From assembly GCA_012837715.1 (NCBI GenBank), contig DUQR01000045.1:62001-126000 (forward strand): a DNA stretch of 64,000 nucleotides. Direction: 5' to 3'. Below, one piece after another: positions 1 through 64,000 of the stretch. Within the stretch, counting starts at the first letter, position 1, and each line of letters starts with the position of its first letter. This DNA comes from Bacillota bacterium (GTDB lineage: Bacteria > Bacillota > UBA4882 > UBA10575). The position numbers were made by a program, and so were the translations under genes. The notes below the pieces were generated by a model. The model did not search any database. It saw nothing but the letters and a program-made list of their open reading frames with translations, and was not told the DNA's origin.

Positions 1-185
1 CCGTCCACCTGGTAACCACGTTTTACATTAGTCACCGCAAGGCTAATCTGCCAAGGATTGATAAACTCCAATAAACGATTGCCTTCCCAATTCAGGCTCG
101 GAAGGGTTATCTGCCCCTGAACTTCGATCCTTGCCCCGGGCAAATCCTTGATCGCAGTAAGGTCAACTTGGAAGATTGGTTCCAT
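1..185 (-). CDS. N-terminal part of YceD/DUF177-like protein (runs off the window)
   Basis: The reading frame starts at ATG 185-183 and stays open to the window edge, giving about 61 residues that begin MEPIFQVDLTAIKDL. An AGAGGTGA ribosome binding site sits about 7 nt before the ATG. The pattern of a short amphipathic start, a beta-rich stretch and an N-P-W-Q-I-S-L segment followed by G-Y-Q-V-D-G fits the start of DUF177 (YceD) proteins, which act in 23S rRNA accumulation and often precede rpmF. The diagnostic CxxC would lie outside the window, so the family call is an inference. It points the same way as the tonB operon but is separated from it by a terminator. Confidence 0.5.
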   Translation of the reverse strand, partial: MEPIFQVDLTAIKDLPGARIEVQGQITLPSLNWEGNRLLEFINPWQISLAVTNVKRGYQVD

Positions 186-250
186 CCACAACTCACCTCT
201 GTATTATAAACGAGCAAAAAAAGGTTGTCAATTTAAAGAAGCAAGCTTTA

Positions 251-275
251 AAAAGCCAGTTCCCTCTGGTTTTTT
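251..275 (-). terminator. Intrinsic terminator of the exbB-tonB-SLH operon
   Basis: Read on the minus strand, AAAACCAG and CTGGCTTTT arms flank a short GGGA loop and a T-run follows. It lies at the 3' end of the SLH gene and separates that operon from the YceD-like gene. Confidence 0.6.
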
Positions 276-931
276 TATTGGGCGGGCAGGAAAACCCCGG
301 CTACCCCAATTAAGGCTACAAAAAGCAGTAAAAACCGGTTAGTCTTTTTTTCTTGCGCCAATTCTGCCTGTAAACTCTCGATCTTATCCTTCTGTTTCTC
401 TTGGTTTTTCTCGAGGTTATAGAGTTGGACTTCCAAGCGATTTTTCTCTTGCAATAACTCGGCAACCTGACTCCGAAGACCAACAATCTCCGACCGTAAG
501 CCCTTTGCCTCTGCGGAGAGCAATTGCAGGCTGGAAGTATTTTTGGTCTGGTCTTCCGCCAAGATTAACTTTCCTTGCTCGATTTGGACCAGACGCGCTT
601 CTAACTCTTTGTTTTTAAGTGTAAGGAGAACCAACTCATTCTGAAATTCGTTGGAGAGTTTACGGAGTAGAGCCACATCCTCTTGTCCGCCGCGGATGCC
701 ACCTTCTCCTAAACTCGTTAATAATTTCGCCACGACCAGCGCGAGAGTATAACGGTCGACCGGATTGTTCCCCTGAAAAGTACCGTCTTCGTAGAGTTCA
801 AGGTAACCGTTGTCCACCAGTTTCTTTACGGCCTGGTAAGCCCAATCCGGCACATCGGAATAGGGACGGCTTTGGCCGAGCGCCGGTAGGGCGGTGAGAA
901 GGAAGCATAAACCGAGAACAATGGTTTTCAT
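275..931 (-). CDS. SLH-domain, coiled-coil, C-terminally membrane-anchored small envelope protein
   Basis: Secreted protein of 218 aa. Residues 1-20 form a signal peptide (MKTIVLGLCFLLTALPALG). One S-layer-homology repeat follows at about 22-70 (Y-S-D-V-P-D-W-A-Y at its start), then a long Leu/Glu/Lys-rich coiled coil at about 75-190, and a hydrophobic C-terminal segment (FLLLFVALIGVAGVFLPAQ) next to the stop. SLH domains of diderm Firmicutes bind peptidoglycan-linked polymers, so the protein could tether the cell wall to a membrane. The ATG at 931 is preferred over an upstream GTG at 973 because it gives a clean signal peptide and because AAGGTGG lies 14 nt upstream inside the end of the preceding gene, only 7 nt away, suggesting translational coupling. 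Last gene of the exbB operon. It is shorter than OmpM porins and shows no barrel. Confidence 0.8.
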   Translation of the reverse strand: MKTIVLGLCFLLTALPALGQSRPYSDVPDWAYQAVKKLVDNGYLELYEDGTFQGNNPVDRYTLALVVAKLLTSLGEGGIRGGQEDVALLRKLSNEFQNELVLLTLKNKELEARLVQIEQGKLILAEDQTKNTSSLQLLSAEAKGLRSEIVGLRSQVAELLQEKNRLEVQLYNLEKNQEKQKDKIESLQAELAQEKKTNRFLLLFVALIGVAGVFLPAQ

Positions 932-938
932 CCCCCAT

Positions 939-3077
939 TTACTGGTCCACCTTAATTGTTTCAATCCGCACACCCCCTTGTTGATTGATGGTGATCTTTA
1001 AGCCTTCCACTTCGTACGTGGGGATCTTCGCTACTGTACTGTCCAGTTTAAACTTGGCCGGTTTCAGCACTGCTACTCCCGGACTTTTCCCCAATTGGAT
1101 GTAGACCGTTGCCAGCGACGAACTGACCATTGGCGCTTGCTGTCGCGCGCCGCCGATTCCGGTCACTACGCCGGTGAGACTGTCAATCGTCCCTGGCTGC
1201 CAGGGAGTCAGCGCCTGGTTCTCAATGAAAAACAACCCCCTTGATACCCTAATTATCTCCATTAAGTCCGGATTATACAGAAAATCGAATTCCGCCCCCG
1301 TTAACATCGGCAGATTTTCCACACGGACTTCGACCGGGAGGATTTCTCCCGCCTTCGCTGGTTTTAAGGGAACTAAACGAACCTTAGGGATAAGAATGGG
1401 TAAACGTACCCCGGCGATATACATCACCGGTTTAGTGGAGTTAGATTCAAATTGAACGCCAAGATAAGAACGTTTTCCGATTCCTTCTGGTGTCAGATAC
1501 CATGTTATCTTGTATTCTTCTCCCGGTTTTAAATTCCCGATATAACGCCGGAGGATCTCTTTTGGCGCCGGTTGCATTCCTTCTCCCAGCTGTAGACTGC
1601 CGATCACCCCGTAGGCTTCCGACTCACCGGTGTTTTTAATTACAGCGCTCACCGGGTATGGATCCGGATCCAGCCGTTCGTCGACCACCCGTGGCGCCGG
1701 AGGCGGAGTTACGCTTAGGGTTAAAGCGGCTGGTTTGATCACTCGAATACTGCGCTCCACTTTATTTTCGGGGATATTAATGGCGGAAGCCACCACCGAA
1801 AAAGGTTCGAGGGTGCCAAAAACCGTTCCGGTTGGTCTCACTTCCCAGTGTAACTGGGTAACTTCTCCTGGATCCAGTTTCCCAATGTAGATCTCCCGCG
1901 GTTTACTTTCGGCAATGCGCAAAGCCGGAGGTAGATTCAAACGGGCCCGTACACTCATGGCTGGAGCAAGGCCGGTGTTTTGAATATAAGCCACCACCGA
2001 GAAGGGATCTTCATGATCGGAGTAGACAACCTCCGCCGGAGAACTCACTCCCAACTGGAGTTGGCCCGGAACAACGGTCACCCCGCCCAAGCCATAGTAA
2101 AGCACATAAGTTAAACTACCGGCCGCCGGGACGGTAACCGGTTGCCAAAGATAAACCGCCGCGCTATCCAATTCAAATTCACCGGCGCGGGTAAAATCCC
2201 GATCCGGAACCAGAGGCGGCTCCCAGTGGACATCGGCCACATTCCCCCAATTAGTAAAATAAAGGAGGTCGGGGGGGGTCGCTTCACGGCCCTTCAGGGT
2301 TCCTTGGGCAATCACCTTCGGGTCGGTGAGGGTATCAAAGGCCTGCCAAAATTCGGGCAACCGCTCCTTATCAAAGACCGCATCGGTTTGGACGGCGGTT
2401 TCCCCGATCCGGAAGGGCGCGCCATCATTCTCCCCCAACATCGTATCAATCACGACCCGAAGTCCTAGTTCATGGGCTTGTTGATCCCGATTGACAATCG
2501 AGTACTTGATCTTGGTCGTATCAGGATAACCGGTTGTTGTACTTTCGACGATGGAAATTTCCTGCGTAACTTCGACCGAACCATACCGGCATGTCATTGT
2601 AATACTCTCTGTTTCACTGTTCCAAACGGGACCCTGGACAACCGTTCCGAACTCACCAGTGCCACCCGAACGTTTTCGAGTTTTACCCCCAAATATGTAA
2701 TCTTTCCCGTCCAACCGGACGGTGGTAAAAGAAGTCCAGGGCATCTCGTAACCATAAATCAATGGTTTTTCTTCGTCACCAGTACGCAGCGGATCACCAC
2801 CGGTGACCTTAATTCCAAAACGGCCGGCAGCATCGGTCGAATTATTAACCGCCACTGCAATATATTCATTCTCCAGAATGAGGCGTTCCGGGTCCCGGGA
2901 GAGAGAAGCGGATCGTGCCGGTTCTGTATTGGTAAGGGATGGTCCGCCGGTCGTCCCTTGGGCACCGCCCGTCGTAAAAACCGCCGGTTCCTGAGCAGAC
3001 AGATTAACCGTCATCGTCAAAAAGCACAAACCGAGTAATAGGAGCCCAAGGCATTTATACCAAATCTTACTGTTCAA
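939..3077 (-). CDS. Large secreted protein with repeated Ig-like domains and a C-terminal cohesin-like domain
   Basis: A 712-aa exported protein with an N-terminal signal peptide (hydrophobic LGLLLLGLCFLTMTVN, then SAQ). Residues about 60-330 form a beta-rich region of unknown family. Two similar Ig/CARDB-like repeats follow at about 340-450 and 455-565, each with a 'fxVxAxIxNTGxxxA' pattern and an 'YIGxLxPGE' turn. The C-terminal 140 residues resemble a cohesin/CBM-type beta-sandwich (V-R-V-E-N-L-P, then A-E-F-D-F-L-Y-N-P-D-L). It starts with TTG at 3077, 7 nt after GGAGGAG, and overlaps the tonB stop by 11 nt, so translation is probably coupled to tonB. It has no sorting signal or C-terminal Phe. 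The operon suggests a surface or periplasmic partner of the TonB system; the ligand is unknown. Confidence 0.75.
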   Translation of the reverse strand: MNSKIWYKCLGLLLLGLCFLTMTVNLSAQEPAVFTTGGAQGTTGGPSLTNTEPARSASLSRDPERLILENEYIAVAVNNSTDAAGRFGIKVTGGDPLRTGDEEKPLIYGYEMPWTSFTTVRLDGKDYIFGGKTRKRSGGTGEFGTVVQGPVWNSETESITMTCRYGSVEVTQEISIVESTTTGYPDTTKIKYSIVNRDQQAHELGLRVVIDTMLGENDGAPFRIGETAVQTDAVFDKERLPEFWQAFDTLTDPKVIAQGTLKGREATPPDLLYFTNWGNVADVHWEPPLVPDRDFTRAGEFELDSAAVYLWQPVTVPAAGSLTYVLYYGLGGVTVVPGQLQLGVSSPAEVVYSDHEDPFSVVAYIQNTGLAPAMSVRARLNLPPALRIAESKPREIYIGKLDPGEVTQLHWEVRPTGTVFGTLEPFSVVASAINIPENKVERSIRVIKPAALTLSVTPPPAPRVVDERLDPDPYPVSAVIKNTGESEAYGVIGSLQLGEGMQPAPKEILRRYIGNLKPGEEYKITWYLTPEGIGKRSYLGVQFESNSTKPVMYIAGVRLPILIPKVRLVPLKPAKAGEILPVEVRVENLPMLTGAEFDFLYNPDLMEIIRVSRGLFFIENQALTPWQPGTIDSLTGVVTGIGGARQQAPMVSSSLATVYIQLGKSPGVAVLKPAKFKLDSTVAKIPTYEVEGLKITINQQGGVRIETIKVDQ

Positions 3078-3954
3078 TCAATTCTCCTCCTTCCTCCGTT
3101 GAAAGGTAGGCTGCTTCCCCAAGAAACTCAATCGTCACTTCGTTATTCGCGTAGCCTATTTCCACCTGGAGTTTGTAAGGTTGAGCCGCCGGTTTAAATC
3201 TCCATTCACCTTTAGTGATGATTTGCTGACAATGCTCATCCAGGACCCGATGGCCGGAAGGAACAAGGATCAGTGGTTCCTTCAAGTAGGTCCCCTCCGG
3301 GGTCAGATAGAATTCTACTAAGACCCGCCCTTCAACACCAAGATGCTGAGCGCCTTTTGGATAAGAAGGTGAGCGGGGGAAAAAGCCTACCATGCCGCCA
3401 GCTTGGCCTAAAGGGGGTAATGCTGGCACGGTCGGCTCCTCGCTTTCCGCCTCTCCATCGCCTTCACCTGCCAACTCAGCTTCAAGCTCAACGGCTTCTT
3501 CAGAAGCGACCGGTTCGTCGTTGGTGTTTGCACCGGACTCCGTCGCCGTTTCTTCGCCGCTTGTCATCACTTCTAGTTCGGGCGCCACCTCACCCGGTTC
3601 CGGCTGAGTTTCCCGTGGGGCGGGCTTTTCCTGGTGCACCTCTTCAATGGTGGTAAGCGGTTTTTCCACAGGAGGAGGAGCCGGTTCTTCTTGCGCCGGA
3701 GGAGCTTCAGGGGACGGTGCCGGTGGTTTCGGCCTCGCCGGTGCCCGGTCCGCTACCCTCTGTTGAGTCGTCGCTTCCCTCCGGACCGTTTCGAGCTCGA
3801 CCAGACGCGGTTGGATTATGGTGTAGCCTAATTCATCACCACTAGCTCCCCAGTACCCACTACCTTGAATAAGTAAGAACAGGGCATGTAACCCCACAGC
3901 CAGAAGAAATGACCCGGCTCTTCGTGTAAATTCTCCGGAGCGGAGTTTATCCAT
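3067..3954 (-). CDS. tonB: TonB-family energy transducer
   Basis: Inner-membrane anchored periplasmic protein of 295 aa. One transmembrane helix lies at about residues 13-32. A Pro/Glu/Ala-rich spacer (about 60-180) could span the periplasm. The C-terminal TonB domain (about 200-270) shows G-V-E-G-R-V-L-V-E-F followed by the W-R-F-K-P-A turn. The family transmits proton-motive force from ExbB/ExbD to outer-membrane receptors. ATG 3954 is chosen, 7 nt after GGAGG; GTG 3957 directly before it is the alternative. exbD ends 35 nt upstream and the secreted Ig/cohesin-like gene overlaps the 3' end. No TonB-dependent receptor gene is present in the window, so the partner is unknown. Confidence 0.88.
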   Translation of the reverse strand: MDKLRSGEFTRRAGSFLLAVGLHALFLLIQGSGYWGASGDELGYTIIQPRLVELETVRREATTQQRVADRAPARPKPPAPSPEAPPAQEEPAPPPVEKPLTTIEEVHQEKPAPRETQPEPGEVAPELEVMTSGEETATESGANTNDEPVASEEAVELEAELAGEGDGEAESEEPTVPALPPLGQAGGMVGFFPRSPSYPKGAQHLGVEGRVLVEFYLTPEGTYLKEPLILVPSGHRVLDEHCQQIITKGEWRFKPAAQPYKLQVEIGYANNEVTIEFLGEAAYLSTEEGGELIEQ

Positions 3955-3989
3955 CACTAAACCTCCTAGTAAGCACCGTGGACAGCTCC

Positions 3990-4394
3990 TTATTTTTTCT
4001 TTTCCACCCCTAAAGCTGGTTGGTCAATTCCGGCATCGGTGATAGCATCCATCACCGCAATTAATCTTCCATAAGAAACTTGCGTATCGGCATTAATAAT
4101 GACCAGTAGGTTTGGGTTGGCCTGCGCCAAAGGGGTTAGCGCCTGAGTCAGTCTGGTTAAGGAAATCTCCTTATCATCATAGAACACCTTTTCTTGCCGG
4201 TTGATCGTAACCATAACCCGCTCTTGTTCCAAAACCGCTGCTTGGTTGGAACTGGGTAACTCCACGGGAATCCCCGAGACAGAAGTGCGGAAGGTGGTAA
4301 AAAGCATAAAAAAGAGCACAAGGTAAAACATTATATCAATCATCGGGACAATATCAATACGGGGCGTTGGCCGTTGCCGGCGAAACATCATCAT
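3990..4394 (-). CDS. exbD: ExbD/TolR-family biopolymer transport protein
   Basis: 134 aa with one N-terminal transmembrane helix preceded by I-D-I-V-P-M-I-D-I-M. The Asp of the PxID motif is the conserved proton-relay residue of ExbD/TolR. A periplasmic domain of about 85 residues follows. Three ATG codons in a row (4394, 4391, 4388) follow GAGG; 4394 is taken because its ATG overlaps the exbB TGA by one base. Works with ExbB as the inner-membrane motor for TonB. Overlap with exbB and a 35-nt gap to tonB show a single operon. Confidence 0.92.
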   Translation of the reverse strand: MMMFRRQRPTPRIDIVPMIDIMFYLVLFFMLFTTFRTSVSGIPVELPSSNQAAVLEQERVMVTINRQEKVFYDDKEISLTRLTQALTPLAQANPNLLVIINADTQVSYGRLIAVMDAITDAGIDQPALGVEKKK

Positions 4395-5005
4395 CACTCA
4401 CCTCGGTTCCCGTAGTTGTCCATAAATTCCTTACTGAGCTGGTTCATGACCTGGATCTTTTGATCGATTCTCGTATTCAGCCAATGCATTAAAAACAAGG
4501 AAGGAATCGCGATGATCAAACCAAAAGCAGTGGTCAACAATGCTTCGGCAATCCCACCGCTCAATTGGGCCGGTGAGGCCACCCCCTGTAAAGCCGCTAA
4601 AACATTAAGACTGCTGATAATCCCGGTTACCGTCCCCAAAAGTCCTAAGAGCGGTGAAGCAGTAATAATCACATTGAGCAGCCCTAAACCCCGTTCCATT
4701 TTTCTGATTTCCATTTGCCCCGCTTCCCTCAGCGTCACCTCGATTTGGGAACGGTCTTTACCAAAATGCAATAAAGCGGCTTGAAACATCCGCGCCACTG
4801 GTTGGTTCTGCTTTTGTAAATATTGAATCGCTTCCAGAGGAGCATTTTTTTCCATCAAACGAAAAACGATTCTTCTGGTTTCATCCAGGTCTCCCCGTTG
4901 ACTCAGAAAATACCAAATTCGTTCGATGGTTATGGCCACCACCAGAATGGAACAGAATAATAAAGGATACATTACCGGGCCACCACTCAAAAATAACTGC
5001 CACAT
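4394..5005 (-). CDS. exbB: ExbB/TolQ/MotA-family proton channel protein
   Basis: 203 aa with three hydrophobic helices (about residues 8-30, 95-125 and 145-170) and the family's conserved G-L-L-G-T-V-T-G-I stretch. Forms the pentameric inner-membrane channel that couples proton flow to ExbD and TonB. ATG 5005 follows GAGGAGGAG by 6 nt. First gene of the exbB-exbD-tonB-Ig/cohesin-SLH operon. ExbB and TolQ are hard to separate by sequence; tonB downstream favours ExbB. Confidence 0.92.
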   Translation of the reverse strand: MWQLFLSGGPVMYPLLFCSILVVAITIERIWYFLSQRGDLDETRRIVFRLMEKNAPLEAIQYLQKQNQPVARMFQAALLHFGKDRSQIEVTLREAGQMEIRKMERGLGLLNVIITASPLLGLLGTVTGIISSLNVLAALQGVASPAQLSGGIAEALLTTAFGLIIAIPSLFLMHWLNTRIDQKIQVMNQLSKEFMDNYGNRGE

Positions 5006-5297
5006 TATCTTCTCCTCCTCAGCACGGGATTGTTTATCTTCGCCCCAATAGTTGGGCTTAGTAGGGAATCATGTCAAGAAATACGATAATTAACAGGCTA
5101 CTTACCTTTACTGTTTCGCTGATGATCCATAAATTCCTCCCGTGATTAAAATGAGTTAATATTTCCCATTAGGGCTGCTCTTTTCCAGAAATTATAAATC
5201 CGCAAAGAACGCTATTCGGCCTAACGGACTTAAACTGGTTGTTTAGATCGACGCAAGTCCGTACCCACCAGTAAGTTTAATTTAACTCCACAAGCAG
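5006..5297 (-). promoter_or_regulatory. Intergenic region before exbB with a weak candidate promoter
   Basis: 292 bp without a convincing gene. On the minus strand a perfect TTGACA at 5077-5072 is followed after 17-18 bp by a poor -10 (AACTAT, about 5053-5048). This could drive exbB. Nothing else was recognised here, and no operator symmetry stands out. Confidence 0.3.
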
Positions 5298-6041
5298 CTA
5301 ATTTTTGATTAAAAATGTTTGCGGGCTCTGATCGATAGTAATGACCCGCGTCGTAGGGGCTTTGATTTGCTGGGCAAAGCTCTTCGTGATTTGAACATCG
5401 GTTCCGAAATGCATGGGGATAAAATGATTGGGTTGGAGCTGTTGAATAAGATAAGCGCCGCCCAAATGATAATAAGCGCCAAGACGGGGATCGACCGGAA
5501 AAAAGGCTAGATCGAGCGCTTCCCCTTCAAGTTTACTGATTTCATGCTTAAAGCTACGTTCGGCGGCCAAAAGCTCGGTTTCGGAATCATCCTCCCAGTA
5601 CCACCAGTTTAGATCGCCGGCATGAAAAAGGTGCCAACCCTCAATTTCAACTAAAAAAGAAACACCCTGATCGGTGGAGCCAAGAACTTTTAAGTATAAA
5701 GAATCAATCCCCCGCTCTGCGCCAGGGGCAACCAGATGGATCCGTTCCCCCTGCCAGCGAGGTTTTATATCATTGCTTAGGATATAGGTTAAATCCGGTT
5801 TTATTTTTCCCCATTCCAGGATCCCCGGGTTGTAATGGTCTGCATGGCGGTGGGAAGCAAAAATATACACTTGCTTATCGGTTTGCAAAAACTCCGGGAG
5901 CTCCCCGGCCTTGGCCGAGGTGGATGCTTTGCTCCCTGCCGCCTCCCGATAATAATCGAAAATCAACAAATGTCTTTCCGTCTCCACCAGAAATCCACTG
6001 TGAAAAAGGTAAACGATCTTCAACGGCTTCTTTTCCTCCAT
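5298..6041 (-). CDS. Metallo-beta-lactamase-fold hydrolase (UlaG/COG2220-like)
   Basis: 247 aa. The metal-binding signature S-H-R-H-A-D-H-Y lies at about residue 64, followed by H-A-G-D near 141 and P-M-H-F-G near 218; together these supply the His/Asp ligands of the fold. The family hydrolyses diverse substrates, often as cytosolic phosphodiesterases or lactonases, so no substrate can be named. ATG 6041 has GGGAGGTG 6 nt upstream. It appears to be a single-gene unit, with a copy of the palindromic repeat just upstream and exbB's upstream region downstream. Confidence 0.8.
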   Translation of the reverse strand: MEEKKPLKIVYLFHSGFLVETERHLLIFDYYREAAGSKASTSAKAGELPEFLQTDKQVYIFASHRHADHYNPGILEWGKIKPDLTYILSNDIKPRWQGERIHLVAPGAERGIDSLYLKVLGSTDQGVSFLVEIEGWHLFHAGDLNWWYWEDDSETELLAAERSFKHEISKLEGEALDLAFFPVDPRLGAYYHLGGAYLIQQLQPNHFIPMHFGTDVQITKSFAQQIKAPTTRVITIDQSPQTFLIKN

Positions 6042-6095
6042 CCAGCCACCTCCCTAACCCGGACTCTTCCTTTCGTCGGCGCCCTTCAACTAACC

Positions 6096-6175
6096 AAGTT
6101 TTTTCTGTTGTTACCCCTAAAAAGAATTCCAATATAATGAGTTTGAATTGTTGAAGTAAAACAACGCATAAAGCC
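6096..6175. repeat. Palindromic element, short form (copy F)
   Basis: 80-bp copy of the dispersed family. The left end AAGTTTTTTCTGTTGT and right end ACAACGCATAAAGCCT are imperfect inverted repeats. The inside keeps GAATTCCAATATAA and GAATTGTTGAAGTAAA, which match the corresponding parts of the longer copy at 13304-13425 read in reverse. It resembles the 80-bp copy at 40120-40199: same orientation, same length and the same missing central hairpin. It lies in the 467-bp gap 6042-6508, which otherwise holds only the hairpin at 6328-6370. Confidence 0.6.
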
Positions 6176-6327
6176 TCAACCGTGGGTACCAACCTAGGCT
6201 GCGATCAATATTGTGTGATCATCATGGATAAATTATACAATTTTTCTCTTTCACAAAGTTCAGTAAGAATAAATTCAAAACGGTAACTCTATTATAAATG
6301 AAGATGGCAAGATTGGAAAAGGAAAAT

Positions 6328-6370
6328 AGAAAGGAAGTCTTACTTTGAAAACAGAAAGACTCCCTTTCTT
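6328..6370 (-). terminator. Long hairpin, probable terminator of the beta-barrel operon
   Basis: Arms AGAAAGGAAGTCTT (6328-6341) and AAGACTCCCTTTCTT (6356-6370) pair almost completely around a 14-nt loop. On the minus strand a moderately T-rich tail (TATTTTCCTTTT) follows. It lies about 140 nt after the stop of the beta-barrel gene, so it could end the TetR-regulated operon. Confidence 0.45.
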
Positions 6371-6508
6371 AACTATTGACCTTGGCTTATGCTTCGCAAC
6401 CTTTTATTGATAAAACTCATAGACGACGAAGAGATGGCGCCCAAACTTGTTGTCGTAGTCTGAACCTTAAATGAAAGAATTAGGTGCTTCCTGACCCGAA
6501 ATAAACGC

Positions 6509-7867
6509 TTAGAAGCTATATTTGATTTTCAGGTAGAGCTCATCCTGATCACGGAAGCTACTGAATAGAGAGTCACCAGCTGCTTCCATCCAATTAACTC
6601 CCAAAGTGAATTCAGCACCATCCACTGGAGACCAGCGTACTTCCGGAGCAAGCACCACCGCATAGTTCTGGCTAATTGCCTTAAAATCCTGAACGGCAAA
6701 GAGACCGGCCAGCGGAACAATAGTTACCCGCCCGTTCAGAAGGGGTTTTTCCAAAGCAAAGAGGAGATAGTCCTCTAAAGCAAAAAAGGAAGAGCCCTCT
6801 ATTTTTTTGCCCGCCCTTTCGTGGGGGAAGCCGTGGAGAAATTGAAGGTTGAAGTAGGTTCCATCCGGGAAATTATAATCGGCGCCGACCAGGTATTTGG
6901 TGTAGGCGTCACTGAGGACCACCGTTTCGTCGATATATGGAGGTAATGGTGGCGGTAGTTCCAACTTTGTTCGGGTGCTCACCTTATCCGGGAAGAAGAC
7001 CGCCGCTTCCGCCCAGACCCCAACCCCGCCCGCTTCGCCGCTGAACTCAACTCCCAGCACCCGGCGGCGGGGGAAAATGAGTGAAGCTTCCTTCCACTTC
7101 CGGCTCGCCGGGTTCATGGGATCGACCAGTTCACCCTGGACCGTTTCAAGCACCGGCAGGTCGTACCGGCCGTCCAGATAGCTTAAGGAAAGGTCAAACC
7201 CGCCAAGACGCCCGGCCAGTTTCAAACCAAAGGCCGAATCCGATAAAGTAGTGGCCGGAAGGCTGACTTGGATCGCTTCTTCACTCAAGCCAGCCAATTC
7301 CGGCGGGAGGAATAGTTCCATCCAACCAGCCGGGAGGCGGGCTGGGGTGAAGACCGGAATAAAGACGGCAGTCACCGTCAAAGACCCCGGATACCAGATA
7401 AACTGGAGGGCGTCGGAGCCCAGGCGCCGGCCGAAATCTTTAAAATCCACGAGATCTTGGGGGTTAATGTTGTCGGTAGGACTGACCAGATCCCCAGCAC
7501 CCCAGGGGATTAATTGCCGACCGGCCCGGAAATCCATCCGGTTCAGAGGGAAATCATAAATTTCCACATAGGCCTCGCGCACCTCCAGTTCCCAAGGGAA
7601 GATTTGTTGGTACGCGCTGAGTCCGGAAGGACTAGCTACCACCGGTCGCCCCTGTAGATCAAGGCATAACTCACCGGTAAATCTGGCCGGTCCCAACCGG
7701 GCGGCGGGTTGGAGGGTAAGCCGCGAACCGGAAGAGAATTCCTGCTTCTCATTGAATTGAAAATGGTAATCACTGATGAAATTACCCTGCCATTCCATGG
7801 CAGATGCGCTAGTTGCCAGCGCCGCTAAAAGCAGGAGAAGCAATAGAGTAACCGTTAACCTTTTCAT
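6509..7867 (-). CDS. Predicted outer-membrane beta-barrel protein (DUF1302-like)
   Basis: 452 aa. An N-terminal signal peptide (Leu-rich core ending A-T-S-A-S-A) is followed by many alternating amphipathic strands with aromatic girdles, and the protein ends L-Y-L-K-I-K-Y-S-F. A terminal Phe on a final beta-strand is the classic recognition signature of the BAM machinery, so an outer-membrane location is well supported. DUF1302-type barrels are often co-encoded with MMPL transporters and LolA-like proteins, as here. ATG 7867 is chosen over TTG 7885 because GGGAG lies 8 nt upstream. Last gene of the TetR cassette, 14 nt after the LolA-like gene. Substrate unknown. Confidence 0.75.
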   Translation of the reverse strand: MKRLTVTLLLLLLLAALATSASAMEWQGNFISDYHFQFNEKQEFSSGSRLTLQPAARLGPARFTGELCLDLQGRPVVASPSGLSAYQQIFPWELEVREAYVEIYDFPLNRMDFRAGRQLIPWGAGDLVSPTDNINPQDLVDFKDFGRRLGSDALQFIWYPGSLTVTAVFIPVFTPARLPAGWMELFLPPELAGLSEEAIQVSLPATTLSDSAFGLKLAGRLGGFDLSLSYLDGRYDLPVLETVQGELVDPMNPASRKWKEASLIFPRRRVLGVEFSGEAGGVGVWAEAAVFFPDKVSTRTKLELPPPLPPYIDETVVLSDAYTKYLVGADYNFPDGTYFNLQFLHGFPHERAGKKIEGSSFFALEDYLLFALEKPLLNGRVTIVPLAGLFAVQDFKAISQNYAVVLAPEVRWSPVDGAEFTLGVNWMEAAGDSLFSSFRDQDELYLKIKYSF

Positions 7868-7881
7868 TCTCATCACTCCCT

Positions 7882-8631
7882 TCAACGGGCCAGGTAGCGT
7901 TCGGTAAATATCTCATCGGCGAGTCCACTGTCGAATTTCACTTCGGTAAAGAACATCTGAGACGAAGTGCCAGCTTGTAAATCCTTCATTTCGGCTTCCC
8001 GCGCCACCCAGTAACCATTAATTTGTTCCAGTTTATCCTGGACCATTACTTTGTGAGGTTTATTACCCTTATCAAAAAATTCAATCTTGACCGGGAAGAA
8101 AATATCGGCTTTAACCTCGACAACCAACCGCCCATAGTCGGTATTGGTCTTTGCTTTCGGGATTAACTCCAAGCAGTAGAGGCCGTCTTCTTCCCCCAGT
8201 AACTTCGCCTCCCAGTCCACGCTGTATTTGCGGGCTTCCATATCCTCATAGGTGAAGTCCGTCCCCGCAAATTTCTGATTACGGACATGGGAAGCAATCC
8301 GACGGGTTTGTCGATAGGCTGGCAGATAAAGATAGTTCAACCCCCCCGGCAGAGAAAGGAAGGCAATTCCTCTTTGCTCCGGTGGGGCCAGGAATTTGAC
8401 CATGCGGCGGTCATTTCCTTTCTGCATCATCACCATTTCCCGCTGGCTTATATTGCCTTTGGCATCCGTGATCACCAGCTTTACTCGCATCTCTTGATCC
8501 TGGGCGGCGCTGAGCGTCTGATCGACCCGTTCCATGATCTGCTCGGCGGTAAACCCAGTCGCAAAGACCGTTGGCAACAGCAAACCAGGAAGTAAAAGCA
8601 AGAAGATGAAGAAGAATAATGGTCTGTTCAT
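7882..8631 (-). CDS. Outer-membrane lipoprotein-sorting (LolA-like) protein
   Basis: 249 aa with a signal peptide (FFFIFLLLLPGLLLPTVFA). The mature part begins F-T-A-E-Q-I-M-E-R-V-D and contains repeated beta-strands of the LolA/LppX fold, e.g. R-R-M-V-K-F-L-A-P-P-E-Q-R-G near residue 75. Members with this pattern are the periplasmic partners of MMPL/RND lipid transporters. ATG 8631 lies 7 nt after AAGGAGAG; an upstream ATG at 8661 lacks a good site. It lies between the transporter and the beta-barrel gene and probably carries a lipidic cargo across the periplasm. True lipoprotein sorting is unproven. Confidence 0.8.
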   Translation of the reverse strand: MNRPLFFFIFLLLLPGLLLPTVFATGFTAEQIMERVDQTLSAAQDQEMRVKLVITDAKGNISQREMVMMQKGNDRRMVKFLAPPEQRGIAFLSLPGGLNYLYLPAYRQTRRIASHVRNQKFAGTDFTYEDMEARKYSVDWEAKLLGEEDGLYCLELIPKAKTNTDYGRLVVEVKADIFFPVKIEFFDKGNKPHKVMVQDKLEQINGYWVAREAEMKDLQAGTSSQMFFTEVKFDSGLADEIFTERYLAR

Positions 8632-8665
8632 TTTCTCTCTCCTTTCCTTTGTTTTCATCAAATTC

Positions 8666-8699
8666 CCCGCCCGCGTCGGTTAAAAAACCTACGGGCGGG
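8666..8699. other. Strong intercistronic hairpin between transporter and LolA-like gene
   Basis: CCCGCCCG and CGGGCGGG arms, extended by GT/AC and GG/CC pairs, close a small A/T loop inside the 121-bp gap 8632-8752. A second small inverted repeat, TCACCA/TGGTGA, lies at about 8727-8744. Neither has a proper T-run, so mRNA processing or a 3' stabiliser for the transporter message is more likely than termination. Confidence 0.45.
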
Positions 8700-8752
8700 T
8701 ACTAAGCCCCAAGAGCCGAATTGGGTCTCACCAGCCCTTGGTGATGGGACGC

Positions 8753-11071
8753 TTAACCATCCAAAGACGCATTTTTGTTTTTTTCCAAACTACGGTGCGG
8801 CCGGAGTTTCAACCCGGTGCTGGACAAAAGCAAGATCGAAGGCAGCAGAAGGAGCGCTCCAAAGCCGGAGCTAAACATGGTAACGGCCACAAGGATCCCA
8901 AAACGTTGGAGGGGGACTAATTGACTGAAGATCAGAACCACAAACCCAAAAGCCACCGTAAGCAGGTTAACCAAAATGGCCTGGCCGGTGGTGCTAATGG
9001 TGGTCTGGACGGCGCTTTTAACCGACTGGTTCTTGGTCAATTCCCGGTGGTATCGACCTAAAAAATGAATGGAATAATCAATACCGATCCCGATGGAGAC
9101 TCCGGCCACCAGGACGGTGGCAATATCCAGGGGAATCTTGCTCAAGCCCATGAAACCAAAGATCAGCACCAGAGTAAAACCGATCGGGATCAAACCGCGT
9201 AAACCACCGGCCAGTGAACGCAGCATATAAAGCATGACTATGAAGACTAAGAGCACGGCCAGGGTCAAACTTTGGAACTGACTACTGATGATACTCTGAT
9301 CTAGATTCCGGTAGATGGTCGGCATCCCGGTCTGATGGAAGGTGACTAGTTCCGAATCGACCCCGGCGATATATTCATTGATCGAAGTAACCAGCTCATG
9401 AACGCGTTTCGTCTCCAGACTGCCTTCCATCATCGCCTGAATCACCGCCTCTGTTCGGCTCGGGTTAACCAGCTGACCCATAATTTCTTCTCCCTCCAAG
9501 AGGAACCAGAGATTAGTCACCTTCCCTCTGGTGTCCGGAAGCGCGCGCCCCTCCCCCATCACATCGTTCAACTCTTTCAACAGGCTAACCAGAGATTGGG
9601 TCCGGTGGACGTCGTCCTGGGCGAGCAAAAACGCCTCCATCTTTTCCATCTCCTGCAAAACAGCGGGGTCTTGTATATCACCCTCGACTAAGATCTGGAT
9701 CAGACCCGATCCACCAAATTTTTCTTGTAAAATGGTTTCCGCCTGCCTAATCAGGGATTGCGGCTGAAAATATTCGATCAGATCCACCCGCCGGCTGATT
9801 TGCGGGATCCCCGCCAGTCCAATCAGGGTAAGGAGGATACTCACCCAGAGAATGGTTTTTGGTCTGGTGATGACTAGCCTTTCCAGCGCCGTGCATAAAC
9901 GGCTGGTCAAGCCGGTGTTTTCGGTCTTTCCCTTTTTATACGTGGTGTCCGTCGGCGCGCTCCCCCCTTTTTTGAGGGCAAAGACCGCCGGAACCAGGGT
10001 GAACGCGGTGATTAGAGCAAAAAGCACACCCAACGCGGCGAAAATTCCAAATTCCCGGATCATCACCAGATATGAGCCAAAAATAAAGGAAAGAAAACCG
10101 GCTATGGTGGTTAAGGCAGCCAGGAAAACCGGGGTTCCCACCTCTTGCATGGCCGTAGCTAAACCATGGACTCGCGCCGGAAAAGGCCTTTGCTCCGTAT
10201 CAACCTCCGTGAACTTACTGAAGACATGTATACTATAGGCGCTACCCACCGCAATCAGAACCACGGGAATCACATTCGAGACAATCGATAATTCGATCTG
10301 GAGCAAACTCATAATCCCAAGGGTCCAGATCAGGCTTATGACCACCGAAAGGAGGGGAAGAAAGACTCCCTCCCATTTCTGGAAGGCAAGATACAAAAAG
10401 AGGATGATGATTAAACTGACCATCGGAATAAGTATTTTCAAGTCAGCAGTGATCATATGGTGCAAATCCAGGATCATAAAGGGGATCCCGCCGTAATAGA
10501 TTTCTTCGACCGGACCGATTTCAGCGACGATTTCTTGCAAACGGCGACAGGTTTCCACTTGGTCCTCGCCATTTTGCAGTCGGCAAATAATCAACGTAGC
10601 GGTGGCATCCTCCGCGACCAAATTCCCGCGGAACATCTCTTTACTAAGGGTGTATGCTTTCAATTTCGCTAGTTCTTCCGGCTCACGGGGTAAATTACCT
10701 TCGTTCACCAACCGTCCGATTTCAAATCCGTATTCATCGCTTCTAATATCAAGGGTATTGGTTAGGCTGGTCACATAGGCAACCCCCGGATCCAACCTTA
10801 ACCGGTTGGTAAGTTCATGAACGGTAGCAATCGTTTCACGATTAAAGATGTCCTCTGTCGCCAGGACAATCATGGCCAGGGAGTTTCCGCCGTACTCCTC
10901 ACCCAGATATTTAAAGAGTTTAATCTCTGGGTCGTTTTTGGGAAAATAACTGAGCACATCCGGATTGATCTTCAGGCTCCGCAGGGAAAAACCCATAAAG
11001 AGGGTGATCAAAGCGACAAGTACAATAACGAGCCGACTTTTCCTGATGATCTGTGCCGCTAGTTTGCTCAT
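8753..11071 (-). CDS. MMPL/RND-superfamily transporter
   Basis: 772 aa in two homologous halves. Each half has one N-terminal helix, a large extracytoplasmic domain of about 150-190 residues and five clustered helices, giving 12 transmembrane segments. The conserved G-x-x-Y-S-I-H pattern appears in both halves (A-V-G-S-A-Y-S-I-H and G-I-G-I-D-Y-S-I-H); the Asp of the second is a candidate proton-relay residue. The family exports lipids and hydrophobic compounds using proton-motive force. ATG 11071 has AAGGAG 8 nt upstream; a start at 11104 would add residues outside the family pattern. Downstream of tetR, upstream of the LolA-like and barrel genes. The cargo is not visible in the sequence. 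Confidence 0.88.
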   Translation of the reverse strand: MSKLAAQIIRKSRLVIVLVALITLFMGFSLRSLKINPDVLSYFPKNDPEIKLFKYLGEEYGGNSLAMIVLATEDIFNRETIATVHELTNRLRLDPGVAYVTSLTNTLDIRSDEYGFEIGRLVNEGNLPREPEELAKLKAYTLSKEMFRGNLVAEDATATLIICRLQNGEDQVETCRRLQEIVAEIGPVEEIYYGGIPFMILDLHHMITADLKILIPMVSLIIILFLYLAFQKWEGVFLPLLSVVISLIWTLGIMSLLQIELSIVSNVIPVVLIAVGSAYSIHVFSKFTEVDTEQRPFPARVHGLATAMQEVGTPVFLAALTTIAGFLSFIFGSYLVMIREFGIFAALGVLFALITAFTLVPAVFALKKGGSAPTDTTYKKGKTENTGLTSRLCTALERLVITRPKTILWVSILLTLIGLAGIPQISRRVDLIEYFQPQSLIRQAETILQEKFGGSGLIQILVEGDIQDPAVLQEMEKMEAFLLAQDDVHRTQSLVSLLKELNDVMGEGRALPDTRGKVTNLWFLLEGEEIMGQLVNPSRTEAVIQAMMEGSLETKRVHELVTSINEYIAGVDSELVTFHQTGMPTIYRNLDQSIISSQFQSLTLAVLLVFIVMLYMLRSLAGGLRGLIPIGFTLVLIFGFMGLSKIPLDIATVLVAGVSIGIGIDYSIHFLGRYHRELTKNQSVKSAVQTTISTTGQAILVNLLTVAFGFVVLIFSQLVPLQRFGILVAVTMFSSGFGALLLLPSILLLSSTGLKLRPHRSLEKNKNASLDG

Positions 11072-11138
11072 GACGGTTCTCCTTTCCCATTTTTTTACGG
11101 GCACCTGCTAAGGGGCGCCGCGCTAGACGAATGATTGA

Positions 11139-11163
11139 CCAATTTAGTTTTTTGGTCGAAGGA
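11139..11163. promoter_or_regulatory. Candidate TetR operator before the transporter gene
   Basis: The inverted repeat GACCAA/TTGGTC surrounds TTTAGTTTT between tetR and the transporter gene. The 12-mer CAATTTAGTTTT (11140-11151) recurs with one change as CAAATTAGTTTT at 11826-11837, just downstream of the tetR promoter, and TTCGACCAA occurs near both places. Shared sequence at the two expected control points suggests the TetR binding site. It could also be a weak terminator of tetR. Confidence 0.35.
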
Positions 11164-11175
11164 ACGGCAAAAAAA

Positions 11176-11769
11176 TTACTTGCGAACCAAGCCGTAAAAG
11201 AGAATATCCAGCATCTTGTCGATGTTGGTTTCCACTTTTTTCAGGTCTGGTTCCAGCGCCCAGGAATACTCCAACCCTTTGGCCGCGATGAAAATCGTGT
11301 AAGCCGTCAGTTCCAAATCTTTGACGACAAAGATCTTTTGTTCGATTCCTTCTTGAAGAATACTGGTAATCGTCTCAATCTCATAACGGTTATAACTCTG
11401 ACGCAATTGTTCAATAAAGCTGTAACTCTCCAAGTATTCGTCTTTGAAGGCGCTGAAAAGATTAGCTACCCGATTGAACGCGGTCATTCTCGTGATCACA
11501 TAGGCGCGGAATTTTGCTTGTGGGTTTTTTTCTGCGGCCACCGCACGGGAGATCTCGGTTTTGACCTCTGCAGCCTCATCTTCGATCACTTCCTGAAAAA
11601 CTTCTTCTTTACTTTTGAAGTAATGATAGAGCGAACTTTTCCCTTTGCGTGCCGCCCGGGCAATCTCATCCATCGTTGCTTTCCGAAAACCATACCGGGC
11701 AAAGATTTCCCGCGCGGCTTCAATTATGCTTTGGCGTACATCTATTTCTACGGTATTAGCCTGTTCCAT
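11176..11769 (-). CDS. TetR/AcrR-family transcriptional regulator
   Basis: 197 aa. A helix-turn-helix at about residues 10-57 reads I-I-E-A-A-R-E-I-F-A-R-Y-G-F, then T-M-D-E-I-A-R-A-A and S-S-L-Y-H-Y-F-K-S-K-E-E, the standard TetR signature; a helical ligand-binding domain follows. ATG 11769 gives a usual N-terminus; AAGGGAG lies 11 nt upstream. A TTG at 11820 would add 17 residues without family support. It heads the cassette of MMPL transporter, LolA-like protein and beta-barrel and is the likely local repressor. Inducer unknown. Confidence 0.88.
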   Translation of the reverse strand: MEQANTVEIDVRQSIIEAAREIFARYGFRKATMDEIARAARKGKSSLYHYFKSKEEVFQEVIEDEAAEVKTEISRAVAAEKNPQAKFRAYVITRMTAFNRVANLFSAFKDEYLESYSFIEQLRQSYNRYEIETITSILQEGIEQKIFVVKDLELTAYTIFIAAKGLEYSWALEPDLKKVETNIDKMLDILFYGLVRK

Positions 11770-11825
11770 TCTACTTTTCTCCCTTCGGTCCGCAATCTCG
11801 ATTCCGATCAATTCGACCAACCGAA

Positions 11826-11873
11826 CAAATTAGTTTTCACGTCTAGAATACTATGTCTGGGTAATCTTGTCAA
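11826..11873 (-). promoter_or_regulatory. Sigma-A promoter of tetR with overlapping candidate operator
   Basis: Minus strand: TTGACA at 11873-11868, 17-bp spacer, TATTCT at 11850-11845. Directly downstream lies CAAATTAGTTTT (11826-11837), the near-repeat of the motif at 11140. This placement would allow autorepression. Confidence 0.65.
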
Positions 11874-11922
11874 GGCATCGTTAAGGATTAGTAGGTATAC
11901 TTGTATACTTGCCGTCTCTTTA

Positions 11923-11951
11923 TTGCTTTTAGATCCTTCCTTCCTTATAAT
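11923..11951 (+). promoter_or_regulatory. Sigma-A promoter of the aminotransferase gene
   Basis: TTGCTT (11923-11928), 17-bp spacer and perfect TATAAT (11946-11951), 35 nt before the GTG start at 11987. Divergent from the tetR promoter. Confidence 0.65.
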
Positions 11952-11986
11952 AGGAATAAGATTCTTATGCTCAGGGGGATTTTACG

Positions 11987-13306
11987 GTGAATTATTTAAC
12001 GTTAGACCGCAATACGCTACTTGCTCTGGAACAACAATTAACCCAAACTTATAACCACTTTAAACAGAAAAAACTTCAGCTCAATATGGCCCGGGGAAAA
12101 CCTTGTCCTGAACAACTGGACCTCTCTTCCGGGTTATTGGAAGGTCTTCAAGGAGACTACCAAGCGGAGGATGGAACCGACTGCCGTAACTACGGCGGGG
12201 TGGCAGGTCTGCCGGAAGCACGGCGTCTCTTTGCTGAATTATTGGAAGTGGAGCCGGACGAGATCATTGTCCATGGTAACTCTAGTTTGGCTTTGATGCA
12301 TGATCTCATTGCTCGGGCACTACTTCTGGGGGTAGAGGAAGGAACACCCCCCTGGAGCCGGCAACCGGTTAAGTTTCTCTGCCCTAGCCCCGGTTATGAC
12401 CGGCATTTTGCCATCTGCGAATTTTACAATATTAAGATGATCCCCGTTCCCATGCGGGAAGACGGTCCCGATCTAGATCTAATCGAAAAGTTGGTGGCGA
12501 CCGATGAATTGATCAAGGGAATCTGGTGCATCCCAAAGTATAGTAATCCAACCGGGATTACCTTTAGTGACACGGTCGTCTCCCGTTTAGCCGCGATGAA
12601 AACCAAAGCCCGAGATTTCCGGATCTTCTGGGATAATGCCTACGCCTGGCATGATCTGACTGACGAGCCGGATCAGCTGAAAAATATTCTGACCGCCTGT
12701 AAAGAAGCGGACTATCCCGATCGGGTCTATATTTTCAGTTCAACTTCGAAGATCACTTATGCCGGTGCCGGGTTGGCGATGGTTGCCTCTAGCAAGAAGA
12801 ATATCGACCGGTTAACCAAACAAATGTCGATTCAGACCATCGGGCCCAACAAACTAAACCAACTGGCCCATGTCCGTTTCTTCAAAAACGCCCACAATTT
12901 ACGGCTGCATATGCAAAAGCAAGCTGCCCTGATTCGACCCAAATTCCAGCTGGTTTTCGATCTTTTGGATGCCGAATTGGGGGATAAAGGGATTGCCACT
13001 TGGAGCCGACCCCGGGGTGGGTATTTTATTAGTTTGAACACCCTACCCGGTTGTGCCAAAGAAGTCGTACGCCGGGCCGCAGAAGCAGGTGTCGTGCTCA
13101 CTAATGCGGGAGCTACTTTTCCTTACGGTCTTGATCCGGAAGACCAAAATATCCGGATTGCCCCGACCTATCCTCCGCTGGCCGAACTAAAAACCGCCCT
13201 GGAACTATTCACCGTCTGTGTCCAGCTGGTCAGTATCGAAAAAATTCTTCAAGATCGTAAGCTCCTTACGGACAACTTTTACCAAAAGCAAGCCCAAATC
13301 GGTTAA
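11987..13306 (+). CDS. PLP-dependent class I aminotransferase, aspartate aminotransferase-like
   Basis: 439 aa fold-type I enzyme. N-M-A-R-G-K-P near residue 34, S-P-G-Y-D-R-H near 133, N-P-T-G near 188, W-D-N-A-Y-A-W-H near 217 and S-S-T-S-K-I-T near 250 (PLP lysine) are visible. The arrangement matches the pfam Asp_aminotransf (MsAT-type) subgroup common in Clostridia, likely cytosolic transfer between aspartate and 2-oxoglutarate; substrate specificity is inferred. GTG 11987 follows GGGG by about 8 nt. Transcribed alone from its own promoter. The stop codon TAA forms the first bases of palindromic element A, and a terminator follows. Confidence 0.85.
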   Translation: MNYLTLDRNTLLALEQQLTQTYNHFKQKKLQLNMARGKPCPEQLDLSSGLLEGLQGDYQAEDGTDCRNYGGVAGLPEARRLFAELLEVEPDEIIVHGNSSLALMHDLIARALLLGVEEGTPPWSRQPVKFLCPSPGYDRHFAICEFYNIKMIPVPMREDGPDLDLIEKLVATDELIKGIWCIPKYSNPTGITFSDTVVSRLAAMKTKARDFRIFWDNAYAWHDLTDEPDQLKNILTACKEADYPDRVYIFSSTSKITYAGAGLAMVASSKKNIDRLTKQMSIQTIGPNKLNQLAHVRFFKNAHNLRLHMQKQAALIRPKFQLVFDLLDAELGDKGIATWSRPRGGYFISLNTLPGCAKEVVRRAAEAGVVLTNAGATFPYGLDPEDQNIRIAPTYPPLAELKTALELFTVCVQLVSIEKILQDRKLLTDNFYQKQAQIG

Positions 13307-13425
13307 GGCTTTTTGCGTTGTTCTTTATTTTAACAATTCCAATACAATATACTGATAGCCTGATTTAGGTTGTACCCTATATATTGTATGGAATTCATTT
13401 TATGGATTACAACGCAAAAAGCTTA
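13304..13425. repeat. Palindromic element, long form (copy A)
   Basis: 122 bp. The ends TAAGGCTTTTTGCGTTGT and ACAACGCAAAAAGCTTA are inverted repeats. An inner stem pairs AATTCCAATACAATATA with TATATTGTATGGAATT around a TGATTTAGG loop region, so the whole element could fold into one long hairpin. The left end includes the aminotransferase TAA stop. TA dinucleotides flank both termini, which is compatible with a TA target duplication as in IS630/mariner-type MITEs. Clearly homologous to copy B at 59951-60070. Confidence 0.8.
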
Positions 13426-13429
13426 GTTT

Positions 13430-13459
13430 AAACCAGTGCGACGCTGGTTTATTTTTTTT
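13430..13459 (+). terminator. Intrinsic terminator after the aminotransferase gene
   Basis: AAACCAG/CTGGTTT stem with a 7-nt loop, followed by ATTTTTTTT on the plus strand. It overlaps the last codons of the convergent DUF445 gene and may also stop transcription arriving from that side. Confidence 0.75.
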
Positions 13460-14567
13460 CTACTGTCCGGTGGTAAATCGCCCACAGGATGAGACCGCCG
13501 AGGAGAAAAACCGGGCGTAAAATCGGATAGAGAATAGCAAGCCCAACTAAAAAGCCAAAAATACCACCGGACGTCTGGATAAAAACCAGTTCATCCATGA
13601 TATTGGAGGTAAGTAACCGTTCCAGGGCAGTTGGGTCCATCTTTGCTAACTGTCCCTGGATCACGTTTTGGAAATCAATCCTCCGTAGCCCATCGGTAAT
13701 TAGTTCGGTAGCAAGAGGTTCAACCGTTTCGGCTTCCGCTTCCAGTTTGGCCGGGAGGCTCTCTAGATAAACCAGGATCTGGGGGGTTAAATAATCCAGT
13801 CGTTCGGGAAGTTCCGCCAAGATCGCCCAGACCTTTTTCCGGAAAGCCGTTCCCCACAGATCTTTGGTCCACTCGAGCACTTTACCGCCGAAGCCAGACC
13901 CGTTCCAGTCTTCAATGATGGCCTCAAGGTACCGATCCAACTGGGCTTTCGTCCGCGGGTCGCTCAAAATCGTCGCCAATAGATTAGCAATTAGCTCCTC
14001 AAAATCACTGCGGAATTCGGGGTCCTTAATTACTTCGTCCAAGGCCTGGGCAAGTCCAGTCGTTAATTTTGTCAACACGCTTTGATCGGACAGATAGTTC
14101 CGGATGATCTCCGGTGAAATCACTGCGGATTGGAGCCCTGCGGCTAAACTGGAGATCAAATTTTCCCGCCGTGCATGGATTAACCCCCACCAAACCGCAT
14201 TTTGGCGCTGGGGATGAAAGAGCATCTTAATTGCCAATAAATTGGTCCAGTAACCGACGACCGCCGGTCCTAGGACCGCAACTAAAGGCTTACTATAACG
14301 CTGAATGGGGGCCAGAAACGCCGACAACAAGAAGAATTCCAAGATAAATTCCAGGAATAACCAACCCGCCAGAAGAATCCCTGCCCAGAACAACGGATAA
14401 TTAAGCAGATTTAAAACCTTGGCGATTTGGAGGGAAATGGCAACTTGGTCCTCCCTTCTCTCCTCTGTTTTTTCTCCAACCTCGACCGGGCTGAACTGTT
14501 GCCGGAGGGTGGTTTTCAGCTTGGCTAACCATTTATGCAAAAATTTATTTCCTGTCGAAAACGGCAT
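13449..14567 (-). CDS. DUF445-family membrane protein
   Basis: 372 aa. Hydrophobic segments lie at about residues 57-90 and 95-115, with the DUF445 hallmark Y-W-T-N-L-L-A-I-K-M-L-F-H-P and then R-R-E-N-L-I near 125-155. A long helical middle region and a C-terminal pair of hydrophobic segments (about 325-365) follow. The family includes B. subtilis YheB; its molecular function is unknown. ATG 14567 is preceded by AAAGGAG. Single gene, convergent with the aminotransferase and divergent from the aspartate kinase gene. Confidence 0.8.
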   Translation of the reverse strand: MPFSTGNKFLHKWLAKLKTTLRQQFSPVEVGEKTEERREDQVAISLQIAKVLNLLNYPLFWAGILLAGWLFLEFILEFFLLSAFLAPIQRYSKPLVAVLGPAVVGYWTNLLAIKMLFHPQRQNAVWWGLIHARRENLISSLAAGLQSAVISPEIIRNYLSDQSVLTKLTTGLAQALDEVIKDPEFRSDFEELIANLLATILSDPRTKAQLDRYLEAIIEDWNGSGFGGKVLEWTKDLWGTAFRKKVWAILAELPERLDYLTPQILVYLESLPAKLEAEAETVEPLATELITDGLRRIDFQNVIQGQLAKMDPTALERLLTSNIMDELVFIQTSGGIFGFLVGLAILYPILRPVFLLGGLILWAIYHRTVEKK

Positions 14568-14810
14568 TTTCTTGTCGTCTCCTTTTGGGATAAACTATCC
14601 GCATCCGGTTCTTTTTTTATCATTCCATAAATCCTCTCCCCTCCCTGCTCTTCTTTAGAAGTTGGTTTTAAAATTATTAAATATAAGTAAAGAAGAAGGC
14701 GTTAAAATTTTTACGCCTAATATCTTTTCAATAGCTTTTAACAAGTTGCGATCCCCTAGATCAAGAACTTTTCCCCAAACTTGACTAGGAATGGTATGAG
14801 GAGGAGACAA

Positions 14811-16136
14811 ATGCGTACAGTGGTTGCAAAATTCGGTGGATCTTCTTTATCTGAAGCCGCCCAGTTCCGGAAGGTCCGGGCGATCGTGGAGGCGGATCCG
14901 AACCGCCGCTATATCATCCCTTCTGCACCTGGAAAAAGAGATAAAAACGATTATAAAATTACGGATTTATTGTATAAATGTCAAACCTTAGCCCAAGAGC
15001 AGCGTCCCTTCGGGGATGTTTTTGAGGTAATCAAAGACCGGTACCGCTCAATCTGTGACGAACTGGGCTTATCTCTGGAGCTCGAATCGGAATTTGCCAC
15101 CATCGCCCGAACAATCGCCGCCGGTGTCCCGGCCGACTATGCAGCCAGCCGGGGAGAATACCTCAACGGGATAATCCTTGCTGCTTATTTGAACTTTCCT
15201 TTTCTGGACCCGGCAACGCTTATTTTCTTTGACCAACAAGGCCACTTTGACGGAGAAAAAACCCAGTCCGTCCTGAACCGGGAATTAGCCCACTACCATC
15301 AAGCGGTAATTCCCGGATTTTACGGGTCCACCCCCGCCGGGCAGATCCAAACCTTTTCCCGGGGCGGATCCGATATTACCGGAGCAATCGTAGCCAAAGG
15401 GGTCCAAGCCGACCTCTACGAGAACTGGACCGATGTCTCCGGCTTTCTCATGGCCGATCCGCGGATTGTAAGGAACCCGAAACCGATCCGGGAAATCACC
15501 TACCGCGAACTCAGAGAGCTGGCCTACATGGGTGCTTCTGTGATGCACGAAGAAGCCATCTTCCCCGTACGGGAAGGAAAAATCCCGATTAATATTAAAA
15601 ATACGAATGATCCGGATGACCCGGGCACTTTGATTGTCAAAGATAACGGAAACATCAGAGTTCCAGGATCTATTACCGGAATTGCCGGCCGTAAAGGTTT
15701 TACCATCATTGCCATTGAAAAAACACTAATGCATTCTGAACTGGGCTTTGGCCGGAAACTGCTCTCGGTCATTGAAGACCATGGGATCTCCTTTGAACAT
15801 ATGCCTTCAGGGATCGATACTATTTCCCTGGTCATTTCCGACCAACAACTGAATAACAAATTGGAAAAAGTCCTAGTCGACATCGACCGCGTCTGCCATC
15901 CCGATTCCATAGAGGTCTTCCATGATATTGCCTTGATCGCCACCGTAGGTTTGGGTATGGCTTACACCCCAGGCATCGCGGCCAAACTCTTTACCGCCCT
16001 CGCGGGTATTAATGTCCGCATGATCGATCAAGGTTCCAGTGAGATTAATATAATCGTTGGCCTTGAAAACAAAGATTTTGAGGAAGCCGTTCGTCGGATC
16101 TATCGGGCTTTTGTCTCTCCCGATCCGGATGAATGA
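14811..16136 (+). CDS. Aspartate kinase
   Basis: 441 aa; phosphorylates L-aspartate in the first step of the lysine/threonine/methionine (and diaminopimelate) pathway. K-F-G-G-S-S at residues 6-11 is the kinase signature, the amino-acid kinase domain runs to about 290, and two ACT-type regulatory modules occupy about 305-440. The S-A-P-G-K-R-D-K-N-D-Y-K-I-T-D segment marks the clostridial monofunctional class. ATG 14811 lies 5 nt after GGAGGAG; upstream starts at 14781 lack support. Monocistronic, with a terminator at 16152. The 243-bp upstream gap has a small inverted repeat (GGCGT/ACGCC, about 14696-14717) but I see no lysine riboswitch. Confidence 0.92.
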   Translation: MRTVVAKFGGSSLSEAAQFRKVRAIVEADPNRRYIIPSAPGKRDKNDYKITDLLYKCQTLAQEQRPFGDVFEVIKDRYRSICDELGLSLELESEFATIARTIAAGVPADYAASRGEYLNGIILAAYLNFPFLDPATLIFFDQQGHFDGEKTQSVLNRELAHYHQAVIPGFYGSTPAGQIQTFSRGGSDITGAIVAKGVQADLYENWTDVSGFLMADPRIVRNPKPIREITYRELRELAYMGASVMHEEAIFPVREGKIPINIKNTNDPDDPGTLIVKDNGNIRVPGSITGIAGRKGFTIIAIEKTLMHSELGFGRKLLSVIEDHGISFEHMPSGIDTISLVISDQQLNNKLEKVLVDIDRVCHPDSIEVFHDIALIATVGLGMAYTPGIAAKLFTALAGINVRMIDQGSSEINIIVGLENKDFEEAVRRIYRAFVSPDPDE

Positions 16137-16151
16137 AGGATAAAGAATGGG

Positions 16152-16181
16152 AAAACCCCGGCAGCGAAAGCCGGGGTTTTT
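16152..16181 (+). terminator. Intrinsic terminator of the aspartate kinase gene
   Basis: Perfect stem AAAACCCCGGC/GCCGGGGTTTT with a 7-nt loop and a T-run, 16 nt after the stop codon. Confidence 0.9.
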
Positions 16182-16252
16182 GAGCCGAGGGCAATTTCGT
16201 TCAGCACTTGGATCTGGTTGCTAATCAATTCTAAACATCCATCCCAATCTAT

Positions 16253-17653
16253 TTAACGGGTTACGGACGCCTGCGGGGCTCCTTTCGTCCGCCCGACAAA
16301 TGTCAAATCGGTAAGTGTGCCAAAATGCTCTTCAAAGATACGGTAATAAAGTAATTCTTCTTTGCTGTTCAACCGCGAACCATCCGGTAATCTTCTCTCC
16401 CTCCGGAAATCCTCATCACTAATGCGGTTTTCAGCATAAGCCGCCATGTGGTCTTTCACACCTGCTCCTTGCCAAAATTTTTCTTTTGGTCGCCACAGGA
16501 CTTTTTTGGGGAGTAAGTCCTCCACTGCTTTTCGTAAAACCCACTTTTCCACCGGTTCTCCATCCGCCTCTTGGTACAGTTTATATTCAACCGGAATCCT
16601 TACCGCCAACTTCACAACCGGGGGAGCCAAAAAGCCAACATACGCTTCGGTGCCATAGGCTGCCGCCGACCGATCCACCCGTTGGAGGGCAGTATTGTGT
16701 AACCGGTTGATACTGGCAATTAATTCCCCGTTTAGGCTCTCCGGCTCCAGATCTTTATAATAATCGTAGCCGGCAAATAGCTCATCCCCACCTTCACCGG
16801 AGAAAGCCGCCGGGACATAATCGGCGACCATTTTGGCGACTAGATAATGGGTTAAAGCGGAACGGATTAGCAAAGCATCAAAGGATTCCAAATGGTAAAT
16901 AACATCTGGTAAAACCTTCCATAGATCATCAACCGAATAGACCGCTTCGTGGTGGATAGAATCGATATGACGCGCCACTTCCCGGGCATACTCCAAGTCG
17001 CTAGCTCCTTCCATCCCACAGGCAAAAGTGTGTAACCGCTTTACTTGGCGTCGGGCAATTGCCGCTAAAGTACTGGAATCCACGCCCCCAGAAAGGAGGG
17101 AACCGATTGTCGTCTCCCCCTCCGTATACTGCGCGACCGCTTGCTCCAAAGCCTGACGTAACTTGGTGATCGCCTCTTGCTCATTTAGAGGCCAAACGGG
17201 AACTTCCGTTAACCCGAAAAACTGTTGGAAACCTTCCCCGGAAAGATATTTATGCCCGGGAGGAAATTCCCGAATCTTCCCGGCAATTCCTACTAGCGCT
17301 TTAACTTCTGAAGCAAAGACTAGTGTACCATCAACTCGCCCATAATAAAGGGGGGAAATGCCGAGACCATCGCGGACCAATAGGAGTTGGCCATCTTTAA
17401 TTGCCGCCAGGGCTAACGGAGAAGCGTTCTTCAACCGTCTGAGGTCACCGGAAAAGCGTCCATCCCAAACTGCAGTGTACCTCGGTTTATTAATAAAAGG
17501 TGGTTTTCCGCCTTTACGGTACACCACCCCCAATACGCCCCCTTTTTTCATAATCACTTTTTTTCCGCCAGGTCCCCGGTGGTTAATCTTTGCCAACATT
17601 TTTTCAACCAAACATTTTTCGCCTGTACGACATATACCTACAATTCCAGCCAT
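16253..17653 (-). CDS. Asparagine synthase-like protein without the catalytic N-terminal Cys
   Basis: 466 aa. Residues 1-120 form a shortened class-II glutamine amidotransferase domain (N-H-R-G-P-G near 24, R-D-G-L-G-I-S-P-L-Y-Y near 94); residues about 160-420 form the asparagine synthase ATP-pyrophosphatase domain with S-G-G-V-D-S-S at 188-194 and S-G-E-G-G-D-E-L-F-A-G-Y-D near 289. The nucleophile that should follow Met1 is Ala (M-A-G-I-V-G instead of M-C-G-I-V-G), and the amidotransferase domain lacks about 60-80 residues of its middle. The protein probably uses free ammonia or another acceptor, or is not an asparagine synthase. ATG 17653 lies 6 nt after AAGGAGG, so a hidden upstream Cys start is unlikely. 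Single gene. Confidence 0.82.
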   Translation of the reverse strand: MAGIVGICRTGEKCLVEKMLAKINHRGPGGKKVIMKKGGVLGVVYRKGGKPPFINKPRYTAVWDGRFSGDLRRLKNASPLALAAIKDGQLLLVRDGLGISPLYYGRVDGTLVFASEVKALVGIAGKIREFPPGHKYLSGEGFQQFFGLTEVPVWPLNEQEAITKLRQALEQAVAQYTEGETTIGSLLSGGVDSSTLAAIARRQVKRLHTFACGMEGASDLEYAREVARHIDSIHHEAVYSVDDLWKVLPDVIYHLESFDALLIRSALTHYLVAKMVADYVPAAFSGEGGDELFAGYDYYKDLEPESLNGELIASINRLHNTALQRVDRSAAAYGTEAYVGFLAPPVVKLAVRIPVEYKLYQEADGEPVEKWVLRKAVEDLLPKKVLWRPKEKFWQGAGVKDHMAAYAENRISDEDFRRERRLPDGSRLNSKEELLYYRIFEEHFGTLTDLTFVGRTKGAPQASVTR

Positions 17654-17760
17654 TCCAACCTCCTTCAAAACTATCCTCTGCTTTTTTCTCTTTCTCTTAA
17701 CAATCTCTACTCCTTTAGATCCTTCCTTATTGGCTCCTGGTTTTCCTTTTTTATTTTGAA

Positions 17761-19197
17761 CTAAGCTTCTTTTTGCGTGGACAAAGCCTTAACCGCCTGC
17801 TTAAAAAGAATACCCCGCTCCTTATAGTTTCTGAAAAGGTCAAAACTGGCACACGCGGGCGACAAGAGCACCACATCCCCCGGTTGCGTTAGACTCTCAA
17901 CCTGGGCAATAATCGAGTTCATATCAGCGCCGCCATCCACCAAAAGAGGAATCCTTCCCTTTTCCAGACCGGTTTTAGTGATGATTTCCCGCAACACCGG
18001 TCCCATCTTCCCGATGAGGATCACCGCCTTAACAGAACTGGCGATAATCTCTTCCCCCAATGGTCGATAATCGGCCCCTTTATCCACCCCCCCGGCAATT
18101 AAGATGACCGGTTCCTGAAAAGCACGCAAGGCGACAATGGTTGGTTCCGGCGCCGTGGCAAAGGAGTCATCAAAGTATTCCACCCCGTCAATGGTCGTTA
18201 CATATTCCAGACGATGCTCCAATCCATTATACTCAGTAATCGCCTGCCGAATTCCGTCCCGGTCGGCCCCGGCCGCGCCAGCGGCTAAGGCCGCAGCGGC
18301 AATATTTAACAGATTATGTTTCCCGCGCAGCTTGATCCGGGTGCTTTCGATTAGCTCTTCCTTTATACCAACGGGGTTCCAAAAGATCTTATATGTACCA
18401 TCGGCTGTCGGTTCATACCAAGCACCTTTGGTTTGTGGTTGGCTACCGTAAAGAAAAAGCTTCCCCGGTACAAGCCGGGTCAGCGCCCGACAGGTCGGAT
18501 CATCGTTGTTAAGAATCGTTACCCCAGAGCGATCCTGATACCGGAAAAGGTTGGTTTTCGCTTGGACATACTCGGCCCGCGTGTGATGATAGTTGGGATT
18601 GTTAGGGTCAACGGCCGTGAGGTGATCTTCGGTAATATTTGTCACCACAGCAATGTCCACCCTTTCGGCCATATCTTCCAGTTGAAAACTGGAGAGTTCT
18701 AAAACAACGCGGTCGTTCGGAGAAAGAGACGGCAAAAAAGAAAAAGGCGCTACCCCGATATTCCCTCCCAGGTAAGCTTGGGCGCCGCGACGGTGTTGGG
18801 CCGGGACTAACATTCGGTGGATCAGAGTGGCCGTTGTTCCTTTTCCTTTCGTCCCGGTCACCCCAATAATCGGACATGGACAAAGGGTAACAAAGTACCG
18901 CATGGCACTGGTGATTTCCACCCCCTGCTCCCTTGCTTGCATCAGTTCGGGTTGGAATAAAGGTAAACCGGGCGAACGGTATACGGTACGAAAGTCCGCC
19001 AACCCTTCCAGGTAAGTGGGGCCAAGTCGAAATTCAACCCCTAAAGTCTCCAGGGTTTGAAAGCGTTCACCCAATTGTTCGGCGGACCGTCGGTCACAGA
19101 CTGTAACCTGCTCCCCCTGATCAATTAAATAATTGACCAAGGCCAAATTTTCAAGACCTAACCCTAAGACGGCAACCTTCTTTTTCAGCACAACCAC
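17761..19197 (-). CDS. murD: UDP-N-acetylmuramoyl-L-alanine--D-glutamate ligase
   Basis: 478 aa cytosolic Mur ligase adding D-Glu to UDP-MurNAc-L-Ala in peptidoglycan synthesis. N-terminal Rossmann-like domain (V-A-V-L-G-L-G near residue 8), central ATPase domain with G-V-T-G-T-K-G-K-G-T-T near 115, then V-L-E-L-S-S-F-Q and N-I-T-E-D-H; C-terminal ligase domain contains D-D-S-F-A-T. MurD rather than another Mur ligase fits best because of E-L-S-S-F-Q-L and the C-terminal pattern. The start may be GTG 19197 or GTG 19191 (after GGAAAG). It stands apart from any dcw cluster. Confidence 0.9.
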   Translation of the reverse strand: MVVLKKKVAVLGLGLENLALVNYLIDQGEQVTVCDRRSAEQLGERFQTLETLGVEFRLGPTYLEGLADFRTVYRSPGLPLFQPELMQAREQGVEITSAMRYFVTLCPCPIIGVTGTKGKGTTATLIHRMLVPAQHRRGAQAYLGGNIGVAPFSFLPSLSPNDRVVLELSSFQLEDMAERVDIAVVTNITEDHLTAVDPNNPNYHHTRAEYVQAKTNLFRYQDRSGVTILNNDDPTCRALTRLVPGKLFLYGSQPQTKGAWYEPTADGTYKIFWNPVGIKEELIESTRIKLRGKHNLLNIAAAALAAGAAGADRDGIRQAITEYNGLEHRLEYVTTIDGVEYFDDSFATAPEPTIVALRAFQEPVILIAGGVDKGADYRPLGEEIIASSVKAVILIGKMGPVLREIITKTGLEKGRIPLLVDGGADMNSIIAQVESLTQPGDVVLLSPACASFDLFRNYKERGILFKQAVKALSTQKEA

Positions 19198-19290
19198 TTT
19201 CCTTTCCTCATAAAAACCGATTAATTCTTCTTTTTATCTTATTATAAAGTAAGTAATCCTGACAAGGAAAAAAGGAAGATTGCCGTCGGT

Positions 19291-19425
19291 TTAGTTTTTC
19301 GAGTTACCATCCTTCAGGGATTGGATCTCCTGCCAACAGGATCGACCTAACCAGATCAGGATAATGAGCAAAGATACTTTCTGCAGATACAAAAAGAAAA
19401 GATCACAATAATAGAGCCAGCGCAA
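19291..19425 (-). CDS. Possible 44-aa small membrane protein
   Basis: TTG start at 19425 with GGGAGGTG about 8 nt upstream, giving a 44-residue frame M-R-W-L-Y-Y-C-D-L-F-F-L-Y-L with a hydrophobic helix (V-S-L-L-I-I-L-I-W-L) and a polar, Lys-rich end. No family recognised. It lies in the 611-bp gap between murD and the TPR gene. The strong ribosome binding site and the coherent helix are the only support. Confidence 0.35.
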   Translation of the reverse strand: MRWLYYCDLFFLYLQKVSLLIILIWLGRSCWQEIQSLKDGNSKN

Positions 19426-19536
19426 AAAGAGACACCTCCCCAAATCTTTCCTTGGGAATTTTTAGTATCCCCTTTTTTTCCCGAATCATACCTCAGCTCA
19501 TTGGCTTCGGTAATCATAGGCGCCCACTCTCTTTTA

Positions 19537-19565
19537 TTGAAGAAATCAGTTCTATTCGGTATAAT
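19537..19565 (+). promoter_or_regulatory. Sigma-A promoter of the TPR-gene leader
   Basis: TTGAAG (19537-19542), 17-bp spacer, perfect TATAAT (19560-19565). The predicted transcript start near 19572 leaves a leader of about 237 nt before the TPR gene at 19809. Confidence 0.65.
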
Positions 19566-19645
19566 AGGGGTATTCATCTGCTTAGAAAATAGCTTTTGTC
19601 GTTCACCCGACTTTAATTAAATTACTGATATAATTTTCATCACTT

Positions 19646-19710
19646 CGCTCAAGCGGGTGGTAGCCAGCATGCGTAACTACCTTCTTACTCGCTTTCAAGG
19701 ACGTTGAGCG
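19646..19710 (+). ncRNA. Structured RNA element in the leader of the TPR gene
   Basis: Three nested stems can be drawn: CGCTCAA (19646-19652) with TTGAGCG (19704-19710); GCGGGT (19653-19658) with ACTCGC (19687-19692, one G-U pair); GGTAG (19659-19663) with CTACC (19677-19681). The apical loop contains the palindrome GCATGC. It sits about 75 nt after a strong promoter start and about 100 nt before the TPR start. It does not match a riboswitch class that I can recall; a cis-regulator or an independent small RNA are both possible. Confidence 0.45.
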
Positions 19711-19808
19711 TTAGGATCCCGCCGGGAAATTCACCGATCGTCAGAGCAGTTCGAAGGGAAAAAGCTTCATTGCTTTCATTTCATAAATTACTTAAGTGAG
19801 GGATCATT

Positions 19809-20705
19809 ATGCAACTGAAACGTTTATGGGAAGAAAAAAACCACTGGTTATTGGTGGTTTGGTGCGTCTTTTCTATTATTTTCCGGCCAGGCTGGGGGGT
19901 CTTCGGCCTGGGGGTCAGCGCTTGGCTTCTCCTTCTTTACCTTACTGCTCCCGGCAGCTTTTGGAACTTGATTGCGACCTTGAATATGAACCCGGATCAA
20001 GTCCAAACTTACTTACGCCGAGCTATTGCCCATCAACCGGCTAGCCCGAAGCCTTATATTAATTTAGCTTTAATTACGGCTCGTAAAAAAAACTGGACAG
20101 AAGCCATCTCACTCTTAACGGAAGCAAACAAAAAACCCGGTAAGACTCTTCCCCCGGAGATCAGGAATGTCTGGGCCGTTTGTTACCGGGAAACAGGTAA
20201 TTTCGAAGCAGCCCGCGCCATCATTGAAAGCCTAGTCGAAGCGGGCTATACCAACGGAAAAGTCTATTTCAACTTAGCCTTTACCAACTACAAAGCTGGC
20301 GCTTTAGAAGAAGCGCTCAAAGCGGCCGAAAAAGCCCGAACCTACAATGTGAGCGATCCCGATCCGGTTCTTTTGATCGCCCGGATCTATTTTGACCGCC
20401 AAGACTTTGCGTCGGCAAAAGATAATTACGAGTGGTGTATTAAACATACTTCCTGGCCGGTGGAATCCTACTATTGGCTAGGCCGATCCGAGTTGGAGCT
20501 GGGTCTCATCGACCAAGCCTGTGCGCATTTAGCCACCGCTGTCGAGCGTATTACCGAAGACCCGCTCCTTTCCGATGTCCCGCAGGAAGAAGCCCAAGCG
20601 TGGCTAGATAAAGCCCGCGCCCAACGCCCTCAAAAAGAAGAAGAAGAAACCCCAGCGGAGCCTATTCCTGAATCATCCGCCGAAACTGACGCCAATCAGT
20701 CGTAG
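19809..20705 (+). CDS. Membrane-anchored TPR protein
   Basis: 298 aa. Two hydrophobic segments near the N-terminus (about residues 11-30 and 33-55) are followed by tetratricopeptide-like repeats from about 65 to 255 (for example A-W-A-V-type helices with x-Y-x-x-L-G and A-I-S-L-L periodicity), then a charged Glu/Pro-rich tail. TPR domains mediate protein-protein contacts; no partner is identifiable. ATG 19809 is preceded by GAGGGA. The 3' end overlaps the convergent yyaL gene by 44 bp. A long structured leader precedes it. Confidence 0.7.
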
Positions 20706-22755
20706 GTAGACTGCATTGATAATTCCGGCAGATATAGGCGGTGGTCCTCCCCTCCAAAGCAGTCAATTCTTTGGTAAAAGGAGCCAGGTCGGTAATGGCC
20801 GGGTCGGGCTGGTCGATTGGCCGAAAAAGGACAACACGCCGGGGAGCGAAGGTGGTTGCCAGCAGAGTCAACATCTTCTCCGTGGTTTCTTCCCCACGGC
20901 GGCCGACAATTACCACCTCTTGCCCGGGACCAAAGGCAAAATCTAAAGCGGAAAGAAACTGCGTGTAATTGACTGGGGTCGCCATCACCCGTTCAGCAAA
21001 GCAGGCGCTGATTCTTTCCGCTTCTTGCTGCAGGGAAAGATTACCGGTGAGCCGGGCCAGCCGGATCAGGTTACCCATCATCACCGAATTACCGGAAGGA
21101 ATGGCCCCGTCATAAAGGTCTTTTTGACGGATCAGTACCTGATCCCCAATGGACGAGGTCTGAAAATAACCCCCTTGCTCTTGATCAAAAAAATATTGAC
21201 GGAGATAGGTGCTTAACCCCAAAGCTGCCGCCAGATATTCGGTCTTAAACGTGGTTTCATAAAGTTCTAGTAAACCCCAAAGCAGAAAAGCATAATCTTC
21301 CAAGAAGGCGGGAATTCCCGCTTCACCTTGATGATAACGGTGCCATAGACCATCGTCGGGGGTCCGCATTACCGTCCAAAGAAACTGAGCGGTCATTTCC
21401 GCCCTCCGGATCCATTCCGGCGCCTGGAAAATTCGCCCACCTTTGGCTACTGCGGCAAGCAGCAGGCCATTCCAATCGGTCAAAATTTTATCATCCTTAA
21501 ACGGGGGTACCCTTTTTTTTCGGTAGGCATAGAGTTTAGCACGGACGGAGGCCAGCAACTCTTCGGCTTTTACCTGATCGATCCTTAATTGTTGCGCCAC
21601 CGTAGCCAGATCGGCATTAAGATAAAAATGATTAACCCCTCCCGGGTGATCCGGACTGCGCAAATTTCCGTCCGGTTTTAAATTGAAATAGGCCTTCACC
21701 AACGCCGTTTCTACGGGGGAAAGGACCTCCTCCACTTCGTCACTGGTCCATAAATAATACTTCCCCTCCACCCCCTCACTGTCCGCATCTTCGGCACTGT
21801 AAAAGCCACCGTTGGCATCCCCCATCTCGGTTACAAGATAGGTAAAGATCTCTTCAGCGGTTTGTCGGTAGAGCATCCGGCCGGTTGCTTGGTAGGCTTC
21901 CAGATAGGCCACGAGTAACAACGCTTGATCATACAGCATCTTTTCAAAATGGGGAACAAACCACCGTTCATCGGTGGAATATCGGTGAAAGCCATACCCA
22001 ATCTGATCATAAAGACCGCCGTGCCGCATCGCAACAAGGGTCTTTTCCACCATGGCCAAAGCCTTCTCTTCCCCCGTGCGCTTCCAGTAACGCAGTAAAA
22101 AAGTAAGATGATGGGGAGTAGGAAACTTCGGAGCAAAACCGAAACCGCCATGCTGAGCATCGTAAGCCTCGGCCAATTGGGAAAACCCTCGGTCCAGTAC
22201 AGCCCGTTCGATCTCCCCTCCGCCTCCCCTCTTCACCTCAGCTGCTAAAACCGCCATGTTTTGGGCGGCCACCGTTAACAATTGCTCCCGACGGGTAGAC
22301 CAGAGTTCCCGAATCCTCTGGGTTAGCTCCAACAGGCCGATCCGCCCGAAACTGCTCTTTTTAGGAAAATAAGTTCCCGCAAAAAAAGGCTTTTGGTCCG
22401 GGGTCAAAATGACCGTCAGTGGCCAGCCCCCACTACCGGTCATCGCATGACAGACCATCATGTAAAGATTATCCACGTCGGGGCGTTCTTCCCGGTCCAC
22501 TTTCACCGGGATAAAAGCGGCATTCAACATCGTAGCCACTTCTGGATCGGAAAAGGACTCCCTTTCCATCACATGACACCAATGACAGGTGGAGTAACCA
22601 ATGCTGAGAAAGATCGGTTTATCCTCTGTTTTGGCCGCCGCAAAAGCTTCTTTGCCCCAAGGATACCAGTCAACGGGGTTGGTGGCATGTTGTCGTAAGT
22701 AGGGTGATTTTTCCTTTGCTAATCTATTCAACGTCTTACTCTTTATTGAACCCAT
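20662..22755 (-). CDS. yyaL: Thioredoxin-domain/glycoside-hydrolase-like protein YyaL (DUF255)
   Basis: 697 aa. The N-terminal DUF255 thioredoxin-like domain shows [14 protein letters not shown] near residue 21 and C-H-W-C-H near 58; the remaining part resembles an (alpha/alpha)6 barrel of N-acylglucosamine-epimerase/glycosidase type. Bacterial YyaL and animal SPATA20 share this architecture; the reaction is unknown. ATG 22755 overlaps the end of the upstream membrane protein gene by 20 nt, with GAAGGAAGG in front, so translation is probably coupled. Confidence 0.88.
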
Positions 22756-23194
22756 CCTTCCTTCTTTGCTCTGGTTTTATGATGAACTTTTTCAGGATAT
22801 AGCCGACAAAAAGGCCACCAAAAGCAGCTCCGGAGGCATGCACATAGTTCCCACTAACACTTTGGGCCAATTGGCTCTGTCCGCCAAGGATTCCATAAAG
22901 ACTAAAGATGATGGCTTGACAGGTCATCACAATCAGCATTCCTTTGAGGGGTAAATAATCGGTCCCCCATAATTTCGTGCTATAATAAACAAGCAAAGTC
23001 TCCCACGTACTTACGCCCAAAAAGGCCAAAATCCCCAACACCCAATTAGGTTCCTTCATCCACATTAAACTTAGGGCTTCCAGCACCGTCAAATTGGTAA
23101 AACCAAAATGCTTCATGAGCCGGGTATAGCCCTCGGCTAAGGGTAGACCGGGTAAATTGTACAAGATTAAGAGGAGAGGCTTATTAACTCGCAT
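22736..23194 (-). CDS. Small multi-pass membrane protein, rhomboid-like
   Basis: 152 aa with about four hydrophobic segments. The last one, [16 protein letters not shown], resembles the His-containing sixth helix of rhomboid proteases, but no G-x-S-G serine motif is visible, so it is at best an inactive relative. ATG 23194 lies 6 nt after AAAGGTGG. Overlaps and probably co-transcribes with yyaL. Confidence 0.45.
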
Positions 23195-23283
23195 GCAAAC
23201 CACCTTTCGTTATTAGCATCCCTTTAAACTTGTATCCCTATTAAAGCTTTGCCGTACCCCGATCTAAACAGCTAAAATAAAAA

Positions 23284-23311
23284 AACCAGGTAAGATTGGA
23301 TCTTCCTGGTT
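23284..23311 (-). terminator. Intrinsic terminator after the tiny membrane-protein genes
   Basis: AACCAGG-AAGAT pairs with ATCTT-CCTGGTT (one bulge). On the minus strand it is followed by TTTTTTTATTTT, a strong U-tract. It separates the small ORFs from the rhomboid-like gene. Confidence 0.85.
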
Positions 23312-23382
23312 AGTTTTTTATTCGCCTCACACCTCAATTCCACCCTGGCAGGAAACAGATCGTGAATTTATCCATTTATACC

Positions 23383-23466
23383 CTAAGCAAAACCGAGGAT
23401 CAAGAGGATCAAAATTAAAAAAAGGGTAAAGGGAGAGATGTTTAAACCGGCAAACCTTAACCTCAT
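23383..23466 (-). CDS. 27-aa hydrophobic protein, YjcZ-like
   Basis: Frame of 27 codons starting ATG 23466, 6 nt after GGGAGGAGG: M-R-L-R-F-A-G-L-N-I-S-P-F-T then a single helix L-F-L-I-L-I-L-L-I-L-G-F-A. It shares P-F-x-x-F-L-I-L-I-L-L-I-L-G with the next small gene at 23563-23658. Sporulation-associated YjcZ-type peptides of Firmicutes have the same size and a similar F-x-L-I-x-x-L-F-I-L-L-I-I-V-G helix; that link is inferred. Ends before a strong terminator. Confidence 0.6.
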   Translation of the reverse strand: MRLRFAGLNISPFTLFLILILLILGFA

Positions 23467-23535
23467 CTTTGGCCTCCTCCCGTCACAAACTTTACATTTC
23501 CGTCCCTAAGGCTAAAGCCAAGGCAAAAAGGGATA

Positions 23536-23557
23536 CAAGGGAGCAAGGCTCCCTTTG
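23536..23557 (-). terminator. Hairpin between the two tiny membrane-protein genes
   Basis: ACAAGGGAGC pairs with GCTCCCTTTGT around AAG. The minus-strand tail (TATCCCTTTTT) is only partly T-rich, so it may be a weak terminator. Confidence 0.5.
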
Positions 23558-23562
23558 TTTTG

Positions 23563-23658
23563 CTAATAGCCAACACTACCTAAAATCAATAGGATAAGAA
23601 TTAAGAAAATTAAGAAGGGCATATAGCTATAATTTCTCCCGTAGGAACCATCGGTCAT
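23563..23658 (-). CDS. 31-aa hydrophobic protein, YjcZ-like
   Basis: ATG 23658 lies 6 nt after GGGGAGGA. The product begins M-T-D-G-S-Y-G-R-N-Y-S-Y-M-P-F and continues with one helix L-I-F-L-I-L-I-L-L-I-L-G and ends S-V-G-Y. A Gly/Tyr-rich N-terminus followed by one Leu/Ile helix is typical of YjcZ-like sporulation peptides. Paralogous to the 27-aa gene downstream. A TATAAT occurs about 35 nt upstream of the start but without a clear -35. Confidence 0.6.
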   Translation of the reverse strand: MTDGSYGRNYSYMPFLIFLILILLILGSVGY

Positions 23659-23790
23659 GACTATTCCTCCCCGTAATCTTGTTTACTATCATTATATGAA
23701 TTCTACCCTAAGAAGGAATCGTCACTACTGGTTTTTTTGGCGAAAAAAGGGTTTGTGCCAAAATCCCGAACCAATGGGGGAACGCTCCAT

Positions 23791-24030
23791 TTAGCGTCCG
23801 GCGATGGTCTGACCGTGTTTGGTGTAGATCTCTGCCTTACCCCGGATTTTTATGGCTGCCGTATGATGGGTGAATTGGAAAATCATCACTTCACCTTCGT
23901 CCAACTTCTCGGTATGATGAAATCTAGTCTCTTTACCCCTGGTTAACCCAATAATCGTCACGCCGTCCTCTAAAGCCTTCACCATTATAAAATCGCCCAT
24001 TACTTCTTGTTGATGCTCGCCGGTCTCCAA
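23791..24030 (-). CDS. mtrB: trp RNA-binding attenuation protein (TRAP)
   Basis: 79 aa, the family's usual size. In Bacillus the 11-subunit TRAP ring binds tryptophan and wraps (G/U)AG repeats in trp leader RNA. The sequence keeps G-L-T-R-G-x-x-T-x-F-H-H (residues 28-39), E-K-L-D-x-G-E-V (41-48) and A-I-K-I-R-G (59-64). The RNA-contacting Lys-Lys-Arg set is present as K42, K61 and R63. TTG 24030 with GGGAGGAG upstream is the likely start. It lies 28 bp after a TrkA-C membrane protein gene; no folE (mtrA) or trp gene is nearby, unlike in Bacillus. Confidence 0.9.
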
Positions 24031-24058
24031 TCTTTCTCCTCCCTTCTCGCCCTGTAGC

Positions 24059-24670
24059 TTACTGGTTCCAGGTAAGGGGTTTCTCCGGTAAAGTAGTTGT
24101 TTTTCCGAAAACTAATAAGCGGTCACCGCCCAAAAGCACCTCCGGTCCTTTCGGGAAAATAATCACTTTCCCCTCACGGACGATGGAAAGAACCAACAGT
24201 TCTTTCCGACGTAGATCCAACTGGGCTAAGGTTGTACCCACCCACGCGCCGCTTGTTCCCGAAGGACCCAGTACAATCTCATAGACACCGTATTCTTCCG
24301 AAAGCGAATAAACACTCCGAATCTTCCGGTCCTCACGACAACAGGAAGCTAAGTAATAAAAGGCGTAAATCACGGCAGCCAAAATCAGTAGGATCAAAAC
24401 AGCCTCCGCCCAATGGGTCAGCCAAAAGATGCGGATCAGTAATCCCAAGCCAAGGAGTTCCCCGGCTTTTACTAAAAGGCCCATTGTTAACAATGGTTTG
24501 TTGTTCCAAATATCCGGCCCCACCGGAAAAAGATGATTGTCAAGGAGAAGACGGTAAACACTGGCCACCGCCCAAGCAGGCCCCTGTTGTCGGCATAATT
24601 GACCAAACCTATAAACGACCACGCCAGCCCAGATGAGAATAAGAAGGTAGAAAAAGACCGCATATTTCAC
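24059..24670 (-). CDS. Membrane protein with C-terminal TrkA-C (RCK_C) domain
   Basis: 203 aa. Hydrophobic helices at about residues 4-22 and 65-110; residues about 120-195 form a TrkA-C domain with [21 protein letters not shown] and G-D-R-L-L-V-F-G. Such domains bind ligands such as c-di-AMP in potassium transport regulators, but no transporter core is present here. GTG 24670 lies 6 nt after GGAGGG. Likely co-transcribed with mtrB 28 bp downstream, a pairing without an obvious functional link. Confidence 0.7.
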
Positions 24671-24814
24671 CCGAAACCCTCCTCTATCGGCCGATCAGTC
24701 TCGCCATAAGCACCATTATTCTTCAGCTCCGACCAAAGTTCTTTATAGACTATGAACTAGGAAGAGGGTTTATGTCAGCTTTCCCTGACGGGATCTCCCC
24801 AGACTAACCAGGGT

Positions 24815-26041
24815 TTACCAAGGACCGAACCGGTCACGCAGAGCGGTGCGCAACCCGTCGGAGTCAAGGTTTGCTTGGCTAAGTCCTGCCTTCAAAGCTT
24901 CCTGGCCGACCGCCCAAGCCACTGCCGGCACCACCCGCTGGTCAAAGGGACTGGGGATAATGTAATCGGCTTTTAAATCCTCTTCGCCAATTAGTTCAGC
25001 GAGAGCGTTTGCCGCCGCCAGTTTCATCTCCTCCGTTACTTTAGTGGCGCGGACCTCGAGAAGTCCACGGAAAATCCCTGGGAAACCCAGTAAATTATTG
25101 ATTTGGTTGGGATAGTCAGACCGGCCGGTCCCTACTACTATGGCGCCATTTGCTTTTGCCATTTCCGGACTAATCTCCGGGTCCGGATTGGCCATCGCAA
25201 AAATAATCGGTTGGGCAGCCATTGTTTTCACCATCGCCCCCGAGACTAGATTGGCCGCTGATACCCCAATGAAAACATCCGCTCCTTGTAGCGCAGAAGC
25301 TAAATCCCCAGTTTCCCCTTGTTCATTGGTCAATTTAGCCATTGCTTGCTGGTAGGGGTTGGTTCCAGCTAATCCCGGAAAAAGAATACCCTGCCGGTCA
25401 CAAAGGCGCAGCCGTCGCGCTCCGGCTTGGTAAAGCAGTCGGGCAATGGCCAGCCCGGCGGAGCCCGCACCGTTGATCACAATCTTAACTTGGCTTAATT
25501 CCTTACCGACCACCCGGAGGGCATTGGTAAGCGCAGCCAAACAAACAATAGCCGTCCCATGTTGATCATCGTGAAAAACCGGGATCTGTAGCCTTGAATT
25601 AAGGGCTTCTTCGATGGCAAAACAACGGGGAGCGGCAATATCCTCCAGATTGATCCCGGCAAAATTCGGCGCCAACCGGACCACCGTCTCCACAAACTCC
25701 TCCACTTCGGTGGTGTCAAGAGCTAAAGGGAAAGCATCGATCTGGGCAAACCGTTTAAAAAGGATCGCCTTTCCTTCCATCACCGGTATGGCCGCCTCTG
25801 GACCGATGTCGCCTAAGCCAAGGACAGCGGTACCATCGGTGATTACCGCCACCGTATTACCTTTGTTAGTATAATCATAAACTAAAGAAGGCTTCTCCTG
25901 AATCGCCCGGCAAGGGGCAGCCACTCCCGGAGAATAGGCTAAACTTAAATCAGTCCCATTCTCAATCGGCACTTTGCTTTGGATCCCGATTTTACCTTTT
26001 TTTTCCCGGTGAAGTCTTAACGCTTCCGCCTCATTTCCCAT
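24815..26041 (-). CDS. NAD(P)-dependent malic enzyme (oxaloacetate-decarboxylating)
   Basis: 408 aa; converts malate to pyruvate and CO2 in the cytosol. Visible are Y-S-P-G-V-A-A-P near residue 36, V-I-T-D-G-T-A-V-L-G-L-G-D near 65, the catalytic region E-D-I-A-A-P and the metal-binding F-H-D-D-Q-H-G-T-A near 155, and the nucleotide-binding G-A-G-S-A-G near 191. Length matches the short bacterial class without a phosphotransacetylase domain. ATG 26041 follows GGAGGAAG. Followed by a small inverted repeat near 24776. Cofactor preference cannot be read. Confidence 0.92.
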   Translation of the reverse strand: MGNEAEALRLHREKKGKIGIQSKVPIENGTDLSLAYSPGVAAPCRAIQEKPSLVYDYTNKGNTVAVITDGTAVLGLGDIGPEAAIPVMEGKAILFKRFAQIDAFPLALDTTEVEEFVETVVRLAPNFAGINLEDIAAPRCFAIEEALNSRLQIPVFHDDQHGTAIVCLAALTNALRVVGKELSQVKIVINGAGSAGLAIARLLYQAGARRLRLCDRQGILFPGLAGTNPYQQAMAKLTNEQGETGDLASALQGADVFIGVSAANLVSGAMVKTMAAQPIIFAMANPDPEISPEMAKANGAIVVGTGRSDYPNQINNLLGFPGIFRGLLEVRATKVTEEMKLAAANALAELIGEEDLKADYIIPSPFDQRVVPAVAWAVGQEALKAGLSQANLDSDGLRTALRDRFGPW

Positions 26042-26081
26042 CTTCTCTTCCTCCTGCTGTTCCCTGCTAATTTATCCAGGC

Positions 26082-26873
26082 CTACCCCCGCTGACGTAAG
26101 GCTTCGTAGATAAGAATAGCAGCGGCAATAGAAACATTTAAAGATTCGGCTCCGCCCGGTAAGGGAATCCTGATCCCTTCCACCGCTCGTCCCCGATCCA
26201 GCTTAGTCCGGTCAAAACCATGCGCTTCGTTGCCCAATAGAAAAAGGGTGGGCCCGGTCAGATCTTCCTCATAATAGAGCTTAGTCCCGCGGGGATCGGC
26301 CCCCCATACTTTGATCCCTTGCTGTTTAGCCCAGACCAGAATAGTGTCTAAGGGCCGGACCAAAAGCTGAAGGTTAAAAATCCCGCCCTGGCTAGCCCGG
26401 ACCACCTTTCCACCATAGGGATCCACTGTTCCCGGAGTCGTAAAGAGTGTCTTTATCCCAGCCGCCCAAACCGTGCGGATAATTGTCCCTAGGTTACCCG
26501 GGTCTTGAAGTTCATGAAGAATGATACCGCAAAAATCCGGATCCACTAGGGGAAAACCGGCTGTTTCCGGTGGATAGGCCACAACTCCCAGCACATCCTG
26601 GGGCGTTTGCGTTTCCGTTAAGGCTGTATAGAGGCGGGAGGCCACTTGATAAATGGGAATTTTGCTTTTCGCCAGCAAATCCCACCACCGACCGGAAGGG
26701 GTGATTCCCTCTTTGATCAGCACCCAGCGGACCGTGAAGGAGGATTTCAAGGCTTCTTCCAGTAAATGGGGGCCTTCCGCTAAAAAAAGGCGCTTTTTCT
26801 CCCGCCCTTTGCGCTTTTGTAGAGAAAGGGTCGTCTTAATCAGCGGATTATCCCGGCTTGTCAATAGATTCAC
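26082..26873 (-). CDS. SpoU/TrmH-family RNA 2'-O-methyltransferase
   Basis: 263 aa. N-terminal substrate-binding domain with A-E-G-P-H-L-L-E-E near 32, then a SPOUT knot with D-P-G-N-L-G-T-I-I-R near residue 125, L-L-G-N-E-A-H-G near 212 and I-P-L-P-G-G-A-E-S-L-N-V-S near 236. It matches YsgA-type rRNA methyltransferases, which in B. subtilis also lie near rplT. The target nucleotide is unknown. GTG 26873 lies 8 nt after GGAGG. Separated from rplT by a terminator. Confidence 0.88.
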   Translation of the reverse strand: MNLLTSRDNPLIKTTLSLQKRKGREKKRLFLAEGPHLLEEALKSSFTVRWVLIKEGITPSGRWWDLLAKSKIPIYQVASRLYTALTETQTPQDVLGVVAYPPETAGFPLVDPDFCGIILHELQDPGNLGTIIRTVWAAGIKTLFTTPGTVDPYGGKVVRASQGGIFNLQLLVRPLDTILVWAKQQGIKVWGADPRGTKLYYEEDLTGPTLFLLGNEAHGFDRTKLDRGRAVEGIRIPLPGGAESLNVSIAAAILIYEALRQRG

Positions 26874-26892
26874 GGCCCGTGCCTCCTCGTCC

Positions 26893-26920
26893 CAAAGAAA
26901 AAACGGCCGGATGGCCGTTG
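26893..26920 (-). terminator. Intrinsic terminator after rplT
   Basis: AACGGCC (26902-26908) pairs with GGCCGTT (26913-26919); the minus-strand tail is TTTTTTCTTT. Ends the infC-rpmI-rplT operon. Confidence 0.9.
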
Positions 26921-26923
26921 GGT

Positions 26924-27277
26924 TTAAGATTTTTGTTTAGCGACCGAAACAAGTTTCTCAAAGGCGACGCCGTCGTTTACGGCCAAGTCCGCCAAGACTT
27001 TACGGTTGATCTGAACACCAGCTTTTTTCAGTCCACTAATAAACATGGAATAGGACATCCCGTTCATCCGGGCGGCTGCATTGATCCGCGCGATCCAGAG
27101 ACGACGAAAATCCCGTTTTTTGTTCCGCCGGTCCCGGTAAGCATAAGCTAAAGATCTTAAAACTTGTGGATTAGCCACCCGGAAGAGACGACTTTTTGTC
27201 CCCCGGTAACCTTTTGCTAATTTGAGAATCTTTTTATGCCGTCGACGTGTGGTATAACCACCTTTAACCCGTGCCAA
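26924..27277 (-). CDS. rplT: 50S ribosomal protein L20
   Basis: 117 aa, standard length. N-terminal [16 protein letters not shown] and the [20 protein letters not shown] block identify L20, which binds 23S rRNA early in assembly and represses its own operon by binding the infC leader in Firmicutes. Third gene of infC-rpmI-rplT; the leader at 28066 is its likely target. Confidence 0.97.
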
Positions 27278-27317
27278 AGTAATTCCTCCTATCTACATTA
27301 CCATCATCTTCACAAAA

Positions 27318-27515
27318 TTATCGTAACCCTAACATCCTTTTGACCCGTCTTTCGTCCGCCGCGCTAACCAATTCGGCTTTCCGCAGATTCCTTTTGCGTT
27401 CGGGCGCTTTCTTTTCTAATATATGGCTCCGGTAAGCTTTATTCTTTTTAATCTTTCCATTCCCCGTCAGCGTAAACCTTTTCGCCGCTCCACGGTGGGT
27501 TTTCATTTTTGGCAT
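27318..27515 (-). CDS. rpmI: 50S ribosomal protein L35
   Basis: 65 aa. [14 protein letters not shown] and the Lys/Arg-rich tail are diagnostic. Lies between infC and rplT with gaps of 37 and 40 bp. Confidence 0.97.
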
Positions 27516-27552
27516 TGCTTTCTCCCCTTATCAAAATATTCCATCACTAATA

Positions 27553-28065
27553 TTATTCCTGCTTGGCGGAAAGAATCATAATCATATTCCTGCCCTCAAC
27601 CTTTGGCTCCCGTTCCAGGGTCGCCCTGTCTTTAACGGCCTCGTAAAGCTGCATAAGAAGGTTTCTACCCAAATCGGCATGGACAATCTCCCGTCCCCGG
27701 AATCTTACGGATACTTTTACTTTGTCGCCCCCGCCTAAAAACTTTAAAGCCTGTTTGATCTTAACTTGAAGATCATGGGCTTCAATCTTCGGGGTTAACC
27801 TTATTTCCTTGATGTCAACCACTTTTTGACGCTTTCGAGCCTCTCTCTCTCGCCTGCTCTGCTCATACCGGTATTTACCATAGTCCATAATTTTACAGAC
27901 CGGTGGTTTAGCGGTAGGAGCCACCTCCACCAAATCCAATTCCTTCTCCCGGGCAATCCGCAGGGCGTCTTTAACGGGAAGGACCCCTAGTTGTTCGCCA
28001 TCGGCGCTTACGACCCTCACTTCTCTTGCCCGAATCTCTTCATTTATCCGCAGCTCACTGTTAAT
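27553..28065 (-). CDS. infC: Translation initiation factor IF-3, AUU start
   Basis: 170 aa when read from an ATT codon at 28065-28063. The added N-terminus reads I-N-S-E-L-R-I-N-E-E-I-R-A-R-E, the conserved IF-3 start, and AGGAGGT lies 8 nt before it. The GTG at 28020 would delete this segment. Both IF-3 domains are present (D-L-V-E-V-A-P and K-I-M-D-Y-G-K-Y near residues 45-65; E-P-K-V-E-G-R-N-M near the end). AUU starts on infC allow IF-3 to repress its own translation in other bacteria. First gene after the L20-type leader. Confidence 0.95.
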   Translation of the reverse strand: MNSELRINEEIRAREVRVVSADGEQLGVLPVKDALRIAREKELDLVEVAPTAKPPVCKIMDYGKYRYEQSRREREARKRQKVVDIKEIRLTPKIEAHDLQVKIKQALKFLGGGDKVKVSVRFRGREIVHADLGRNLLMQLYEAVKDRATLEREPKVEGRNMIMILSAKQE

Positions 28066-28237
28066 CGGCCGCCACCTCCTGCTTGATTTCTGATCGGAAT
28101 AATAAAATAAGCGAGTAGATCCTCTCCTCGCTTAATGACAATAACCATCGCCTTGGTAGTCTTTAACGTCATTAGACCCAAGCTAGTTTTCACTGCTGGG
28201 TGAGAAGCAGAGGCTTCTACTTAATGCTGATCTTCCA
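28066..28237 (-). ncRNA. infC leader with L20-type attenuator
   Basis: About 170-nt leader between the infC promoter and the start codon. It contains hairpins GAAGC/GCTTC and CCCAGC/GCTTGGG and, 28133-28109, the terminator stem AAGCGAG/CTCGCTT followed on the minus strand by ATTTTATTATT. In B. subtilis the corresponding leader is terminated when L20 binds. Sequence-level L20 site not checked. Confidence 0.65.
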
Positions 28238-28243
28238 CCAAAG

Positions 28244-28272
28244 AGTATACCATTAATCTTGAAATGGGTCAA
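28244..28272 (-). promoter_or_regulatory. Sigma-A promoter of infC-rpmI-rplT
   Basis: Minus strand TTGACC (28272-28267), 17-bp spacer, TATACT (28249-28244). It overlaps the last codons of the RluD-like gene, making infC independent of the upstream operon. Confidence 0.8.
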
Positions 28273-29209
28273 GATTAATCTCACTTTTTCTTCCACCCCA
28301 CCGCTGTTGGCAATAGGTAATCGCCGCCGCGAAATCAACCGGGAGAGGCGCGGTAAAGCTCATCTTTTGCCCGGTACGGGGATGAGCAAAACCCAACCGG
28401 GTGGCATGGAGCGCTTGGCCGTCAAGGGCAAAAGGTTCTTTTGCCCTGCCGTAAACGGGATCTCCGGCCACCGGGTGGCCCAAATATTGAAAATGAACAC
28501 GAATCTGATGGGTCCGGCCGGTGATTAACTTGGCCTGCACCAAAGTATAGGGGCCCAACTCGGCTAAGACCCGGTAACAGGTCTGGGCTGGCCTGCCTTT
28601 AGGAACCACCGCCATCTTCTTCCGGTGCACCGGATGGCGACCGATGGGCGCATCAATCTCCCCCTCCGGCGCGGGTAAACTCCCATGGACCAAAGCCAGA
28701 TACCCACGGAATATTACGCGTTGCTTTAGTTGTGTCGCTAGCGCCAGATGGGTAAAGTCATTTTTGGCTACCACCATGGCTCCAGAGGTATCCTTATCCA
28801 AACGGTGAACAATCCCCGGCCGGAGCACTCCTCCGATCCCGGAGAGATCCCGGCAGTGATTGAGGAGGGCATTAACCAGAGTCCCCTTAGGGTTACCGGC
28901 AGCTGGATGGACCACCATCCCCCGGGGTTTATTCACGACGATTAAATCCGCATCTTCATAGAGGATAGCCAAAGGCAGATCTTCCGCTTCTAAAGTCAGG
29001 GGCTTGGCCTCTTCGATCTCCACCTGGATTTCATCGCCGGCCCGCACCAGATAACTGGGTTTAATCGTTACCGAACCAACCTTTACCTTTCCCTTTTTTA
29101 GTAGTTTTTGAACAAAAGTCCGGGAAGGCAGCTTCCCAACCTGAGCAAGGAAAGTATCAATCCGGATTCCCTCGTCTTCTGGATCAACGGTCAAGCGGAG
29201 AAGAGGCAC
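28253..29209 (-). CDS. RluD-family 23S rRNA pseudouridine synthase
   Basis: 318 aa from GTG 29209, which lies 9 nt after AAGGA; ATG 29218 abuts the site and is less likely. An N-terminal S4 RNA-binding domain (R-I-D-T-F-L-A, L-L-K-K-G-K-V) is followed by the catalytic H-R-L-D-K-D-T-S-G motif near residue 135 and G-R-T-H-Q-I-R-V-H near 233. Isomerises uridines in 23S rRNA. Overlaps the lgt 3' end; lspA-lgt-rluD order recalls lspA-ylyB of B. subtilis. Confidence 0.92.
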   Translation of the reverse strand: MPLLRLTVDPEDEGIRIDTFLAQVGKLPSRTFVQKLLKKGKVKVGSVTIKPSYLVRAGDEIQVEIEEAKPLTLEAEDLPLAILYEDADLIVVNKPRGMVVHPAAGNPKGTLVNALLNHCRDLSGIGGVLRPGIVHRLDKDTSGAMVVAKNDFTHLALATQLKQRVIFRGYLALVHGSLPAPEGEIDAPIGRHPVHRKKMAVVPKGRPAQTCYRVLAELGPYTLVQAKLITGRTHQIRVHFQYLGHPVAGDPVYGRAKEPFALDGQALHATRLGFAHPRTGQKMSFTAPLPVDFAAAITYCQQRWGGRKSEINLDPFQD

Positions 29210-29975
29210 TACACTCATTCCTTGCTTGTTTTTTTATGCGGAACAGGAGAAAGAGCAAAACCACTAAACCGACGCCCAAAGCAAAAACCTGGGTCGTCCG
29301 GAGCCAACCGAAAGCTAGAATCTGACTGTCGCGGTAAGCTTCCACTACGGTTCGGGCAAAACAATACAAACTGACGTAGAGACCAAAAAGAAAACCATTA
29401 AAATACCGGTTTTTCCCCTGCTGTATCCGGCGGTCAAAGACGAAAAGGATCAGAAAGATTAAGCTATTGGCCACCATTTCGTAGATCTGGGTCGGGTGGC
29501 GTAAAGCAGAATCTCCCGCTGCACACGGTAAAGCCCAGGGAAGAGAGGACTCGATACCGTAACAACAACCACTCAACAAACAGCCCAACCGGCCCAGAAT
29601 GTGGCCTAACGGAATATATAAAGCGATCACATCAGCTAAGCGCCAGGTGGGAATCTTCGCTTTTTTGGTATACGCCACTCCGACGAGCACCCCACCGATG
29701 ACTGCTCCAAAAAAGGAACCGGTATATCCGGAAAAGATCGCCGCCGGATTGTGGAGATAAGTCCGCCATTCATAAAGGATGTTCACTACTTTCGCCATGA
29801 TCAACCCACCAATGATCACAAAAAAGGCAAAATTGGTGATCTGATCGAAAGTTGCGATCTTTCTTTTCTGCGCTAAGTTGCCGACCCAAAACAGGCCAGC
29901 TAGCAAGGCCAAAGCAACCATTAAACCATAGGAATAAATATGAATGGGTCCCCAAGAAAACAATACGGGATACAT
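29184..29975 (-). CDS. lgt: Prolipoprotein diacylglyceryl transferase
   Basis: 263 aa inner-membrane enzyme that transfers diacylglycerol to the lipobox Cys. Starts M-Y-P-V-L-F-S-W-G-P-I-H-I-Y-S-Y-G-L-M, the family N-terminus; G-R-L-G-C-L-L-S-G-C-C-Y-G near 130 and R-H-P-T-Q-I-Y-E near 160 are conserved. ATG 29975 is preferred to TTG 30005 on family length and because the extension adds unconserved residues. With lspA directly upstream, two steps of lipoprotein maturation are in one operon. Confidence 0.95.
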   Translation of the reverse strand: MYPVLFSWGPIHIYSYGLMVALALLAGLFWVGNLAQKRKIATFDQITNFAFFVIIGGLIMAKVVNILYEWRTYLHNPAAIFSGYTGSFFGAVIGGVLVGVAYTKKAKIPTWRLADVIALYIPLGHILGRLGCLLSGCCYGIESSLPWALPCAAGDSALRHPTQIYEMVANSLIFLILFVFDRRIQQGKNRYFNGFLFGLYVSLYCFARTVVEAYRDSQILAFGWLRTTQVFALGVGLVVLLFLLFRIKKQARNECSASSPLDR

Positions 29976-29994
29976 TGGATCATTCCCCCAGCCT

Positions 29995-30447
29995 CTAATT
30001 TTCAATTCTTCCCAAGGAACAGATAATTAGGATTGCTCCGATAAAAATAGCGCCGTCGGCCAGATTAAAAACAGGAAAACGCGCTAAGGGCCAAAAATCA
30101 AGATCGATAAAATCGATTACCCGGCCACCGTTGCGGATCCGGTCAATCAAATTTCCAGCCGCTCCGCCCAGACAGAATGCTAACCCTAACTTAAAAATTA
30201 AAGGGTAACCAAATAATTCCTTCCGGAACAAAAAAACGAGGAAAAAAAGGAGTAAAGGGGTTACCATCAAAAAAATGGTCCTATTCTGTAAGATCCCAAA
30301 AGCGGCCCCTGGATTGTTGATTCGGGTAAACGACAGGACACCAGGAAGCACGGTTACACTCTGGTGCAGAGCCAAGCCCCGCACGATCAGGCCTTTCGTT
30401 AATTGATCGATACCGATCACGAAACAGATGAGCACAAAAAAGATCAA
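29995..30447 (-). CDS. lspA: Lipoprotein signal peptidase (signal peptidase II)
   Basis: 150 aa, four transmembrane helices. Catalytic Asp residues lie in G-G-A-A-G-N-L-I-D-R and N-L-A-D-G-A-I; N-N-P-G-A-A-F-G is also present, with D-Q-L-T-K near residue 15. TTG 30447 is inferred as start, with GGGGG upstream. Cleaves the signal peptide after Lgt action. Confidence 0.95.
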   Translation of the reverse strand: MIFFVLICFVIGIDQLTKGLIVRGLALHQSVTVLPGVLSFTRINNPGAAFGILQNRTIFLMVTPLLLFFLVFLFRKELFGYPLIFKLGLAFCLGGAAGNLIDRIRNGGRVIDFIDLDFWPLARFPVFNLADGAIFIGAILIICSLGRIEN

Positions 30448-30538
30448 GTTTAGTCCCCCACAGACAATTATTAACGGATCAATAAATCAATTATGATCGA
30501 GGAGAAACCTTTTGTCAAGGGCCGCCTCGACTCGAAAG

Positions 30539-33500
30539 CTAAAAAAGGGTCAGCTGGTTCGTGGCCGGTAACCCCTTAAGACAACCTTGCCGGGCCAGCA
30601 TCTCAATCACGGAAGAAGACAAACGGGCTCTCGCCTTTAGATCCTCGACCGAACAGAATTGGCCGTCCGCCCGGGCTTCCACCAAAGATTTGGCGGCCGC
30701 CTCCCCCAACCCCTGGATGGTCGTCAAAGGCAACAACAAACCATGGGGTGTGATCAAGAACCGGGTAGCATCAGAATGGTAAAGATCAACAGGGAGAAAC
30801 CGAATCCCGCGGAGGGTCGCTTCGTAAGCCACTTCCAAGGTGGCATAGAGTCCTTTCTCCTTCGCGGACATCTCGTTCCCTTTGGCCTTCAATGCTTTCA
30901 TGGATGCCTTCAACTGTTCCGGTCCGGCCAACACCGACTCGGCGTCAAAGTCGGTACTACGGATGGAAAAAAAGGCAGCGTAGAATGCTTCCGGGTAGAA
31001 CACCTTGAAATAGGCAATCCGAAACCCCATCATCACGTAGGCAACGGCATGAGCTTTCGGGAAGAGATACCTGATCTTCAAACAGGAATCAATGTACCAC
31101 TGAGGAACATTATACTCTTTGAGCAGTTGTATATCGTCCCCGTTTAAACCACGGCCCTTCCGGACCTTCTCCATAATCGTGAAGGCCGCTTTGGGCGGTA
31201 CTCCCCGGTAAATCAGATCATTCATGATTTTGTCCCGGGTAGAGATGACCTGTAGTAAGGTGGCTTGTTTGTTTTTAATCAGTTCCTGGGCGTTCCCCAG
31301 CCACACATTGGTCCCGTGTGATAAACCGGAGATATAGACCAACTCCGCAAAAGTCTGAGGCTGAGTGTCCTCCAACATTTGGCGGGCAAATTCCGTGCCG
31401 AACTCAGGAATCCCTAAGGTGCCCAGGTCAAAACCGAGATCTTCCGGATCGATCCCCAGCGGTTCGGCGGAAGAAAAAAGTTTCATTGTTTGCGGATCAT
31501 CCATCGGAACCGTTTTCGGGTCAACCCCCGTCAAATCTTGGAGCATTCGGATCACGGTCGGATCATCATGACCAAGAATGTCCAGTTTAACTAAACGTCC
31601 TTCTAAGGCGCCATGGTAATCAAAATGGGTGGTGATCCATTCGGCTGTCCGGTCGTTGGCCGGATACTGAACGGGGGTAAACTGATAAATCTCATGTCCT
31701 TGGGGGACAACAATCATCCCGCCCGGATGCTGACCGCTGGAGCGCCGCACCCCGGTACACCCTTGCACTAATCGGTTAATCTCGGCTTGCCGCAAATGTA
31801 ACCCCATTTCCTCGAGATAACCCCGGACAAAACCAAAAGCAGTCTTCTCTGCTAACCCCGTAATGGTCCCCGCCCGGAAGACGTTTCCTTTTCCGAATAA
31901 CTCCTCGGTATAACGGAGAACCACCGGTTGGTATTCACCGGAGAAATTAAGATCGATATCCGGTTCCTTATCACCTTCAAAACCCATAAAAGTGGCGAAC
32001 GGGATATCCTGGCCGTCTTTAACGAGCCGGGTCCGACAGTGGGGACAATCTTGATCGGGAAGATCATAACCGGAGCCGATGGCACCGGTCTCCATAAACT
32101 CCGCGTAATAACATTGCGGGCAACGGTAATGGGCTGGAAGGGGGTTAACTTCGGTGATTCCGCACATCGTCGCGACAAAGGAGGAGCCTACCGAACCCCG
32201 GGAGCCGACTAAGTAACCATCGGCCAGGGATTTTTTGACCAGTTTTTCCGCGATCAGATACAAAACCGCATAACCGTGGCCGATGATACTTTTTAGTTCT
32301 AATTCCAAACGGTCGACAACGATCGGTGGTAAAGGCGAGCCGTATAGTTCTTCCGCCCGCCGGTAGGCGGTTGTGCGAATCTCTTCGTCGGCACCGGGAA
32401 TCTGGGGCGGACAAAACTGGTCGGGAACCGGCTTTACATCGTCGATGCTGTCGGCAATCCGCTGCGGATTGGTAATTACCACTTCCTTCGCAAGTTCCGT
32501 ACCTAAATAGGCAAACTCCGCTAACATTTCCCCGGTAGTACGCAGGTATAAAGGGGGCTGCCGATCGGCATCGCTATATCCCTGTCCGGCTAATAAAATC
32601 CGGCGGTAAATCGCATCTTCAGGACGGAGAAAATGGACATCACCAGTGGCGACCACCGGTTTCCCCAATTCTTCTCCTAAACGGCAGATTGCCCGGTTTT
32701 GGTCCATCAACTGCTCGCGGGTTAACCGCCCTTCCCGGAGTAAAAAGTCGTTATTGGCCAACGGTTGGATCTCGAGAAAATCATAGAAAGAGGCAATTTC
32801 CCGCACTTTCCGTGCTTCGACGCCGTTCAGTAAGGCGGAAAAAACCTCCCCGGCTTCACAGGCTGAACCCAACAACAAACCCTCACGGTACGTTGCTAAA
32901 AGGGAACGGGGAATACGGGGATGACGGTGAAAATGTTCCAAATGGGAGATGGAGACTAAACGATACAAATTCTTTAACCCGGTTTGATTCTTGGCTAACA
33001 GAATAATATGATAAGGATGTAAACTTTCCATCTTCATCCCTTGACTTAACGAATTAAGCTCCGACCAACGGAATAAAGCCTGTTCCCGACAGAAGGCTAA
33101 CCCTTTTTCTAAGATCCGCCAAGCCGTTAACGCATCATCACCCGCCCGGTGGTGGTGTTCCTGTCCGATGCCTAATTCCTTGGCCACCACATCCAACCGG
33201 TGGCTTTTGAGCCGTGGCCAAAGAACCCGGCTTAAGGCTAAAGTATCAACCACGGCCGGAACAAACTCGACCTTTAGATACTTTTTTAGTTTTGCCCGCA
33301 GAAACCCCAGATCAAACTGGGCGTTATGGGCCACGAAAATGCCATCACCCATAAACTCCATAAATTCAGCTAATACTTCCTCCGGAGGCGCCGCGTCCTT
33401 GACCATTTCATCGGAGATTCCGGTTAATTGCTGGATTTTGTATGGGATCGCTCTTTGCGGCCGCACAAACCGCTCAAAAGTGGCTGTTATTTCGCCGGCT

Positions 33501-34813
33501 ACGATCTTCACAGCCCCGATCTCCAACAAATCGCACCATTGAGGGTTAAGGCCGGTGGTTTCAATATCCACCACGACCAGGGGACGCTCGTTAAAACCGC
33601 AGTCCGGCGCCATGGTAACAATCGGTTCCTCATCATTTACCAAGTAACCTTCCATGCCATAGATAATCTTGATCCCAAATTTCCGGCCTAGCCGGGCTGC
33701 TTCCGGGAAGGCGTGGACCACTCCGTGATCGGTCACCGCCAGTGCCTGGTGGCCCCAAGCCGCCGCCGTCTGCACCGCTTTTTCCAATTCAACGATACTA
33801 TCCATCGCTGACATTTTGGTGTGCAGATGCAATTCAATCCGTTTCTCCCCGGCCTCATCTTGCAATTGGGGGCGGGTCACATTCTGGATACTCTTGGCCA
33901 TCAAAACTGTTTCTTTAGCATATTCATCGTATTGCAGATTACCCTTAACCCGTAACCACGTCCCCTTTTCCACCGAGTCACTTGGATCCTGTTTATTTGT
34001 GGCAAATGCCTTGATCGAAATGGAATCGGTATAATCGGTCAAATCGAAGAGGAGGAGGTTCCGTCCGGATTTCAAGGACCGGACCTCTGCCTTTAAAACT
34101 TCTCCCTCAACTACCACGGTTTGCGCATCTTCTTCGATTTCCCCGATGGCCACCGGTGTTTCGTTGATTTTTTTTCCTAAGTAAACCGAATTGGCTTTGG
34201 GACTAGGTTTTTCAGAAACCCGTTCCGGCACAGGTGCTTCCAGCTCAACCAAGTCGACCGGGAGATCAGGTAAACCGTTGGGCGCTGCCACCTCCTCCTC
34301 GACTTCGTAACAGATTTTGTAATGTTTACCGGCAATCTTTTGCCAATAAGCAAGAATCTGCTTTTCCCGCGGCCGGATGTAATCCACCGCTAAGGGTGAA
34401 TTCACATGGAAAATAATCCGGTCCCCCTCCTGATCGATCGTGAGCAGTGGAGATGTAAACCAGGCAAAAACCGCCGGAAATTGTTTCCTCAAGGCTTCGG
34501 CCAGGAATTCTTCGGTGATTGCCGGTCCCTTTGTCGCCTGGACGGCTCCCGTCGGCGCGACTACTTCCACTTTACAAGGGGCTTTTAACAAACGGGAAAA
34601 GCGGGCGGCTAAATCCTTTTGTAACTTTTCATCGAGGTGACCTGCCCTCTTCAGTAGTAAGATTACCTCTTCCTCTTGACAGTCGACAATTACCTGGTCG
34701 ATCTCAACCTCCGTCAACTGTGGCAAATCCGGAAAGAAAAGGGAGATCTCCTCAATCCCCCTTAAATCGGTCAAGTTTTTTACTTTTGGTCGAATCCGAT
34801 ACTCTTTAGCCAT
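30539..34813 (-). CDS. polC: DNA polymerase III alpha subunit, PolC type
   Basis: 1424 aa replicative polymerase with built-in proofreading. Domain order: N-terminal domain, OB-fold (about 230-320), PHP domain (H-L-H-T-K-M-S-A-M-D near 330), inserted 3'-5' exonuclease (V-D-I-E-T-T-G-L near 417, H-N-A-Q-F-D near 497), second PHP part, zinc site (C-P-Q-C...C-P-H-C near 905-930) and polymerase core (D-I-D-L-N-F near 970). ATG 34813 lies 5 nt after GGAGG. PolC is restricted mainly to low-GC Gram-positives and relatives, which supports the taxonomic call. Downstream of the glycosyltransferase and proS. Confidence 0.97.
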   Translation of the reverse strand: MAKEYRIRPKVKNLTDLRGIEEISLFFPDLPQLTEVEIDQVIVDCQEEEVILLLKRAGHLDEKLQKDLAARFSRLLKAPCKVEVVAPTGAVQATKGPAITEEFLAEALRKQFPAVFAWFTSPLLTIDQEGDRIIFHVNSPLAVDYIRPREKQILAYWQKIAGKHYKICYEVEEEVAAPNGLPDLPVDLVELEAPVPERVSEKPSPKANSVYLGKKINETPVAIGEIEEDAQTVVVEGEVLKAEVRSLKSGRNLLLFDLTDYTDSISIKAFATNKQDPSDSVEKGTWLRVKGNLQYDEYAKETVLMAKSIQNVTRPQLQDEAGEKRIELHLHTKMSAMDSIVELEKAVQTAAAWGHQALAVTDHGVVHAFPEAARLGRKFGIKIIYGMEGYLVNDEEPIVTMAPDCGFNERPLVVVDIETTGLNPQWCDLLEIGAVKIVAGEITATFERFVRPQRAIPYKIQQLTGISDEMVKDAAPPEEVLAEFMEFMGDGIFVAHNAQFDLGFLRAKLKKYLKVEFVPAVVDTLALSRVLWPRLKSHRLDVVAKELGIGQEHHHRAGDDALTAWRILEKGLAFCREQALFRWSELNSLSQGMKMESLHPYHIILLAKNQTGLKNLYRLVSISHLEHFHRHPRIPRSLLATYREGLLLGSACEAGEVFSALLNGVEARKVREIASFYDFLEIQPLANNDFLLREGRLTREQLMDQNRAICRLGEELGKPVVATGDVHFLRPEDAIYRRILLAGQGYSDADRQPPLYLRTTGEMLAEFAYLGTELAKEVVITNPQRIADSIDDVKPVPDQFCPPQIPGADEEIRTTAYRRAEELYGSPLPPIVVDRLELELKSIIGHGYAVLYLIAEKLVKKSLADGYLVGSRGSVGSSFVATMCGITEVNPLPAHYRCPQCYYAEFMETGAIGSGYDLPDQDCPHCRTRLVKDGQDIPFATFMGFEGDKEPDIDLNFSGEYQPVVLRYTEELFGKGNVFRAGTITGLAEKTAFGFVRGYLEEMGLHLRQAEINRLVQGCTGVRRSSGQHPGGMIVVPQGHEIYQFTPVQYPANDRTAEWITTHFDYHGALEGRLVKLDILGHDDPTVIRMLQDLTGVDPKTVPMDDPQTMKLFSSAEPLGIDPEDLGFDLGTLGIPEFGTEFARQMLEDTQPQTFAELVYISGLSHGTNVWLGNAQELIKNKQATLLQVISTRDKIMNDLIYRGVPPKAAFTIMEKVRKGRGLNGDDIQLLKEYNVPQWYIDSCLKIRYLFPKAHAVAYVMMGFRIAYFKVFYPEAFYAAFFSIRSTDFDAESVLAGPEQLKASMKALKAKGNEMSAKEKGLYATLEVAYEATLRGIRFLPVDLYHSDATRFLITPHGLLLPLTTIQGLGEAAAKSLVEARADGQFCSVEDLKARARLSSSVIEMLARQGCLKGLPATNQLTLF

Positions 34814-34868
34814 CTTAACCTCCAAGGTTTTCCATAATCTAAGTTGTTGAGCTTCGCAGCTGATTTCA

Positions 34869-35513
34869 TTAAGGTAATCTCACCGCCACTAAAACCCGAA
34901 TGATCTGCCAATACATCTGCAAACGGGCGATAAAACCCCGGACCAAACCGACTTTCTCCTCTTTCATTACCTGACTTAGATTGGGCAAACCAACCCAGAC
35001 CACTTTACAACAGTTGACCCGGGCGTAATGACTCATTATTACCTCTATCCCATATTTACTACTCGCCAGATCAGGCAGGGCGGCAAACAACTCGCGCCGC
35101 ACCGCCCGCTGCCCATTGAGATAAGGGATCATCTGTTGGGAAAGATCGGTCGGCAACCGCCCAGCGGTAAAATAACCAATCGCCATCATTGCCTGCTGTG
35201 AAATAATGGGGGTCACCAATTCTTTGACGTGTTGGGGCGTTAATCCAATCAGATCCGCATCTAAGAGCAGAATAACTTCGGCCGTGGTCGCTTTCACCCC
35301 GGCCATAACGGCGGCCCCTTTCCCTTGGTTCGTTGGCAATTCAATCACGTGTGCCCCCAGCTTCCGGGCAAGGTTAGCGGTTCCGTCCGTTGAACCGTCA
35401 CTAACCACGATCACCTCGGATAACTCCAGAGATTCCTGTAACGGCGCCAAGACCCGGCCAATATTCTTTACCTCATTATAAGCGGGAATAACCGCGGCTA
35501 CTTTTATCCCCAA
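34869..35513 (-). CDS. Family 2 glycosyltransferase
   Basis: 214 aa GT-A fold enzyme. V-I-P-A-Y-N-E near residue 9, V-V-S-D-G-S-T-D-G near 38 and the D-A-D metal site (L-L-L-D-A-D-L-I-G) near 85 are clear. The C-terminus is short and has no strong membrane helix. Acceptor unknown. TTG 35513 follows GAGGTGA closely and is the best start visible. Inserted between proS and polC, a position not usual for the B. subtilis-type cluster. Confidence 0.8.
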   Translation of the reverse strand: MGIKVAAVIPAYNEVKNIGRVLAPLQESLELSEVIVVSDGSTDGTANLARKLGAHVIELPTNQGKGAAVMAGVKATTAEVILLLDADLIGLTPQHVKELVTPIISQQAMMAIGYFTAGRLPTDLSQQMIPYLNGQRAVRRELFAALPDLASSKYGIEVIMSHYARVNCCKVVWVGLPNLSQVMKEEKVGLVRGFIARLQMYWQIIRVLVAVRLP

Positions 35514-35561
35514 TCACCTCACTTTTTTAAGCTCGGTTTCATTGGCAATTTAGCCCTCGGT

Positions 35562-37277
35562 CTAATCGGTTTTACCAGGGTGCATCTTCTCCAGGCAGGC
35601 CAGCACCTGAGAGGTTACCTCGGTGCGCGGCCAAAGCATTTCTTCCCCAGTCATCCGGTTCTTGACTTCCACTTCGCCTTGGGCTAATCTTTTCGGCCCG
35701 ATCGTAATCCGGAGGGGGATCCCGATCAAATCCGCGTCCTTAAATTTAACTCCCGGCCGTTCATCCCGGTCATCATAGAGTACTTCCACCCCGACCGCAG
35801 TAAGTTCCTGGTAGATCTCCTCCGCTGCCGCCTGTTGTTCTTGGCCTAAGGCCAGAATCGTCACTTGGAAGGGGGCAATCGGTAACGGCCACTTAATCCC
35901 ATCCTGGTCATTATTCTGTTCAATCGCCGCCGCAACAATACGGCTGATCCCAATCCCATAACAGCCCATGATAAAGGGCTTTTCTTCTCCGTCTTCATCC
36001 CGGAAGGTAGCTTCCAGTACCTTACTATACTTGGTTCCCAATTTAAAGATATGACCCACTTCCACCCCTCTAGTCTCCGCTAATGTATGTCCGCAATGGG
36101 GGCATAGGTCACCCGCCTTCGCCAGTCTTAAGTCGGCGAAGGTGTCGACGGCAAAGTCCCGTTCCAAGTTAACATGGCGGAGATGGTAATCTTTAACGTT
36201 GGCGCCGCAAACCGCATTGCTCATCGTTTTAATTCTTAAATCCGCCAGCACCTTGACGCCCTTTTCCTTTAAGCCGACCGGTCCCACATAACCCACCGGC
36301 AGATCCAGCTTGACGGCTAGTTCTTCCGGAGGGGCAAAACGGTAAGGTTTATTCAGCAAATTACCGAGTTTAATCTCATTAAGCTCGTCATCACCCCGAA
36401 CCAAGACCGCAATATACTCCTCAGCGGTCTGGTAAAAAAGGGTTTTAATCAAGCGGTCGGGGGTCACACCGAGAAAAGCCGTGACCGCGGGCACCGTCGC
36501 CTGATTGGGCGTAGCCACCTTTTCCAGAGGAAGGAGTCCTTCTGTGGCGGCCGGTGGTAACGCAGCGGAAGCTTTTTCGTTATTTGCGGCATAGTCACAA
36601 GCTTCACAATAGACGATCACCGCTTCCCCCGAAGGGGCAAGGACCATGAACTCATGACTGACGTCACCGCCGATCGCTCCCGAATCGGCCTCCACCGCCC
36701 GAAAGATTAAGCCGCACCGGGTAAAGATCCGTTCGTAGGCTTCGTACATTGCTTGATAACTCCGATTAAGCCCTTCCTCATCCCGGTCGAAAGAGTAAAG
36801 ATCCTTCATAATAAACTCCCGCGCCCGCATCACGCCAAAACGGGGCCGGATCTCATCCCGGTACTTATTTTGGATCTGATAGATCCGGAGCGGCAACTCC
36901 CGGTAAGACCGGACCTCATTTTTAATTAAAGTCGTGATCATCTCTTCGTGGGTAGGACCCAAGCAAAAATCCCGCCGGTGACGGTCACGGAGGCGGAACA
37001 TCTCATCCCCATAGACCTCCCACCGTCCGCTTTGCTTCCAGATCTCAGCCGGTTGGACAATGGGAAGGAGCACTTGCATCCCCCCGGCTCGGTCCATCTC
37101 TTCTTCCACGATCCGGGTAATCTTCTTCAACACCCGCTGGGCTAAAGGTAAGAAACTATAGATCCCCGCCGCTGCTTTCCGGATTAGCCCCGCCCGCAAC
37201 ATCAGTTTATGGCTGGCCAGTTCCGCTTCGGATGGAATCTCCCGTAGGGTTGGAATGTAATACTGAGAATATCTCAT
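35562..37277 (-). CDS. proS: Prolyl-tRNA synthetase
   Basis: 571 aa class II synthetase of the bacterial type with an inserted editing (INS) domain at about 225-410. Motif 1 near residue 60 (D-R-A-G-G-M-Q), motif 2 (R-D-E-I-R-P-R-F-G-V-M-R-A-R-E-F) near 140 and motif 3 (G-I-G-I-S-R) near 445 are visible. ATG 37277 follows AAGGAGGT. In the block rseP/ispG-proS-polC. Confidence 0.96.
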   Translation of the reverse strand: MRYSQYYIPTLREIPSEAELASHKLMLRAGLIRKAAAGIYSFLPLAQRVLKKITRIVEEEMDRAGGMQVLLPIVQPAEIWKQSGRWEVYGDEMFRLRDRHRRDFCLGPTHEEMITTLIKNEVRSYRELPLRIYQIQNKYRDEIRPRFGVMRAREFIMKDLYSFDRDEEGLNRSYQAMYEAYERIFTRCGLIFRAVEADSGAIGGDVSHEFMVLAPSGEAVIVYCEACDYAANNEKASAALPPAATEGLLPLEKVATPNQATVPAVTAFLGVTPDRLIKTLFYQTAEEYIAVLVRGDDELNEIKLGNLLNKPYRFAPPEELAVKLDLPVGYVGPVGLKEKGVKVLADLRIKTMSNAVCGANVKDYHLRHVNLERDFAVDTFADLRLAKAGDLCPHCGHTLAETRGVEVGHIFKLGTKYSKVLEATFRDEDGEEKPFIMGCYGIGISRIVAAAIEQNNDQDGIKWPLPIAPFQVTILALGQEQQAAAEEIYQELTAVGVEVLYDDRDERPGVKFKDADLIGIPLRITIGPKRLAQGEVEVKNRMTGEEMLWPRTEVTSQVLACLEKMHPGKTD

Positions 37278-37322
37278 GATTTACCTCCTTCTTGTTTCTC
37301 GCCGCCAAGCGAATCATTATTT

Positions 37323-37434
37323 GGGCTTTCTTCGTTGTGTTTTGAATTAATGGTCCCAAGGTTTTGAGCGTCTAATCTATGAAGCACTATATCTTGTGTT
37401 GGACTCTTGTTCATGGTTGCCACGCAAGGCTTTA
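37323..37434. repeat. Palindromic element, degenerate long form (copy E)
   Basis: About 112 bp. Left end GGGCTTTCTTCGTTGTGTTTTG and right end GGTTGCCACGCAAGGCTTTA resemble the family ends (GCTTTTTGCGTTGT / GGTTACAACGCAAAAAGC) with several changes; spacing matches copies A and B. The right end begins at the ispG stop TAA (37434-37432), as at copies A and B. Interior similarity is weak. Confidence 0.5.
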
Positions 37435-38514
37435 TTGATCAGGGGAACCGTACCTCTCCTGAATGATCTTCTGCAACTCTTCAGCAAAAGCCGGTAACAA
37501 ACGGTCTTGCTTCTCTTTGCGGAGAATTTTCCTGTGCCGAAAGATCAGGCCTTCCCCTTTTCCTCCGGCCAAACCCAGATCCGCCCGGGCTGCTTCCCCC
37601 GGACCGTTCACAACACAGCCCATCACCGCCAAATGTAAAGGGTAAGGTAGATCCTTAACCAGTTCTTCAACGCCTTCCACGATCTTTTCCAGTTCAATTT
37701 GGCACCGTCCGCAGGTGGGACAAGCCACAACCACCGGCCCGCGCTCTCGTAAGTGTAAGGCTTTTAAGATCTCGTAAGCCGCCGTTACTTCGTGACGGGG
37801 ATCACCGGTCAGGGAAACCCGGATCGTATCCCCGATCCCCTGGGCCAAGAGAACACCCAGTCCGACCCCAGATTTGATCGTCCCCCGCCATCTGAGGCCC
37901 GCCTCGGTAATCCCCAAGTGGAGGGGGAAATCCCAACGGGCGGCAAAAGTTTGATATACCTGAATCGTCTCGACCACATCCGAAGATTTCAGCGAAACCA
38001 CAATCTGGTCGTGACCGGCCTCCGTCACCAGTCGGAGTTGGTCTTCAACGCTAGCCAGCATCGCTTGAACCACATCGCCCTTGCTCCGTTCCAGATAGCT
38101 TCGGTGTAAAGAGCCGGCATTAGCGCCCACCCGGAGGGCTACCCCATTGGCTTGCGCAGCATGGACCACTGTTTTCACCCGTTCTGGTCCACCGATATTC
38201 CCTGGATTGATCCGTAGTTTAGCGACACCGGCTTCGATGGCGGCTAAAGCCAGCCGATAATCGAAATGAATATCGGCTACCACCGGGAGAGGGGACTCCC
38301 GCACGATCTCCCGAAGTTTGGCCGCAGCTTCCTGGTCCGGCACCGCCACCCGGATTAATTCGCAACCAACAGCGGCCAGCTCTGTAATCTGTTGGAGGGT
38401 GGCCGCCACATTCCGCGTATCCGTATTGGTCATGGATTGAACCAAAATGGGCGCCTCGCCACCGATGACCAGTTTTCCTAGATGAACCGGTCGGGTTTTC
38501 CTTCGCGAAATCAA
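37432..38514 (-). CDS. ispG: 4-hydroxy-3-methylbut-2-enyl-diphosphate synthase (GcpE)
   Basis: 360 aa; penultimate step of the MEP isoprenoid pathway. Cluster-binding cysteines lie in C-P-T-C-G-R-C near residue 265 and C-V-V-N-G-P-G-E-A near 305; L-I-R-V-A-V-P and R-I-N-P-G-N-I-G are conserved. TTG 38514 with GAAGGG 7 nt before it. Same operon as dxr, linking two MEP-pathway enzymes; its stop lies in repeat copy E. Confidence 0.96.
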   Translation of the reverse strand: MISRRKTRPVHLGKLVIGGEAPILVQSMTNTDTRNVAATLQQITELAAVGCELIRVAVPDQEAAAKLREIVRESPLPVVADIHFDYRLALAAIEAGVAKLRINPGNIGGPERVKTVVHAAQANGVALRVGANAGSLHRSYLERSKGDVVQAMLASVEDQLRLVTEAGHDQIVVSLKSSDVVETIQVYQTFAARWDFPLHLGITEAGLRWRGTIKSGVGLGVLLAQGIGDTIRVSLTGDPRHEVTAAYEILKALHLRERGPVVVACPTCGRCQIELEKIVEGVEELVKDLPYPLHLAVMGCVVNGPGEAARADLGLAGGKGEGLIFRHRKILRKEKQDRLLPAFAEELQKIIQERYGSPDQ

Positions 38515-38553
38515 TTCATTTCCCTTCTTCCAAACCTGTAAAATATATTAAAC

Positions 38554-38991
38554 TTAAAGCTTGTCCGTGCTCCGAACCGAGCTTACGCAACGGTCACAAT
38601 AGCCTTTATTCTTCCGTACTTGGGCCGGGGCTTCCTGCCCACAACGAAGACAAAAAACACCGGCCTGCTTAGCGCAAGCCAAGCAGAGGCCAAACTTTCT
38701 TATCGCCGTCGGGTCCGGTTGGCCACAGGCCGGACAGAGACACTGACGGCAATAACCCCGCCCCGCCTTAACTTCTTCCGGAGCAAACCGCCCACACCCT
38801 TGACAAACCCAGTTTTTTTGCTTTTTTCGGATCATTTCTTGAACACAAAATTCACAGAGGTTATAATTTTTCAAGATCCGGCTCTGGCGCACGGTATTAC
38901 CACACCGGGCACAATACCGCTTACCGCGCCGCCCCTTGGATCTACCTTCTTTATTTGGATCCAACCATGGATTTTTCCGCCTTCCGGCCAT
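38554..38991 (-). CDS. Protein with four tandem zinc ribbons (eight CxxC motifs)
   Basis: 145 aa from ATG 38991, 7 nt after GGAGGAGG. A basic N-terminus is followed by eight CxxC pairs spaced 11-19 residues apart (positions about 27/30, 46/49, 63/66, 81/84, 86/89, 103/106, 114/117, 132/135), which would form four consecutive Cys4 zinc ribbons with Lys/Arg-rich loops. No other domain is present. Such ribbons usually bind nucleic acids or proteins; no function can be assigned. It lies between rseP and ispG in the same direction (27 and 39 bp gaps), so it is probably co-expressed. Confidence 0.75.
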   Translation of the reverse strand: MAGRRKNPWLDPNKEGRSKGRRGKRYCARCGNTVRQSRILKNYNLCEFCVQEMIRKKQKNWVCQGCGRFAPEEVKAGRGYCRQCLCPACGQPDPTAIRKFGLCLACAKQAGVFCLRCGQEAPAQVRKNKGYCDRCVSSVRSTDKL

Positions 38992-39018
38992 CAACAATCC
39001 TCCTCCAACGGAGCCAGC

Positions 39019-40101
39019 TTAGCCCTTCGGCAACAGGCGCCGGAGCATACTGGTGACATCACTAAAAACAACCGTAAGATAAAAAGCCATAATTACCACC
39101 AAGCCAATGAGCTGCGCCACCGCCTTATGTTCCGGTTTAAATTCTTTTCTTCTTAACCTCTCCAGTAAGTACAGAACAATCCAACCCCCATCCAACAAAG
39201 GCAAAGGAATAGGTAATAAATTGAAGACGCCTAAAAAAAGATGGAAACTGGCCGCCATGGTAAAAAAAAGATATAGTCCGGATTTTAAAGCTTGATCAAG
39301 GGCCCCCACCATCCCGATTGGCCCAATAAACTGGGGTTTATCCCGACCGGTTAACATCTGAAGCACACTGACCGGGATCGCCACCAGTTGTCGGCCGGTA
39401 AAGCTTACCCCATACCGAATGGCTTCCGGCCAAGGCAGCTTCCGGACGACATAAACCGGGTAGATCCCAATCCGGGCCACCTTCAGCGTTGGATCAAAGT
39501 CCGGGATCAGTTCACGGACCAAGACCCGGCCGGCACGCTTAATCGACAACTGTAATTTGCCAGCGGACGTCCGCTGGATTATTCCGGAGAGCTGAGCCCA
39601 TTGGGTGATTGGTTCATCGTTAAGGGCGATAATCTCATCACCCGCCGCCAGTCCGGCTTCATAGGCCGGTGAATTGGGCTCGACAAAACCGATCACCGCC
39701 CGATCATTTTGTACTTGAGCCGGTAAACCTAGCACCGCAGCGATGAAAATAAAGGTCAACAGGGCACAAAGGAGATTGCCAAGGGAACCGCTCACCAGAA
39801 TCAAGCTCTTCTGCCAGTAGGCAAGTTCGCTAAAAAGCTTCTCGCCTGGGTTTTTCTTGACCGGTTTCCCTTCCAGAACTAGATCCATCCCAGCCACTTT
39901 AACATAGCCGCCGAAGGGAATCGCGCGCCAGGAATAAAGCACCCCCTTCTTTCTTGTCCGGAACAAGACCGGTCCCCATCCGATGGCAAATTCATGGACC
40001 GTCGCTCCGCACCAACGGGCCGAGAGAAAATGGCCGCCTTCGTGAACGAGGACAATGAAGCCAAAAAGAAGGATAAAAACAGGAATCGTTACCCACGACA
40101 A
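39019..40101 (-). CDS. rseP: Site-2 intramembrane zinc metalloprotease
   Basis: 360 aa. H-E-G-G-H near residue 20 is the zinc site, a PDZ domain lies at about 150-240 (A-G-L-A-A-G-D-E-I), and the C-terminal L-L-D-G-G helix supplies the third ligand. About four membrane helices. Such proteases cleave anti-sigma factors or FtsL-type proteins. TTG 40101 lies 7 nt after GGAGG; an open frame to 40143 exists only because it reads into repeat copy C. Conserved position after dxr. Confidence 0.93.
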   Translation of the reverse strand: MSWVTIPVFILLFGFIVLVHEGGHFLSARWCGATVHEFAIGWGPVLFRTRKKGVLYSWRAIPFGGYVKVAGMDLVLEGKPVKKNPGEKLFSELAYWQKSLILVSGSLGNLLCALLTFIFIAAVLGLPAQVQNDRAVIGFVEPNSPAYEAGLAAGDEIIALNDEPITQWAQLSGIIQRTSAGKLQLSIKRAGRVLVRELIPDFDPTLKVARIGIYPVYVVRKLPWPEAIRYGVSFTGRQLVAIPVSVLQMLTGRDKPQFIGPIGMVGALDQALKSGLYLFFTMAASFHLFLGVFNLLPIPLPLLDGGWIVLYLLERLRRKEFKPEHKAVAQLIGLVVIMAFYLTVVFSDVTSMLRRLLPKG

Positions 40102-40119
40102 ACCTAACTCCTCCTTCAA

Positions 40120-40199
40120 TAAAGCTTTTTGCATTGTAACCAAACAAGAAGGCTTCCATTATATTGTGTTGTTAAAGCGAAGAACAACGCAAAAAGCCC
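40120..40199. repeat. Palindromic element, short form (copy C)
   Basis: 80 bp between dxr and rseP. Ends AAGCTTTTTGCATTGT and ACAACGCAAAAAGCCC are inverted repeats. In reverse orientation it aligns with copy A over both flanks but lacks about 40 bp of the central hairpin (ATATTGTGTTGTTAAAG is what remains). Same size and layout as copy F. Confidence 0.75.
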
Positions 40200-40211
40200 T
40201 TCAACAGGCTC

Positions 40212-41375
40212 CTAACCGGAGAGTAATTGCCGGGCGCGTCTTCGTGCCCAATCATCCACCGCCAGGATGGTTTCCAGATCTAGCTTCCGGTTAATCTTCC
40301 GTTCATATTCATTCATCACCTGCTCCACTAAACGGGGGATCTCCAGGAAACCGATACCACCCGCAAGAAAAACCCGTACTGCTTCTTCGTTGGCGGCGTT
40401 TAAAACCGCCGGTAAAGCACCCCCAGCCTTCCCGGCAGCATATGCCAGTTCCAAACAGGGAAAACGTTTAAAGTCCGGAGGATAAAACTGAAGATCGGAA
40501 AGGCGGTATAGGTCCACCCGGGAAAAAGGGTTCGCCTTCCGTGCGGGAAAGGTCAAGGCATATTGGATGGGAATTCGCATATCGGCCGGTCCCAACTGAG
40601 CTAATAAAGAACCATCGACCAATTCGATTAAGGAATGGACAACACTTTGGGGATGGATTACCACCTTAATCCGGTCGTAAGGAAGGCCAAACAACCAGTG
40701 GGCTTCGATCACTTCCAATCCCTTGTTCATCAAAGTAGCGGAATCAATGGTGATCTTCCCCCCCATCCGCCAGGTGGGATGGGCTAAGGCCGCCTCGGGA
40801 GTAATCCCCTTCATTTGTCCGATGGAATATTGCCGAAAAGGTCCCCCGGATGCCGTCAAATGCACTTGTTCTAAATCGACCGGCATCACGCCTTGGAGAC
40901 ATTGGAAAATGGCGCTATGCTCACTATCGACCGGAATCAAACGGGCGGAAGTCCCTTTTTGCAGCTCTGCCATGATGATTTCTCCGGCCGCGACCAGGCT
41001 TTCTTTATTAGCCAAGGCTACTTTCTTACCCGCTCGCAATGCGGCCAAAGTCGGCCGGATCCCAGCCGCCCCAACGATCGCCGATACCACCACGTCAACA
41101 GCAGGATCGGTCACCAAGGCGAATAGCCCTTCCCAGCCGGCCAGTAACTCCCCTTCCCAAGCATCGACCATGGCTGCGACTTCCCGGTAATAGTCCGGGT
41201 TGGTCACTACCGCTTTCGCCGGGGCTAAATTGCGGATCTGCTCAGCCAGTAAAGCCCCTTGGTTATGGGCGGAAAGACCGTAAACCCGGAATTGACTGGA
41301 TAGCTCATTTACCACTTCAATTGTTTGCCGTCCGATCGAACCAGTCGACCCGAGGATTACTATATTTGCTTTCAC
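40212..41375 (-). CDS. dxr: 1-deoxy-D-xylulose 5-phosphate reductoisomerase
   Basis: 387 aa; converts DXP to MEP using NADPH. N-terminal I-V-I-L-G-S-T-G-S-I-G at residues 5-15, D-S-E-H-S-A-I-F-Q near 148 (metal ligands), and G-G-P-F-R-Q, M-N-K-G-L-E-V-I-E-A-H-W further on are family motifs. GTG 41375 yields M-K-A-N-I-V-I-L-G and lies 5 nt after AAGGTGA, better than TTG 41390. Part of the frr-uppS-cdsA-dxr-rseP cluster. Confidence 0.96.
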   Translation of the reverse strand: MKANIVILGSTGSIGRQTIEVVNELSSQFRVYGLSAHNQGALLAEQIRNLAPAKAVVTNPDYYREVAAMVDAWEGELLAGWEGLFALVTDPAVDVVVSAIVGAAGIRPTLAALRAGKKVALANKESLVAAGEIIMAELQKGTSARLIPVDSEHSAIFQCLQGVMPVDLEQVHLTASGGPFRQYSIGQMKGITPEAALAHPTWRMGGKITIDSATLMNKGLEVIEAHWLFGLPYDRIKVVIHPQSVVHSLIELVDGSLLAQLGPADMRIPIQYALTFPARKANPFSRVDLYRLSDLQFYPPDFKRFPCLELAYAAGKAGGALPAVLNAANEEAVRVFLAGGIGFLEIPRLVEQVMNEYERKINRKLDLETILAVDDWARRRARQLLSG

Positions 41376-41386
41376 CTTTTTCACCT

Positions 41387-42433
41387 TCAATTAAGCCAAA
41401 AACCTTTTTGTTGATCAAAAATAACTTGGTATAAAGAACGGATCAAGACACAAAGGACCGGTCCGAAAAAAAAGCCGTAAACGCCAAGACTTTTCATCCC
41501 TAAGTACAGCGAAAGGAGAACCAATAAAGGATGGAGCCCCAGTTTCACCCCGACCAGCCGGATCTCAACCAACTGCCTAAGGCCAAGGGTCAATAAACAG
41601 GTGAGACCCAGATAACAGGCTTTCGCCAACTGCCCAACGGCCAGTTGCCAACCAAGCCATGGAAGAAAAAAGAGTACCGGACCAACCAGTGGCAAAATAT
41701 CAACTATCCCAATAAAAAGTCCAGTTAACCACGGTTTAGCAAAACCAAATAAACCTAAACATAAAGAAGAAATAAAACCGGTCACCATGGCCAGCACGAT
41801 TTGGGCTTTTAAGAAATTCCAACCGGAAATAAGCGTTTGCCGGTGGAGCCGGAGCATGGATTTCTGCCACTGTTCGGGAATGAGCGTTAAGCAAAATTGT
41901 TTAATTTTTCCCCGGTCCCGACTGAAAAAAAAGGCGGTCAAACCACTAAGCAAAAGGTTAAGGAGAAACAGCGGCAAACCACGAAAACAATTCAAAGCAC
42001 CCTGGAGCAGTCCGTTTAAAGTAGCCCACAATTGATTTACCCATAGGCGGCCCTGGCCCCAAAATTCCTCCGGCCACTGGAGACGGTTACAGATCGCCGT
42101 CTCTAAGCGGGTCAATCCTTGACCGAGGAGCGTAAGCCGGTCGGGTAAAGTAATCAGCAACTCCTTGGTTTCCTGATAGAGGCGGAGAAACAAAAGGGTT
42201 AAACAGAAGCCCAAACCAAGCAGGGTTAAGACCAAAACAAAAATTACCGCTAAGCTCCGGGATAGACCAAACCACCGGCCCACCACCACTACCGGTCTTT
42301 CAATCAAATAGGCAATGGCCAAGCCAGAAAGAAAAGGGCTGACCAAAGGGAAAAGGAATTTGACACCTAGAACCAAAAACAGGATGCCGAGTAAAAAAAG
42401 GATATACAAACGGAGTTGTTCCGGGATGCGCAA
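41387..42433 (-). CDS. AI-2E family membrane protein, YtvI-like
   Basis: 348 aa with about seven transmembrane segments and the paired N-terminal helices, central amphipathic region and G-x-x-D-I-L-P-L-V-G-P motif of the AI-2E (PerM) family. Length and pattern are closest to the sporulation integral membrane protein YtvI; function there is unproven. It overlaps the longest possible dxr frame and lies 11 bp before the preferred dxr start. Its place between cdsA and dxr is not standard for this cluster. Confidence 0.7.
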   Translation of the reverse strand: MRIPEQLRLYILFLLGILFLVLGVKFLFPLVSPFLSGLAIAYLIERPVVVVGRWFGLSRSLAVIFVLVLTLLGLGFCLTLLFLRLYQETKELLITLPDRLTLLGQGLTRLETAICNRLQWPEEFWGQGRLWVNQLWATLNGLLQGALNCFRGLPLFLLNLLLSGLTAFFFSRDRGKIKQFCLTLIPEQWQKSMLRLHRQTLISGWNFLKAQIVLAMVTGFISSLCLGLFGFAKPWLTGLFIGIVDILPLVGPVLFFLPWLGWQLAVGQLAKACYLGLTCLLTLGLRQLVEIRLVGVKLGLHPLLVLLSLYLGMKSLGVYGFFFGPVLCVLIRSLYQVIFDQQKGFWLN

Positions 42434-42484
42434 CAGACATCACCCTGTTAAGCATACGTCCGGAACAAATAAATCATGCCGAAA

Positions 42485-43303
42485 TTAGTAAAATAAAAGG
42501 AGCGCTAGGTAATAAACGACCGGCAAGGCAAATAAAGCACTATCAAAGCGGTCCAGCACACCACCATGTCCAGGGAGAAAATGGCCGGAATCTTTGACGC
42601 CCGCAAGGCGTTTGAGAAAGGACTCAAATAGATCCCCAACCTGACCGGCAAAACTGGCTAAAACCCCGGTTCCCAGTGACCAAAGAAACGGCCATTGCAG
42701 AACGGAACCGTAAAAAACACCGGCTAACGTGCCCACCAACAACCCGCCCACCGCTCCTTCCACGGTTTTATTGGGACTGAGCTTTGGAGCCAGATGGTTG
42801 CGACCAAAAGCGGAACCAATAAAGTAAGCGCCGGTATCGGTCCCCCAGATGACCACAAAGGCAAACAAGAGTAATTGCCAACCGGCTTTAGGCGCTAAAT
42901 TTCTTAAGTGAAAAATATAAGTAAAGAGCAGGCCCGGATAGAGCAAGACAAAAATTTGGGCTAAAAGTGAAACGAATACTCCTTGGGTGATCCCTTTCCG
43001 GCTGAAAGAAAGGAAAGAAATGAAAAGCAAGGTAATAAAGGTCAAGCCCCACAAACTGCCCGATGATAATCGGGGACTGTCGGCCGACCAAAGGATCGTT
43101 TCACCAATCATTAAAACTAAATTAAAAAAGAAAGCCAAAGGAAGACTCAGCCTAACCCCAGCTTGGTCCATAATTTTCCATATTTCTCTGGTGGCGAGCA
43201 GCGATAAGAACCCAATCGCCAGCGACAAGAGAAAACCACCCTGGATCATCAGGAAAAGAAAGAGAATTCCACCAATAATTCCGGATAAGATTCGTATCTT
43301 CAC
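42485..43303 (-). CDS. cdsA: Phosphatidate cytidylyltransferase
   Basis: 272 aa, multi-pass membrane enzyme making CDP-diacylglycerol. The C-terminal signature is visible as G-D-L-F-E-S-F-L-K-R near 220 and K-D-S-G-H-F-L-P-G-H-G-G-V-L-D-R-F-D near 237. GTG 43303 overlaps the uppS stop by 4 nt (GTGA), indicating translational coupling. Confidence 0.95.
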   Translation of the reverse strand: MKIRILSGIIGGILFLFLMIQGGFLLSLAIGFLSLLATREIWKIMDQAGVRLSLPLAFFFNLVLMIGETILWSADSPRLSSGSLWGLTFITLLFISFLSFSRKGITQGVFVSLLAQIFVLLYPGLLFTYIFHLRNLAPKAGWQLLLFAFVVIWGTDTGAYFIGSAFGRNHLAPKLSPNKTVEGAVGGLLVGTLAGVFYGSVLQWPFLWSLGTGVLASFAGQVGDLFESFLKRLAGVKDSGHFLPGHGGVLDRFDSALFALPVVYYLALLLFY

Positions 43304-44100
43304 TTTACTCTCCCTTCCATAATTCCCCCAAACCGCCGAGATCGCTTCTGGTAGGATAAAAGCGCTTCCCTAAATTCGGCTGGGCCGAAATCGGGCCAGA
43401 GGGTAGCGGTAAAATACAACTCGGTATAAGCCATCTGCCACAAAAGAAAATTACTAATCCGCTGTTCGCCACTGGTCCGGATCAAAAGATCCGGATCGGG
43501 TTGGCCAGCGGTAAAAAGATAACCGGCCAACCGCTCTTCCGTAATCTTTTCCACATCAACACCATTTTCCTGCGCGGCGCTGACCAATTGGCGAACAGCC
43601 TGAACAATTTCGCTCCGCCCGCCATAATTAATCGCTAAATTCAGGTTTAACCTCTGGTTAACCGCTGTTCTCGCTTCAACTTGTTTAATCACTTTTCTTA
43701 GGGCTGGCGACAAACCATCGTGCAACCCAAGAAAGCGGATCCGCACCTCTTGACCGTGAAGTTCTTCGGTGACTTGCTGCAAGCTTTCATGAAAAAGGTT
43801 CATTAAAAAAGAAACTTCGGACGCCGGCCGTTTCCAGTTTTCTGTGGAGAAAGCAAACAAAGTTAAGTAAGATATCCCCAACCGTCCACATTCCTCGGTT
43901 ATTTCCCGGACTCTTTTTAAACCGGCTTCATGACCGGAGGTACGGGGTAAATTCCGTTTCCGGGCCCAACGGCCATTGCCATCCATGATGATCGCCACAT
44001 GTCGAGGCAGACCGGGATCACCCGGTTGGATGGTTTGGACTCGTGGAGTCAGTTTAGCCCGCTTTGCGAAACCCTTGGGTAAAAGGGAGTATATTTTCAA
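43300..44100 (-). CDS. uppS: Undecaprenyl (isoprenyl) diphosphate synthase
   Basis: 266 aa cis-prenyltransferase producing the C55 carrier for peptidoglycan. H-V-A-I-I-M-D-G-N-G-R-W-A near residue 34 holds the catalytic Asp; F-S-T-E-N-W-K-R-P near 84 and R-T-S-G-E-Q-R near 212 are conserved. TTG 44100 is 7 nt after GGAGGT at the end of frr. The N-terminus is about 20 residues longer than in E. coli. Confidence 0.95.
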   Translation of the reverse strand: MKIYSLLPKGFAKRAKLTPRVQTIQPGDPGLPRHVAIIMDGNGRWARKRNLPRTSGHEAGLKRVREITEECGRLGISYLTLFAFSTENWKRPASEVSFLMNLFHESLQQVTEELHGQEVRIRFLGLHDGLSPALRKVIKQVEARTAVNQRLNLNLAINYGGRSEIVQAVRQLVSAAQENGVDVEKITEERLAGYLFTAGQPDPDLLIRTSGEQRISNFLLWQMAYTELYFTATLWPDFGPAEFREALLSYQKRSRRFGGIMEGRVK

Positions 44101-44103
44101 AAA

Positions 44104-44667
44104 TTAGACCTCCATAATCTCTTGCTCTTTGCTGGCGGTTAAACGATCAATCTCTGCAATATACTTGTCCGTAAGTTTTTGAATATCTTCCAACCCTTTT
44201 TTACTGTCATCTTCCGCAATCACACTATCTTTCTCCAGCTTTTTAATGTTTTCGTTGGCATCGCGACGGATATTACGTATGGCGATCCGTTTCTCCTCCG
44301 CATCTTTCTTCAAGACTTTGACAAGCTCTCGGCGGCGTTCCTCGGTGAGCTGGGGAATGATTAAACGAAGCACATTTCCGTCGTTGGTTGGATTGAAACC
44401 CAAATCTGCCTTTAAAATTGCCCGCTCCACACTGGCCAGGATCGACTTGTCCCAGGGCTGAATCATAATCATTCTTGGTTCCGGCGCCGAAATATTAGCC
44501 ACTTGGTTAATGGGCATCATCGAACCGTAACATTCTACCGTCACCCGGTCCAAAATGGCCGGATTCGCCCGACCGGTGCGGATCGTGGCGAAATCCTTCT
44601 TCGTCACTTCGATCACTTTTTGCATCCGCTCATTGGCTTTTTCCCAAACCTCTTTAATGGTTTCCAC
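44104..44667 (-). CDS. frr: Ribosome recycling factor
   Basis: 187 aa, standard size. I-R-T-G-R-A-N-P near residue 29 and the R-R-D-A-N-E-N-I-K-K-L-E-K segment identify RRF, which splits post-termination ribosomes with EF-G. GTG 44667 two bases after pyrH. Confidence 0.97.
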   Translation of the reverse strand: METIKEVWEKANERMQKVIEVTKKDFATIRTGRANPAILDRVTVECYGSMMPINQVANISAPEPRMIMIQPWDKSILASVERAILKADLGFNPTNDGNVLRLIIPQLTEERRRELVKVLKKDAEEKRIAIRNIRRDANENIKKLEKDSVIAEDDSKKGLEDIQKLTDKYIAEIDRLTASKEQEIMEV

Positions 44668-44669
44668 AG

Positions 44670-45392
44670 TTAATCATCTCCTTTAACAAAAGTCCCAATT
44701 TTTTCCCCCATGACAATTCTTTTTATATTGCCCACCTCATTCAGGTTAAAGACGATGATCGGAATCTTGTTATCCATACATAAGGAGGTAGCGGTAGAAT
44801 CCATTACTTTAAGCCGCTTATTCAAGACTTCAATAAATTTAAGATCGTCATATTTCTTAGCTTCCGGGTTAAGCATTGGATCTTGCTCGTATACTCCATC
44901 CACTTTGGTGGCTTTTAAAATAATCTCCGCTTCCACTTCGATGGCGCGTAAAGCTGCGGCTGTGTCCGTGGAAAAAAACGGATTCCCAGTACCTGCACCA
45001 AAGATCACCACCCGCCCCTTTTCCAGATGGCGGATGGCTCGCCGCCGAATATAAGGCTCAGCCACTTCCCGCATTTCAATGGCTGTTAACACCCGGGTGG
45101 CCATCCCAATATTTTCAAAGGCATCCTGGAGGGCTAAAGCATTCATCACCGTCGCCAGCATCCCCATGTAATCAGCGGTTGCCCGGTCGATCCCTTGGGA
45201 ACTGGCCGGTAAACCCCGCCAGAAGTTACCGCCTCCAACCACGACCGATACTTGAACTCCTAAGTTCACAACCTCTTGTATTTGATAGGCTACCCCGTTC
45301 ACAACCTCGTGGTTTAAGCCAAAACCTTTTTCCCCGGCTAAAGCTTCACCGCTCAGTTTAAGCATAATCCGTCGGTATTTTGGTGATTCCAT
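44670..45392 (-). CDS. pyrH: UMP kinase
   Basis: 240 aa hexameric bacterial UMP kinase. L-K-L-S-G-E-A-L near residue 11, G-G-G-N-F-W-R-G near 52 and the T-D-T-A-A-A-L-R-A near 140 are family motifs. Lies 85 bp after tsf, past a strong hairpin terminator at 45451, so its expression depends on readthrough or an unseen promoter. Confidence 0.97.
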
Positions 45393-45450
45393 CCCGCCCT
45401 AACCCCCAGTTTTTTATTTTATCTTCTTTCTTGGCCTAAAAAATTCCTGC

Positions 45451-45476
45451 AAAAAAGGGAACACCATTGGTGTCCC
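45451..45476 (-). terminator. Terminator between tsf and pyrH
   Basis: Minus strand GGGACACC/GGTGTTCCC stem, with a minimal AAT loop, followed by TTTTTTGC. It begins at the tsf stop. Presumably partial, because pyrH and frr follow in the same direction. Confidence 0.88.
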
Positions 45477-46433
45477 CTATCCTTTAATCTGGGACATAAC
45501 TTCCGCGGCAAAATCATCCGTTCTCTTCTCGATCCCTTCTCCCTTTTCATAGCGGGTAAAACGGACAATTTTAATCTCGGCGCCAAGTTTTTTCCCAACC
45601 TCAGCCACCAGACCGGAAACGGTCTGCTGATTATCTTTGATGAAAATTTGCTCCTCCAAACAAATCTCTTTCAATAATTTATTGATCCGTCCCTGGGTAA
45701 TCTTTTCGGCAACAGCCTGGGGTTTCCCTTCGTTCACCGCTTGAGCCATATAGATTTTCTTCTCCGCTTCAATAACCGTAGCGGGCACCTGGTCTCTCCG
45801 TACGTACTCGGGTTTGGCCGCTGCAACTTGCATCGCCAAATCTTTGGCTAAGGTCAAGACCTCTTCGTTGGTGTTCAGGTCGGCACGGCCTAAGGCCAAC
45901 TCGATCAGCACCCCGATCTTCCCGTGCATATGGATGTAGTCTTGAACTAAACCATCGGCGTTGGTCTGGTAGTGGGCAAAACGGCGCACAGTTATTTTTT
46001 CACCGGTCTTCGCCACCATTTGCGTAACGTATTCGCCCACGGTTTGTTGGTCCTTAAAAGGTTGTTCCAATAAATAGGGAGCTTCCGCCCCTTCCTCGTC
46101 GGCGGCTACCGACTTGGGCGCCTGCTCAGTAATATGTTCGGCTAACTCCCGCGCAAATCTTTGGAAATCATCGGTTTTAGCGACAAAGTCGGTTTCACAG
46201 TTCACTTCCACCAAAGCGCCGTTGGTCCGGTTCGAACCGACAAAGGACGCCACTAACCCGTCAGCCGCGACCCGTCCCGCTTTTTTCGCTGCGGAAGCCA
46301 GGCCTTTTTCCCGTAGAAATTCAATGGCCTTTTCTAAATCGCCATTGTTTTCGGCTAAAGCGCGCTTACAATCCATGATTCCTGCTCCGGTTCTTTCCCG
46401 CAGTTCTTTCACCATTGAAGCAGAAATTTCCAT
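45477..46433 (-). CDS. tsf: Elongation factor Ts
   Basis: 318 aa. The N-terminal module V-K-E-L-R-E-R-T-G-A-G-I-M-D-C-K-R-A-L is diagnostic and the T-D-F-V-A-K-T-D-D-F (residues about 80-90) contacts EF-Tu. Length exceeds B. subtilis EF-Ts (293 aa) and suggests a duplicated core subdomain. ATG 46433 follows GGGAGGAAT. Confidence 0.97.
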   Translation of the reverse strand: MEISASMVKELRERTGAGIMDCKRALAENNGDLEKAIEFLREKGLASAAKKAGRVAADGLVASFVGSNRTNGALVEVNCETDFVAKTDDFQRFARELAEHITEQAPKSVAADEEGAEAPYLLEQPFKDQQTVGEYVTQMVAKTGEKITVRRFAHYQTNADGLVQDYIHMHGKIGVLIELALGRADLNTNEEVLTLAKDLAMQVAAAKPEYVRRDQVPATVIEAEKKIYMAQAVNEGKPQAVAEKITQGRINKLLKEICLEEQIFIKDNQQTVSGLVAEVGKKLGAEIKIVRFTRYEKGEGIEKRTDDFAAEVMSQIKG

Positions 46434-46532
46434 CTTGATTCCTCCCTTTCGCCATTATTTCCCATTTTCAATATAAACCTTCTCCCCTATTATCTCCATT
46501 ATTAGGGTTGAGAAGCTAGTAAACCAAGTGAT

Positions 46533-46580
46533 TAAAAAAGGGGGAGGGAAGGCTTAAAGGCCCCGCCACTCACCCCTTTT
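46533..46580 (-). terminator. Terminator/attenuator between rpsB and tsf
   Basis: On the minus strand AAGGGGTGAG and GGGGCC pair imperfectly (G-U pairs allowed) with AGCCTT and CTCCCCCTT; TTTTTT follows. Probably a partial terminator that sets the rpsB:tsf ratio. Confidence 0.6.
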
Positions 46581-46582
46581 CC

Positions 46583-47389
46583 TTAGTTTTCTGCCGAGAC
46601 CGGTTCCTCAGCCGTCCGGGTTTCCTCTTCGCCTGTTTCCGTTAGGCTTTCCTCTTCACCTTCAACTGCAGCTTCTTCGCCGCTGGCTTCGGCTTCCGAG
46701 AGTTGTTCCCCTTGACGCCCTTCGATCACGGCATCAGCCATCGTTGCGGAGAGCAGCCGTACAGCCCGGATCGCATCGTCATTCCCGGGGATCACATAAT
46801 CGACCTCGTCCGGATCACAGTTGGTGTCGACAATAGCGACAATCGGAATATTCAGCTTCCGCGCTTCGGCAATGGCAATCCGTTCTTTCCGCGGATCAAC
46901 AACAAAGAGCGCATCCGGTAACCGGTTCATTTCTTTTACGCCACTGAGAAATTTCTCCAGTCTTTCCCGTTCCTTTTCCAACTGGAGGACTTCTTTTTTC
47001 GGGAGCACTGTATAAGAACCATCTTCGGCCATCCGTTCAATTTTCTTCAGTCTTTCGACCCGGGAACGAATGGTGGCAAAGTTAGTCAACATTCCGCCCA
47101 ACCAGCGTTGCGAGACATAAAACATATCACAACGGGTCGCTTCTTCCCTAATAGCTTCCTGGGCCTGTTTTTTCGTCCCCACAAATAAGATGGAACCACC
47201 ATTCGCCACGGTCTCACGGATAAAATGATAGGCTTCTTCCACCATTCTTACGGTCTTCTGCAGATCAATGATGTAGATCCCGTTCCGTTCGGTAAAAATA
47301 TAGGGCGCCATCTTAGGGTTCCAACGTCTGGTCTGGTGACCGAAATGCACCCCTGCCTCCAACAGTTGTTTCATGGAGATCACTGCCAC
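46583..47389 (-). CDS. rpsB: 30S ribosomal protein S2
   Basis: 268 aa. [18 protein letters not shown] near residue 10 and F-V-G-T-K-K-Q-A near 66 are S2 motifs. An acidic Glu-rich tail of about 35 residues after position 233 is longer than usual. GTG 47389 follows GGAGGTG. First gene of the rpsB-tsf-pyrH-frr block. Confidence 0.97.
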
Positions 47390-47505
47390 GATTGGTCACC
47401 TCCTTCCCTCATGGTTTCTTCCTCCGCTTTCTTCCTCCCCCGGCCAAACCCAAAGTGGGCACCTTGGCAAAGGTCCGAAAGCGTGTGTAATTTACACCAC
47501 TCATG

Positions 47506-47534
47506 AGTATATCATGGTCATTGCTTTCTGGCAA
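47506..47534 (-). promoter_or_regulatory. Sigma-A promoter of rpsB
   Basis: TTGCCA (47534-47529), 17-bp spacer, TATACT (47511-47506) on the minus strand. The leader of about 110 nt contains a short hairpin (GTGTAA/TTACAC) and could host S2 autoregulation, but I see no full known motif. Confidence 0.75.
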
Positions 47535-47554
47535 GAAAATCTTTTCCGGTGCGG

Positions 47555-48373
47555 TCAATAGCCGCGCTTCAGTAATTCACCCTTCGGAAAAAAGATCAAA
47601 TGCGTCTTTCCGGTGCCAGGTACCTGTTGGATCATGGTTTCTACGCCATAGACGGCAGCCAGATTATCCGTGGTCAGCACTTTCTCCGGAGGGCCCAGAG
47701 CGTAGACCTGGCCTTCCTTGAGCATGATCAATTCTTGACAATAGCGGGCGGCTAAATTGAGGTCGTGGAAGACCGCTAACACGGTCAAACCGTTTTTCCG
47801 GACCAATTCCGTCAATAACTCGCTAATCTCCAACGTTTGGCTGATATCTAGATGGGAAGTGGGTTCATCCAAGAGGAGCAGACGGGGGGTCTGGGCTAAG
47901 GCTTGTGCAATCAAAATCCGTTGGCGTTCGCCGCCACTCAGTTCGGTCACCGGACGGTCGGCTAAAGCCCAGGTATTCGTCGCTTCCATCGCCGCCCGTA
48001 CAATCTCCCGGTCCTTTTCCCCTTCTCCAGTCCAAGGCGGAAGATAAGGAAATCGCCCCATCATGACAACTTCCCAAGCGGTAAATGGAAAAGAGGCCTC
48101 CCATTGTTGGGGAACAACCCCCATCAACCGCGCTAATGCTTTAACCTTAATTCCGCTCAGATCTTGGCCGGCCAAAATAACCCGGCCTTCTGTGGGCGTT
48201 AAAGCTTTATTCAAACATTTAAGTAAAGTGGTTTTTCCGGAACCGTTGGGGCCAACAATTCCCGTGAACCCCTGCACCGGCACCTGAAAACTGATCTTTT
48301 TCAAAAGAGGCTTTCCCCCGTAACCGAAAGAAAGCCCCTCCACGGAAAGGGCTAGTTGGGATGGGGCAAACAT
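47555..48373 (-). CDS. ABC transporter ATP-binding protein, BtuD/FepC type
   Basis: 272 aa. Walker A G-P-N-G-S-G-K-T-T near residue 40, signature L-S-G-G-E-R-Q-R near 144 and Walker B L-L-L-L-D-E-P-T-S-H-L-D near 164 are intact. Powers uptake across the inner membrane with the permease encoded 118 bp upstream. ATG 48373 follows GGGAGG by 7 nt. The 118-bp gap has no recognised gene. Confidence 0.92.
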   Translation of the reverse strand: MFAPSQLALSVEGLSFGYGGKPLLKKISFQVPVQGFTGIVGPNGSGKTTLLKCLNKALTPTEGRVILAGQDLSGIKVKALARLMGVVPQQWEASFPFTAWEVVMMGRFPYLPPWTGEGEKDREIVRAAMEATNTWALADRPVTELSGGERQRILIAQALAQTPRLLLLDEPTSHLDISQTLEISELLTELVRKNGLTVLAVFHDLNLAARYCQELIMLKEGQVYALGPPEKVLTTDNLAAVYGVETMIQQVPGTGKTHLIFFPKGELLKRGY

Positions 48374-48491
48374 ACGCTTTCCTCCCTGTTTAAGAAAATA
48401 ACAATATGTCGATTCTCCCGACTCAAATTTAAGTAAATCTAGCTAGTGGGGTCACTGCTCACGACCGCTTCGGTACGTCTTCAAAAAAGCT

Positions 48492-49472
48492 TTACTTCAT
48501 TGCCAACCGGTTTTTGTTCAGTAAATAAAGAAAAAACGGACCCCCAATAAAGGAGGTGAGGACCCCCACCGGTAATTCCACGGGAGAAAGAATGGTGCGG
48601 GCTAAAGTGTCGGCCAACAAGAGCAAGAGCCCACCGGCTAGAGCGGAAACGGGGAGGAGCATACGGTGGTCTGGACCAAGAAAGAGGCGCATAATGTGGG
48701 GAGCCACCATCCCTATAAAGCCAATCGGACCGCTAACACTAACGGCCGCAGCCACTAAAACAGAAGCCGTAAAGATAATTCGGTGCTGAAAAGAGAAAAC
48801 CGCAAGCCCAAGTTGATGCGCCTTTTCTTCCCCCAACAGCAAGAGGTTAAGTTCCGAGGCTAAGGACCGGCTGTATAAAAAACCGCCCACCACATAAGGG
48901 AGAACCATCTTCACCTCCGCCCAGCGGGCATAGGAAAATCCCCCCATCTGCCAAAAAATAATCTTTCCCATCTCTTCTTGGCGAAAATAAAGCAGCAGGG
49001 CAGTGACGGCTGAGAAAAAGGCGCTCACCGCAATCCCGGCCAACAACATCATCGTCACCGCGGGACGATTTCTCCGCCGACCGAAAGAATAAACCAAAAC
49101 CGTCGCCAGTAAAGCACCGGCAAAAGCGAAAAAAGGGCGGGCACTGAGCCCCAAAAGCTTAAAGTTAACCCCGGAAAGAACAGCGATGGTCGCCCCCAAA
49201 GCCGCCCCGGAAGAAGTTCCCAGAATGTAGGGATCGGCCAGCGGATTACGGAATAATCCCTGAAAAAGAAGGCCGGTTACGGCTAAAGCTGCTCCCACCA
49301 ACACCGTCAGAATGATCCGGGGCAAGCGTAAACCAAAGAAAATCTTCTGCTGAAGGGGACTAAGGGGAAAGCTTAATCGGGCCGGGCCTAAACCTAAGGC
49401 TACCCATCCCGTTAAGATTAATCCCAAACTTAATCCCAGTAGGAACAGGTGGTACTTGGTTTGGGGTTTCAT
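48492..49472 (-). CDS. FecCD/BtuC-family ABC permease
   Basis: 326 aa with about ten membrane helices; R-L-P-R-I-I-L-T near residue 50, F-R-N-P-L-A-D-P-Y-I-L-G near 75 and G-P-I-G-F-I-G-M-V-A-P-H near 244 are family motifs. Transports cobalamin or siderophore. ATG 49472 shares one base with the TAA of the binding-protein gene (TAATG). Confidence 0.93.
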   Translation of the reverse strand: MKPQTKYHLFLLGLSLGLILTGWVALGLGPARLSFPLSPLQQKIFFGLRLPRIILTVLVGAALAVTGLLFQGLFRNPLADPYILGTSSGAALGATIAVLSGVNFKLLGLSARPFFAFAGALLATVLVYSFGRRRNRPAVTMMLLAGIAVSAFFSAVTALLLYFRQEEMGKIIFWQMGGFSYARWAEVKMVLPYVVGGFLYSRSLASELNLLLLGEEKAHQLGLAVFSFQHRIIFTASVLVAAAVSVSGPIGFIGMVAPHIMRLFLGPDHRMLLPVSALAGGLLLLLADTLARTILSPVELPVGVLTSFIGGPFFLYLLNKNRLAMK

Positions 49473-50362
49473 TACCGGATCCGCTCCCGGAGAAAAGCCA
49501 GATCCTTAAGGGCTTGAATCAACCGCGGTCCAGGCCGGGAAAGGAGATCAACATCAATCTGGAAGACTTGGTCTTGCCGGACCGCCGTCAAGTCCTTGAA
49601 GAAAGCATCATCCTGGAAGACTGCCGGATCCATTTCGGTCAAAATAACCTCCGGATTCTCGGCCAGAATATATTCCAGACTGATCTGTCCCCAGCTAAAC
49701 CCCAAGCCCCCCGCAATATTCTCCCAACCAAGGCCGGTAACGGCCTCGTCTAGAAAGGTTCCGGTTCCCGCGGTCCACAAGTCGGATAAATCAGTACCAA
49801 TGGCAATTAACACCTTCGGCTTCGGCCCGGCGCTCTCCCGATCCAGCGCTAGGGTGGCCAAGGCTGTATCCAACTCCATTGCCAGTTTAGCAGCAGCCGT
49901 TTCTGTTCCGGTTAACTGCCCAACCAAACGGATGGCCGCCCCTAAATCGGCAAAGGAGACCGGATTAAGGGCAAATGTAGGTATTCCCAAGGCGGTAAGG
50001 CTTTCTACCGGTTCTTTTCCATTTAAATTACAAGCCAGAACCAGATCAGGCTGGAGAGAGATTACCCGTTCAATATTGAGCGGAGCGATATCCCCGATCT
50101 TTGGTTTAGCTTTTGCTTCTACCGGGTAGTCACACCAATCGGTGACTCCGACGATCCGGTCCTCAAGCCCTAGGGCAAACAGAATCTCCGTATTCCCCGG
50201 CGAACCGGAGATAATTCGCATCGGTGGTCGCTCCAGCGTTAACGAACGCCCAAACTGGTCCTCAAGCTGCAAAGGGTAAGCCCCGGTTCCAACCGGCATA
50301 ATCAGGACTAAGATGATTCCCAGCAAGGCGCAGATTGTTTTTTTAGCTAGCTTTGTATGCAA
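49472..50362 (-). CDS. Periplasmic substrate-binding protein, BtuF-like
   Basis: 296 aa. Signal peptide (residues 1-28, without a lipobox Cys visible), then the two-lobed helical-backbone binding domain with R-I-I-S-G-S-P-G-N-T-E-I-L-F-A-L and V-G-V-T-D-W-C-D-Y-P near residue 75, the latter typical of cobalamin binders. The specificity call rests on that motif only. TTG 50362 lies 7 nt after GGGAGG. No B12 riboswitch was recognised upstream; the preceding gene ends 48 bp away in the same direction. Confidence 0.88.
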   Translation of the reverse strand: MHTKLAKKTICALLGIILVLIMPVGTGAYPLQLEDQFGRSLTLERPPMRIISGSPGNTEILFALGLEDRIVGVTDWCDYPVEAKAKPKIGDIAPLNIERVISLQPDLVLACNLNGKEPVESLTALGIPTFALNPVSFADLGAAIRLVGQLTGTETAAAKLAMELDTALATLALDRESAGPKPKVLIAIGTDLSDLWTAGTGTFLDEAVTGLGWENIAGGLGFSWGQISLEYILAENPEVILTEMDPAVFQDDAFFKDLTAVRQDQVFQIDVDLLSRPGPRLIQALKDLAFLRERIR

Positions 50363-50410
50363 ATCCTTCCCTCCCTATCTGTCCCAAGAGTTCCGTCTGT
50401 TTTAAACAAG

Positions 50411-51319
50411 CTAACAGAAATGTTCGACGCGGGGTTTGAAACCCAACTTTTCCGTTACCGCCAAATATTCCTCATCGGTAATCGCGTCCGGATTTTTCCC
50501 CAAGTAGGCGATAATTACCGCCTGAATCACATTACTCCCGAAAGAGCGTCCCCCAAGATTAGGGGTTGTTGTCACCAAAGTTTTAACTCCCCGCGCCTTT
50601 AAATCCTGCACGTTCCGTTGGGTTACTGTATTGGTAATAATGATCTTCCCTTCAAGTTGATCAGGCATATAGCGCTGAATGTAAAGATAATCGCCAGCAA
50701 TAATATCAGCTTCTTGATAATAACGGGCATATTTCTTGGCGTCTTCCACATACTCTTCCTTCTTCCCTGTAGGATAGAGCCAGGCAAAGGGCAACAGGCA
50801 AACTGCCGGGGCGATCGCCTGCACCACCCGGTGGAAAGTTTTAAATCCCTTCATCAGGTAAGGAAAGCCAAAAGAGAAGATTAAATCCCCACAACTTAAG
50901 TCACAATCAAGTTCAGCAAAGGCCTGAGCCATACTGTAACGGTCAAAAGCAACGGTCAGCAAGGCCTTTTTCCCCCGGACCGGAATAATCCCCTGTCGAT
51001 CCAGTTCAAGAATAACCTGTCGTTCCAGCACCTTTTTCCAGCCGGTGCCATCAACTAGTGGCGTTTGTCGGGCAGTTTCTAATAATGGTCGAGCACTGCG
51101 GAGAAAGAAAGTTTTCCCTCCCACAGGGAAGAGGGCGGTAATCCCGCCCAGGCCCATCGCATCCACCTTTCCGTCCAACCGCTGGATGGTCTCCTTCATT
51201 TTTTTAAGATCACCATCCATACCGATTCGTTCCACCAAAAATTCTTCGCCGAACAAATTCACTCTGACTTGATGGTCACGGGTGGATGAGCCAAGACTTA
51301 CACTGACAACGTGTTTCAT
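50411..51319 (-). CDS. Conserved protein of uncertain function, upstream of BtuFCD
   Basis: 302 aa, soluble. It starts M-K-H-V-V-S-V-S-L-G-S-S-T-R-D-H, then L-V-E-R-I-G-M-D-G-D and G-K-V-D-A-M-G-L-G-G-I. I recall relatives in Clostridia labelled 'quinate 5-dehydrogenase', but no clear Rossmann G-x-G-x-x-G is visible, so I do not assert that activity. Cys139/Cys143 (approximately) and a C-terminal Cys occur. ATG 51319 follows GGAGGAG. Position suggests co-transcription with btuF. Confidence 0.6.
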   Translation of the reverse strand: MKHVVSVSLGSSTRDHQVRVNLFGEEFLVERIGMDGDLKKMKETIQRLDGKVDAMGLGGITALFPVGGKTFFLRSARPLLETARQTPLVDGTGWKKVLERQVILELDRQGIIPVRGKKALLTVAFDRYSMAQAFAELDCDLSCGDLIFSFGFPYLMKGFKTFHRVVQAIAPAVCLLPFAWLYPTGKKEEYVEDAKKYARYYQEADIIAGDYLYIQRYMPDQLEGKIIITNTVTQRNVQDLKARGVKTLVTTTPNLGGRSFGSNVIQAVIIAYLGKNPDAITDEEYLAVTEKLGFKPRVEHFC

Positions 51320-51333
51320 CAAACTCCTCCTTA

Positions 51334-51406
51334 ATGGCTTCTTGCCTTGCCCCTTGGCTTTAATCTAGGGATCGCCTAAATCTGTGGTGACAACGCAAAA
51401 AGTTTA
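51334..51406. repeat. Palindromic element, degenerate copy (D)
   Basis: About 73 bp. Right end ACAACGCAAAAAGTTTA matches the family closely; left end TGGCTTCTTGCCTTG matches with about three changes. Interior not conserved. Lies upstream of the gene at 50411. A separate fragment, TATATTGTACGGAAT near 51888, resembles the family's inner stem. Confidence 0.4.
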
Positions 51407-51651
51407 TTACAAAAAGCCCCGTCTAGCAAAAAAGGCGAAAGCAACTTCAGGCCAGAACAGGCCGGACTAACTTCAACACCAAACAAGCCCATATGTTAAT
51501 AATGCCCATTTTCACTAGTTTATCCCGTTTTCAGGCCTTAAAAAAGAAGCTTCTTTTGCTTTGCTCAACTGTCATATTTTTCCGGTATTCCGCATACCTT
51601 GATAAAAACAGCATGTCCACCTCAAACATTAAACCACAAGGGGGATTAGAG

Positions 51652-51852
51652 ATGATCCGCATCGAACAATTATTGCGTCACACCGACTTCAACCTCCTGC
51701 GTTTTCTCCACTACACTTTTCAAGGGAAAATTCGCACCGCCACCATCCTACTTTATTTAGCTTGTCTAAAAGCCTTTCCCGGTTGGGATCGGGATGATCT
51801 TTATCATCACTGCTACGCAAAGACAGTTTTAATTTATCAAACCTTTATTTAG
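51652..51852 (+). CDS. Possible 66-aa hypothetical protein
   Basis: ATG 51652 preceded by AGGGGGATTAG. 66 residues, M-I-R-I-E-Q-L-L-R-H-T-D-F-N-L-L at the start, rich in aromatic residues and His (D-D-L-Y-H-H-C-Y near the end). No family recognised. The frame extends further upstream to 51493 without a better start. The surrounding gap 51320-51651 holds otherwise only repeat copy D. Confidence 0.35.
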   Translation: MIRIEQLLRHTDFNLLRFLHYTFQGKIRTATILLYLACLKAFPGWDRDDLYHHCYAKTVLIYQTFI

Positions 51853-51925
51853 TCCACTCTAACGTTCCCTGCTCCCCACCGCCGACATATATTGTACGGA
51901 ATAAATCAAGGAAAGGAAAAGGTGA

Positions 51926-52342
51926 ATGGAGCAGAATAAAGGCAAAGAAATCGCCCGGCAATTTTTAGGTATCCCTTACCGGCACGGCGGTCGGGACTCC
52001 ACCGGATTGGACTGTTTGGGCCTTGTTTATCTATTCTATAAAAAGTTAGAGATCGAAATCCCGACCGATGACGGCCGACCCTACACCACTGACTGGTATA
52101 AGACTGATCCGGAACGTTTTGTCCGCGGGCTCCTCCAAGTTGGTCGGGGCATCAATTTAAACACCGAGCAGTTGCAACCCTTTGATTTAGTATATTTCCG
52201 GGTGGGGGGAGCAGTGACCCACGCCGGGGTAATGGTTGATCACCGTTCATTTCTGCACGTCATGACCGGCCAGTCCGTTCGGATCACCCCCCTCAATCTA
52301 GCCTGGAAAAGGCGTTTACGGGGCGCCCGACGCCTCCGTTAG
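51926..52342 (+). CDS. NlpC/P60-family cysteine hydrolase
   Basis: 138 aa with only the catalytic domain. The Cys nucleophile is in L-D-C-L-G-L-V (residue about 31), the His in V-T-H-A-G-V-M-V (about 104). No signal peptide or wall-binding domain is present, resembling the phage-tail or intracellular type. The family cuts gamma-D-glutamyl-meso-diaminopimelate bonds. ATG 51926 follows AAGGTGA. Followed by a terminator shared with the convergent glutamine synthetase gene. Confidence 0.85.
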   Translation: MEQNKGKEIARQFLGIPYRHGGRDSTGLDCLGLVYLFYKKLEIEIPTDDGRPYTTDWYKTDPERFVRGLLQVGRGINLNTEQLQPFDLVYFRVGGAVTHAGVMVDHRSFLHVMTGQSVRITPLNLAWKRRLRGARRLR

Positions 52343-52355
52343 AGTTTATTCCTTT

Positions 52356-52384
52356 GGGAAAACGGGCTTAAGCCCGCTTTTTTT
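52356..52384. terminator. Terminator between NlpC/P60 and glutamine synthetase genes
   Basis: The palindrome CGGGCTTAAGCCCG (52363-52376) is followed by CTTTTTTT on the plus strand and preceded by AAAA, so it may act on both strands. Confidence 0.85.
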
Positions 52385-54278
52385 AAAATAGATTCTTTTT
52401 ATACTCTGCATAAAGCTGTTTTACTCTTTTCATCTCGGCCTCAATCTCCAGTTGTAGGCGGGAAGCCAACTGATAATCCCGCGCGGCGATGGCCTGCCGC
52501 AATTGGGTAAAAAGAGAAGTATAATCGGACCGGTCTTTGAGCAAGCGGAAACGTAGATCATGAATACGTTGCCAACGCTCTTGATCCAAAGCCGTATGGA
52601 TCACTTGTTCGTCGGGGGTCAGGCTCCGGATCACTTCAGCGTTTTCCGGAAGAATCCGATCGCACAATTCAGTCATCCATTGGTTTAACATTGCCAGAGA
52701 ATAAGAATGAATAATTTGAGGAGTAAAGACCTCTCCCTTGGTTAAAACCGCTGTTTTCTCCGGGTACCGTTCTAAATTGGCTAAAGTCTCCCAGACGGTA
52801 GCGGGAGGGACCCCAAAAAGCCGGTCTCTTTCCTCCCGGGAGTAGGCTTCAAAGACATCCTCTTCACTACGGTAAGCCCGCTCTGTCTGTAGATAAACAG
52901 CCGGTTCCCCCGGTTTTTTAGAAAATTCCTTCTCCAATTCGCCGCTGGTCCGTCCATTGGTTAACGCATATGAAATCCCGTCCAGCATTCCCTGGTAGAG
53001 AGCTGCTAAGGTCAGATAATTATTGGAGTGGGGATTGGGTGAACGCACTTCAAGGCGGGTAGCCGTCGGGTTATTATTTTCCCGGATTAAACCCACTAAA
53101 ACGGTACGATTCCGTGAGGGAATGCTCACGTCATGTCCGACGGAAGCGACGATACAGACAGGCGCTTCAAAACCCGGTTGCAAACGATTAAAGGCATCAT
53201 TCGAAGCAGTAATAAAGGCGCCGATCGCCTCGTAGTTTTTGAGAATACCCATTAAGGCGCCCCACCCCACCGGGCTTAAAAAATCCTTCCTGCTAGCGGC
53301 TGGCGTAAACAGGTTCTTAACAGAACCGTCTTTTAGTTTAGCCGCTAACCCCACATGGGTGTGGCCTCCGCTCCCAGCCACTTTCTCCATGGGTTTAGCC
53401 ATAAAAGTAACTTCCAACCCATGGCGACGGAAGGCCTCTTTAATTAAAATCCTTGCCAACAACTGGTTATCTGCCGTTTGTAAGGCATCACTATACCGCC
53501 AGGTGATCTCCAATTGTTCCATAACATGGGTCAAGCCCCCGTCTTGACCAATCTGAGCCGTTACCCCTCCTACCTCTTTATGGCCCATCTCCGGCTGTAA
53601 TCCATAGGCTTCCAATAAGAGCAAAGAATGCTCTAGGGCGGTCCGGACCACACCTTTCGTTCGTTTCCAGTACTGTTCCCGTAAGACCTGGGAAACCGTA
53701 AGTTGCTCGATATCCGCCTTTTCATTAGGGGTTTTAACCCAAAACTCCAATTCAGTGGCAGCCGTCAATAAGATTTCCTGAATATTCTCCGGGGCAATAC
53801 CCTGTTCATAAAGGGAGTTGGGATACCGTGTGAACAGTTCCATTAATTCCTGGTTAACCCGTTCCGCCGCTCGTCGCAGGACGGAGCGGGAACCAATTTT
53901 TTGCCCGCTATGAATTAAGTAGGAAGGAATTCTTAACGTACCCACCGGTAATCGGGTTTGCTGGTCAAGATGCTCATAATTATAATCGATGTACCAATTA
54001 ACGGAAGTATCAGCCTCAAAATCAACCTTGCCATCGTTTAACGTGGCAATACCCGGCAGCACCACGCTAGAACCATCCGTATGGATTTCCCCCCATAAAA
54101 ACTTCTCGATGTCCTTCAAAAAAACCGCCATCGGAATCTTGGCATCAGTATCGTTCCCCCCCAAATCCACGCCCACCGTGGAGACAAATTTAATCTCCGG
54201 TCGTTGTGCAAGGATTTTTTTAAGGGAGGCCGGGGTACACTGGTCGGGGCGAATAAAATAGAGTAAGGGAACTGTCAT
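52383..54278 (-). CDS. glnA: Glutamine synthetase, long clostridial form
   Basis: 631 aa, longer than the usual 440-470. N-terminal beta-grasp region with the D-G-S-S-V-V-L-P substrate pattern, catalytic region with E-L-E-F near residue 175, K-P-M-E-K-V-A-G-S-G-G-H-T-H near 300, N-R-T-V-L-V near 395 and R-L-E-V-R-S-P-N-P near 420. The C-terminal 180 residues are helical. Forms glutamine from glutamate and ammonia; members of this long class are not all proven, so activity is inferred. ATG 54278 is 7 nt after AAGG and better than GTG 54284. Preceded by a structured leader. Confidence 0.82.
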   Translation of the reverse strand: MTVPLLYFIRPDQCTPASLKKILAQRPEIKFVSTVGVDLGGNDTDAKIPMAVFLKDIEKFLWGEIHTDGSSVVLPGIATLNDGKVDFEADTSVNWYIDYNYEHLDQQTRLPVGTLRIPSYLIHSGQKIGSRSVLRRAAERVNQELMELFTRYPNSLYEQGIAPENIQEILLTAATELEFWVKTPNEKADIEQLTVSQVLREQYWKRTKGVVRTALEHSLLLLEAYGLQPEMGHKEVGGVTAQIGQDGGLTHVMEQLEITWRYSDALQTADNQLLARILIKEAFRRHGLEVTFMAKPMEKVAGSGGHTHVGLAAKLKDGSVKNLFTPAASRKDFLSPVGWGALMGILKNYEAIGAFITASNDAFNRLQPGFEAPVCIVASVGHDVSIPSRNRTVLVGLIRENNNPTATRLEVRSPNPHSNNYLTLAALYQGMLDGISYALTNGRTSGELEKEFSKKPGEPAVYLQTERAYRSEEDVFEAYSREERDRLFGVPPATVWETLANLERYPEKTAVLTKGEVFTPQIIHSYSLAMLNQWMTELCDRILPENAEVIRSLTPDEQVIHTALDQERWQRIHDLRFRLLKDRSDYTSLFTQLRQAIAARDYQLASRLQLEIEAEMKRVKQLYAEYKKNLF

Positions 54279-54372
54279 TTCCACACCTTCTTACCATCTT
54301 TGCTCTCAGCTGAACCAGATCCAATTGGCTTTCTTGTTTATGTTTAAGGGATTTACCACATAATCATAGATC

Positions 54373-54457
54373 GTCGCCCAGGCTAGCTCTTATGTCTCGG
54401 GTTTAGCTATAATTAGGCGACTCCCCAACGGTTAAAAGAAAATTCCATATTATTATA
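54373..54457 (-). promoter_or_regulatory. Extended -10 promoter and structured leader of the glutamine synthetase gene
   Basis: Minus strand TGCTATAAT (TATAAT 54457-54452) is an extended -10 with no good -35. The leader of about 165 nt holds an outer stem GTCGCC (54421-54416) with GGCGAC (54378-54373) and an inner stem TAGCT/AGCTA (54409-54405 and 54388-54384) around a 16-nt loop. No known riboswitch class recognised. Confidence 0.4.
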
Positions 54458-54565
54458 GCATGAAGCAGTCGTCAGGTCTTTTAGAAAAAAGTTAAAAGAA
54501 ACGTATAAAACAATTAGTTCTACATATAATAGAAATGCCCTCTTCTCAAGAAGTAAAGGGCACAG

Positions 54566-54604
54566 ACAGAAAGAACCCGGTTCTGGTGACCGGGTTCTTT
54601 CTGT
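54566..54604 (+). terminator. 16-bp perfect hairpin, terminator-like
   Basis: ACAGAAAGAACCCGGT (54566-54581) pairs perfectly with ACCGGGTTCTTTCTGT (54589-54604); TTTT follows on the plus strand. No gene precedes it in the plus direction, so what it would end is unclear. The gap 54285-54863 otherwise holds the glnA leader, the next hairpin and a TATAAT at 54766. Confidence 0.6.
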
Positions 54605-54691
54605 TTTACTCCCTGCCTTTCCACAAGCGAAAGAAAAATTTGGCCTCTTAATCCGGTTGGTAGTAGTCGGTTTGAAATATACTAACAAACG

Positions 54692-54725
54692 CACAAAGCG
54701 CCCGGTATTCCCCGGGCGCTTTGTG
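54692..54725. other. 14-bp perfect GC-rich hairpin without T-run
   Basis: CACAAAGCGCCCGG (54692-54705) pairs with CCGGGCGCTTTGTG (54712-54725), loop of six bases. Neither side has a clear T-run. It lies in the divergent gap before the CDF gene; function unknown. Confidence 0.5.
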
Positions 54726-54878
54726 ACGGGTTCCCGTTGAGAAAGATGCTTATTATCATCATCAATATAATGTTAACATATGAAATGAAGGTTTTACCGC
54801 GCTGATCTTTAATAGAGAGCATAAGCTAGACCCAGAGAAGATCGACCTGTGGTCATTAACTAGGTGGGGGAATGTTTT

Positions 54879-55832
54879 TTGTCGCAGCGTATACAACAGA
54901 TCAAAATCGCCTCCCGGATTGGAATCATCGGTAATTCGGTCTTGGCATTAATCAAAGGAATTATGGGGTACCTGGCCGGTAGTTTAGCCGTAGTTGGCGA
55001 CGGACTCGACAGTGCCACCGATGTGATGAGCTTTATCATCATCTTCTTTGCCCTAAAGATCATGGCGAAAGCCCCCGATAAGCAACATCCCTACGGCCAC
55101 CACCGGGCTGAGGCCCTGGCTACGCTGGTCATCGCCTTTATTATCCTTTTCGCCGGGATTCAACTTTTCTTTATCGCACTGGGGAAAGTCTTGCGGGGCG
55201 CCCCAAACACCATCCCTTCTGCTTTAGCAGTCTGGGCCAGTTTCTGTTCGATCCTGGGTAAACTTCTCCTCGCTCTTTATCAGTTTCATGTAGGCCGCAA
55301 GACGAAGAGTTCCATGTTAATCGCCAGCGGCCGTAATATGCTGGCCGACCTTTATGTGTCCTTAGGCGTGTTGATTGGCGCTTTTTCTACAATCACCTTG
55401 CAAATCCCGCTGATCGATCCCTTGGTTGCCATCCTCATTTCTTGCTGGATTATGCGGACCGCGGTCCATATTTTCCTCGAAGCCAATACGGAACTGATGG
55501 AAGGGGTCAAGGATGTCTCCATCTACCGGCAAGTGTTTGCGGCGGTCCAGGAAGTGAAGGATGTCTTCAATCCTCACCGGACCCGCATTCGCAAACTGGC
55601 CAATCTGTACTTAATCGATATCGACATTGAAGTGGACGGCAGGTTGACGGTAGCCGAAGGACACCAGCTGGCGGTCGAAGTAGAAAATATGCTACGGCAA
55701 AGAATCGACAATCTATACGATGTGGCCGTCCATGTTGAACCGCTCGGTAACATTGAAACAGAGGAAAAATATGGGCTCTCGCCCCAGGAAATCTTCGGCC
55801 TTTCCACTCCCGACGCGAAAACCCCTTCGTAA
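54879..55832 (+). CDS. Cation diffusion facilitator (CDF) transporter
   Basis: 317 aa with six membrane helices and a cytoplasmic C-terminal domain. Metal-site Asp residues lie in D-G-L-D-S-A-T-D (helix 2) and N-M-L-A-D (helix 5); H-P-Y-G-H-H-R-A-E-A is the family signature. Exports divalent metals such as Zn, Mn, Fe or Co by proton exchange; the metal is not decided. TTG 54879 lies 8 nt after GGTGGGG; GTG 54864 is the alternative. Convergent with the HypB-like gene, 12 bp apart. Confidence 0.92.
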   Translation: MSQRIQQIKIASRIGIIGNSVLALIKGIMGYLAGSLAVVGDGLDSATDVMSFIIIFFALKIMAKAPDKQHPYGHHRAEALATLVIAFIILFAGIQLFFIALGKVLRGAPNTIPSALAVWASFCSILGKLLLALYQFHVGRKTKSSMLIASGRNMLADLYVSLGVLIGAFSTITLQIPLIDPLVAILISCWIMRTAVHIFLEANTELMEGVKDVSIYRQVFAAVQEVKDVFNPHRTRIRKLANLYLIDIDIEVDGRLTVAEGHQLAVEVENMLRQRIDNLYDVAVHVEPLGNIETEEKYGLSPQEIFGLSTPDAKTPS

Positions 55833-55844
55833 CTAAAGTTTGGA

Positions 55845-56453
55845 CTAAGAAAAATAAGCGGATAGGCCGGGAAAGTTATTGAGCCGGGGTAGGATCCCGC
55901 TCTCTTCCACATAATGATGGCCAAAAAGCTTTAGCACCCAATTTCGCCAACTTTCCAACCCCACCCCACTCCGGCAGGAAAGGTTGATTAAAGGTACGGT
56001 GGGATTGACCAACCGCAGCTGTCTTTGGAAGCGGTGGCCGGAAAAGTCGGTAAACGGGAGCAGATCTATTTTATTGAGGATCACCAGTTCCACTTCTTTA
56101 AAGAGGCGGGGATATTTTAACGGTTTTTCATCTCCCTCAGTTACACTAAACACCAGAATGCGAAAGACACCATCGTTCTGTTTGGGTAAGGAATACCCGG
56201 TCCGTCCTGAAAACTCATAAAACACCAATTCTTCCCGGTCAGCAGTAGATAGCTCCACCGGGACACGATAATTTTCATTGGTCATAAAAGCCGGAATCCC
56301 GGCGGCTTGTAATTTTTCCTGATCCAAAAAGGAATTTTGCTGACAGTAGACCGCTCGGATTGCTAAGCGCCCGCCAAGGGTTTCATGGGTTCTACGAATT
56401 AATTCGGTCTTTCCGGCCCCAATATTTCCCAACAAATAAATAATTTTCATCAT
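55845..56453 (-). CDS. HypB-like GTPase lacking the metal-binding Cys-His motif
   Basis: 202 aa SIMIBI-class P-loop protein. Walker A G-N-I-G-A-G-K-T (9-16), V-F-S-V-T-E-G-D-E-K-P-L-K-Y-P (101-115) and N-K-I-D-L-L-P (127-133) are typical of HypB, the GTPase that supplies nickel to hydrogenase. The G-C-H-L-D-A metal motif of HypB is absent; the region has N-Y-R-V-P-V-E-L instead, and there is no His-rich start. No hyp or hydrogenase gene is near, but a metal transporter is adjacent. A regulatory or metallochaperone relative is plausible. ATG 56453 follows GGAGGTG. Confidence 0.7.
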   Translation of the reverse strand: MMKIIYLLGNIGAGKTELIRRTHETLGGRLAIRAVYCQQNSFLDQEKLQAAGIPAFMTNENYRVPVELSTADREELVFYEFSGRTGYSLPKQNDGVFRILVFSVTEGDEKPLKYPRLFKEVELVILNKIDLLPFTDFSGHRFQRQLRLVNPTVPLINLSCRSGVGLESWRNWVLKLFGHHYVEESGILPRLNNFPGLSAYFS

Positions 56454-56505
56454 CCAAACACCTCCACTCCTCCCATCTATTATTTCGCAAAAATACCATT
56501 TTTAA

Positions 56506-56544
56506 GCAAAAAAGACTTTACAACTTTCATCATTGTAAAGTCTT
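56506..56544 (-). terminator. Terminator of the rpmE-yqhQ-prfA-prmC block
   Basis: AAGACTTTACAA (56512-56523) and TTGTAAAGTCTT (56533-56544) form a perfect 12-bp stem. TTTTTT follows on the minus strand, just after prmC. Confidence 0.9.
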
Positions 56545-56549
56545 CATTT

Positions 56550-57416
56550 TTAATTTGAAGTTATTCCCGTGCAGATGGCGACTCGGGGCCAACCGGCGTA
56601 ATCCTGGTAAGAATGGACCTTTGTGAACCCGGCTTCGTGGGCGATTGTTTGGATCGCCGGAAACTGGTCATGGCCATGTTCGATGGCAAGAAAGCCCTCC
56701 GGCGCTAACCAGGCTGATGCCCCCAGGATGATCCGGCGGATCACTTCCGTTCCCGTTGGTCCCCCATCCAACGCCACCCTGGGTTCCTGCCTTACTTCTT
56801 TGGCTAAAGTCGGAATTACTGCCGTTGGAATATAGGGAGCGTTCGAGACAATACCCGTATAACGGAGACCGCTGGCGACCGGAAGTACAGTATAGAGGTC
56901 ACCGCAATAAAAATTGATCCGCTCCTTACAGTTATGGGCTACGGCATTAGCGGCCGCTACCTCCAGCGCCGCCGCTGACAAGTCAATGGCATCAATTTGA
57001 AAAGCCGGTAAGTAATGGGCTAAGGAGATGGCGATTACCCCGCTCCCGGTTCCAAGATCTAAAAGGCGTCCGGAGGCTCTCCCCCGACACTGTTCAACAG
57101 TTTTTTCAACCAGAATTTCCGTCTCCGGACGGGGAACCAGAACCGCGGGGGTAATCTGAAATTCCCAGCTTAAAAAGGACTTTTTTCCCGTAATATAAGC
57201 CAGCGGTTGACCGGACAAACGCTGGCGAATCAAATCTTTATACTTACTAATCTCTTCCCTATTTAAGGGACGTTCTCCATCGGTATACAGACGTATCCGA
57301 TCGGTCTTCAGGAGATGGGCCATGAGGAGTTCCGCTTCAAGCCGGGCTGAGGGCAGACCCCGCTTGGCAAAAAAATGGGCGGTCTCCCTAAGCACCGTCT
57401 CCACTGTTAGGATCAT
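56550..57416 (-). CDS. prmC: Release factor glutamine methyltransferase, NAPY variant
   Basis: 288 aa. N-terminal helical domain, then the class I methyltransferase: [12 protein letters not shown] (119-130). The catalytic motif that is normally N-P-P-Y reads N-A-P-Y (192-195; codon GCT). P-L-A-Y-I-T-G near residue 71 is conserved. PrmC methylates the Gln of the GGQ motif in release factors. ATG 57416 overlaps the prfA stop by 4 nt, and prfA is intact upstream. Whether Ala at that position keeps activity is unknown. Confidence 0.88.
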
Positions 57417-58495
57417 GCCCCTCCTCCTTCGTCCGTTGCCTGTAACTTCGCGGTTTGTTCCGACATAATCAGCTTTGTAACTAATTCTTCCAAATCACCG
57501 GCGATTATACTATCCAAACGATAGAGCGTTAAATCGATCCGGTGATCGGTAATCCGATTCTGCGGGAAATTATAGGTCCGAATCCGTTCACTCCGGTCAC
57601 CCGACTTCACAATGCTCCGCCGGGTGGAGATTATTTCCGCCTGCTTTTCCTGCTGCATTTTGTCTAGAAGCCGCGACCGCAAAATCTTTAAGGCTTTTTC
57701 TTTATTTTTCAGTTGGGATTTTTCATCCTGACAGGTGACCACCATCCCGGTGGGCAAGTGGGTAATCCGGACGGCCGAATCGGTGGTGTTCACACTCTGG
57801 CCGCCATGACCGGAGGAACGGAACACATCGATTCTTAATTCATTCGGATCAATTTGGAGTTCGATCTCTTCTGCTTCCGGCAACACGACCACAGTAGCTG
57901 CGGAAGTATGGATCCGCCCGCCGGTTTCGGTCTCTGGAATCCTTTGGACCCGATGGACACCGCTTTCAAACTTGAGTTGGCTATAGGCGCCCTTACCCTC
58001 GACCAAAAAAATAACCTCTTTAAAACCGCCCAATTCTGTCGGATTGGAGCTCATCATCTCCACCCGCCAGCCAAGCTTTTCAACGTAACGGTTATACATC
58101 CGGAAGAGATCGGCCGCAAACAAAGCCGCTTCCTCCCCGCCGGTGCCCGCTCTAATCTCGACCAGCACGTTTTTCTCATCATTAGGATCCTTCGGTAGCA
58201 GCATCACCTTTAATTCTGCCTCTAACTCCGCAATTTGGGCTTCTACCGCCTCCAGTTCGGCTTGGAGCATTTCTACTTCTTCCGGGGAAGGCTTCTCCTG
58301 TAATAGCTCTTTGGCTACCTGCCGGTCGCTTTGTAGCTGTTGGTAACGGCGGTAAGCCGTAACAATCGGTAATAAATCAGCATGGCTCTTTCCTAATTTC
58401 CGCATCTCTTCCGGATCAACAGAAACCTCCGGATCGGCCATCTTCCGTTCCAACTCCATAAACTTTTCATTTATAACTGCCAGTTTATCAAACAT
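57413..58495 (-). CDS. prfA: Peptide chain release factor 1
   Basis: 360 aa. G-H-G-G-Q-S-V-N near residue 229 holds the catalytic GGQ, and [10 protein letters not shown] near 195 is conserved; the PxT-type tripeptide lies near P-E-T. ATG 58495 is 7 nt after GAGG; TTG 58498 abuts it. Overlaps prmC, its modifying enzyme, by 4 nt. Confidence 0.96.
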
Positions 58496-58515
58496 CAATC
58501 TACCTCACTTACCAT

Positions 58516-59421
58516 TTAAACCTCTTGTTTGTTGATGGGTAAGACTTTATTATTCTCTAAGTTTAAAACCTCTTTTAAAGCTACGATCGCCACTTCCAGT
58601 TGGCCATCGTCGGGTTCGCGGGTCGTCAGTCGCTGCAACATTAAACCGGGCCAACTCAGGATGCGCCAGAAAAGAAAAGATTGGCGCTTACCCGAAGCCT
58701 TAATTAGTTCGTAGGAAACACCAGCCACTACTGGGAGCAAAAAAATACGAGAAGCAAAACGCATCAGGAAAGTTTGTTCGCCCAAAAAGGAAAAAAGAAC
58801 CGCGCTGACCATTACCACATAAAGGAGAAAACTCGTCCCGCACCGGGGGTGAAGGGTTGTTTTGGTTCTTGCGTTCTCAACCGTTAATTCCTCGCCCGCC
58901 TCGTAGGTATGAATCACCTTGTGTTCGGCGCCATGATAGGCAAAAACCCGTTGAATATCGGAAAGAAATGAAACAAGGCCGACATAAGCAACGAGAATCA
59001 CCGCCCGCATTAATCCTTCAAAGAGGTTACGCCATAGTGTTCCCGGCAATATTTTAGCGACCAGGCCACGGAGAAAGAGGGGCAGCGCCACAAAGAGTAA
59101 GATCGTTATGCCAATGGCGAGCACCAACATTAATGTCATCTCCCAAAAGGAAAGTTCTTCCTCCCCCTCCGTATCCATTAATTGATTGGCTGAATACTGT
59201 AAAGATTTCACCCCAAGAACCAGCGATTCACCTAAAGCGACGATGCCGCGGATGAAAGGCAAACGCAGGATACGGTTTTTTTGGGTATAAGAACCTAATG
59301 GCTCACTCATTACACTGGTGGTGTTATTCCCTTTCCGGACGGCGATGGCATAATGATGGCGACCGCGCATCATAACTCCTTCAATAACTGCTTGCCCACC
59401 GTATTGGTAATTTTCCGCCAC
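58516..59421 (-). CDS. yqhQ: DUF1385/YqhQ-family membrane protein
   Basis: 301 aa with several membrane helices. Y-G-G-Q-A-V-I-E-G-V-M-M-R-G near residue 6 and the F-A-Y-H-G-A-E-H-K-V-I-H-T-Y-E near 160 are the family's conserved stretches. Function not established. GTG 59421 has GGGG 8 nt upstream; GTG 59430 abuts the site. The rpmE-yqhQ-prfA-prmC order is common in Clostridia. Confidence 0.9.
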   Translation of the reverse strand: MAENYQYGGQAVIEGVMMRGRHHYAIAVRKGNNTTSVMSEPLGSYTQKNRILRLPFIRGIVALGESLVLGVKSLQYSANQLMDTEGEEELSFWEMTLMLVLAIGITILLFVALPLFLRGLVAKILPGTLWRNLFEGLMRAVILVAYVGLVSFLSDIQRVFAYHGAEHKVIHTYEAGEELTVENARTKTTLHPRCGTSFLLYVVMVSAVLFSFLGEQTFLMRFASRIFLLPVVAGVSYELIKASGKRQSFLFWRILSWPGLMLQRLTTREPDDGQLEVAIVALKEVLNLENNKVLPINKQEV

Positions 59422-59592
59422 GGAGATCACCCCTTTCTTAATTATCGAGGCTTTTTTACGCTATTCTTTGCTTTCATCCCAAGACCAAATAAGGAAAGGC
59501 CTAGTTTACGGATAAATGCTCGTCAAGGAGATCATCGCTCCAAGTGACGAACGACCAGATTCAAGCGACAAGAAGAAGAGGAGGATAAAAGA

Positions 59593-59660
59593 GAGATGCC
59601 GTAAAGTCGGCATCTTTCATGCAAGCGCTAATAATTTAAAACAGAGCAGATCTGCTCTGT
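59593..59660 (-). terminator. Two tandem terminators after rpmE
   Basis: First, AACAGAGCAGA/TCTGCTCTGTT (59639-59660) with minus-strand TTTTAAATTATT. Then AGATGCC/GGCATCT (59593-59614) with TCTCTTTT. The gap 59422-59668 otherwise holds GGCTTTTTTACGC (about 59448), a possible half of a degenerate palindromic element. Confidence 0.75.
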
Positions 59661-59668
59661 TTTTTTGT

Positions 59669-59875
59669 CTACTTCCCGGCTTTCTCCATTCGCTTCTGGA
59701 ATTTTTCCACCTGACCACCGGAATCGACAATTCTTTGTTTACCAGTATAAAAAGGATGACAATTGGAGCAGATCTCCACCCGGATCTCCTTTTTGGTCGA
59801 ACCGGTTTCAAAGGTTTCGCCACATGCGCAAGTGACGGTTGCTTTTCCATAATTAGGATGAATATCTTTTTTCAT
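59669..59875 (-). CDS. rpmE: 50S ribosomal protein L31, zinc-binding form
   Basis: 68 aa. M-K-K-D-I-H-P-N-Y at the start, with C-A-C-G and [11 protein letters not shown] supplying the four zinc ligands. ATG 59875 follows AAGGTGA by 5 nt. Own promoter at 59910; separated from yqhQ by terminators. Confidence 0.97.
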
Positions 59876-59909
59876 CGGGTTCACCTTCTTATCGATTTTT
59901 AACTATGAC

Positions 59910-59938
59910 ATTATAACACAGGCTTCGGTTTTCTGCAA
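59910..59938 (-). promoter_or_regulatory. Sigma-A promoter of rpmE
   Basis: TTGCAG (59938-59933), 17-bp spacer, perfect TATAAT (59915-59910) on the minus strand, about 35 nt before the L31 start. Confidence 0.8.
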
Positions 59939-59950
59939 TAATCCCTAATT

Positions 59951-60070
59951 TGGACTTTTTGCGTTGTCCTTTGCTTGATCAATCCCATACAATATATTGA
60001 TAACTTGATTTAAATAAAATACTTTATATTGTATTAAAATCCTTTTGTCGGTTACAACGTAAAAAGCTTA
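59951..60070. repeat. Palindromic element, long form (copy B)
   Basis: 120 bp, same orientation as copy A. Ends GGACTTTTTGCGTTGT and ACAACGTAAAAAGCTTA are inverted repeats; the middle keeps CATACAATATATTGATAAC, TTGATTTA and TTTATATTGTATTAAAA, matching copy A's inner stem. The right end includes the metK stop TAA (60070-60068). Confidence 0.8.
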
Positions 60071-61255
60071 CTTTCCAGCTTTACGTTTTAAGACCGCGAC
60101 TTGGTCCAATCTTTCCCAGGGCAGATCCAAATCGGTACGACCAAAATGGCCGTAACTGGCTGTTTGCCGGTAGATGGGTCGGGCCAGATCCAGGTTTTTA
60201 ATGATCGCGGCGGGACGTAGATCAAAGATCTCCTGCACCAAACCGACTAGTTGCTGGGTAGATATAACCCCGGTGCCAAATGTATCAATGGTAATCGACA
60301 CGGGTTTGGCCACTCCGATCGCATAGGCCACCTGTAATTCACATTTCCGGGCTAAACCGGCAGCAACCAGGTTTTTAGCAACATAACGGGCGGCATAGGC
60401 GCCGGAACGGTCGACTTTCGTTGGATCTTTTCCCGAAAAAGCCCCTCCACCGTGGCGGGCCATCCCACCGTAAGTATCAACAATAATCTTCCGTCCGGTC
60501 AACCCGGTATCCCCTTGAGGTCCACCAACCACAAAACGCCCGGTCGGATTGATATAGTATTTCGTCTGTCGATCTAAATATTCTTCGGGAATAACCGGTT
60601 TAATCACCTCTTCCCGAATCCCCTCCTCCAGGGTTTGGCGTTCAAGCGTCGGACTATGCTGAGCTGAGACCACAATACTGTCTACCCGGAGCGGCCGGTC
60701 GCCTTCGTATTCCACCGTCACCTGGGATTTACCATCAGGACGAAGAAAAGGCAAGATCCTTTCCTTACGCACATAAGCCAAACGACGGGCCAGTCGATGG
60801 GCAAGGGCAATCGGTAACGGCATATATTCGGGGGTTTCCGCAGTGGCATACCCAAAGACCATGCCCTGGTCACCCGCGCCAAGGGTGTTTTCCTCCTCGT
60901 TGGCGCCTGTTTTTATCTCTAAAGCCTGATTAACCCCTAAGGCAATATCGGGGGACTGCTCATCGATGGCGGTCAACACGGAGCAGGTAGCGCCATCAAA
61001 TCCATATTTGGCTCTGGTATAGCCAATCTCTTTCACCACATCCCGGGCGATTTTTGGAATCTCCACATAACAGTTGGTGGTGATTTCACCCATAATCATA
61101 ATCAAGCCGGTGGTCACCGCCGTTTCACACGCGACCCGCGCCTTTCGGTCTTCAGCAAGGATCGCGTCGAGAATGGCATCGGAGATCTGATCGCAGATTT
61201 TATCCGGATGTCCCTCCGTCACCGATTCGGATGTAAATAAATATCGTTCCAACAA
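60068..61255 (-). CDS. metK: S-adenosylmethionine synthetase
   Basis: 395 aa from TTG 61255, 5 nt after GGAGG (a second TTG follows). [14 protein letters not shown] near residue 5, G-A-G-D-Q-G near 120, and [11 protein letters not shown] near 270 are family motifs. Makes SAM from methionine and ATP. The frame stays open to 61378, but that stretch is SAM riboswitch and terminator RNA. Stop lies in repeat copy B. Confidence 0.96.
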
Positions 61256-61276
61256 CTTAACCTCCTTCTTATCAAC

Positions 61277-61302
61277 AAAAAACCCTTCGTTCAGGAAGGG
61301 TT
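61277..61302 (-). terminator. Expression-platform terminator of the SAM riboswitch
   Basis: AACCCTTC/GAAGGGTT stem with a six-base loop, followed by TTTTTTG on the minus strand, between aptamer and metK start. Confidence 0.88.
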
Positions 61303-61309
61303 GGTCATA

Positions 61310-61410
61310 CTCATCTTCCAGAAACTGGAGGGATTTAGCACCATTTGGAAGTCCGCTTCCCAGGTTGCCGGGCTTCATCGGGCCCTATCCCTCCGCCGCT
61401 CTTGATGAGT
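61310..61410 (-). ncRNA. SAM-I riboswitch (S-box)
   Basis: Read on the minus strand, CTCATCAAGAG begins the closing stem and GATGAG ends it; AGCGGCGGAGGGA, GGCCCGATGAAGCCCGGCAA and GGTGCTAAATCC are the conserved S-box segments. SAM binding should favour the terminator and lower metK expression. Identified from the consensus alone. Confidence 0.93.
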
Positions 61411-61433
61411 TAGTATTATTTACTTTTAAAGAG

Positions 61434-61462
61434 ATTATAAACCTTTTCTCCGGTAGCGTCAA
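61434..61462 (-). promoter_or_regulatory. Sigma-A promoter of metK
   Basis: TTGACG (61462-61457), 17-bp spacer, perfect TATAAT (61439-61434) on the minus strand, followed by the riboswitch. Confidence 0.85.
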
Positions 61463-61490
61463 GCAAACCGACCCACAGTTGCCCACTTCT

Positions 61491-62489
61491 TCAGATTGAA
61501 GCCAAAGTCTCGACCAAGGCATAGACTTCCGGTTCAATCCGTTTTTTCCGGGCGATAGCATCATCCATGGGTGATACTTTAAGATCATGGTCAACCCAGC
61601 CAACCATCTTTCGGTTTTCTCCCGCTAACAACAGTTCAACGGCTTTGGCGCCGAACCTGGTGCCAAGGGTCCGGTCTAAGGCCGAAGGAGAACCGCCCCT
61701 TTGGATATGGCCTAAGATGGTTACCCTGGTGTCCTTCTTGATTTTCAGGTTTATGTAGGTCGCCACCTTAAAAGCGGCGCTTTCCGAGAAAGCGCGGCCA
61801 CTCAAAGGATCCCCGAAGATCCCTTCCGCCACCAACACGATACAGTGGCGACGGCCAGTGCGGTTAACCGTCTCAATCCGTTGGACAACTTGGTCTAAAT
61901 TCGGTTCCACTTCCGGAATGAGCACCGCATCGGCGCCCCCGGCCAAACCGGCGTAAAGGGCAATAAAACCAGAATTTTTACCCATCACTTCCACCACGTA
62001 GACCCGATCATGGGAGACGGCGGTATCCCGAATCTTATTAATTGAATCCAAGACCGTATTCAACGCTGTATCAAAACCGATGGATAAGTCCGTACACTCA
62101 ATATCATTATCAATCGTCCCCGGAATACCGACGGTAGCAAAACCCAAATTGGCCAGTTCCAACCCACCCCGGAAAGAACCATCCCCGCCAATCACCACAA
62201 TACCCTCGATCCCGTAATTATGCAGTTGTTGAACGGCCTTTTCCCGCCCTTCTTCCGTTTTAAACTCTTTAGAACGGGCGGAACGGAGAACCGTGCCACC
62301 CCGGTGTAAAATATCGGAGACCACGATCGAAGTAAGTTCCGTAATTTCTCCGGTTAAAAGGCCCTGATAACCCCGTTTAACGCCGAAGACTTCACATCCG
62401 GCCTTCACTGCCGTCAAGGTTGCCGCCCTAATTGCCGCATTCATGCCGGGAGCGTCACCACCACTGGTGATAATCGCAATCCTCTTCAT
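61491..62489 (-). CDS. pfkA: 6-phosphofructokinase
   Basis: 332 aa. I-T-S-G-G-D-A-P-G-M-N-A-A near residue 7, G-G-D-G-S near 100 (ATP-dependent form), G-I-P-G-T-I-D-N-D near 121 with the catalytic Asp, and G-H-I-Q-R-G-G-S-P near 246. Phosphorylates fructose 6-phosphate in glycolysis. Follows accA by 33 bp; accD-accA-pfkA is a common Firmicute order. Confidence 0.96.
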   Translation of the reverse strand: MKRIAIITSGGDAPGMNAAIRAATLTAVKAGCEVFGVKRGYQGLLTGEITELTSIVVSDILHRGGTVLRSARSKEFKTEEGREKAVQQLHNYGIEGIVVIGGDGSFRGGLELANLGFATVGIPGTIDNDIECTDLSIGFDTALNTVLDSINKIRDTAVSHDRVYVVEVMGKNSGFIALYAGLAGGADAVLIPEVEPNLDQVVQRIETVNRTGRRHCIVLVAEGIFGDPLSGRAFSESAAFKVATYINLKIKKDTRVTILGHIQRGGSPSALDRTLGTRFGAKAVELLLAGENRKMVGWVDHDLKVSPMDDAIARKKRIEPEVYALVETLASI

Positions 62490-62522
62490 CTTTATACCTC
62501 CTGTCTACAACCGGGTTCATCC

Positions 62523-63491
62523 TTATTCTTCTAAATAGCGGCCGATCCGACGAAATTTCTCATAACGCTGCGCTAATAAATGATCAAAATCTAGATCGAT
62601 GATGGCTTTGAGGTTTTTAAGGAGGTGCGTTTTGATCCGGATGGCCATTTCCTCTGGATCCGTATGGGCGCCTCCCAAAGGTTCCGGGATCAACTCATCA
62701 ACCACTTGGAGGTCGATCAGATCATCGGCGGTAATCCGCAATACTTCCGCCGCCTGCGGCGCTTTCGAAGCATCTTTCCAAAGGATCGAGGCACACCCTT
62801 CCGGAGAAATAACAGAATAATAAGCATTCTCCAACATGAGAAGACGATCGCCCACTCCGACAGCCAGAGCGCCACCGCTCCCGCCTTCACCCGTAATCAC
62901 CACAACAATGGGCGTCCTTAAACCGGCCATCTCCATGATTGCTCTGGCAACAGCTTCCCCCTGTCCTCTTTCTTCCGCTTCTTTCCCGGGAAAAGCGCCG
63001 GCCACATCCACAAAAGTTATCACTGGCCGCCCGAATTTTTCCGCCTGTTTCATCAGGCGAATTGCTTTCCGGTAACCCTCCGGGTGCGGCATCCCAAAAT
63101 TGCGGAAGATATTTTCTTTCGTATCGCGGCCTTTTTGTTGCCCGAGAATAGTAACGGGGATCTCTTCTAAATAGGCCAAACCGCCCACTAATGCCGGATC
63201 ATCTCGGTACAGCCGATCTCCGTGTAATTCGATGAAGCCATCAAAAATGAGGTTAATATATTCTAAAAAAGTAGGTCGTTTTGGGTGCCGGGCAATCTGA
63301 ACTTTTTGCCAAGGAGTCAACTTTTTATAAATCTCCGTTTTCAAGCTGTGTGCTTTCTCTTCCATCCGAGCAATCTCTTCCGACATGTCAATCTTTTTTT
63401 CTTCGGCAAACAGCTTAATCTCTTCGATTCTTTTTTCCAGTTCCTTGAGGGGTCGTTCAAAATCCAGATTATAGTTACTACCATTACTCAT
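62523..63491 (-). CDS. accA: Acetyl-CoA carboxylase carboxyltransferase subunit alpha
   Basis: 322 aa. A coiled N-terminus precedes the crotonase-like domain; [16 protein letters not shown] near 150 and G-E-G-G-S-G-G-A-L near 202 are conserved. Pairs with AccD to make malonyl-CoA. ATG 63491 overlaps the accD stop by 4 nt. Confidence 0.96.
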
Positions 63492-64000
63492 TGGTTAATC
63501 ACCCTTTTGCGTCGCTGATGATACCGTAACAGGCGGGCGAGGGTATTACGGAGTTCCTTCCGGTTGATGATTAGATCGATCATCCCGTGCTCGAGCAGGA
63601 ATTCGGATCGTTGAAAACCTGGCGGTAGGGTCTGGCGGGTAGTTTGTTGGATCACGCGCGCGCCGGCAAAACCAATTAAAGCCCCCGGCTCAGCTATGAT
63701 AATATCCCCTTGCGAGGCAAAGCTGGCAAAGACTCCACCGGTTGTCGGATCGGTTAAAATCGAAATATATAAAAGGGATTTTTCGGCTAAACGGCTTAAC
63801 GCCTGACAAGTCGTAGCCATCTGCATCAAGGATAGAATTCCTTCATACATGCGGGCGCCGCCGGAAGCGGCGAAGGTTACCACTGGTAGCCCGTGTTCGG
63901 CTGCATACTCAAAAATCCGGACCAGTTTCTCCCCGACTGCTGAACCCATCGAACCACCGATAAACTCAAAATCCATCACCCCCAGAGCTAAAGGAACACC
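63488..64000 (-). CDS. accD: Acetyl-CoA carboxylase carboxyltransferase subunit beta (partial)
   Basis: C-terminal 170 residues; the frame is open to the window edge, so the N-terminal zinc ribbon lies outside. [17 protein letters not shown] and [12 protein letters not shown] are diagnostic. Co-translated with accA through a 4-nt overlap. The ATG at 63979 is internal, not a start. Confidence 0.95.

Follow-up and report, generated by a model that had tools for sequence, protein, structure and literature searches.

Beta-lactam synthetase (1jgt) and the carbapenam synthetase CarA (1q15) have the fold and the adenylating C-terminal domain of asparagine synthetase B (AsnB) together with an N-terminal domain lacking the catalytic cysteine, and in beta-lactam synthetase a tyrosine replaces E348 (E. 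coli AsnB numbering, Cys = 1) to form a Tyr-Glu dyad. Another AsnB relative, AsnO, belongs to the pathway of the small-molecule osmolyte N-acetylglutaminylglutamine amide, as stated in excerpts of PMC8070244. The nitrile synthetase PesC of the nitrilobacillins is presented in parts of PMC13060819 as an asparagine synthetase-like enzyme with a new outcome, which can use ammonia. For human asparagine synthetase (ASNS), passages of PMC6748925 place the glutamine site at R48, V52, N74, G75, E76 and D96, locate E414 and R416 where the two domains meet, with Arg-416 beside an inter-domain chloride site, and count D400 among the members of a network at the synthetase site.

In this study, we analyzed an AsnB-like gene in a stretch of 64,000 nucleotides from a Bacillota bacterium (hereafter the window). 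The gene (16253..17653, minus strand) codes for a Cys-less AsnB-type synthetase of 466 amino acids, here called P0001, and was identified from its open reading frame (ORF), Pfam and NCBI models and an AlphaFold model. A ribosome-binding site AAGGAGG (17659..17665, minus strand) is located five bases ahead of the ATG and sets the start as proposed in the sequence-only reading; the upstream TTG start suggested by the ORF finder (17668) was rejected, as it would precede this site. Read on the minus strand from 17653 to 16253, the gene begins with ATG GCT GGA ATT GT.. and yields M-A-G-I-V-G, so that the start codon is followed by an Ala codon replacing the catalytic Cys (17648..17653), and at least two base changes would be needed to turn GCT into a Cys codon (TGT/TGC). 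The glutaminase-type N-terminal domain (about residues 1-150; 17204..17653, edge approximate) is decayed and about 46 residues shorter than that of E. coli AsnB, the PP-loop Ser being residue 188 in P0001 versus 234 in E. coli AsnB, and Pfam GATase_7 is matched only in its final third (model 81-122 of 123, 33.4 bits). The adenylation site is complete: the PP-loop SGGVDS (residues 188-193; 17075..17092), SGEGGDE with the counterparts of E. coli E348 and D351 (residues 285-291; 16781..16801), R325 and Lys390 (E. coli K449; 16484..16486), all on the minus strand, are intact. Thereby, the alanine, the shortened amidotransferase domain and the intact ATP-pyrophosphatase site noted in the sequence-only reading were all recovered.

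The AlphaFold model (mean pLDDT 94.5) is confident and resembles E. coli AsnB (1ct9) most closely, sharing its overall fold (TM by query 0.86), and P0001 has the PP-loop, E348, D351, R387 and K449 in common with E. coli AsnB and human ASNS. Beta-lactam synthetase and CarA are also among the fold matches, at 17-21% identity to P0001. Asn_synthase (PF00733) was matched with 214.6 bits, above the Pfam gathering score of 21. P0001 remained below the curated NCBI cut-offs of TIGR01536 (233.2 bits; cut-off 267.1) and PRK09431 (357 bits; cut-off 499), and also below those of the AsnO model TIGR03104 (127.4 bits; cut-off 570.1), whose pathway has different partner genes, and of the lasso peptide cyclase model NF033535 (92.4 bits; cut-off 525); PF03590, the AsnA domain, was not matched in P0001. 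A rough NG86 comparison with the genus relatives L036, L037 and L039 gave dN/dS values of 0.06-0.09, synonymous sites being saturated against the more distant L042 and L043. By these values the gene is under strong purifying selection, which argues for function.

The P0001 gene was found in all eight genomes of the genus and in 12 of the 16 genomes of the family, and in these 12 family orthologues the residue after Met is Ala (seven) or Ser (five), never Cys. A scan of GTDB contigs for relatives, of which the best 80 of 131 were kept, gave no Cys at residue 1 either (0/80); 78 of these homologues and P0001 were tabulated, L112 and L115 were read by eye, and at L055, L092, L095 and L111 the start codon itself is ambiguous. 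Record titles, which may be wrong for MAGs, assign the loci among the best 80 of 131 to Chloroflexota (Anaerolineales, Thermoflexales), Bathyarchaeota, Asgard, Thorarchaeota, Aminicenantes, Bacteroidetes, Armatimonadetes, Planctomycetes, Verrucomicrobia and others. The Cys-less orthologues, the purifying selection and the ribosome site rule out in practice a wrong start or a sequencing error hiding a Cys, for which the sequence-only reading had allowed, and the homologues across many phyla rule out a lineage-specific mutation as source of the loss. As predicted proteins, the Cys-less AsnB-like sequences form a large family across many bacterial and archaeal phyla, which that reading had missed.

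For the phylogeny of this family, a full-length tree was replaced by trees of the synthetase domain only, because the columns of the Cys trait itself would shape the former. The alignment of Cys-less proteins comprised P0001 and 64 of the 80 loci (best 80 of 131), leaving out 14 near-copies, L112 and L115, which were also left out of the trees. In the synthetase-domain tree, 72 Cys-less rows formed one clade (SH-aLRT 98), and in a more careful tree, in which the main clade was thinned and three rows were added, the 46 Cys-less rows again formed one clade (support 100/95). Mapping the Cys/Cys-less label on the careful tree required five changes, four of them forced by starred branches. Cys-less rows outside the main clade are L136, L241, L023 and L245, each from a single genome and each of which could be a start-site or assembly slip. 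L241 and L245 are apparently independent losses in AsnB genes adjoining a gene for a B12-binding protein. Beside the main clade, the synthetase-domain tree placed the Cys-bearing L256, L133, L020 and L022 (support 88); the careful tree leaves this grouping open, so that the sister of the Cys-less clade is not firmly placed. Thus, the phylogeny called for in the sequence-only reading puts most Cys-less proteins in one multi-phylum clade, and the glutaminase half was lost once deeply and apparently about four more times among close relatives.

The residues lost and kept were surveyed in 79 clade members (78 of the best 80 of 131 relatives plus P0001). Residue 1 is Ala in 43 of these members, Ser in 20, Thr in seven, Gly in six, Pro in two and Ile in one. 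As far as the uncertain alignment of the decayed N-terminal region allows, N74 and D98 are retained in none of these 79 and E76 in six, and the position of R49 is mostly occupied by Trp (49) or Tyr (13); P0001 itself, under the same uncertainty, has Y, D, G, R and a deletion at R49, N74, G75, E76 and D98. In contrast to E. coli AsnB and human ASNS, the Cys-less clade thus lacks the nucleophile, N74 and D98. R400 is kept in only three of the 79 members and is otherwise mostly His, Tyr or Phe, P0001 having kept E398 and carrying Tyr at R400. Since E398 and R400 align in our alignment with human E414 and R416, glutamine-site and inter-domain residues were lost alike, indicating that the glutaminase and its coupling to the synthetase site decayed together in the Cys-less clade. 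A change of substrate as explanation for the loss of R400 was dropped, given the position of the aligned human Arg-416 at the inter-domain chloride site (in the passages of PMC6748925 used), and an altered aspartate site deduced from T321/T322 alone was dropped as well, Cys-bearing relatives having the same change.

All 79 members (from the best 80 of 131) are invariant at S234, G235, G236, D238, S239, D279, R324, E348, D351, R387 and K449. With neither the nucleophile nor the glutamine-binding residues left, their loop largely gone and the adenylation site kept, P0001 is predicted to be a glutaminase-dead representative of the AsnB fold of the E. coli type and, on its sequence, cannot be a standard glutamine-dependent AsnB. 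That P0001 might be a catalytically inactive or regulatory relative fits with one active site being clearly dead, but is very improbable in view of the invariant adenylation residues in 79/79 members (best 80 of 131) and the strong purifying selection. One segment of the synthetase domain differs from E. coli AsnB: the Cys-less clade and Cys-bearing relatives beside the opine/B12 gene pair described below have LHNT[N/A]LQRVD, P0001 having LHNTALQRVDR with Trp at 453, versus LHMYDCARANK in E. coli. The position of E. coli D384, which aligned here with human D400 of the synthetase-site network (PMC6748925, same passages), is first Asn and then Ala. As some other canonical AsnB rows have the Asn form, the segment marks a wider subfamily; it would allow for a substrate that is not aspartate but proves nothing.

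The genes around the Cys-less loci were surveyed at 71 of the 80 loci (best 80 of 131), leaving out the near-copies L037-L041 as well as L080, L083, L084 and L108, for which no focal ORF was called; as the simple ORF caller chose antisense frames at some GC-rich loci, partner counts there are lower bounds. In at least 35 of these 71 loci, a gene for a B12-binding protein of about 550 amino acids was near, in every case on the strand of the focal gene; an opine dehydrogenase gene was near in at least 31 of these 71. The closest solved relative of the opine dehydrogenase is N-(1-D-carboxylethyl)-L-norvaline dehydrogenase (1bg6; 2.4e-70), and that of the B12 protein is glutamate mutase (1cb7_B; E 2.5e-15), from which it differs in that a single fused chain carries both the B12 domain and the barrel. 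The model of the B12 protein (mean pLDDT 87) has a glutamate-mutase-type fold, its barrel gave no Pfam match, and 23 of the 35 proteins were included in an alignment. A D-glutamate-cyclase-like gene (PF14336 in L052) lies immediately upstream in at least six of the 71 loci (best 80 of 131). Among 33 genomes without the B12 gene at the locus, 26 carry a relative elsewhere (E < 1e-30; 19 full, one partial at a contig end and six diverged), while in the remaining seven no more than a fragment, if anything, was found. A cultured strain, Bellilinea caldifistulae GOMI-1, has both the Cys-less gene (L049) and a B12 gene in its genome. Side observations around the pair include a PTS EIIA type 2 domain in front of the opine dehydrogenase, as if under phosphotransfer control, at L112:2313-3929 (PF00359 match) and L079:2439-4127 (by eye), and genes of TldD/PmbA-type peptidases after the pair in L254 and L255 (Pfam run on L255 only; genomes of L075 and L061, titled Aminicenantes).

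Among 398 sampled genomes of the window phylum, 49 had an AsnB-like protein (1e-60), 85 the B12 protein (1e-30) and 32 both (Fisher p 7e-13), or 25 both without the window family (p 5e-10), both tests ignoring relatedness; 53 of the 85 B12-bearing genomes had no AsnB match at 1e-60. The two genes are adjacent by coordinates in nine of the 25 co-occurring genomes, the AsnB bearing Cys in G016, G194, G213, G273, G328, G357 and G398 and lacking it in G364 and G388; in G429, the genome of L083 (titled Armatimonadetes), a Cys-bearing AsnB also adjoins the opine dehydrogenase. The Cys-bearing relatives beside the pair retain the glutaminase motifs. Glutamine-type as well as Cys-less enzymes thus serve the opine/B12 pathway, which would favor ammonia as nucleophile in the latter.

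In the window genome, the opine/B12 pair (G000:C7:30503-33192) is unlinked from the P0001 gene, so that assignment to the pathway rests there on homology and the presence of the pair elsewhere. In the other carriers of the window family, too, the gene does not adjoin the pair. The pair was found in 15 of the 16 family genomes, including all four without the P0001 gene; hence it does not need P0001, and co-occurrence within the family is not diagnostic. In G006, which has the P0001 gene, neither opine dehydrogenase nor B12 partner was found. Within the family (L188-L199, e.g. G000:C7:23000-42000), the pair stands directly upstream of an operon named by eye as V-type ATPase-like. The P0001 gene itself adjoins genes for an aspartate aminotransferase Ic, a DUF445 protein and an aspartate kinase (11987-16136 of the window), an order conserved in L036-L041 (genus) and different in L042-L045. 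Peptidoglycan amidation, considered on account of a MurD neighbor, was not favored, as MurD is adjacent in L036-L041 only, not in L042-L045, and family members occur in MAGs titled archaeal.

Formation of asparagine from aspartate, ATP and NH3, as a second or back-up route, would agree with the adenylation residues invariant in 79/79 members (best 80 of 131), with E. coli AsnB as nearest fold and with the ability of canonical asparagine synthetases to use ammonia (stated in parts of PMC13060819). An asparaginyl-tRNA synthetase (AsnRS) was found in all 16 family genomes and thus in all 12 carriers of the P0001 gene. AsnA was found in 13 family genomes, 12 of which have it near AsnRS on the same contig. 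G009-G011 have the P0001 gene and AsnRS, and neither AsnA nor a canonical AsnB was found in them; there, the gene could act as an asparagine synthetase. Against this function stand the AsnA already present in nine of the 12 carriers, the scores below the NCBI asparagine-synthase cut-offs, the altered LHNTALQRVD segment and the linkage to the opine/B12 pair, so that we consider it unlikely. The search for another asnB or asnA, proposed in the sequence-only reading, revealed a separate AsnA on contig C23 of the window genome in addition to AsnRS, and no second strong PF00733 match. Routine asparagine synthesis is therefore an unlikely job for P0001 in this genome. A frame with LPLSGGYDS, judged by eye to be distantly AsnB-like, occurs at C3:13655-14404 of the window genome (L003), with similar frames in G014 and G015, and L004 was rejected as another AsnB since it looks by eye like an NAD synthetase.

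We favor, with moderate confidence, that P0001 is a glutaminase-dead synthetase of the opine/B12 pathway. It would activate a carboxylate of an amino-acid-derived intermediate (opine-like or 3-methylaspartate-like) as acyl-AMP and amidate it, taking the nitrogen from free ammonia rather than from glutamine; this would be a single step in an uncharacterized pathway. In the sequence-only reading, P0001 was an ammonia-dependent enzyme or a specialized amide-forming activity rather than a standard AsnB: the non-standard character held, and of the two options specialized amide formation fits the context better than an ammonia-dependent asparagine synthetase because nine of the 12 family carriers also have AsnA; the direction was right, and the opine/B12 context had been overlooked. 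Alternatively, the activated carboxylate could be joined without ammonia to an amine, either one within the substrate or one on a second molecule, as Cys-less AsnB-fold enzymes such as 1jgt and 1q15 do. N-carboxyalkyl amino acids of the opine type would be similar to the substrates of these enzymes, and ATP-grasp ligases occur near some opine/B12 pairs; but E348, a Tyr in beta-lactam synthetase, is kept in 79/79 members (best 80 of 131), and the Cys-bearing relatives at the same pair keep glutaminase motifs suiting ammonia transfer, which makes such a ligation improbable. The ATP-grasp genes, D-Ala-D-Ala-ligase-like and possibly encoding an alternative ligase, adjoin the pair in L251, L252, L258 and L263 (Pfam run on L252 and L258). 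PesC differs from P0001 in using glutamine and acting on a RiPP peptide, as described in parts of PMC13060819.

For the product of the favored amidation, an amide osmolyte is our guess, based on recurrent neighbors and the known osmolyte pathway with an AsnB relative. MscS-type genes account for 11 of 525 neighbor ORFs near Cys-less loci (at least 11 of the 71 loci from the best 80 of 131) versus one of 782 in the surroundings of other opine/B12 pairs, in a loose comparison of related loci, and in L077 and L101 they lie within the gene set itself; amino-acid permeases (at least six) and MarC (at least four) also recur in these 71 loci (best 80 of 131). A more far-reaching and rather doubtful proposal would be a bacterial and archaeal pathway in which the opine dehydrogenase forms an N-(carboxyalkyl) amino acid, the fused B12 enzyme rearranges its skeleton or moves the amino group, and an AsnB descendant, whose glutaminase was repeatedly lost, forms a lactam or amide. 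What results would be a new class of compatible solutes, released in some genomes via adjacent MscS-type channels.

The AsnB fold and the adenylation chemistry are known; as judged from the open-access literature, the dismantling of the glutaminase across such a broad clade and the partners of this enzyme are apparently new. No description of the gene set of opine dehydrogenase, B12 enzyme and Cys-less AsnB was found in the open-access literature, subscription journals being mostly outside the search. Many genes that would be labelled "asparagine synthase" in a family search probably have another job, and such Cys-less AsnB-like genes can mislead genome-based predictions of amino-acid needs. 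The synthetase, the opine dehydrogenase and the glutamate-mutase-like B12 enzyme represent a directly testable trio common to bacteria and archaea, and the Cys-less clade is a natural experiment on how a channelling amidotransferase loses the second of its active sites.
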